DNA of 24,314 bases from a virus, in the IMG/VR virus record IMGVR_UViG_3300028025_004176, positions 1-24,314 of that record, one strand, 5' to 3'. Of this stretch, positions 1 to 24,314 are shown piece after piece. Numbering within the stretch: position 1 is the first letter of the stretch; each line of letters begins with the position of its first letter. The notes below the pieces were generated by a model. It was not told the DNA's origin. It did not search any database and saw only the letters and a list, made by a program, of their open reading frames with translations. Made by a program: the position numbers and the translations under genes.

Positions 1-2405
1 ATACAACTACTATTCCTGCAGAACCAGCACACTCAGTATTTATTGGGTATGTTGTTAAAGCCCATGCATCTTCTGGTGAAATTTTTATAAATATTCAAAA
101 TGGGTATGAACTAAATGAACTTCATGGTGTTTTAATTTCTGGATCTATTCAAAATAATGAACTACTATCTTATGACTTATCAAATGGTTTATGGATAAAT
201 AAAACAGCAAATGAAGCTGGAATTGCAACAACAGAAGATTTATCAGAATATTTAACAACTAGTTCAGCAGCTATTTTGTATCAACCTTTTAGTGTAAGAT
301 TATTTAACCTAACAGCCCTAGAGGGTGCTCCTGGAATATTACGTTCAGATGGGGGTCTTGGATGGAGTTTAGATCCAACAGAATTTTTGCCAACCTTTAC
401 TGCATCTTCAACTTATTTGACTCAGGTAGATGCATCTGATATTTATTTAACACAACTAGATGCAGAAAATTCATACTTAACACCTGCTTCTGCAAATTCT
501 TTATATCAACCATTAGATGGAGATTTAACTGCAATTGCAGCACTATCTGGATCTTCAGGGTTTTTAAAGAAAAATATTTTTGATGATTGGGTAATAGATA
601 GCAATACCTATTTAACAACTTATGATGCTTCAACACTTTATCAAACAGCTGGAAACTATGCAACAATTAGTGGAGTTGAAACTTTATCAAATAAAACAAT
701 GAGTGCTGCTTTTGTTAGTGGTGATATGACTTTTAACGATATTGATTATGAACATACAATTTCTTCGGGATCAAATAATTTTACAATTACTGGATATAAC
801 AATCTAAATCTAGTTTCTGCTAATGGAAGCATTGTTTTACAACCAGATGAATTTGTAAAAATATATGATGAACATGTAGCCACACAAGAATGGGTACAAT
901 TTCAAGATTATTTAACAGAGTCTAGTGCATCTGCCACATATTCTGTAATAGGTCATAATCATACATTAGATAGTCTTTCAAATGTTGTAATTACTGGAAC
1001 TCCAACAGATGGACAGGCAATTGTTTGGGACACGTCTACTTCAAAATGGGTAAATGAAACAATAGCTTCAGGATCTTCTTATCCAGATCAAACTGGTAAC
1101 AATGGAAAATTTTTACAAACAAATGGAGCAAGTGTATCTTGGCAAAATGTTGACTTTACTGGGTATCTAACAGAAATTTCAGCTTCTACTACTTACCAGC
1201 CTATTGGATCATACTTAACATCTACAATTTCTGACCAAGTAAATATTACAAATTCAACAACTTCAACTTCAACTACAACTGGTGCATTAGTTGTAACAGG
1301 TGGTGTTGGAATTGGTGATCATTTACATGTAGCTGGTGATATCCACGTTGATGGAGATATAAATATAACAGGATCTATTAGTGGATCTTTAACTTATGTA
1401 AATGTTACTGATTTAGTTGTAACAGATCCTTTAATTTACCTTGCAGAAGGTAATCCCAATGACTCGGTTGATGTTGGTATATTTGCTGCACTAAATCATG
1501 GTTCTTCTGCATATTACCATACTGGACTAATTAGAGATGCATCAGATTCTGGAAAATGGAAGTTAGCTTCAAATCTTTTAGATCCAACAAGCAATGTTAT
1601 TGATTTTACAGGTGCTACTTTTGATACATTAAAGATTGGTGCTCTTGAAGTTACAGACGCTTCAACAACTCGTACAAATCTTGGTCTTACAATTGGAACA
1701 GATGTTCAAGCTTATAACGCAACTTTGGCAGCAGTAGCAGGTGGGACATATACGGGTGATGACAGCATTACAACTCTTGGAACTATTACAGCTGGAACAT
1801 GGAATGGCTCAACAATTGGATATGCATATGGTGGAACTGGTCTTACTTCTTTAGGTAGTGCTGGCTATGTTCTTGCAGTAAATGCAACAGTTGACGGTCT
1901 TGAATGGGTAGAAATGACTGGTGGCGGATCATCATTTACCAACTCTTCAGAACTAGCAGCACTGCTATCAGATGAAACTGGAAGCGGATCTGTAGTATTT
2001 TCTAATTCACCAACTCTTACTACTCCAAATATTGGAGCAGCAACTGGAACTTCTTTGACTACAACTGGAAATGTTATTTCACATGTTGATATTTCAACAC
2101 CTACATTTGTTACAAATTCATATACCATTACATCTACTGATGATGGAAAACTTTTAATGCTAGATAATTCTACAACAGTTGGAAATCTTTTAATTCCAAC
2201 AGATGCCACTTTTAATTTTCCAATTGGAACACAGATAAACGTTGTTCAGCAAGGCACTGGATTAATTACAGTAGGTGCAGTAACTCCAGCAACAACAACA
2301 ATAAATGCCACACCTGGTAAAAAGCTTAGAGCACAATGGTCTTCGGCAGCAATTGTTAAAACTGCAGCAAATACTTGGTTATTGATGGGAGACCTTACGG
2401 TATAA
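1..2405 (+). CDS. Tail fibre protein, C-terminal part (5' end outside window)
   Basis: The reading frame is open from the first complete codon at base 3, so about 800 residues are visible and the N-terminus lies upstream. A TTG at 276 is simply an internal codon. The visible part is a patchwork of fibre modules. First comes a segment with NGYELNELHGVLISGS. Then follow at least six YLT...A(S)..Y repeats, a LSNKTM motif (the common LTNKTL fibre motif), and a TPTDGQAIVWD module. Next is a GALVVTGGVGIG / DIHVDGDINITG stretch as in fibres of T4-like and cyanophages, then a YGGTGLTSLG motif. The last ~100 residues (TSTDDGKLLML ... GKKLRAQWSSA ... WLLMGDL) resemble the usual C-terminal domain of such fibres. 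It probably mediates host recognition at the virion surface. The fibre class is secure; the receptor is unknown. Confidence 0.88.
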   Translation, partial: TTTIPAEPAHSVFIGYVVKAHASSGEIFINIQNGYELNELHGVLISGSIQNNELLSYDLSNGLWINKTANEAGIATTEDLSEYLTTSSAAILYQPFSVRLFNLTALEGAPGILRSDGGLGWSLDPTEFLPTFTASSTYLTQVDASDIYLTQLDAENSYLTPASANSLYQPLDGDLTAIAALSGSSGFLKKNIFDDWVIDSNTYLTTYDASTLYQTAGNYATISGVETLSNKTMSAAFVSGDMTFNDIDYEHTISSGSNNFTITGYNNLNLVSANGSIVLQPDEFVKIYDEHVATQEWVQFQDYLTESSASATYSVIGHNHTLDSLSNVVITGTPTDGQAIVWDTSTSKWVNETIASGSSYPDQTGNNGKFLQTNGASVSWQNVDFTGYLTEISASTTYQPIGSYLTSTISDQVNITNSTTSTSTTTGALVVTGGVGIGDHLHVAGDIHVDGDINITGSISGSLTYVNVTDLVVTDPLIYLAEGNPNDSVDVGIFAALNHGSSAYYHTGLIRDASDSGKWKLASNLLDPTSNVIDFTGATFDTLKIGALEVTDASTTRTNLGLTIGTDVQAYNATLAAVAGGTYTGDDSITTLGTITAGTWNGSTIGYAYGGTGLTSLGSAGYVLAVNATVDGLEWVEMTGGGSSFTNSSELAALLSDETGSGSVVFSNSPTLTTPNIGAATGTSLTTTGNVISHVDISTPTFVTNSYTITSTDDGKLLMLDNSTTVGNLLIPTDATFNFPIGTQINVVQQGTGLITVGAVTPATTTINATPGKKLRAQWSSAAIVKTAANTWLLMGDLTV

Positions 2406-2412
2406 TAAAATT

Positions 2413-3456
2413 ATGAGACTAAGACTTATAGGATCTGTTGCACAGTCAACAAGAAAAATATTTAGAGACACCTTTAATAGAGCTAACCAAACTGGTATTG
2501 GAACATCCTCTGATGGATCAACGTGGAATATAATTAGAGGATCTTTCAATATTACTTCTGATAAAGCAGATGGTCAAACTCCATCAAATTATCCATTAGC
2601 TTCAGTTGATATGCCAAAAGAAGAAGTCACCATTAGTTTAAAGGGCGTTACACAAGGTTCTACTGCAGCACTATGGGTTACGGATAGTGGAAACTGGTTT
2701 GCAGTAGGAATTGATCAAGAAACTATAAGTTGTAATTGTCAAACATGTACAACTCCTGGAAACTGTGCCACAACAAACTATGTGTGCAATGCAGGAGATT
2801 ATCCATGTACTGTAGCAAACTATGCTTGTAATGCAGCTAGTTATCCTTGTAATGGCGGATCTTATTTCTGTGATGTTGTTGGAAATAGATTTTGCAGATC
2901 ATATACTAGTCCATGTAATGCAATGAGTACTCCATTTAGCCCATGTACAAGATGGTCTAGAGTATGTAATGGTGGATATAATACTGGAAACTGTAATGGA
3001 TCAAACTCAATGTTTTCATGTAATGTTTATTCAAGCGTGTGTAATGCATATGCATGGACCTGCAATACTTGGGCTTTTAATTGTAACTCAGCCTCATACC
3101 CATGTGCTTCTTTTAATGCAGCTACCTTTTATCAGTGCAATTGTCAAACTTGCTACCCACAATATATTAGATTTATACAGTCCGTTGCAAATACAGTTTC
3201 AACTTTAACAAGTTGGACTATAGCAAGTGTCATACAGTCTTTTAGAGTTATAATATCTTCAATAAATCCAGCAAAAACTTCTGCAACAGCAACAATTAAG
3301 CCATATTCAGATACAGACCTATCTACACAAATTGGATCAGATCTAACCTACACTCCAACAGGAGTTGCAATTAATGCAAAATATGGTATAATGATTAAAC
3401 CTTCAAGTTATTCTCAAGGAACAACAATTGATGAAATAACTATAGAGACCAACTAG
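2413..3456 (+). CDS. Minor tail protein: jelly-roll-like fold interrupted by a cysteine-rich insertion
   Basis: 347 residues. Residues 1-103 (RDTFNRANQTGIGTSSDGS ... ALWVTDSGNWFAVGIDQE) and 248-347 (YIRFIQSVANTVSTL ... TTIDEITIETN) look like two halves of a beta-sandwich of the LamG/ConA-like type common in phage tail proteins. Between them residues 107-247 contain all 22 cysteines of the protein, mostly seven residues apart and framed by CNCQTC at both ends. The gene starts 7 bases after the fibre stop, with no clear Shine-Dalgarno sequence, so translation may be coupled to the fibre. The position after the fibre suggests a virion surface or receptor-binding role. The jelly-roll call is by sequence pattern only. 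The Cys insertion could bind metal or form disulphides. Confidence 0.75.
   Translation: MRLRLIGSVAQSTRKIFRDTFNRANQTGIGTSSDGSTWNIIRGSFNITSDKADGQTPSNYPLASVDMPKEEVTISLKGVTQGSTAALWVTDSGNWFAVGIDQETISCNCQTCTTPGNCATTNYVCNAGDYPCTVANYACNAASYPCNGGSYFCDVVGNRFCRSYTSPCNAMSTPFSPCTRWSRVCNGGYNTGNCNGSNSMFSCNVYSSVCNAYAWTCNTWAFNCNSASYPCASFNAATFYQCNCQTCYPQYIRFIQSVANTVSTLTSWTIASVIQSFRVIISSINPAKTSATATIKPYSDTDLSTQIGSDLTYTPTGVAINAKYGIMIKPSSYSQGTTIDEITIETN
2731..3153 (+). repeat. Cysteine-heptad repeat domain (protein residues 107-247)
   Basis: Cysteines lie at residues 107, 109, 112, 118, 125, 132, 139, 146, 153, 161, 168, 178, 185, 194, 203, 210, 217, 224, 231, 242, 244 and 247. Two runs have exact spacing of seven (125-153 and 203-231, five Cys each), with units such as CNAGDYP, CNAASYP and CNSASYP. 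A less regular centre separates them. CNCQTC (107-112) and CNCQTC (242-247) bracket the domain. Cys is usually followed by Asn and often preceded by an aromatic-Pro pair. Confidence 0.85.
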
Positions 3457-3466
3457 GAGAATCTTT

Positions 3467-3727
3467 ATGACAGAGCAAAATGAGCTACCAGGTGTTCCAG
3501 ATTTAGTTGCACCTAAGCATGATGTTACTGCGTTTCCATACGACATTGCTTTAATTATTGATGACACTATTTTTCAAATAATGAACGTTGATGGTCAACA
3601 GGCTGCACAGTTTTTATCTCAACCAAAATTTGTAAGAGTCCTTCCTGGAGATCTTGCTAAAATTGGTTGGAAATATATTGACGGTAAATTTTCTTATCCA
3701 GGTGAATCTCAGCTAGAAGGATTCTAA
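3467..3727 (+). CDS. Small phage protein of unknown function, cassette copy 1
   Basis: 86 residues. An AGGAG at 3455-3459 overlapping the previous stop fixes the ATG. The core (residues 27-75) runs IALIIDD, FQIMN, LSQP (50-53) and IGWKY (66-70). It matches the C-terminal half of the protein at 4447-4770 almost without gaps, so the two are paralogues. The N-terminus (ELPGVPDLVAPK) also matches the N-terminus of the zinc-ribbon protein at 6389. No membrane segment or catalytic motif is visible. Small proteins with this LSNP/LSQP...GW pattern are common in tail regions of phages, but I know of no assigned function. Confidence 0.75.
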   Translation: MTEQNELPGVPDLVAPKHDVTAFPYDIALIIDDTIFQIMNVDGQQAAQFLSQPKFVRVLPGDLAKIGWKYIDGKFSYPGESQLEGF

Positions 3728-3739
3728 TAGGGGCTCATC

Positions 3740-4447
3740 TTGAAATTAATACATTTTGTATGCTCAGAATCAATGGAAATTGGTAAACCAGATCTAATTA
3801 AAAAATTCATTCCTGAATGGTATAAAAAAGCAGAAACACATTTTTCTTCAGAAGAAGATTTAGCAATTGAAGAAGGAACTCAAAAAACAAGTGCTGGACT
3901 AAAAACATGTGTTCCATTTCTAGATGCAATGATATCTGGATATGCATTAGTAGTACCATTTGATATATACGTTGGAAAAACTGAAGATGGAGATCTTGAT
4001 ATAAAGTGGAATGCTCCACAAGGTTGGGATAATTTTGTTGAAGAAAGACCAAAGCAGTCTGGATCTACAATGCCAAGACCAGCAGGACATGCACCCAATC
4101 ATATGGTTTGGTCAGGTAGATGGGGGATTAAAGTTCCAAGAGGCTATAGCGTATTAGTAACACACCCTTTAAATAGACAAGACTTGCCTTTTACAACATC
4201 TTCTGCAATAATGGATAGTGATAAGTTCTTTGGAAATGGCAATATCCCATTTTTTATTAAAGAAGATTTTGTAGGAGTTATAGAAAAGGGAACACCTTTT
4301 GCTCAAATTATTCCAATTAAAAGAAAAAGATGGAAAATGATTCATAACCCTGCTTTGAAAGATACCATTCAAAGACAAGGGCATGATGTTAGAAAAAAAG
4401 AAGGAACTTATAAGAAAAAATATTGGCATAGAAAGGAATATTTTTAA
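3740..4447 (+). CDS. DUF6065-like phage protein, copy 1
   Basis: 235 residues from a TTG start preceded by a weak AGGGG. The TTG is supported because KLIHFVCS aligns with KIKFTSCV at the start of the paralogue at 4760. Landmarks are IPEWYKK (24-30), TCVPFLDA (56-63), GYSVLVTHPLNRQDLPF (135-151), MDSDKF (158-163) and KGTPFAQIIPIKR (183-195). All recur in the genes at 4760 and, more loosely, 7443. The end is basic and aromatic (KKKYWHRKEYF). The last ~65 residues of the core resemble the order of dUTPase-type beta-clip motifs (PRGY..., D-S-D, KG.P.AQ.I), but dUTPase catalytic residues are not convincing. Function unknown. The stop overlaps the next ATG (TAATG). Confidence 0.72.
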   Translation: MKLIHFVCSESMEIGKPDLIKKFIPEWYKKAETHFSSEEDLAIEEGTQKTSAGLKTCVPFLDAMISGYALVVPFDIYVGKTEDGDLDIKWNAPQGWDNFVEERPKQSGSTMPRPAGHAPNHMVWSGRWGIKVPRGYSVLVTHPLNRQDLPFTTSSAIMDSDKFFGNGNIPFFIKEDFVGVIEKGTPFAQIIPIKRKRWKMIHNPALKDTIQRQGHDVRKKEGTYKKKYWHRKEYF

Positions 4448-4770
4448 TGTCTCATAGCCACGATCATAGTGAGAATATAAGAGTTTTAACTACTAGAGAA
4501 GTTATTAGAGACTTTTTTACTAGAAGAAGAAAGTATCGAAGTAAAATTTCTTTAGATTCAAATGCCGTTCCTCCAGCACCACCAGAATCTAAAATTAACT
4601 ATTTAGCAATTATTTTAGATGGAGAAGTTCAGGAAATTATGAGAGCACAAAACAGATTAGCTGCTTTGCTTTTAAGTCAGCCACTAATTGTAGAATTTGA
4701 CCCTGAAGAAGTTAAGCCAAATGTAGGATGGGCTTACAAAGAAGAAGAATTTTTTGAATATGGTCAATAA
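4447..4770 (+). CDS. Small phage protein of unknown function, cassette copy 2
   Basis: 107 residues. The start overlaps the previous stop as TAATG. It has a His-rich beginning (MSHSHDHSEN), then a basic stretch (FTRRRKYRSK, 24-33) and a Pro-rich linker (VPPAPPE, 41-47). The final domain (50-105) is homologous to the 86-residue protein at 3467, with LAIILDG, QEIM, LSQP (76-79) and VGWAY (93-97). The N-terminal extension is absent from the first copy, so the paralogues differ in what they attach to the shared domain. The product is small and soluble with no enzyme motif. It pairs with the following DUF6065-like gene as 3467 does with 3740. Confidence 0.72.
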   Translation: MSHSHDHSENIRVLTTREVIRDFFTRRRKYRSKISLDSNAVPPAPPESKINYLAIILDGEVQEIMRAQNRLAALLLSQPLIVEFDPEEVKPNVGWAYKEEEFFEYGQ

Positions 4771-5422
4771 AAAAATTAAATTTACATCTTGCGTTCCACA
4801 AATAGATATACCACATCCTTCTCCAGCAAGTAGACTGGTTCCAGAATGGTATAGAAAGTTGCCAGGTGCTGCAGATAAAATAGAAACAGTTAAAAAATGT
4901 GTTCCAGTTTTAGATGCACTAACTTCTGGATATATGATTACTCTGCCAGTGGATGTTCATTTTAATGGAGAAGAAAGATCTTTTTGGTATGACTCGCCGT
5001 TTGAAATTAATTCTAATCACTATTTATCACAAACTCAGGGTGTTGATGTTGGACCTGAATTTCATGAACAGCCACATAAATGGATTAATCAATGGCTAAT
5101 CGAAACTCCAAAAGGATACAGTTGCTTATTTATTCATCCTTTAAATAGGGCAGACCTACCTTTTAAATCCTTTACTGGAATTGTTGACACAGATAAGCAT
5201 CCAATTGTAATTAATTTCCCTTTTGTTATGAAAAAAGATTTTTCTGGGGTAATTCCAGCAGGAACTCCAATAATTCAAATTATTCCATTTAAAAGAGATA
5301 ACTGGTCTATGGATGTAGTTGATGACAAACCATTTAAAGAACATCCAGAAGCTCATGAGGTGGAAAATCCTCCATTTAATTGGTATAAAAGAAGATGGTG
5401 GACTAGAAAGACGTACTCTTAA
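4760..5422 (+). CDS. DUF6065-like phage protein, copy 2
   Basis: 220 residues from the ATG at 4760, which overlaps the previous gene by 11 bases. An in-frame TTG two codons earlier is possible but less likely. It is homologous to the 3740 gene along its whole length: KIKFTSCV, VPEWYRK (27-33), KCVPVLDA (46-53), TPKGYSCLFIHPLNRADLPF (116-135), IVDTDK (141-146) and AGTPIIQIIPFKRDNW (167-182). It also ends in a basic aromatic tail (WYKRRWWTRKTYS). The pair arose by tandem duplication together with the preceding small gene. Unknown function. The stop overlaps the next start (TAATG), so the cassette and the glycosyltransferase are probably translated together. Confidence 0.72.
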   Translation: MVNKKIKFTSCVPQIDIPHPSPASRLVPEWYRKLPGAADKIETVKKCVPVLDALTSGYMITLPVDVHFNGEERSFWYDSPFEINSNHYLSQTQGVDVGPEFHEQPHKWINQWLIETPKGYSCLFIHPLNRADLPFKSFTGIVDTDKHPIVINFPFVMKKDFSGVIPAGTPIIQIIPFKRDNWSMDVVDDKPFKEHPEAHEVENPPFNWYKRRWWTRKTYS

Positions 5423-6387
5423 TGGAAAGTATTTATATTGCTATACCATCAATGGTTGATACTGAAACAGCTGCCACTATAAAAAATGCTATTGAAGCTG
5501 CTGAATATCCAGAACGAATATTTGTTGGTGTTTCTTTTAAAGACTTAAATAAAAAAGAGTACAATAAAGTTTTAAAGTTAGCAGAAAAGTATCCAAATAT
5601 ATCTGCTGAATTTATAAAGTTAAAAAGAAGAAAAGTATCTGAATATGGTACTGGAGATGGTAGATTTAGATCCCATCAACTTTATTCTGGACAAGACTAT
5701 ATGCTTCAGGTAGACTCTCATACCTATTTTGATAAAAATTGGGATTCTTACTTAATAAAATTATTTAAAGAATTCAAAGATCAAAGTGGCATAGAAAAGT
5801 TTGTTTTAACTTCATATATTCCATACTATTCATACCAGCCAGAAAGATCTAGGCATACTGGAGAATTTTGTCTACCAAGATATCCTCATTTAATTGTTGA
5901 TGACTTTTTCTTAAGATATTTGCCAAAGTGGGATGATACCCCAATTCCAGAAAATGCTAATTTAGACAAGTTTATACCATGTGTAAAATTTAATGGAGCA
6001 TTCGCCTTTGGGGATAAAAATTTTATTAATAATACTGGAGTTTTTAAAGATGCAATATTTTATGATGAAGAATTAATTCAAACCATTAATCTAGTTGGAA
6101 ATGACTTTGCCCTAGTATTTTTAAATATAAAAGATTTTCCAATAGCACATTTATATGGGGATGATATAAATGAATTTGGTGGCGAAAGAACTTATTTTGG
6201 AGATTTGTTAAGTGTAAGAAAACAAGAGGAAGTTGCAGATAAGGCAATATCTAACTATTTAAACTTTATATCAAATCCAGACAATAAAAGGCTAGTTGCA
6301 AAATATGAAAAATATGCTAAAATGGATTGTAGGCGTGGACCTCTTTTAAATGGTTACATACCAAAAGATTTTATTGTTAAGGATTGA
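5422..6387 (+). CDS. GlcNAc-type glycosyltransferase (GT-A fold)
   Basis: 321 residues. The start MESIYIAIPSM...ETAATIKNAIEAAEYPERIFVGV is the classic nucleotide-sugar binding start of a GT-A enzyme. The segment GDGRFRSHQLYSGQDYMLQ followed by VDSHTYFDKNWD (97-108) matches the family that includes Skp1-type hydroxyproline GlcNAc-transferases (Pfam GlcNAc, PF11397), where R.R......G..YxLQ(I/V)DSH holds the metal-binding DxH (D98, H100). A second acidic set lies in HLYGDDINEFGGERTYFGD. It would move a sugar, by family probably GlcNAc, onto an acceptor in the cytoplasm. The acceptor is unknown. It sits among tail-region genes and overlaps its upstream neighbour by one base. Confidence 0.82.
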   Translation: MESIYIAIPSMVDTETAATIKNAIEAAEYPERIFVGVSFKDLNKKEYNKVLKLAEKYPNISAEFIKLKRRKVSEYGTGDGRFRSHQLYSGQDYMLQVDSHTYFDKNWDSYLIKLFKEFKDQSGIEKFVLTSYIPYYSYQPERSRHTGEFCLPRYPHLIVDDFFLRYLPKWDDTPIPENANLDKFIPCVKFNGAFAFGDKNFINNTGVFKDAIFYDEELIQTINLVGNDFALVFLNIKDFPIAHLYGDDINEFGGERTYFGDLLSVRKQEEVADKAISNYLNFISNPDNKRLVAKYEKYAKMDCRRGPLLNGYIPKDFIVKD

Positions 6388-6388
6388 C

Positions 6389-6700
6389 ATGAGTGATTTG
6401 CCAGATGTTCCAGACTTAATCTATCCAAAAATAGATGAAGATGCTTTAAAAAAAACAAAAAGACCTGTAAGACCTTGGGACATATTTAATAAAAATATTG
6501 AAAAGGTAGTTGACAGTGTTCAAAAAGAAAGAATGTCTATATGTTTAGAATGTCCTAGATTAATAAAAGCAACAAGACAATGTAAAGAATGTGGATGCTT
6601 TATGGATGCAAAGACTAAGCTTTTTGATGCAGAATGCCCATTAGGAAAATGGAACAATGTAAATATAGATGTAGATCAATTTGACTACAAGAAGGAATAA
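6389..6700 (+). CDS. Zinc-ribbon-like small protein
   Basis: 103 residues. The ATG at 6389 has AAGGA five bases upstream and lies two bases after the previous stop. An in-frame ATG at 6350, inside that gene, is less likely. Six cysteines form a knuckle pattern: ICLECP (C52, C55), QCKECGCFM (C65, C68, C70) and ECPLGKW (C83), with KTKL between. This arrangement recurs in small phage proteins and is consistent with one or two bound zinc ions. The N-terminus LPDVPDLIYPK echoes LPGVPDLVAPK of the 3467 protein. A DNA-, RNA- or protein-binding role is possible; none is shown. Confidence 0.75.
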   Translation: MSDLPDVPDLIYPKIDEDALKKTKRPVRPWDIFNKNIEKVVDSVQKERMSICLECPRLIKATRQCKECGCFMDAKTKLFDAECPLGKWNNVNIDVDQFDYKKE

Positions 6701-6703
6701 ACG

Positions 6704-7450
6704 ATGGTTGACGTAAAGTTTGTAACGGGAGATGCAACAAACTTATCTTTTATTGAAAGTAATTCAGTAGATTTAATTATTGCAGCACCCCCTTTTATAA
6801 ATAGAAATCCTACTGACTATGGCGGAGATCCAAGAAAACAAATAAACTTTAATTCTAAAAAAATGTTAAAGCTTCTTATTAAAAGCACAAAAGAGATGGA
6901 AAGAGTTTTAAAGCCAACTGGGAGTATTTGGATTGAGATTTCTCCAGAAGATAATTTGATGCATAGCTATATTACTGAGGTTTTAAAAAAAACAAATCTT
7001 AAGCATCCTGATACAATTATTCATAAAATTTTAGATGATGAAAATAAGTCAAATATAGATGAAGCTATTTACAAAGATTGGTTTTTGTGGTTTCATCTTG
7101 TTAAAGATGACAAGGCATTTTACTCAAATCCTTTTAAGGTAAAAAAATTTAGAGACCCAATTTGGTATTTAAATAACACTAATAGAGAAGATATAGTTGA
7201 CAAAACGTTGAGACTTAATTATCCTAAAATTGTTAACTATACTGTTATCAAAGATATTCCAGAAAGATTTATAGAAATGTATACCAAAGAAAAAGCTTTA
7301 GTGCTAGACCCATTTGGTGGAAGTGGAACAGTTGCTTATGCAGCATATACTATGAATAGAAATGCTATAAGTGTTGATATTTCTCAAGAACAAACCGATG
7401 TGGCTAAAAAAAGATTAGAAGTAGTAAAGGCTATGCAAGAAAATGTTTAA
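6704..7450 (+). CDS. DNA methyltransferase (beta-class N6-adenine/N4-cytosine type), altered catalytic motif
   Basis: 248 residues; AAGGA is eight bases before the ATG. The motif order is that of a beta-class amino-methyltransferase. Motif IV comes first (DLIIAAPPFINRNPTDYGGD, 23-42), the AdoMet loop DPFGGSGT (202-209) is near the C-terminus, and an acidic SVDIS follows. The oddity is motif IV: the usual (D/N/S)PP(Y/F/W) reads A28-P-P-F31, without the polar first residue that contacts the target amino group. The protein is short, with little room for a large target-recognition domain. No partner restriction enzyme is visible, so if active it is an orphan methylase that could protect phage DNA. 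It may instead be inactive or act on another substrate. Confidence 0.8.
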   Translation: MVDVKFVTGDATNLSFIESNSVDLIIAAPPFINRNPTDYGGDPRKQINFNSKKMLKLLIKSTKEMERVLKPTGSIWIEISPEDNLMHSYITEVLKKTNLKHPDTIIHKILDDENKSNIDEAIYKDWFLWFHLVKDDKAFYSNPFKVKKFRDPIWYLNNTNREDIVDKTLRLNYPKIVNYTVIKDIPERFIEMYTKEKALVLDPFGGSGTVAYAAYTMNRNAISVDISQEQTDVAKKRLEVVKAMQENV

Positions 7451-8168
7451 TAAAAAATATATAGAGATAAGCAGAATATCAGATGAAGATGTTTTTGAAG
7501 TTGTTCCAAATAAGGTAAAAAGAAAATGGATGGATAAAACAGATGGAAATGCTTATAAATGCGTTCCAATGAACATGGTTAACTCTTATGGCTGGACAGT
7601 TTTATCTCCAGGTGAATTTACTGCAACCTGGGATGGAGGAGATTCAAAGCATTCTCTTACAGTAGATCTTGAAAAAGATTCTCCTTTTCAATTTGCAGCC
7701 TCTGAATTTGGTCATGGAATACTCTCTGTTGTTCCAGATTTTATTATAAGAACATCAAAAAATGTTTCACTTTATGTTAGAGGTATTCCAAATCAAATAG
7801 CTATAGGTCTACAACCATTTGATGGAATCGTAGAAACTGATTGGCTTCCTTTTACTTTTACATTTAATTATAAATTTGTAAAACCTGGAAGACTTACTAT
7901 AAAAAAGGATCAGCCACTTTTTACCTTTTTTCCAATAGAAAGAGGATACATAGAAAGTTTTGAAACAAGAGAAACTCTTATTTATAAAGATAAAGAGTTT
8001 TATGAAGACTATTTAAAGTATGCAGAACTAAGAGAGTACCAGCATTCTGGAAAAGAAACTAAGGATGCTGGAGCATACTTAAAAGGAAGACTGTATGACA
8101 AAGAGTTTGATATACTTAATCACACTAAAAAACTAAGCCTTCCAGGGTTTAAGAAAGAAGAAAAATAA
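7443..8168 (+). CDS. DUF6065 family protein, copy 3 (divergent)
   Basis: 241 residues, overlapping the methyltransferase by 8 bases. Landmarks are VVPNKVKRKWMDKTDGNAYKC (20-40), CVPMNMVNSYGW (40-51), W.GG (63-66), GIVETDWLPFTFTFNYKF (128-145) and KKDQPLFTFFPIER (154-167). The pattern corresponds to DUF6065 as I remember it. The same skeleton (EWY or KWM, KCVP, GY/GW, DTD or ETD, KGTP or KKDQP then FFPIER) links it to the genes at 3740 and 4760. After residue 170 it has a charged helical tail (FYEDYLKYAELREYQHSGKE) absent from the others. Function unknown. The stop overlaps the next ATG (TAATG), coupling it to the sugar dehydratase gene. Confidence 0.75.
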   Translation: MFNKKYIEISRISDEDVFEVVPNKVKRKWMDKTDGNAYKCVPMNMVNSYGWTVLSPGEFTATWDGGDSKHSLTVDLEKDSPFQFAASEFGHGILSVVPDFIIRTSKNVSLYVRGIPNQIAIGLQPFDGIVETDWLPFTFTFNYKFVKPGRLTIKKDQPLFTFFPIERGYIESFETRETLIYKDKEFYEDYLKYAELREYQHSGKETKDAGAYLKGRLYDKEFDILNHTKKLSLPGFKKEEK

Positions 8169-9076
8169 TGTCAAAATATCTTATAACAGGTGGTCCAGGT
8201 TCATTGGGAACAGAAATTTGCAAGACACTTTTGAACCTTTGTGATACTAAAGAGATTATTATGTTTTCTAGAAATGAAACTAAGCAGTTTGAATCTTCTA
8301 TGTCTATTAATGATGATAGAGTTAGGTATGTAGTTGGAGACATAAAAAACTATGACTCCCTATTTACCATAATGAAAGGTGTAGACTATGTTTTTCATGC
8401 TGCAGCTTTAAAGCACATAGATTTGGCAGAAAAGTCTCCAGATGAAACTATTAAAATAAATGTTTTAGGAACAAGTAATGTTGTAAATGCAGCAATTCAA
8501 AATGGAGTAAAGAAAGTACTGCTCGTATCAACAGACAAGGCTTGTATTCCAACAAGTATATATGGGGTAAGTAAACTTTTGTCTGAAAAGAATGTAATAC
8601 TTTCTAATGGACTTTCTGATACAAAATTTTCTGTAGTAAGGTTTGGTAACTTAATTGGAAGCAATGGATCAATTTTTCAAAAATGGAAAATTATAAAAAA
8701 CAGTGATGAAAGAATTACTGTAACTCATAAAGATATGACAAGATTTTTTATTAGAAGTTCTGAAGCTGCTATGTGGTCTGTTAAATTCATTAAGGAAATG
8801 ATTGGTGGAGAACTATTTGTTCCTAAAATGAAGAGTGCCAATATTTATGATATTGCTAAGTCTTTTGTATCTGAATCGCAAATAGATATAACTGGAACCA
8901 GGGCTGGAGAAAAGCTTGATGAAGATATTTTATCTAGCTTGGAACTTGGCACGGTAGAAGATGTTGGAGAATTCTTTATTTTACATAATGATAATAAAAT
9001 TAACAATTTTTCATATAATAGTAAAAATAATAAAGACTGGTATTCTGGAAAAGAAATAGAAAGCTTTTTTGATTAG
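8168..9076 (+). CDS. NAD(P)-dependent SDR, UDP-GlcNAc 4,6-dehydratase-like (PseB/CapD/FlaA1 family)
   Basis: 302 residues. There is a Rossmann loop GGPGSLG (8-14), NAD-side residues FSRNE, VGDIKN (56-61) and HAAALKHIDLAE (77-88). The active-site segment STDKA (121-125) has D123 and K124, and YGVSK supplies Y132 and K136. RFGNLIGSNGS (158-168), GGELFVPKM and TRAGEKLDE complete the polysaccharide-biosynthesis (Pfam Polysacc_synt_2) signature. Such enzymes convert UDP-GlcNAc to a 4-keto-6-deoxy sugar nucleotide in the cytoplasm. The protein is somewhat shorter than typical PseB-like proteins, mainly at the C-terminus. No aminotransferase or acetyltransferase for later steps is in the window, so host enzymes or distal phage genes would complete the sugar. 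Exact product is not determined. Confidence 0.85.
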   Translation: MSKYLITGGPGSLGTEICKTLLNLCDTKEIIMFSRNETKQFESSMSINDDRVRYVVGDIKNYDSLFTIMKGVDYVFHAAALKHIDLAEKSPDETIKINVLGTSNVVNAAIQNGVKKVLLVSTDKACIPTSIYGVSKLLSEKNVILSNGLSDTKFSVVRFGNLIGSNGSIFQKWKIIKNSDERITVTHKDMTRFFIRSSEAAMWSVKFIKEMIGGELFVPKMKSANIYDIAKSFVSESQIDITGTRAGEKLDEDILSSLELGTVEDVGEFFILHNDNKINNFSYNSKNNKDWYSGKEIESFFD

Positions 9077-9084
9077 GAGGAACT

Positions 9085-9222
9085 ATGATTAGTAAAAGAT
9101 TTTCAGTTGTAAGTGCATGTAACTTATGCTTAGAAACAATCTCAAAGTTTATTAGTAAGCCAAAAGAAACTAGTAAAAAGAATCCAAACTGCAAGTGCAA
9201 ACAATGTAAATGCTCTAAGTAG
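9085..9222 (+). CDS. 45-residue cysteine-rich protein
   Basis: A full AGGAGG at 9075-9080 lies four bases before the ATG, one of the strongest ribosome-binding sites in the window, and this makes the short frame credible. Six cysteines occur as ACNLC (C12, C15) and CKCKQCKC (C36, C38, C41, C43), separated by a Lys/Ser-rich spacer. That spacing would suit one zinc site. The gene fits the gap between the dehydratase and the phosphatase, 8 and 5 bases from its neighbours, on the same strand. No function can be assigned. It could be a zinc-binding adaptor. Confidence 0.65.
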   Translation: MISKRFSVVSACNLCLETISKFISKPKETSKKNPNCKCKQCKCSK

Positions 9223-9227
9223 AAATT

Positions 9228-9644
9228 ATGTCTATAAATGAAGTAGTTTTAGTAGATATTGATGGAACAGTAGCTCATAGATGTGATAGAGGTATCTATG
9301 AGTTTAGCAAAGTTGGATCAGATATTCCAGATAAAAACATTATAGAAATAGCTGAGTCACTTTGGAAAAATAGCAAGACATTGATTTTTATAACTGGTCG
9401 TGAAGATTCTTGCTACGAAGAAACTTATAAGTGGTTGGTAGACAACTGCCCTCCATTTTCTAAGCTATATATGCGTAAAACTGGTGATGCTAGAAAAGAT
9501 CATGAAGTTAAAAAAGAAATTTATGAAAATTATATTAAAGAAAAATTTAACGTTCTTTGTGTTTTAGATGATAGGCAATCAGTTGTTGATATGTGGAGAA
9601 GTTTAGGATTAACATGTCTACAAGTTAATTATGGAGATTTTTAG
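9228..9644 (+). CDS. HAD-family phosphatase, PNKP/PseT-type 3'-phosphatase domain
   Basis: 138 residues. All HAD motifs are present: DIDGT with D10 (nucleophile) and D12, FITGRED (54-60) with T56, the lysine region around K95-K96, and VLDDR (112-116). The segments YMRKTGDARKDHEVKKEI (81-98) and DMWRSLGLTCLQV are typical of the C-terminal phosphatase domain of phage polynucleotide kinase-phosphatase (T4 PseT). That domain removes 3'-phosphates from nucleic acid ends. Here it is encoded alone, without the N-terminal P-loop kinase. Phages carry such free-standing domains; a nucleotide or sugar-phosphate substrate cannot be excluded given the neighbouring sugar genes. No Shine-Dalgarno is evident. 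The stop overlaps the next GTG. Confidence 0.85.
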   Translation: MSINEVVLVDIDGTVAHRCDRGIYEFSKVGSDIPDKNIIEIAESLWKNSKTLIFITGREDSCYEETYKWLVDNCPPFSKLYMRKTGDARKDHEVKKEIYENYIKEKFNVLCVLDDRQSVVDMWRSLGLTCLQVNYGDF

Positions 9645-10354
9645 TGTATAAAGGAAAAGAGTTACACCATTTCTATCACATAGGATCTTCTGGAAAATGG
9701 CTTCAGCCTTTGTCTGAGCATATTCACGCTTTAAGAAGGTATGGTCTTTTAGAAAAATTAGATAGCATAAATTTTGGAATCATTGGACTAAGTGATAATA
9801 GAAAAGATGTAAAAGACTATCTGCACAAGGAACTTGACAATTTTAACATTGTTGCAGAAGCTGATAGTGGGTGGGAGCAAGTAACAATTAATCCAATGTA
9901 CGAATTCTCTTTAAAAAATGATGGATATATTTTTTACGCTCACACAAAATCCTCTAACAATCATAATATTTTTGGGGCAAAGCATAGAAGATCTATGACA
10001 TATTTTAATGTTGTAAATTGGAAAGATTGTGTAGAAAAATTAAATGAAGGATATGTCTTGGCTGGTACTCATTATTGTCAGATGCATTTAGTTAAAGATG
10101 CGTATGGAAATGAAATGGATATTCCAGGGGAAACAAGGTGGGAAAATATTAAAAAATATGATGGATTCTTTTTAGGAAACTTTTGGTGGACAACAGTTGA
10201 AGCAATGAGAACTTTGAGCCCTTGTGCAAACAACTATAGACAAGATGCTGAGTTTTGGATAGCACAAATAAAGCTAGAAAATAAGATGGCTTATGATTTT
10301 TATCCACATCAAGTTTTTACAGAACACGAAGACAAGTTTATAACGAAATGGTAA
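9644..10354 (+). CDS. Putative glycosyltransferase (phage HTK...NFWW family)
   Basis: 236 residues from a GTG that overlaps the previous stop (TAGTG). Residues 8-20 (HHFYHIGSSGKWL), GIIGLSDNRKD (45-55), GYIFYAHTKSS (94-104), RRSMTYFNVVNWKDCV (115-130), GYVLAGTHY (136-144) and FFLGNFWWTT (175-184) form a pattern recurring in phage and bacterial proteins annotated as glycosyltransferases. There, YxHTKG and SGNFWW are the hallmarks. A classic DxD is not clear, so the catalytic assignment is by family resemblance. Its place after the dehydratase and phosphatase suggests the same glycan pathway. It is the last gene before a promoter at 10387. Confidence 0.65.
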   Translation: MYKGKELHHFYHIGSSGKWLQPLSEHIHALRRYGLLEKLDSINFGIIGLSDNRKDVKDYLHKELDNFNIVAEADSGWEQVTINPMYEFSLKNDGYIFYAHTKSSNNHNIFGAKHRRSMTYFNVVNWKDCVEKLNEGYVLAGTHYCQMHLVKDAYGNEMDIPGETRWENIKKYDGFFLGNFWWTTVEAMRTLSPCANNYRQDAEFWIAQIKLENKMAYDFYPHQVFTEHEDKFITKW

Positions 10355-10386
10355 AGGGTGTATATTTATGCAAAATTTACTAAACG

Positions 10387-10395
10387 TGGTATAAT
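10387..10395 (+). promoter_or_regulatory. Extended -10 promoter upstream of tail genes
   Basis: TGGTATAAT (TG 10387-10388, TATAAT 10390-10395) is a consensus extended -10 element in the 59-base gap before the gene at 10414. No good -35 is present. AAGGTGA at 10401-10407 is the ribosome-binding site. Confidence 0.65.
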
Positions 10396-10413
10396 AATTT
10401 AAGGTGATTAACT

Positions 10414-10791
10414 ATGGCATTTCCAGGTACATATAATTTTAACTACTATGCTGGTGACACTTTTGAGTTTTTTGTATACCCTAAAAATTCAACTGGTGGG
10501 GTATTTGACGACCTTTCATCTTACGAACCTTTATTTTTAGTTGCTACATCTAGAGGTGCATCTGCATCCGTAATAGATTCTTTAGACGTTACAGAAGCTT
10601 TAGCAACGGTTGAAGATGGAGACCATGTTTCCTGCACGATTAAACCAGATGGTGGTAGAAAACTAACTGCACCAACATACTTTTATGATCTACAAATTGA
10701 AAACACAAGTGCATCTTCTTCATCTTATGGAAAAGTATTTACGCTATTAACTGGAACAATAAGTGTTACACAAGATGTGGCGGTAACTTAG
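10414..10791 (+). CDS. Phage tail structural protein, Ig-like/baseplate type
   Basis: 125 residues, first gene behind the promoter at 10387, with AAGGTGA six bases before the ATG. It is beta-rich with no Cys. MAFPGTYNFNYYAGDTFEF opens the fold, and TYFYDLQIENT ... KVFTLLTGTISVTQDVAVT closes it. This resembles the small phage domain (YDxQI...VxTLLxGxIxVxxDVT) found beside fibre genes in T4-like and other phages, usually annotated as a structural or baseplate component. It would assemble in the virion tail, probably together with the next three genes. Exact position in the tail is unknown. Confidence 0.7.
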   Translation: MAFPGTYNFNYYAGDTFEFFVYPKNSTGGVFDDLSSYEPLFLVATSRGASASVIDSLDVTEALATVEDGDHVSCTIKPDGGRKLTAPTYFYDLQIENTSASSSSYGKVFTLLTGTISVTQDVAVT

Positions 10792-10792
10792 T

Positions 10793-11374
10793 ATGGCAAT
10801 AGATACTATTATATCTAATGATGAATTAGTTGTAGTTGGACCACCTGCCTCAGTATCTGTAAGTGTTGACATTGGTCCACAAGGAGAAAGAGGGTCACAG
10901 TTCTATTCTGGAGTTGGAACTCCTGCACAAAACGCCTCAATTCTTGTAGATGCAAAAGTAAATGACCTTTATATAAATAGACTCCTTGGTGGAAACTACG
11001 GAGTTGTTTACAAACTTAATGCAGTTCCTGGTGGTAGTTCTTGGCAATCAATTTTAAAATTTCAACCAATATCTCATAGCATTCAAGAATTAGTAAATTT
11101 TACTTCAGGAAGTGGATCTATATCAATTCCACTTGCAGATTTTTACTCTAGTGCTCCAGAAAGTTTGGATGCAGATACTATTTTAGTTCAGGCAACAGCA
11201 GAATTAAATAATCCAGCTTTTATATCTATAGCAAATAAATCAATTACTGAAGTTTCTAGTGTTAAAACTTTTATTGTAGAATTAAAGGGTGCAGAACTAT
11301 CCTCTGGATCAGTATCTCTACTTTCTTCTTCTGCAATTCCTATAAACTTTTATATAACGGCAGGAGCAGGTTAA
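10793..11374 (+). CDS. Tail protein with short collagen-like motif
   Basis: 193 residues, one base after the previous stop. The N-terminal part contains VVVGPPASVSVSVDIGPQGERGS, whose GPQGERGS is a short collagen-like Gly-X-Y segment often seen in phage fibre proteins, where it supports trimers. DAKVNDLYINRLLGGNYGVVYKL resembles the D.YIN...G.VY.L.. pattern of fibre neck proteins. The remaining part is Ser/Thr-rich beta sequence. By context it is a tail or fibre attachment subunit. No enzymatic motif. Confidence 0.65.
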   Translation: MAIDTIISNDELVVVGPPASVSVSVDIGPQGERGSQFYSGVGTPAQNASILVDAKVNDLYINRLLGGNYGVVYKLNAVPGGSSWQSILKFQPISHSIQELVNFTSGSGSISIPLADFYSSAPESLDADTILVQATAELNNPAFISIANKSITEVSSVKTFIVELKGAELSSGSVSLLSSSAIPINFYITAGAG

Positions 11375-11375
11375 A

Positions 11376-12020
11376 ATGGCAAAACAAAAAATTAGCGTAA
11401 CTAAAGATTTTGATGATACTACTTTTGATACATATGTTCCAGGACTAGATGATAATGCAGATATTCAAAATGCTTTTGAATTATTTTACTATGGAGATTC
11501 AAGCATTGGAAATACAACTGGAGATGTAAGTCTTCATGCAACCCTTGTAGATTTTGACACAAGAATTGATGCAAACGATACACTATTTACTGGGCATGAT
11601 GCAGCTACATCAAATATACATGGTGCAACTGGTGCTATTGTTGGTACAACAAACTCACAAACTTTAACTAATAAAACTTTATCAAGTCCAGTAGTTACTG
11701 GTGGAACAATTAATGGTGGTTCGGCATTAACTGTAGATTCTACAGAACTAAATGTTCTAGATGGAATTCCTGGAACCTTAACGTCAACAGAAATTGGATA
11801 TCTTGACGGAGTCACTTCTTCTATACAAACTCAGATAAATGCTGGAACATCCGCACTTTCATCACATGAGGCAGATACTACAAGTATTCATGGCATTACA
11901 GATACTTCTAAACTACTTAAAGTTGCAAGTTCTTCTGCAGGTAGAACAGTATTTGTTCAGGCTGCACAACCTACAGCACTTGCCGTTGGAGATATCTGGT
12001 TCCAAGTAACGGGGTTATAA
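11376..12020 (+). CDS. Tail fibre protein
   Basis: 214 residues. It holds two H.A.T..IHG(A/I)T repeats (GHDAATSNIHGATG and SHEADTTSIHGITD), the SQTLTNKTLSSPVVTGGTI motif, and LNVLDGIPGTLTSTEIGYLD followed by GVTSSIQTQI. All are standard fibre-shaft modules from many phages. The last part (SSSAGRTVFVQAAQPTALAVG, then DIWFQV) is a typical fibre ending. The protein probably forms a trimeric fibre or a fibre base, encoded between the collagen-like protein and the FnIII protein. It shares the T(L/M)SNKT-type motif with the long fibre at the left edge, so the two may belong to the same adsorption apparatus. Confidence 0.8.
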   Translation: MAKQKISVTKDFDDTTFDTYVPGLDDNADIQNAFELFYYGDSSIGNTTGDVSLHATLVDFDTRIDANDTLFTGHDAATSNIHGATGAIVGTTNSQTLTNKTLSSPVVTGGTINGGSALTVDSTELNVLDGIPGTLTSTEIGYLDGVTSSIQTQINAGTSALSSHEADTTSIHGITDTSKLLKVASSSAGRTVFVQAAQPTALAVGDIWFQVTGL

Positions 12021-12021
12021 A

Positions 12022-13074
12022 ATGGTTGATGTCTGGGGAACTTCAGTACATAATTATACAACGGGTACTACTAAAAAATATATAAAACTTGGTGCAACTA
12101 TTGTTCCATATGTATATTCAGACCGTATTGATTTTTATTTAGGTATAGATTTAAATTCAGATTATGCAATTAGTGATAGTAGTAATAGCTGGTCTATTTC
12201 TGGAAACTGGTCTCGTGCTGCTAGTTCAACGTCTGTAAGCATTCCCTCTGGCGGTGGAACTGAAGTACTATGGTCTGAAGCAGTAGCAAGTGGACATTTA
12301 TATAGAGTATATGGAAGTCCTGGTGAAACTAAGACTGCAACAGTTTCTTCTTCAATAAGTGGTCTTTTTTCATTTGGAAATACTGCCACAGTTTCATATT
12401 CAGAGTCTGCAAGAATTCCAGCTGTTGCACCTTATGCACCAACAGCATCTTCATCCCCATATGATGGAGGTATTACTGTAACTTATGGAGCACCATCTTA
12501 TGACGGTGGTTCAGCAATTTCTTACTATCAATATTCAACAGACGATGCTACCTGGTATACTACTCCGTCTAATCCATTTAATGTTAGTGGCACTAATGGT
12601 GTATCACTTACTGTCTATGTTCGTGCAGTAAACTCTGATGGTCTTGCTGGTCCTTCAGTAAGCACATCTAGCACCCCTAGAACAGTTCCAAGTGCACCTC
12701 AGTCATTCAGTGCTGACACTTCTACATTTGGTCAAATAACATTATCCTGGTCTGCACCATCTAGTAATGGTGGTTCTGCCGTAACTAGCTATGTGCTTCG
12801 TAATGGATCAACAGTGCTTCAAAATAATGGTTCTACATCTTATACTCATACAGGACTATCTCCATATACAGATTATTCTTACACTGTAACTGCTGCTAAT
12901 GTGGCTGGAGAAAGCTCTGCATCATCCTTAACTGCAAAAACAATGGGTGGTGTAGCTAAAGTATGGAATGGATCTTCTTATGTAACAGTTTTGCCAAAAG
13001 TTTGGAATGGATCTACTTGGACAGAAGCACAGGCAAGAATGTGGAATGGAACTGAGTGGAAACATGGTATTTAA
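12022..13074 (+). CDS. Minor tail protein with two FnIII domains and WNG repeats
   Basis: 350 residues, one base after the fibre stop. Residues 1-130 form a Ser-rich N-terminal region. Two fibronectin type III domains follow. Residues 134-221 contain P.AP.. and GGSAISYYQYSTDD. Residues 222-308 contain VPSAPQSF, ITLSWSAPSSNGGSAVTSY, YTHTGLSPYTDYSYTVTA and NVAGES. The last 38 residues have three WNG units. FnIII domains in phage tails are thought to bind carbohydrate loosely at the cell surface. The protein closes the tail cluster, just before the promoter at 13082. Confidence 0.85.
   Translation: MVDVWGTSVHNYTTGTTKKYIKLGATIVPYVYSDRIDFYLGIDLNSDYAISDSSNSWSISGNWSRAASSTSVSIPSGGGTEVLWSEAVASGHLYRVYGSPGETKTATVSSSISGLFSFGNTATVSYSESARIPAVAPYAPTASSSPYDGGITVTYGAPSYDGGSAISYYQYSTDDATWYTTPSNPFNVSGTNGVSLTVYVRAVNSDGLAGPSVSTSSTPRTVPSAPQSFSADTSTFGQITLSWSAPSSNGGSAVTSYVLRNGSTVLQNNGSTSYTHTGLSPYTDYSYTVTAANVAGESSASSLTAKTMGGVAKVWNGSSYVTVLPKVWNGSTWTEAQARMWNGTEWKHGI
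12961..13059 (+). repeat. Three WNG repeats, 39-base period
   Basis: VWNGSSY (residues 314-320), VWNGSTW (327-333) and MWNGTEW (340-346) repeat every 13 residues at the C-terminus of the FnIII protein. The DNA is also alike (tggaatgga in each). Terminal WNG repeats are recurrent in minor tail proteins of actinobacterial phages and may be surface-binding. Confidence 0.8.
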
Positions 13075-13081
13075 AAATTGT

Positions 13082-13110
13082 TTGACAATATTATTTTTTT
13101 AGTATATACT
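13082..13110 (+). promoter_or_regulatory. Consensus sigma70-type promoter before the holin
   Basis: TTGACA at 13082-13087 and TATACT at 13105-13110 with a 17-base spacer form a near-perfect vegetative promoter. AGGAG at 13130-13134 precedes the ATG at 13142. This would allow the lysis gene to be driven by unmodified host polymerase. Confidence 0.8.
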
Positions 13111-13141
13111 TTTACAAAGTACTATAGACAGGAGAATTAAC

Positions 13142-13405
13142 ATGGTACTAAGTTTAACAAAATCACAAAAAGAAATGCTGCAATCTTATGGTCGCTCATT
13201 TTTAGGTGCAGCACTTGCATTGTATATGTCAGGAAATACTGATCCATATACATATGTCTATGCTTTGGTAGCTGCGTTTGCTCCAGTTGCAATTCGTTAT
13301 TTTAACAAGAATGATATTGCATTTGGAAAGATTTCTGGAAACTCAACTCCAGAAGAAGTTGCAACAGAAGTTGTTAAGGCAGCTAAGAAAGTTACAAAGA
13401 AGTAA
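13142..13405 (+). CDS. Holin (two membrane segments)
   Basis: 87 residues. An N-terminal polar stretch is followed by two hydrophobic segments, about residues 18-30 (RSFLGAALALYMSG) and 36-54 (YTYVYALVAAFAPVAIRYF), joined by the turn GNTDPY. Then comes NKNDIAFG and a lysine-rich tail (VVKAAKKVTKK). The R.FLGAALA.Y..G.TDP ... A.VAPV.IRY.N..D.AFG pattern is typical of small holins of actinobacterial phages. These form the membrane lesion that ends infection and releases endolysin. A strong promoter and AGGAG precede it. No recognisable endolysin follows at once. Confidence 0.8.
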   Translation: MVLSLTKSQKEMLQSYGRSFLGAALALYMSGNTDPYTYVYALVAAFAPVAIRYFNKNDIAFGKISGNSTPEEVATEVVKAAKKVTKK

Positions 13406-13410
13406 TACCT

Positions 13411-14502
13411 ATGCCAACTCCAACAATTGCTTTTCTAACTTATGACTGGTCATTTGGTGTAAAACCATTGCAACCAAATGGCTGTGGTTGGTATAGATGT
13501 TACTTGCCAATGAAGCAATTGAAGGAGCATGGCTGGGAAAGTGGAATTGGTCTCCCAGGGTTTAGCGAAGAACATGCTTTTGGAATTTTATTGCCAGAAG
13601 AGAAAGCAATTCATGGTTGGGACATTATTGTATTAAAACTGATTATGCTTGAAAGATTTGTTGACCATGTTAAAAGAGCAAGAGAGCTTGGTCAAAAAAT
13701 TGTTGTTGATATTGATGACCATATGGAAGGTCTTGAAGAAACAAATCTTGCTTATAAAACAACAAGTCCAGAATCAAATCCAAATAATAATAGAGACCAC
13801 TATGTTGCAATTATGGATCAAGCAGATGCTTTAATTACATCTACTCCATTTTTGCATGATTTTTATAAAGCAAAATATCCAGAAAAGCCAATATTTATTG
13901 TAAGAAATGGCATTGATCTTGAGCGATGGAATATGAGAAAAGATCATAAAGGATGGCTTCCTACTTTTGGATGGGTTGGTGCAACTCCATGGAGATCTGG
14001 AGATTTAGAAACTCTTAACCCATTCTTTGGAGAATTTTTAAAGAAAAAACATTTAAAGTTTCACCATGCAGGACATATTATTAATGCTCCAACAGCATCT
14101 GATCAAATTGGTATTGAAAAACATCTTTGTACAACAGAGCCCATGAAAACAATGTTAGGCGTTCCAGAACTTTATAGAAAAATGGACGTTGGAATTGTTC
14201 CACTAAGAGATGTCCCATTTAATCATGCAAAGTCTTATCTTAAAGGACTAGAAAATGCAGCAGCAGGAATTCCATTTATCGCTTCTGGAGGACTTCCAGA
14301 ATATCAGCTATTTGCTGACTCTGGGGTTGGAAGAATTGCAAATACTCCAGATGAATGGATTGGTCATATGACAGAACTTTTAAATCCAAAAACAAGGCTT
14401 GAAGAAAGAACAAAGAATCGTGAAATTATATCTGAACAATTTTCTATGAAGCAAAGAGGATATGATTGGGACGAGGTTTGCAGAAAAATTCTTGCACTAT
14501 AA
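13411..14502 (+). CDS. GT-B glycosyltransferase (GT4-like)
   Basis: 363 residues, five bases after the holin stop. Two Rossmann-like halves are visible. The first has PTIAFLTYDWSFG and GCGWYRCYLPMKQLKEHG near the start, then WDIIVLKLIM and VVDIDDHMEGLEE. The second half has FGWVGATPWRSGD and, near 14238-14300, YLKGLENAAAGIPFIASGGL then PEY, the donor-binding segment of GT4-type enzymes (E..A.G.P.IAS...PE). It would transfer a nucleotide-activated sugar to an unknown acceptor in the cytoplasm. It is the third glycosyltransferase in the window and shares the holin promoter. Similar enzymes occur in large phage genomes near structural genes. Confidence 0.8.
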   Translation: MPTPTIAFLTYDWSFGVKPLQPNGCGWYRCYLPMKQLKEHGWESGIGLPGFSEEHAFGILLPEEKAIHGWDIIVLKLIMLERFVDHVKRARELGQKIVVDIDDHMEGLEETNLAYKTTSPESNPNNNRDHYVAIMDQADALITSTPFLHDFYKAKYPEKPIFIVRNGIDLERWNMRKDHKGWLPTFGWVGATPWRSGDLETLNPFFGEFLKKKHLKFHHAGHIINAPTASDQIGIEKHLCTTEPMKTMLGVPELYRKMDVGIVPLRDVPFNHAKSYLKGLENAAAGIPFIASGGLPEYQLFADSGVGRIANTPDEWIGHMTELLNPKTRLEERTKNREIISEQFSMKQRGYDWDEVCRKILAL

Positions 14503-14509
14503 TATATGT

Positions 14510-15040
14510 ATGGCTAAACTATTTATTAAAAGTGATGAATATTCGGAACCAGTTAAAACTTTTTTAAAAAAATATATTAGACAAAATACTCCTTATAATT
14601 TAGCAGTTCATGAACAAAATGCTGACATATGTATTAGTTTGAAAACTCCTGAATATCCAGCAGAAGAAAGATTAAACACTCATTTTTTTAACAATGTTGA
14701 AGGGATGGAAGATCTTGCAAATAAAATTAATTATCAATGTTCAAAGGCAGATATCAAAACTAGACCAGTCTCTAAACAATCTATCCCAAGAGAAGAATAT
14801 GAGGTATTCTTTAAATGTCCAACTTTAGTTATTAATTTAACAAATGATTCAAAAGAAATTGACGAAGAGGTGTATGCACTTGTTATTGGTCAAGGAATTG
14901 TTTCTTATCTAAACCCTGGAACTGTGTTTGATACTTTTTCTGTAAAAGATAAAATTAAAAAGCCAGGGGATAAAAGTTTTGTTAATAGAAAATATATTCA
15001 AGAGCCAACTAACAATACAAGAATGCTTTTTAAGAAGTAG
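14510..15040 (+). CDS. Unknown protein; weak resemblance to a degenerate N-acetylmuramoyl-L-alanine amidase
   Basis: 176 residues from the ATG at 14510, seven bases after the previous stop. A frame extension to 14462 inside the glycosyltransferase is less likely. No clear Shine-Dalgarno. The order NADICISLKTPEY (37-49), EGMEDLANKI (64-73), IKTRPVSK (82-89), CPTLVINLTND (103-113) and ALVIGQGIVSYL (123-134) follows the Amidase_3 pattern (AD..ISIHAN, S..LA..I, NRGV, .PA.LVE.GF..N, I..GI..YL). The His and Glu zinc ligands are replaced (SLK, INL). Location next to the holin makes a lysis-related origin attractive, but the protein should be taken as unknown. Its end overlaps the - strand gene by 11 bases. 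Confidence 0.6.
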   Translation: MAKLFIKSDEYSEPVKTFLKKYIRQNTPYNLAVHEQNADICISLKTPEYPAEERLNTHFFNNVEGMEDLANKINYQCSKADIKTRPVSKQSIPREEYEVFFKCPTLVINLTNDSKEIDEEVYALVIGQGIVSYLNPGTVFDTFSVKDKIKKPGDKSFVNRKYIQEPTNNTRMLFKK

Positions 15041-15251
15041 CTAAAGAAATATATCCTTTAATTTTTTCTATTAAATTAATTCCTGGATAAAAAGATGAAT
15101 GGCATCCTAAGCAATAAAAAAATACGTTGTCATTACTGTCAACTCTAGAAACAACAGTATCATCTGTATCAAACTTACATTCTATTTTTGTTGCTTTATT
15201 ATTTTTTACCAATTCGTTATAGTAATTTACCTCTTGGATAGTTAACTCCAT
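15030..15251 (-). CDS. Small protein with CxxC motif, sole reverse-strand gene
   Basis: 73 residues, encoded against all its neighbours. Reading the minus strand, AAGGAG (15263-15258) lies six bases before the ATG, and TGATAAAAT at 15300-15292 could be an extended -10. The N-terminal two-thirds are charged (MELTIQEVNYYNELVKNN), followed by the motif VFFYCLGCHSSFYPGINLIEKI (C47, C50). Small phage proteins with FYCLxC...PGxN are familiar to me but unassigned. With only two spaced cysteines plus C25, zinc binding would be partial or intermolecular. The good ribosome-binding site and promoter support a real gene, possibly expressed early. Confidence 0.7.
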   Translation of the reverse strand: MELTIQEVNYYNELVKNNKATKIECKFDTDDTVVSRVDSNDNVFFYCLGCHSSFYPGINLIEKIKGYISLATS

Positions 15252-15280
15252 TTGCTTCTCCTTGAATAGTCGTGTAGAAT
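15252..15280 (+). promoter_or_regulatory. Possible promoter for ribonucleotide reductase
   Basis: TTGCTT (15252-15257) and TAGAAT (15275-15280) with a 17-base spacer lie ahead of the reductase start at 15318. The -35 is only half consensus. AGAAGGA at 15300-15306 is the ribosome-binding site. Confidence 0.35.
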
Positions 15281-15291
15281 ATATCTATTAC

Positions 15292-15300
15292 ATTTTATCA
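15292..15300 (-). promoter_or_regulatory. Possible extended -10 promoter, reverse strand
   Basis: On the minus strand TGATAAAAT (15300-15292) precedes the small reverse gene by about 40 bases. The same nine bases occur on the + strand at 17265-17273 ahead of the 1200-residue gene. Confidence 0.45.
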
Positions 15301-15317
15301 GAAGGACGTGTTACTAA

Positions 15318-17258
15318 ATGTCATTTATTGACTCCAATGGATCTATTACAGATCCTTATCGCAATTTTATTCATATTTCAAGGTATGCTCGCTGGATTGA
15401 AAGCGAAAACCGCAGAGAGACTTGGCAGGAAACTGTTGATAGGTACTGCAATTTTATGAAGGACCATTTAGTATTAAACTATGGCTATAGTCCAAATGCA
15501 AAGATCTTTGATGAAGTCAGAGAAGCAATCTTAAAGCATCACATAATGCCTTCTATGAGGGCACTGATGACAGCAGGACCTGCTTTAGAGAGAGATCATA
15601 TCGCAGCATACAACTGTTCTTTCATCGCTGTAGATAGCCCTAGAGCCTTTGATGAAGCAATGTATATTTTGATGAATGGAACTGGTGTTGGATTTAGCGT
15701 TGAGCAAAAGTATATTAATCAACTCCCAGTAATTGCTGAGTCATTCTTCCAAACAAACACAACTATTGTTGTTGATGATTCAAAACTTGGTTGGGCAAAA
15801 GCTTTTAAAGAATTGATTGCACTTCTTTATCAAGGTCAAATTCCAAACTGGGATGTTTCAAAGGTTCGTCCAGCAGGAGCAAGACTAAAAGTATTTGGAG
15901 GAAGAGCATCTGGACCAGACCCACTTGTTGATTTATTTAATTTCACTATTGAAACTTTTAAACTTGCTGCAGGAAGACGATTAAAGTCTATTGAAGCACA
16001 CGACCTTATGTGTAAGGTTGGAGAAGTTGTTGTTGTTGGTGGAGTTCGCAGAAGTGCTTTAATTTCACTTTCAAATCTTGATGACTTTGAGATGGCTAAG
16101 GCTAAGAGTGGTCAGTGGTGGGAAGGAAATGGACAAAGAGCACTAGCAAATAACTCTGCTGTATACAACTCTAAGCCAAATACTGCACAATTTCTTCGTG
16201 AATGGCGTAACCTATATGAGTCAAAGTCTGGAGAGCGTGGTATCTACAATATAGATTCTGTTAGAAAGCATATTGATAAGTTTGGTCGTAGAGATTCAAG
16301 TCTAGTTGGTGGGACAAATCCTTGTGGAGAAATTTTACTTCGTCCAAATGAATTTTGTAATCTTACAGAAGTTGTAATTGAAGCATCTGACACAAAGGAA
16401 ACTTTGCTTGAAAAGGTTCGCCTTGCTACCATTCTTGGAACTTGGCAATCAACCTTGACAAACTTTAAGTATATTAGAAAAACTTGGAGAGATAATTGTG
16501 AAGAAGAAAGACTACTTGGCGTATCTTTAACAGGAATTTATGGAAATAAGATTACTGCTACAAATGGAAAAGCCCTTGAAGCACTTCTTGATGAGATGAG
16601 AGATCTATCTGTTTCAGTAAATGATAAAGAGGCTAAGTCTTTAAACATTAATCCTTCAGTATCAATTACCTGTGTAAAGCCTTCAGGAACTGTCTCACAG
16701 CTTACAGGAGTATCCTCTGGTATTCACCCATGGTACTCAGAATATTACATTAGAAGTGTTAGAGCAGATAATAAAGATCCACTAACACAATTCTTAAAAG
16801 ATTCTGGAATTCCATTTGAACCAGATGTTATGAAGCCTGAAGCAACTACAGTATTCTATTTTCCAATTAAGGCTCCAAAAAATGCAATTCTTACAAAAGA
16901 CTTGACTGCGATTGATCATCTTGAAATGTGGAAGACTTATAGAACTCATTGGACAGAGCATAATCCAAGTGTAACTGTTAATGTTGAAGAGGACGAGTGG
17001 ATGCGTGTAGGAGCTTGGGTGTTTGATAACTTTGACTCAATTGGTGGAGTATCTTTTTTGCCAGCAGTAGAGCACTCATATAAACAAGCACCATATCAAG
17101 AAGTATCTAAAGAAGAGTATGAATCTTGGTTAAGCAAGATGCCTGATTCAATTCGTTGGGACATGCTTTCTTTGTATGAGACAACCGATGGAACAACTGG
17201 AAGTCAAGAGCTATCCTGCGTTGCTGGAGCATGTGAGATTGTAGATATTACCAAGTAG
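15318..17258 (+). CDS. nrdJ: Adenosylcobalamin-dependent ribonucleoside-triphosphate reductase (class II)
   Basis: 646 residues. It reduces ribonucleotides to deoxyribonucleotides using a cysteine thiyl radical made with adenosylcobalamin. The five functional cysteines of the Lactobacillus leichmannii-type enzyme are all visible: C100 (YNCSF), C336 in NPCGEI (radical site, with E338), C347 (EFCNLTEV), and the C-terminal shuttle pair C634/C639 (SCVAGAC). Other markers are NGTGVGFSVEQ, VRPAGARLKVFGGRASGP, GGVRRSALIS, VKPSGTVSQLTG and HNPSVTVNV. It is a monomeric RTPR type, shorter than the bacterial prototype but apparently complete. AGAAGGA at 15300 precedes the ATG. It would raise dNTP supply independent of oxygen but requires host or environmental B12. 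It is unusual between holin and head genes. Confidence 0.95.
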   Translation: MSFIDSNGSITDPYRNFIHISRYARWIESENRRETWQETVDRYCNFMKDHLVLNYGYSPNAKIFDEVREAILKHHIMPSMRALMTAGPALERDHIAAYNCSFIAVDSPRAFDEAMYILMNGTGVGFSVEQKYINQLPVIAESFFQTNTTIVVDDSKLGWAKAFKELIALLYQGQIPNWDVSKVRPAGARLKVFGGRASGPDPLVDLFNFTIETFKLAAGRRLKSIEAHDLMCKVGEVVVVGGVRRSALISLSNLDDFEMAKAKSGQWWEGNGQRALANNSAVYNSKPNTAQFLREWRNLYESKSGERGIYNIDSVRKHIDKFGRRDSSLVGGTNPCGEILLRPNEFCNLTEVVIEASDTKETLLEKVRLATILGTWQSTLTNFKYIRKTWRDNCEEERLLGVSLTGIYGNKITATNGKALEALLDEMRDLSVSVNDKEAKSLNINPSVSITCVKPSGTVSQLTGVSSGIHPWYSEYYIRSVRADNKDPLTQFLKDSGIPFEPDVMKPEATTVFYFPIKAPKNAILTKDLTAIDHLEMWKTYRTHWTEHNPSVTVNVEEDEWMRVGAWVFDNFDSIGGVSFLPAVEHSYKQAPYQEVSKEEYESWLSKMPDSIRWDMLSLYETTDGTTGSQELSCVAGACEIVDITK

Positions 17259-17283
17259 CCTCTATGATAAAATAGACTAGAGG
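17259..17283 (+). promoter_or_regulatory. Hairpin and extended -10-like element before the 1200-residue gene
   Basis: CCTCTA (17259-17264) and TAGAGG (17278-17283) can pair around a 13-base loop. The 3' arm contains GAGG, the likely ribosome-binding site for the ATG at 17290. The loop holds most of TGATAAAAT (17265-17273), a possible extended -10. This may be a promoter or a translational control hairpin; both readings are tentative. Confidence 0.4.
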
Positions 17284-17289
17284 TAATCT

Positions 17290-20200
17290 ATGTCCTACAC
17301 ACGTTCAAATCTTTATGCTTCCAGAGTCTATGCAGAACATCCAGTGGCTTTGTGGTCAATGGATGAGCCAAACTACTTTGTTTCCTTATTGTCTCAAGAA
17401 GAAAAAGAAATTACAGAATCTGACTGGGATTTTATTAATGCTGTAAGTTCTTCTGCAGCCTTTACCTTATCAGGATACCCTTTTGATGATTTAGAAGTTA
17501 ATAAAATATACTTAGCCTCAGCATCAGGATCTCCCGTTGAATACATGGTTTCTTTATCTTCTTCAATATCTTATTTAGAGTTTGATCCAAATAAGGGAAG
17601 CGTTTGTGTTTCCAACTATGTTTATATTCCAGAAGAAACTTCTATATTGTATGCAGACATAGGATTTATTGTTGGTGGACAAGAATTTTATACTAGGCAT
17701 TCTTATTTAAATGTTAATATATGGGAAAAGATTTCACACACAAATACAACTTCGGTTAATAGCTTTGTCCCTTTTATAAGAATAGTCTTTGATCCAACTG
17801 TGGATGCAAATGAAGCAGATAGTTCTTTGTACTTTAATGGAGTCTCTGTTGGACAATGGTCAGAACCTTATAATTCAGTAGATACTGGAGTTTTTACAAA
17901 TTCTTTATCAGCAAGTGTTGCATCTTTAATAGATTTTGAAGGAGGTATTCAATGCAGAGTTCTAGATGCTTATGGCTATAATGATTCTGATAACGGATAT
18001 GTTCTTTCTTTAAATAATTCTTTACTTGCAGAACTAGCTGGAACTCCAATGGTTTATGGATCAAGTGGAAATATAAGACTCAATAAAAGTCCCTTTCAAA
18101 TTATTGACTCATTCCTAGACGGATCTTCTGCAGAAGAAATTATTATTGAAGCTGGGTCTGCATCATCAACTTATGCAGAATTTATTGATGGAGGAGATTC
18201 TTCAATATATTTAACAACAAGTCAGTATAATAATTTTCCATCTCTAGTTTTTCCAGGAAAAGGATTCTTAAATCAGTTTGGATATAATAAAACTCTGACC
18301 ACAGAGTTTTGGCTAAGAGTTAGTCCAGAAAAAACTACGCAATCAAGAATTTTTGGACCACTAAAATCTAATGATGGAATATATATTGATAAAGATTTTA
18401 TAAAAGTAAATGTTGGTAAGTATACAAAGTCTTATTTTATTGGTAAATGGTATAGACCAATGCTTGTACATTTTTGCCAGAGCCCAAATGAAATTTTCTT
18501 AATGATTAATGGAGAAAAGGTAATATCAATTCCAATAGAATCTTTAAGCATTAGCACTTTTCCACCAGCAGAAGAAGACTTTTTAGGATTTTACACAGAT
18601 GATAAAATTTATTTGCATGAAATAGATTCTTTTTCAATATTTCCATATATTGTTGCAGAACAGGTTGCAAAGAAAAGATATGTATTTGGACAGGGAGTTC
18701 AAGAACAGGAAAATATTATTGGAGCACTTAATGGAAACTTGTCCTATGTAGACTTTCCATTTTCTGGATACAGCTCTACAATTAGATATCCAGATAGAAC
18801 AAAATGGGAAGATGGATTTTATAACAATATAGTTGCAAATAATCAAGGTATTTCTTTACCAGAGTACGAACTTCCAGAAATAGTATTTACAAATAATACC
18901 GCTTTGTCTGGTGCTCAAAAGTCTGCAATAACTTCAGGATTTTATGAAGAAAATTATACAATTCAAGATGAAGATTATCCATTTATTGTAATGGATCCAA
19001 ACGATTTATACATAAGTAATGGATCTTATGGAAAGATTTATTTTTCAAAATTAAATAAAACAAATTATCAAACAAGATCTATTCATTCTATATTAAAGTC
19101 GTCAAACGATGTTTCAACTAGACAGTCTTTACTTTATATATCAAACAACGCAGAGACTAATGTTTTTGAAGTAGCAATTAATTCTGGAAGCCTTCAGTAT
19201 TTATATAACGATACTGTTTTAAACTCAACAGCAATTTCAGCCAGTTCTAGCTTTGCTGTTGGTATTGATTTTAATAAAATTGAGCAAACATATTACTCCA
19301 CTGTAGGATCATTCTTTTCAAGACCAGATACACTTTCCTTAAGCTTTGCAGGAAATCAAGAAGATGTATTTTTAGGAAAAATATTTTCTTTAACAATAAA
19401 CAATGACTTCTTTACAGATAAAGACGGTAGTCAAATATTTAATTCTTCTGGGCTGGCAATTAAAAACTTCAATACTGATCTTTATGAGTATATTGGTTCA
19501 TATACGCTTCTTCCTAAAGCAACCAATACTGAGATGACCCTAGATATTGGAGCTTCTGGATATTGGGAAAACTCTATTCCACTTTCATATTTTGGTAAAT
19601 ATATAACCCAAGCTAATGGAGATTTAAAATATGACCTAGATATGATTCAATTTAATATTGATACTCCAAGTTCAATATTTTCAAAATATAACGCAGAGTC
19701 TTCAGCCTATCAAGAATCTCTATCAGCAAAAGTTTATGTAACTTTACAGAATATTCTTGAAATTGGAAAAACAGTTTATACTCAATTTACAAATACAGAT
19801 CTTATTGGAATGAACAGAGTATTAGACTTAGGAGAGGCTATAACTTCTTCAGAAGATACAAAATATAAAATTAACGATGGCACTGTTATTTATCCACCAA
19901 AAGACATTTCTGGATTTACAAACTACTACATAACATTGCATATTGAAATTTCTTCAAGGGGAGTTAGTACAGAAAATATAAAGATAAAAAATATGGGACT
20001 TTCTTCACTATCTTTTGATGAGGGAGAGTTCTATTCAATTAATACACCTGCTGCAGGAAAGTTTTATCCTGTGGTTAAAAATGAAGACCAGTATGTTTAT
20101 AAAAGAAAAGTTCCAGTGGTAATTGACACAGAATCTTCCCCATACTTGTACTTATCTGGAGATTCTGGAATAGAAGTTTTGCCAGAAGTTGATGAAAATT

Positions 20201-20892
20201 TAGTAAAAGGCATATCTATCCCAATAAATGAAACTTTAAAGAGCGATCAGTCGGTTGTTGGAATTCAAATGTTTTTAATGTATAACGAGTCAGACACCTT
20301 TTCTGAAAGAAAAAAGATTGGAAAAGTATTCACTTCTAATACTTCTTTTGACATTGTTTTAATCCCTGAAGAAGATGGAAAGAGAGCTTTCTTTAATATT
20401 TTTAAAACGGATACTGGTGAAGAACTTAAAAATACTAAATTCTTTTTAAATGGAAAGCTTGTTAGTAGAGTAGTAATAGAGCCACTGCTATGGAACTACA
20501 TAGCAATATCTTTTGAAATAGAGCCAAATGAGACTGAGTATCCAATCTATCTAGATGGAATTATTGGTGAAATAGAGATATATTCAGGAGTAAAAGTTGA
20601 CAATGTTGCAAGTTTTGTAAAGTTAGATCCAGTTAAACAGCAATTGGTTTCTTATGATAGTTGGAACAATATTGATGACTACTCTTGGGGAACTTGGGCA
20701 TCTGCTAGTTGGGCAATAGCCCTAGACGAAAACCCTGTTGGAGTTACAATCCTTTCTTTAAATGGAGAGACTGTATTTAATACATATGCTGGTCTTTCTT
20801 CAGGAATTGGAAATGATAATAGCATAATTGATGTTACTTTTGACTCTGTTGTTATATTAAATGACGCAGATTGGGACACTTATTTGGTCTAA
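17290..20892 (+). CDS. Large tail protein with LamG/ConA-like domains
   Basis: 1200 residues. It opens with NLYASRVYAEHPVALWSMDE, a start recurring in large minor tail proteins of actinobacterial phages (YA..V...HP.ALW.LD). About residues 320-450 read as a LamG/concanavalin-like sandwich: TLTTEFWLRVSP, IYIDKDFIKVNVG, GKWYRPMLVHF, IFLMINGEKV, KIYLHEIDSFSIFPY. More beta-rich Ser/Thr/Asn segments follow to the end, with repeated sandwich-like features (for example YIAISFEIEPN, then YPIYLDGIIGEIEIYSG near 1080-1105). WNNIDDYSWGTWASASW lies near residue 1125. No catalytic motif. It probably lies in the tail tip or fibre and may bind a surface glycan. It is the largest gene in the window, with its own upstream control region. 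Confidence 0.8.
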   Translation: MSYTRSNLYASRVYAEHPVALWSMDEPNYFVSLLSQEEKEITESDWDFINAVSSSAAFTLSGYPFDDLEVNKIYLASASGSPVEYMVSLSSSISYLEFDPNKGSVCVSNYVYIPEETSILYADIGFIVGGQEFYTRHSYLNVNIWEKISHTNTTSVNSFVPFIRIVFDPTVDANEADSSLYFNGVSVGQWSEPYNSVDTGVFTNSLSASVASLIDFEGGIQCRVLDAYGYNDSDNGYVLSLNNSLLAELAGTPMVYGSSGNIRLNKSPFQIIDSFLDGSSAEEIIIEAGSASSTYAEFIDGGDSSIYLTTSQYNNFPSLVFPGKGFLNQFGYNKTLTTEFWLRVSPEKTTQSRIFGPLKSNDGIYIDKDFIKVNVGKYTKSYFIGKWYRPMLVHFCQSPNEIFLMINGEKVISIPIESLSISTFPPAEEDFLGFYTDDKIYLHEIDSFSIFPYIVAEQVAKKRYVFGQGVQEQENIIGALNGNLSYVDFPFSGYSSTIRYPDRTKWEDGFYNNIVANNQGISLPEYELPEIVFTNNTALSGAQKSAITSGFYEENYTIQDEDYPFIVMDPNDLYISNGSYGKIYFSKLNKTNYQTRSIHSILKSSNDVSTRQSLLYISNNAETNVFEVAINSGSLQYLYNDTVLNSTAISASSSFAVGIDFNKIEQTYYSTVGSFFSRPDTLSLSFAGNQEDVFLGKIFSLTINNDFFTDKDGSQIFNSSGLAIKNFNTDLYEYIGSYTLLPKATNTEMTLDIGASGYWENSIPLSYFGKYITQANGDLKYDLDMIQFNIDTPSSIFSKYNAESSAYQESLSAKVYVTLQNILEIGKTVYTQFTNTDLIGMNRVLDLGEAITSSEDTKYKINDGTVIYPPKDISGFTNYYITLHIEISSRGVSTENIKIKNMGLSSLSFDEGEFYSINTPAAGKFYPVVKNEDQYVYKRKVPVVIDTESSPYLYLSGDSGIEVLPEVDENLVKGISIPINETLKSDQSVVGIQMFLMYNESDTFSERKKIGKVFTSNTSFDIVLIPEEDGKRAFFNIFKTDTGEELKNTKFFLNGKLVSRVVIEPLLWNYIAISFEIEPNETEYPIYLDGIIGEIEIYSGVKVDNVASFVKLDPVKQQLVSYDSWNNIDDYSWGTWASASWAIALDENPVGVTILSLNGETVFNTYAGLSSGIGNDNSIIDVTFDSVVILNDADWDTYLV

Positions 20893-20894
20893 GC

Positions 20895-20912
20895 TATAAT
20901 TTATGGTACAAT
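20895..20912 (+). promoter_or_regulatory. Promoter region before the portal operon
   Basis: TGGTACAAT (20904-20912) is an extended -10 nearly identical to that at 10387; TATAAT at 20895-20900 is a second -10 candidate. Either would give a transcript start near 20907-20920, ahead of the genes from 20946 onwards. Confidence 0.55.
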
Positions 20913-20945
20913 GTTGTCATGGATTATATAGAAGGCTTACAAAAA

Positions 20946-21290
20946 ATGCCAAACAAGCCAAAAGTAAAGGTAGTAGAAAATACTTCTGAACACGGTTTAT
21001 ATGTTTGGAAAATGGAAAATGGAAGAATATTCGGAGATGGCGATGGAAGTTTTATGAACATTCCTGCCAGAAAGTACGATATTAGTGCAATTAATAGAAT
21101 TACTCAGGCTGCAGCACACTATGGTGCTGGTGCTGGAAAAGCAGTTTTTATGCCAGGAGTAACAAGAGTAACAGAGGAAGAACATTCTGTTCAAGTTGAT
21201 AGAATGGCACAAGGGTATATTCCAGACGAATTTGATACTGGTGCTTTTATGGATGCTGCAAAGGGGCTGAAAAAGCATGGAGATGACTGA
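20946..21290 (+). CDS. Conserved phage protein upstream of portal, unknown function
   Basis: 114 residues from the ATG at 20946, which has GAAGG at 20931-20935 ten bases before it. An earlier ATG at 20919 would begin almost at the predicted transcript start and is less likely. The sequence is compact: GLYVWKMENGRIFGDGDGSF (20 residues), then IPARKYD, INRITQAAAHYGAGAGKAVF, MPGVTRVTEEEHSVQVDRMA and GYIPDEFDTGAFMDAAKG. This GYVWKxxNGxxFGDGDGNxxxIP pattern recurs in actinobacterial phages as I remember it, but no role is known to me. It overlaps the portal gene by 14 bases, so a head-assembly or packaging role is plausible by position only. Confidence 0.7.
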   Translation: MPNKPKVKVVENTSEHGLYVWKMENGRIFGDGDGSFMNIPARKYDISAINRITQAAAHYGAGAGKAVFMPGVTRVTEEEHSVQVDRMAQGYIPDEFDTGAFMDAAKGLKKHGDD

Positions 21291-22833
21291 GACTATTGCA
21301 AGACTAGACAATTTAGATAAGAACAAGCCTTCTGCAAATAAAAGTGATGACTTCTTACTTGAAGCAGATATGGTAAAAAACTTTGATGGAATTGACGCAA
21401 ACTTTAAAAGAAGAATAACAAGAATGAGTAAGGCTTACACAGGTCAAGATGGTGCTAAGTCTAAGCAACTTTTTCCAGAACAAGACATCACTACAGCCTA
21501 TGGTCTTTTTGATGTAGTTCTCCCACCATACAATCTTGATGAACTTGCATTCTTCTTTGATAATTCTTTTGCAAACCATGCTGCAATTAATGCAAAGGTT
21601 GCGAACACAGTAGGTCTTGGATACAACTTCATTATGTCTGATATTGTAAAGGCAAGAATTGAAGAAATTGAAGATGTAAACCAAAGAGTTAGAGCACAAA
21701 GAAAAGTTGAAAGAGCAAAGTCTGAGCTTACTAACTGGCTAGAAGAATTAAATGACGAAGATACTTTTACCCACGTTCTTGAAAAAGCTATGACAGATTA
21801 TGAAGCAACTGGAAACGGTTACATTGAAATTGGTAGAAAGAACACTGGAGAGATTGGCTATATTGGTCATATTCCAGCAACAACTGTTCGTGTAAGAAGA
21901 CTTCGTGATGGTTATGTTCAAATTGTCAATCAAAGAGTAGTTTACTTTAAAAACTTTCAGGATAAGAAAACAGTAAATCCTGTTACTACAGATCAAAGAC
22001 CAAATGAACTAATTCATATTAAAAAGTACAGTCCAAAAAATACATACTATGGTGTTCCAGATGTAGTTTCTGCAGCAACTTCTGTTGTTGGAGATCAACT
22101 TGCTGCAAGATATAATATTGATTATTTTGAAAATAAGGCTGTCCCAAGATATATTGTTACCTTAAAGGGTGCAAAGCTTTCCTCTGATGCAGAAGATAAG
22201 TTATTTAGATTCCTGCAGTCTGGTCTTCGTGGACAGAATCATAGAACACTTTACATCCCACTCCCTGGAGATGCTGCAGACAACAAGGTTGAGTTTAAGA
22301 TGGAGCCAGTTGAAAATGGTATTCAAGAAGGATCATTTGATAAGTATAGAACTTCAAATGTTCATGACATTCTTATGGCACATCAAGTTCCTATCTCTAA
22401 GGTAGGATCGGATCCTGGAAGTTCAATTGCATCTGCACTTGTTTCAGATAGAACTTTTAAAGAACAGGTTGCAAGACCTTCTCAAAAGAATTTAGAAAAA
22501 ACAATCAATAAGCTTATTAAAGAAAAGACGGATATTCTTTTGTTAAAGTTTAACGAACTAACTCTTACAGATGAAAATACTCAAAGTCAAATTGATGAAA
22601 GATATCTAAGAGCACAGGTTGTAGTTCCAAATGACATTAGACCAAGATTAGGATTGCCAGTAATTCCGCAAGGAGATACTCCAGTAGTTATGACCCCTCA
22701 ACAACGTGCAGAGCAAAACGCTCAGATGGCTGGAACAAGACAAAGAGATCAACAAAGAACTAATGAAGCATCTGATTCAACTTCTACCACAACAGGAAGA
22801 AATCCTGGTGGAGAAGGAAGATCAGTGTTATAA
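21277..22833 (+). CDS. Portal protein
   Basis: 518 residues. The portal is the dodecameric ring at the head vertex through which DNA is packaged and ejected. Signs are PPYNLDELAFFFDNS, HAAINAKVANTVGLGYNFI, MTDYEATGNGYIEIGR (about 170-185), RVRRLRDGYVQ, IKKYSPKNTYYGVPD, YNIDYFENKAVPRYIV and VHDILMAHQVPIS followed by SALVSDRTFKEQVARP. This is the PBSX/HK97-like phage portal (Pfam Phage_portal) pattern. The C-terminus is Gln/Thr/Gly-rich and probably disordered. The ATG at 21277 overlaps the previous gene by 14 bases; an ATG at 21283 is an alternative. AAGGGG lies upstream. It is followed by the protease gene, the canonical order. Confidence 0.92.
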   Translation: MEMTETIARLDNLDKNKPSANKSDDFLLEADMVKNFDGIDANFKRRITRMSKAYTGQDGAKSKQLFPEQDITTAYGLFDVVLPPYNLDELAFFFDNSFANHAAINAKVANTVGLGYNFIMSDIVKARIEEIEDVNQRVRAQRKVERAKSELTNWLEELNDEDTFTHVLEKAMTDYEATGNGYIEIGRKNTGEIGYIGHIPATTVRVRRLRDGYVQIVNQRVVYFKNFQDKKTVNPVTTDQRPNELIHIKKYSPKNTYYGVPDVVSAATSVVGDQLAARYNIDYFENKAVPRYIVTLKGAKLSSDAEDKLFRFLQSGLRGQNHRTLYIPLPGDAADNKVEFKMEPVENGIQEGSFDKYRTSNVHDILMAHQVPISKVGSDPGSSIASALVSDRTFKEQVARPSQKNLEKTINKLIKEKTDILLLKFNELTLTDENTQSQIDERYLRAQVVVPNDIRPRLGLPVIPQGDTPVVMTPQQRAEQNAQMAGTRQRDQQRTNEASDSTSTTTGRNPGGEGRSVL

Positions 22834-22834
22834 T
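22826..22834 (+). promoter_or_regulatory. Extended -10 promoter overlapping the portal stop
   Basis: TGTTATAAT (TG 22826-22827, TATAAT 22829-22834) has the TGnTATAAT form seen at 10387 and 20904. It would start transcription near 22841, giving a leader of about 40 bases before the protease gene. Confidence 0.5.
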
Positions 22835-22849
22835 ATAACAATATTATAA
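22828..22849. repeat. Perfect 9-base inverted repeat between portal and protease
   Basis: TTATAATAT (22828-22836), AACA loop (22837-22840), ATATTATAA (22841-22849). The arms match perfectly and contain no G or C. It covers the -10 element and the predicted transcript start, so it could be an operator or a weak RNA hairpin. Such A/T-only palindromes can also arise by chance in AT-rich DNA. Confidence 0.55.
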
Positions 22850-22882
22850 ACATATAAAAAATACATATATAATAGGAATAAG

Positions 22883-24280
22883 ATGTCTGCTTTAAACAAG
22901 GCTCATTGGACTTCAGATAACGATGATATCAAGTTATCTATGCCAATCGCCAAAATAGATGAAGAGCGTAGAACCGTTTCTGGATTTGCCACGCTCGATA
23001 ATATTGACAAGCAATCTGACATTGTTCCTACAGATGTTAGCATCAAAGCTTTTGAAATGTTCCGTGGAAATTTAAGAGAAATGCACCAGCCAATCGCTGT
23101 TGGCAAGGTAGTTAATTTTAGACAAGAAAAGTTTTTTGACAAGAGCACAGATAGAATATATAATGGTGTTTATGTAGATGCTTACATTTCTAAGGGTGCT
23201 CAAGATACTTGGGAAAAAGTTCTTGATGGAACTTTAACAGGATTTTCAATTGGCGGAGTAATTAAAGAAGCAGAAAATTCTTGGGATGAGAATGTTGAAA
23301 AGACAATTAGAATTGTAAAAGATTATGAACTTCAAGAGCTATCTTTAGTAGACAATCCTGCAAATCAATTTGCAAATGTTGTGTCTATTCAGAAGATTGA
23401 TAAAGATGCTCAAATTGATGGTATAATTGCAAAAGCAGATCTTGAAAATGTCTACTGGTGTGAGAATGACGGTCTCGTCAGACTTTCAGAAGTTGAAGAT
23501 TCAAGTTGCCCTTCATGTGAAGTTAGCATGAAGAATATTGGTTTCGTAGAGACAAAGGATACAGAGAAGGCTATGACAGTTAAGTCACTTTTAAATAAGT
23601 TTATTGGTGTTACAGACCTAGCTAAATCTGATGACGTTTCCGAAACCCCAGAGACTTCAGGCGAAACGTCTGAAACAGCGATTGACAATAATGCGTCAAT
23701 TGTAGAAAACAATATAGAGGAGGAGAACAACGTGTCAGAAGAAAATACAGTAGTAGATGAGACCGTTGAAGAAGTTGCAGCTGAAGAAGTTGCTGCTGAA
23801 GCTCCTGCCGAAGAAACCGTAGAAAAGTCAGTTGACGCAGTTGACGCTGTTGAGGAAACAGTAGTTAAGTCTGCTGATCCAGAAGAAGCACCTGCAGAAG
23901 ATGTTGCAGACGAAGATGCTTCCGATGACGTTGAAGTTGAAAAGTCTGTTGCTGAAGCTAGTGCAACTGATTCTGAGCTTGTAAAAGCTGTTGACGAAAT
24001 TAAGGTTTCAGTAACAGAGGCAGTGAGTGAACTTGTTTCAACAATTAAGTCACTAAATGAAGAGATTGCAGACCTTAAAAAGGGTCACGCCACAGTAGCA
24101 GAAGAAGTTGCTGGAGTAAGAGGCAGTCTTGAAGAGTTTGGAAAGCGTGTAGATGGTCTAGAAGACGATACCGCTGTCCGTAAGTCTGGCGATCTTGGCG
24201 GGATCGTTCAGGGAACAAAAATACAAAAAGGGTCTATGTGGGGTGGACGTTTCCTAAATTCCGCTGACCTATATCATTAA
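22883..24280 (+). CDS. Prohead protease (XkdF/S78-like) fused to scaffold-like C-terminus
   Basis: 465 residues. Residues 15-170 are an XkdF-type prohead protease (Pfam Peptidase_S78_2): IDEERRTVSGFATLDN, NLREMHQPIAVG with H68, GTLTGFSIGG with S122, and LQELSLVDNPAN (150-161). It cleaves capsid and scaffold proteins during head maturation. A small Cys cluster follows (YWCEND, C193; SCPSC, C209 and C212), perhaps a zinc ribbon. Residues 250-340 are strongly acidic and low-complexity with repeated V.KS.D units. Residues 345-425 look coiled-coil (LVKAVDEIKVSVTEAVSELV then STIKSLNEEIADLKKG), a usual scaffold signature. An internal ribosome-binding site and GTG would make the scaffold part alone. 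AGGA precedes the ATG. A capsid-like start follows 24 bases on. Confidence 0.88.
   Translation: MSALNKAHWTSDNDDIKLSMPIAKIDEERRTVSGFATLDNIDKQSDIVPTDVSIKAFEMFRGNLREMHQPIAVGKVVNFRQEKFFDKSTDRIYNGVYVDAYISKGAQDTWEKVLDGTLTGFSIGGVIKEAENSWDENVEKTIRIVKDYELQELSLVDNPANQFANVVSIQKIDKDAQIDGIIAKADLENVYWCENDGLVRLSEVEDSSCPSCEVSMKNIGFVETKDTEKAMTVKSLLNKFIGVTDLAKSDDVSETPETSGETSETAIDNNASIVENNIEEENNVSEENTVVDETVEEVAAEEVAAEAPAEETVEKSVDAVDAVEETVVKSADPEEAPAEDVADEDASDDVEVEKSVAEASATDSELVKAVDEIKVSVTEAVSELVSTIKSLNEEIADLKKGHATVAEEVAGVRGSLEEFGKRVDGLEDDTAVRKSGDLGGIVQGTKIQKGSMWGGRFLNSADLYH
23732..24280 (+). CDS. Possible nested scaffold protein from an internal GTG
   Basis: The GTG at 23732 is codon 284 of the protease gene, in the same frame, and AGGAGG at 23718-23723 lies eight bases before it. 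The 182-residue product would hold only the acidic stretch and coiled coil, without the protease domain. This matches the lambda C/Nu3 arrangement, where a scaffold is made in excess from within the protease gene. The Glu codons (IEEEN) that make up the site could also produce the match by chance, because GAG-GAG codes for Glu. Confidence 0.5.
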   Translation: MSEENTVVDETVEEVAAEEVAAEAPAEETVEKSVDAVDAVEETVVKSADPEEAPAEDVADEDASDDVEVEKSVAEASATDSELVKAVDEIKVSVTEAVSELVSTIKSLNEEIADLKKGHATVAEEVAGVRGSLEEFGKRVDGLEDDTAVRKSGDLGGIVQGTKIQKGSMWGGRFLNSADLYH

Positions 24281-24288
24281 GAGAAACT

Positions 24289-24296
24289 GGAGGTGA
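24289..24296 (+). promoter_or_regulatory. Full-length Shine-Dalgarno before the next gene
   Basis: GGAGGTGA matches the complete 16S anti-Shine-Dalgarno and lies eight bases before the ATG at 24305. It is the strongest site in the window, as expected for a highly made capsid protein. Confidence 0.8.
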
Positions 24297-24304
24297 AATA
24301 AAAA

Positions 24305-24314
24305 ATGACAGAAA
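24305..24314 (+). CDS. Start of next gene, probably major capsid protein (cut by window end)
   Basis: Only ATG ACA GAA is visible. The capsid call rests on position after portal and protease-scaffold and on the full Shine-Dalgarno at 24289. The sequence itself cannot show it. Confidence 0.55.

Follow-up and report, generated by a model that had tools for sequence, protein, structure and literature searches.

A cysteine-rich insert in a phage tail jelly-roll protein is probably a hairpin closed by nested disulphides

Stacked disulphides that link two antiparallel strands are known from theta-defensins and protegrins, secreted peptides of about 18 residues that have two to three such rungs. The cysteine-rich insert of a phage tail protein analyzed here differs from these peptides in its inferred rungs, which number 1 to 23 among its relatives, in its location inside a virion protein and in the mirrored, lineage-specific spacing of its cysteines. 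A long two-stranded stalk that leaves a beta-sandwich and has disulphide-stabilised variable parts is described for the bovine ultralong CDR-H3 (PMC5994613, PMC8602281). The phage insert resembles this stalk in outline but is unrelated to it, and the disulphides of CDR-H3 are located in a terminal knob, whereas those proposed for the phage insert would be nested along both arms. The fibre-tip domain of mycobacteriophage Douge binds host cells as well as mycobacterial glycans, and the paper that describes it makes no mention of disulphides (PMC13033339). This central fibre tip domain of Douge gp20 (PDB 8ZDP/8ZDQ) is the best scaffold match of the phage protein, with a Z score of 17.6 (8zdp_v) over 170 residues at 2.7 Å, although the identity is about 16%. 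The same ConA-like fold is found in CBM66 (4B1M, Z 16.3) and in the receptor-binding domain of TM4 gp23 (9N6A, Z 15.5), but sequence similarity of either to the phage protein was not detected. We know of no cysteine-ladder insert in TM4 gp23 or CBM66.

The window, a viral IMG/VR record 24,314 bases long, encodes on its plus strand a tail protein of 347 amino acids (2413-3456) in which a ConA-like jelly roll is interrupted by the cysteine-rich insert. The preliminary description had confined all 22 cysteines to one insertion framed by CNCQTC at both ends, and both statements hold: the N-terminal jelly-roll part (residues 1-106, 2413-2730) and the C-terminal part (residues 248-347, 3154-3453) contain no cysteine, the insertion spans residues 107-247 (2731-3153), and the two CNCQTC motifs form its N-side foot at residues 107-112 (2731-2748) and its C-side foot at residues 242-247 (3136-3153). 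Two heptad runs of five cysteines each had also been described. The second run does have five (Cys 203, 210, 217, 224 and 231; residues 203-231, 3019-3105), whereas the first has six (Cys 118, 125, 132, 139, 146 and 153; 2764-2871). Between them lie an irregular middle and, judging by cysteine spacing and covariation, a putative turn (residues 154-202, 2872-3018), with the central interval at 168-178. From end to end, the intervals between cysteines are 2,3,6,7,7,7,7,7,8,7,10,7,9,9,7,7,7,7,11,2,3. The gene is conserved, since five relatives with 81-92% identity hold every one of the 22 cysteine positions while the intervening residues differ. We assign a probability of roughly 0.7 to the reading that the insert is an antiparallel hairpin, closed by nested disulphides between its two arms and mounted on the jelly roll of a tail fibre, on the basis of even cysteine numbers, mirrored intervals, gains in pairs and covarying segments among 98 relatives. 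In the window protein, the hairpin would have 11 rungs, with a pairing deduced from sequence statistics of 107-247, 109-244, 112-242, 118-231, 125-224, 132-217, 139-210, 146-203, 153-194, 161-185 and 168-178.

AlphaFold2, employed with an alignment of 43 family sequences, modelled the jelly roll of the window protein with high confidence (pLDDT mostly >80; past residue 10 mostly >80 in the N-terminal part and mostly >85 in the C-terminal part). In this model strands 94-102 and 250-258 border the insert, and the foot of the insert consists of strands 105-114 (105-107 and 110-114 at the N-side motif) and 238-247. Judging by strand order and register, these foot strands would extend the strand pair 94-102/250-258. 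Residues 116-237 were modelled with low confidence and the arms reached a pLDDT of about 30; the fold proposed beyond the foot is therefore drawn from sequence statistics. For L106, a relative with 14 cysteines (N arm CNCYNYSYSCNCYNYSYSCNC, C arm CQTCSGTSCSTCSGTSCSTC), strands 105-115 and 166-175 were modelled with a register that matches rungs 107-175, 109-172 and 116-167 and with a pLDDT above 90 at the foot that dropped outward; of the hairpin, the model gave the foot only. A Foldseek search against the PDB gave no E value below 0.001. A second alignment of the Foldseek matches yielded the Z scores to jelly-roll relatives quoted above, which identify the scaffold as a ConA-like beta-sandwich with actinobacteriophage receptor-binding domains and carbohydrate-binding modules as its closest folds. 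The placement of the insertion within a tail jelly roll is borne out by the modelled scaffold, the structural matches and the fibre-gene context.

To date, 98 distinct relatives have been recovered, all of them from uncultivated phages. Six scans of viral contigs provided 55 distinct full-length members, and 43 more came from two hold-out scans, which were collected after the even-cysteine hypothesis had been formed in order to test that rule. In all 98 the cysteine insert is located between the same two jelly-roll strands, and a single lone cysteine (L188) was found outside the insert across all of their jelly rolls, a confinement that is far beyond chance. The number of insert cysteines is even in every one of the 98 members and ranges from 2 to 46. 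It is even throughout the first set (10 to 42 cysteines), in all 43 new inserts of the hold-out set (32 of 32 clusters) and, when inserts are clustered at 50% identity, in 60 of 60 clusters (p 9e-19). Some of the distant members have only 2 to 8 cysteines. Relatives that differ by two cysteines have gained one in each arm, as can be seen by comparing L013 with L015, L160 with L158 and L027 with L089. Even numbers in all members together with gains of one cysteine per arm agree with a cystine ladder distributed over two facing strands. Halving the cysteine number gives an odd value in 51 of the 98 members, so that the arms cannot close all of their bonds within themselves.

These counts also bear on a reading in which the arms do pair as a hairpin, but the disulphides are formed partly within one arm or between the subunits of a trimer. 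Such bonds would suit the vicinal cysteines and close pairs (intervals of 1 to 3) that are present in many relatives, and fibres are usually trimers. We nevertheless regard this arrangement as rather unlikely, as bonds between chains need no even number of cysteines per chain, the odd half-counts exclude a pairing wholly within the arms, and cysteines are gained one per arm.

The proposed nested cross-arm pairing is also reflected in the spacing of the cysteines, as across inserts interval k counted from the N side is similar to interval k counted from the C side. This mirror relation has a combined Fisher p of 1.8e-29 over the 57 clusters tested, although it is not present in every cluster. 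Within the first 28 clusters and with the framing motif excluded, the combined p is 7e-17, and the mirror point that scores best coincides with the true centre in 22 of them, against 3.3 expected. The hold-out figures (combined p 3.6e-6; centre best in 10 of 29 clusters against 4 expected) indicate that the signal is weaker in distant lineages. Representative intervals are 10,10,10,10,8,8,5|15|5,8,8,10,10,10,10 in L016 and 12,11,34,7,18,7|20|7,18,8,35,12,11 in L037, while in L261 a run of 10s lies opposite a run of 10s and is followed by (7,4)x3 opposite (4,7)x3. Long stretches free of cysteines are mirrored as well, with 34 opposite 35 residues in L037, 41 opposite 42 in L039 and 48 opposite 48 in L218. 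At the foot of the window protein, intervals 2,3 lie opposite 3,2, and this opposition of a step of 2 to a step of 3 in CNC/CQTC is what a beta bulge would give. The symmetry about the centre that had been noted for the insertion is present in most lineages of the 98 relatives, whereas in the window lineage alone, in which most intervals are 7, the mirror test with the framing removed is not significant (p about 0.2). L025, L032, L142, L152 and several members of the hold-out set show little or no mirror symmetry. In L048 it appears only if pairs of intervals are summed (8+1 opposite 3+6, 10+1 opposite 5+6), which the plain score missed.

The preliminary description had called the strict C-x6 repeat unusual for a virion surface protein and had offered either a disulphide-stapled solenoid or a metal-binding array. 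The repeat unit is 5, 7, 8, 9, 10, 11, 12 or 13 residues long depending on the lineage, or there is none, while even counts are always kept and the mirror relation is kept in most lineages; the heptad is the spacing of one lineage and neither a rule nor the defining feature of the family. Homologues with loops that lack cysteines and are spaced at random were not found as a rule, even if some distant members retain few cysteines. A solenoid in which successive heptads are stacked and stapled by disulphides would explain the strict C-x6 runs of the window protein, but we hold it to be unlikely. Its period would have to vary from 5 to 13 residues among relatives that mostly keep the mirror relation, the half-counts are often odd, and opposite units of unequal length (7 and 9 residues in L287, 13 and 12 in L268) fit bulged facing strands better than one coil. 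Of the earlier proposal, the disulphide stapling is the part that most likely stands, given parity and mirror spacing, and the solenoid is the part that is not supported; the result goes beyond that proposal in that a disulphide zipper common to the whole family is most likely. In a metal-binding array, the cysteines would hold zinc, copper or iron-sulphur clusters in the manner of a metallothionein and the insert would fold around the metal. Cysteines do account for 14% of the insert residues and thiolate ligands suit a reducing cytoplasm, but this possibility appears unlikely, since the cysteine number is not a multiple of four in 51 of the 98 members, yet always even, since the inserts contain 0.2% His and 2% Asp and Glu together, and since neither mirror spacing nor gains of one cysteine per arm are expected for clusters of four.

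Under the nested cross-arm pairing, segments between the cysteines have defined partners in the opposite arm, and these partners change together. The window protein and L002 differ jointly at residues 140-145 and 204-209, where NVANYA facing NVYAWT is replaced by NAASYP facing NVYSSV. Between L009 and L012, the SPSYP and GYYYA heptads have been traded between the arms at segments that face each other, between L030 and L031 the same has happened to the interval patterns 3,3 and 2,6, and in L287 units of TNPYNP lie opposite units of GTGGN, with a block swap. When the six closest members are compared, the segment whose divergence correlates best or near-best with that of a given variable segment is the one mirrored to it (correlations of 0.79, 0.96, 0.61 and 0.96 for four segments); at n=6 this comparison is illustrative. 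Exactly one heptad of a facing pair ends in proline in 35 of 59 distinct pairs, as opposed to 27 obtained by shuffling (p 0.009); the corresponding rule is only mildly supported, and the pairs are not independent of each other. The alternative that the insert is a low-complexity repeat without a defined fold, expanded by replication slippage, is very unlikely despite the DNA-identical repeats that exist (three copies of TGTAATGCAGCTTCTTATCCT in L003) and the low confidence of the modelled arms, as slippage gives direct repeats and not mirror order, an inverted repeat in the DNA would turn TGT/TGC into ACA/GCA (Thr/Ala) and thus give no mirrored cysteines, and parity holds in 98 of 98 members with cysteines fixed while their neighbours change. 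Because neither slippage nor DNA inversion should yield a mirror under the genetic code, its order is most simply explained as being kept by selection on a fold.

Heptad residues show dN/dS values of 0.1-0.6, compared to about 0.1 for the jelly roll. The insert and the jelly roll can also differ in their histories: between L002 and L004 the dS is 0.04 in the insert and 0.41 in the jelly roll, while L002 and L003 present the opposite case with 0.70 in the insert and 0.12 in the jelly roll. These differences are a sign that inserts are exchanged by recombination. Variation driven by a diversity-generating retroelement was also considered and is not supported, as RVT_1 was absent from six records that carry relatives, which may be fragments, in a search whose control worked.

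In the mechanism that we propose, one strand pair of the ConA-like jelly roll, a domain of receptor-binding type at the tip of the tail fibre, would carry the hairpin. The cysteine ladder would serve as a fixed frame, in which residues between the rungs change fast, and whole inserts would pass between phages. Fast change and exchange of inserts would suit a surface in contact with a host receptor that varies, most simply for host recognition at the fibre tip, a role in which we place moderate confidence. The cysteine-rich loop seems to be a spike that changes fast and has not been described before, and the phages may touch their hosts with it. We lean somewhat towards viewing a two-stranded disulphide zipper of variable length, with up to 23 rungs, as a new architecture, in which facing segments obey a pairing rule, by which one type of strand faces the other in either orientation, and co-evolve through compensating changes like the sides of an RNA stem, and which would equip a receptor-binding domain with a rigid and variable spike. 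A point against disulphides is the reducing environment of the bacterial cytoplasm. As phage proteins are made in this compartment, the window protein would be synthesized in its reduced form and presumably oxidized on the virion after lysis. No dedicated oxidase was found, although the Evr1/Alr search lacked a working positive control and is thus uninformative; thioredoxin is encoded in 4 of 15 records. If the reading is right, phages build heavily disulphide-bonded spikes despite the reducing cytoplasm of their synthesis, and it would then have to be explained by what route, and at which stage, such a number of correct bonds is made. The topology of a protein element could then be read from sequence alone through an even cysteine number and mirrored spacing, and hairpins that are rigid and modular, with the positions between the rungs left free, would be of interest as scaffolds.

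Searches of the window protein against Pfam gave no match, the best PHROGs hit had an E value of 0.2 and thus matched no described family, and a sequence search of the PDB returned nothing at E 10. With four family members as queries, tblastn gave no match in 50,697 phage records, and a description of a cysteine-rich or disulphide-ladder phage tail protein was not found in the literature searched. The scaffold belongs to a known type; for the insert, these databases and this literature contain no described relative. In two scans, no relative was detected among bacterial and archaeal genomes, and hence no prophage carrier is known from the genomes scanned. The family has been overlooked, since its members come from many uncultivated phages and none from the phage isolates searched. 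Three BFVD entries of uncultured Caudovirales phages, A0A6J7WYT9, A0A6J5KM36 and A0A6J5RDN1, match strongly in structure and sequence (E 3e-22 to 3e-17, 23-29% identity); they are probably members of the family and carry no description or function. Two paralogues (L017 and L084) with 16 cysteines each are encoded about 5 kb apart in IMGVR_UViG_3300046787_000129, each of them behind its own fibre gene. An identical frameshift within the insert is present in the family genes L035 (4989-6000) and L036 (5001-6000), which stem from different metagenomes; the N half with 10 cysteines stops early and the C half runs on in another frame. This could be a common genuine break, a common assembly fault or a reading shift.

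The gene upstream of the window protein gene (276-2405, plus strand) encodes a tail-fibre protein of 709 amino acids with the C-terminal domain ...GKLLMLDNSTT...RAQWSSAAIVKTAANTWLLMGDLTV. Its final 125 residues match the minor tail protein of PHROG 8780 and minor tail proteins of Gordonia phages. Downstream, a small conserved protein of 86 amino acids is encoded (3467-3727, plus strand; motif IIDx...MNxDGQxAAxxLSxPxFVxV). In most of the 29 relatives whose neighbourhoods were inspected, the family gene likewise lies between the fibre gene and the small gene, which places it in a tail-fibre context. The family of the small protein, for which the motif can also be written IIDxVVxQxMNxDGxxAAxxLSxPTFVQV, had a PHROG match no better than E 0.14, and another copy of its theme is found at 4447-4770. 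The proteins encoded at 3740-4447, 4754-5422 and 7443-8168 are alike by eye, with Cys-Val-Pro near the start and HPLNRxDLPF in two of them, and are probably paralogues judging by these shared motifs. L017, L019 and L023 also have proteins similar to this group behind their family genes. A ribonucleotide reductase can be recognized by sequence at 15318-17258. Behind it come two further genes and then the portal and the protease, which resembles the arrangement in Streptomyces phage Comrade. At about 52% identity, the nearest portals are those of Streptomyces phages, among them Comrade. Based on the similarity of the portal, the phage groups with the actinobacteriophages in a wide sense.
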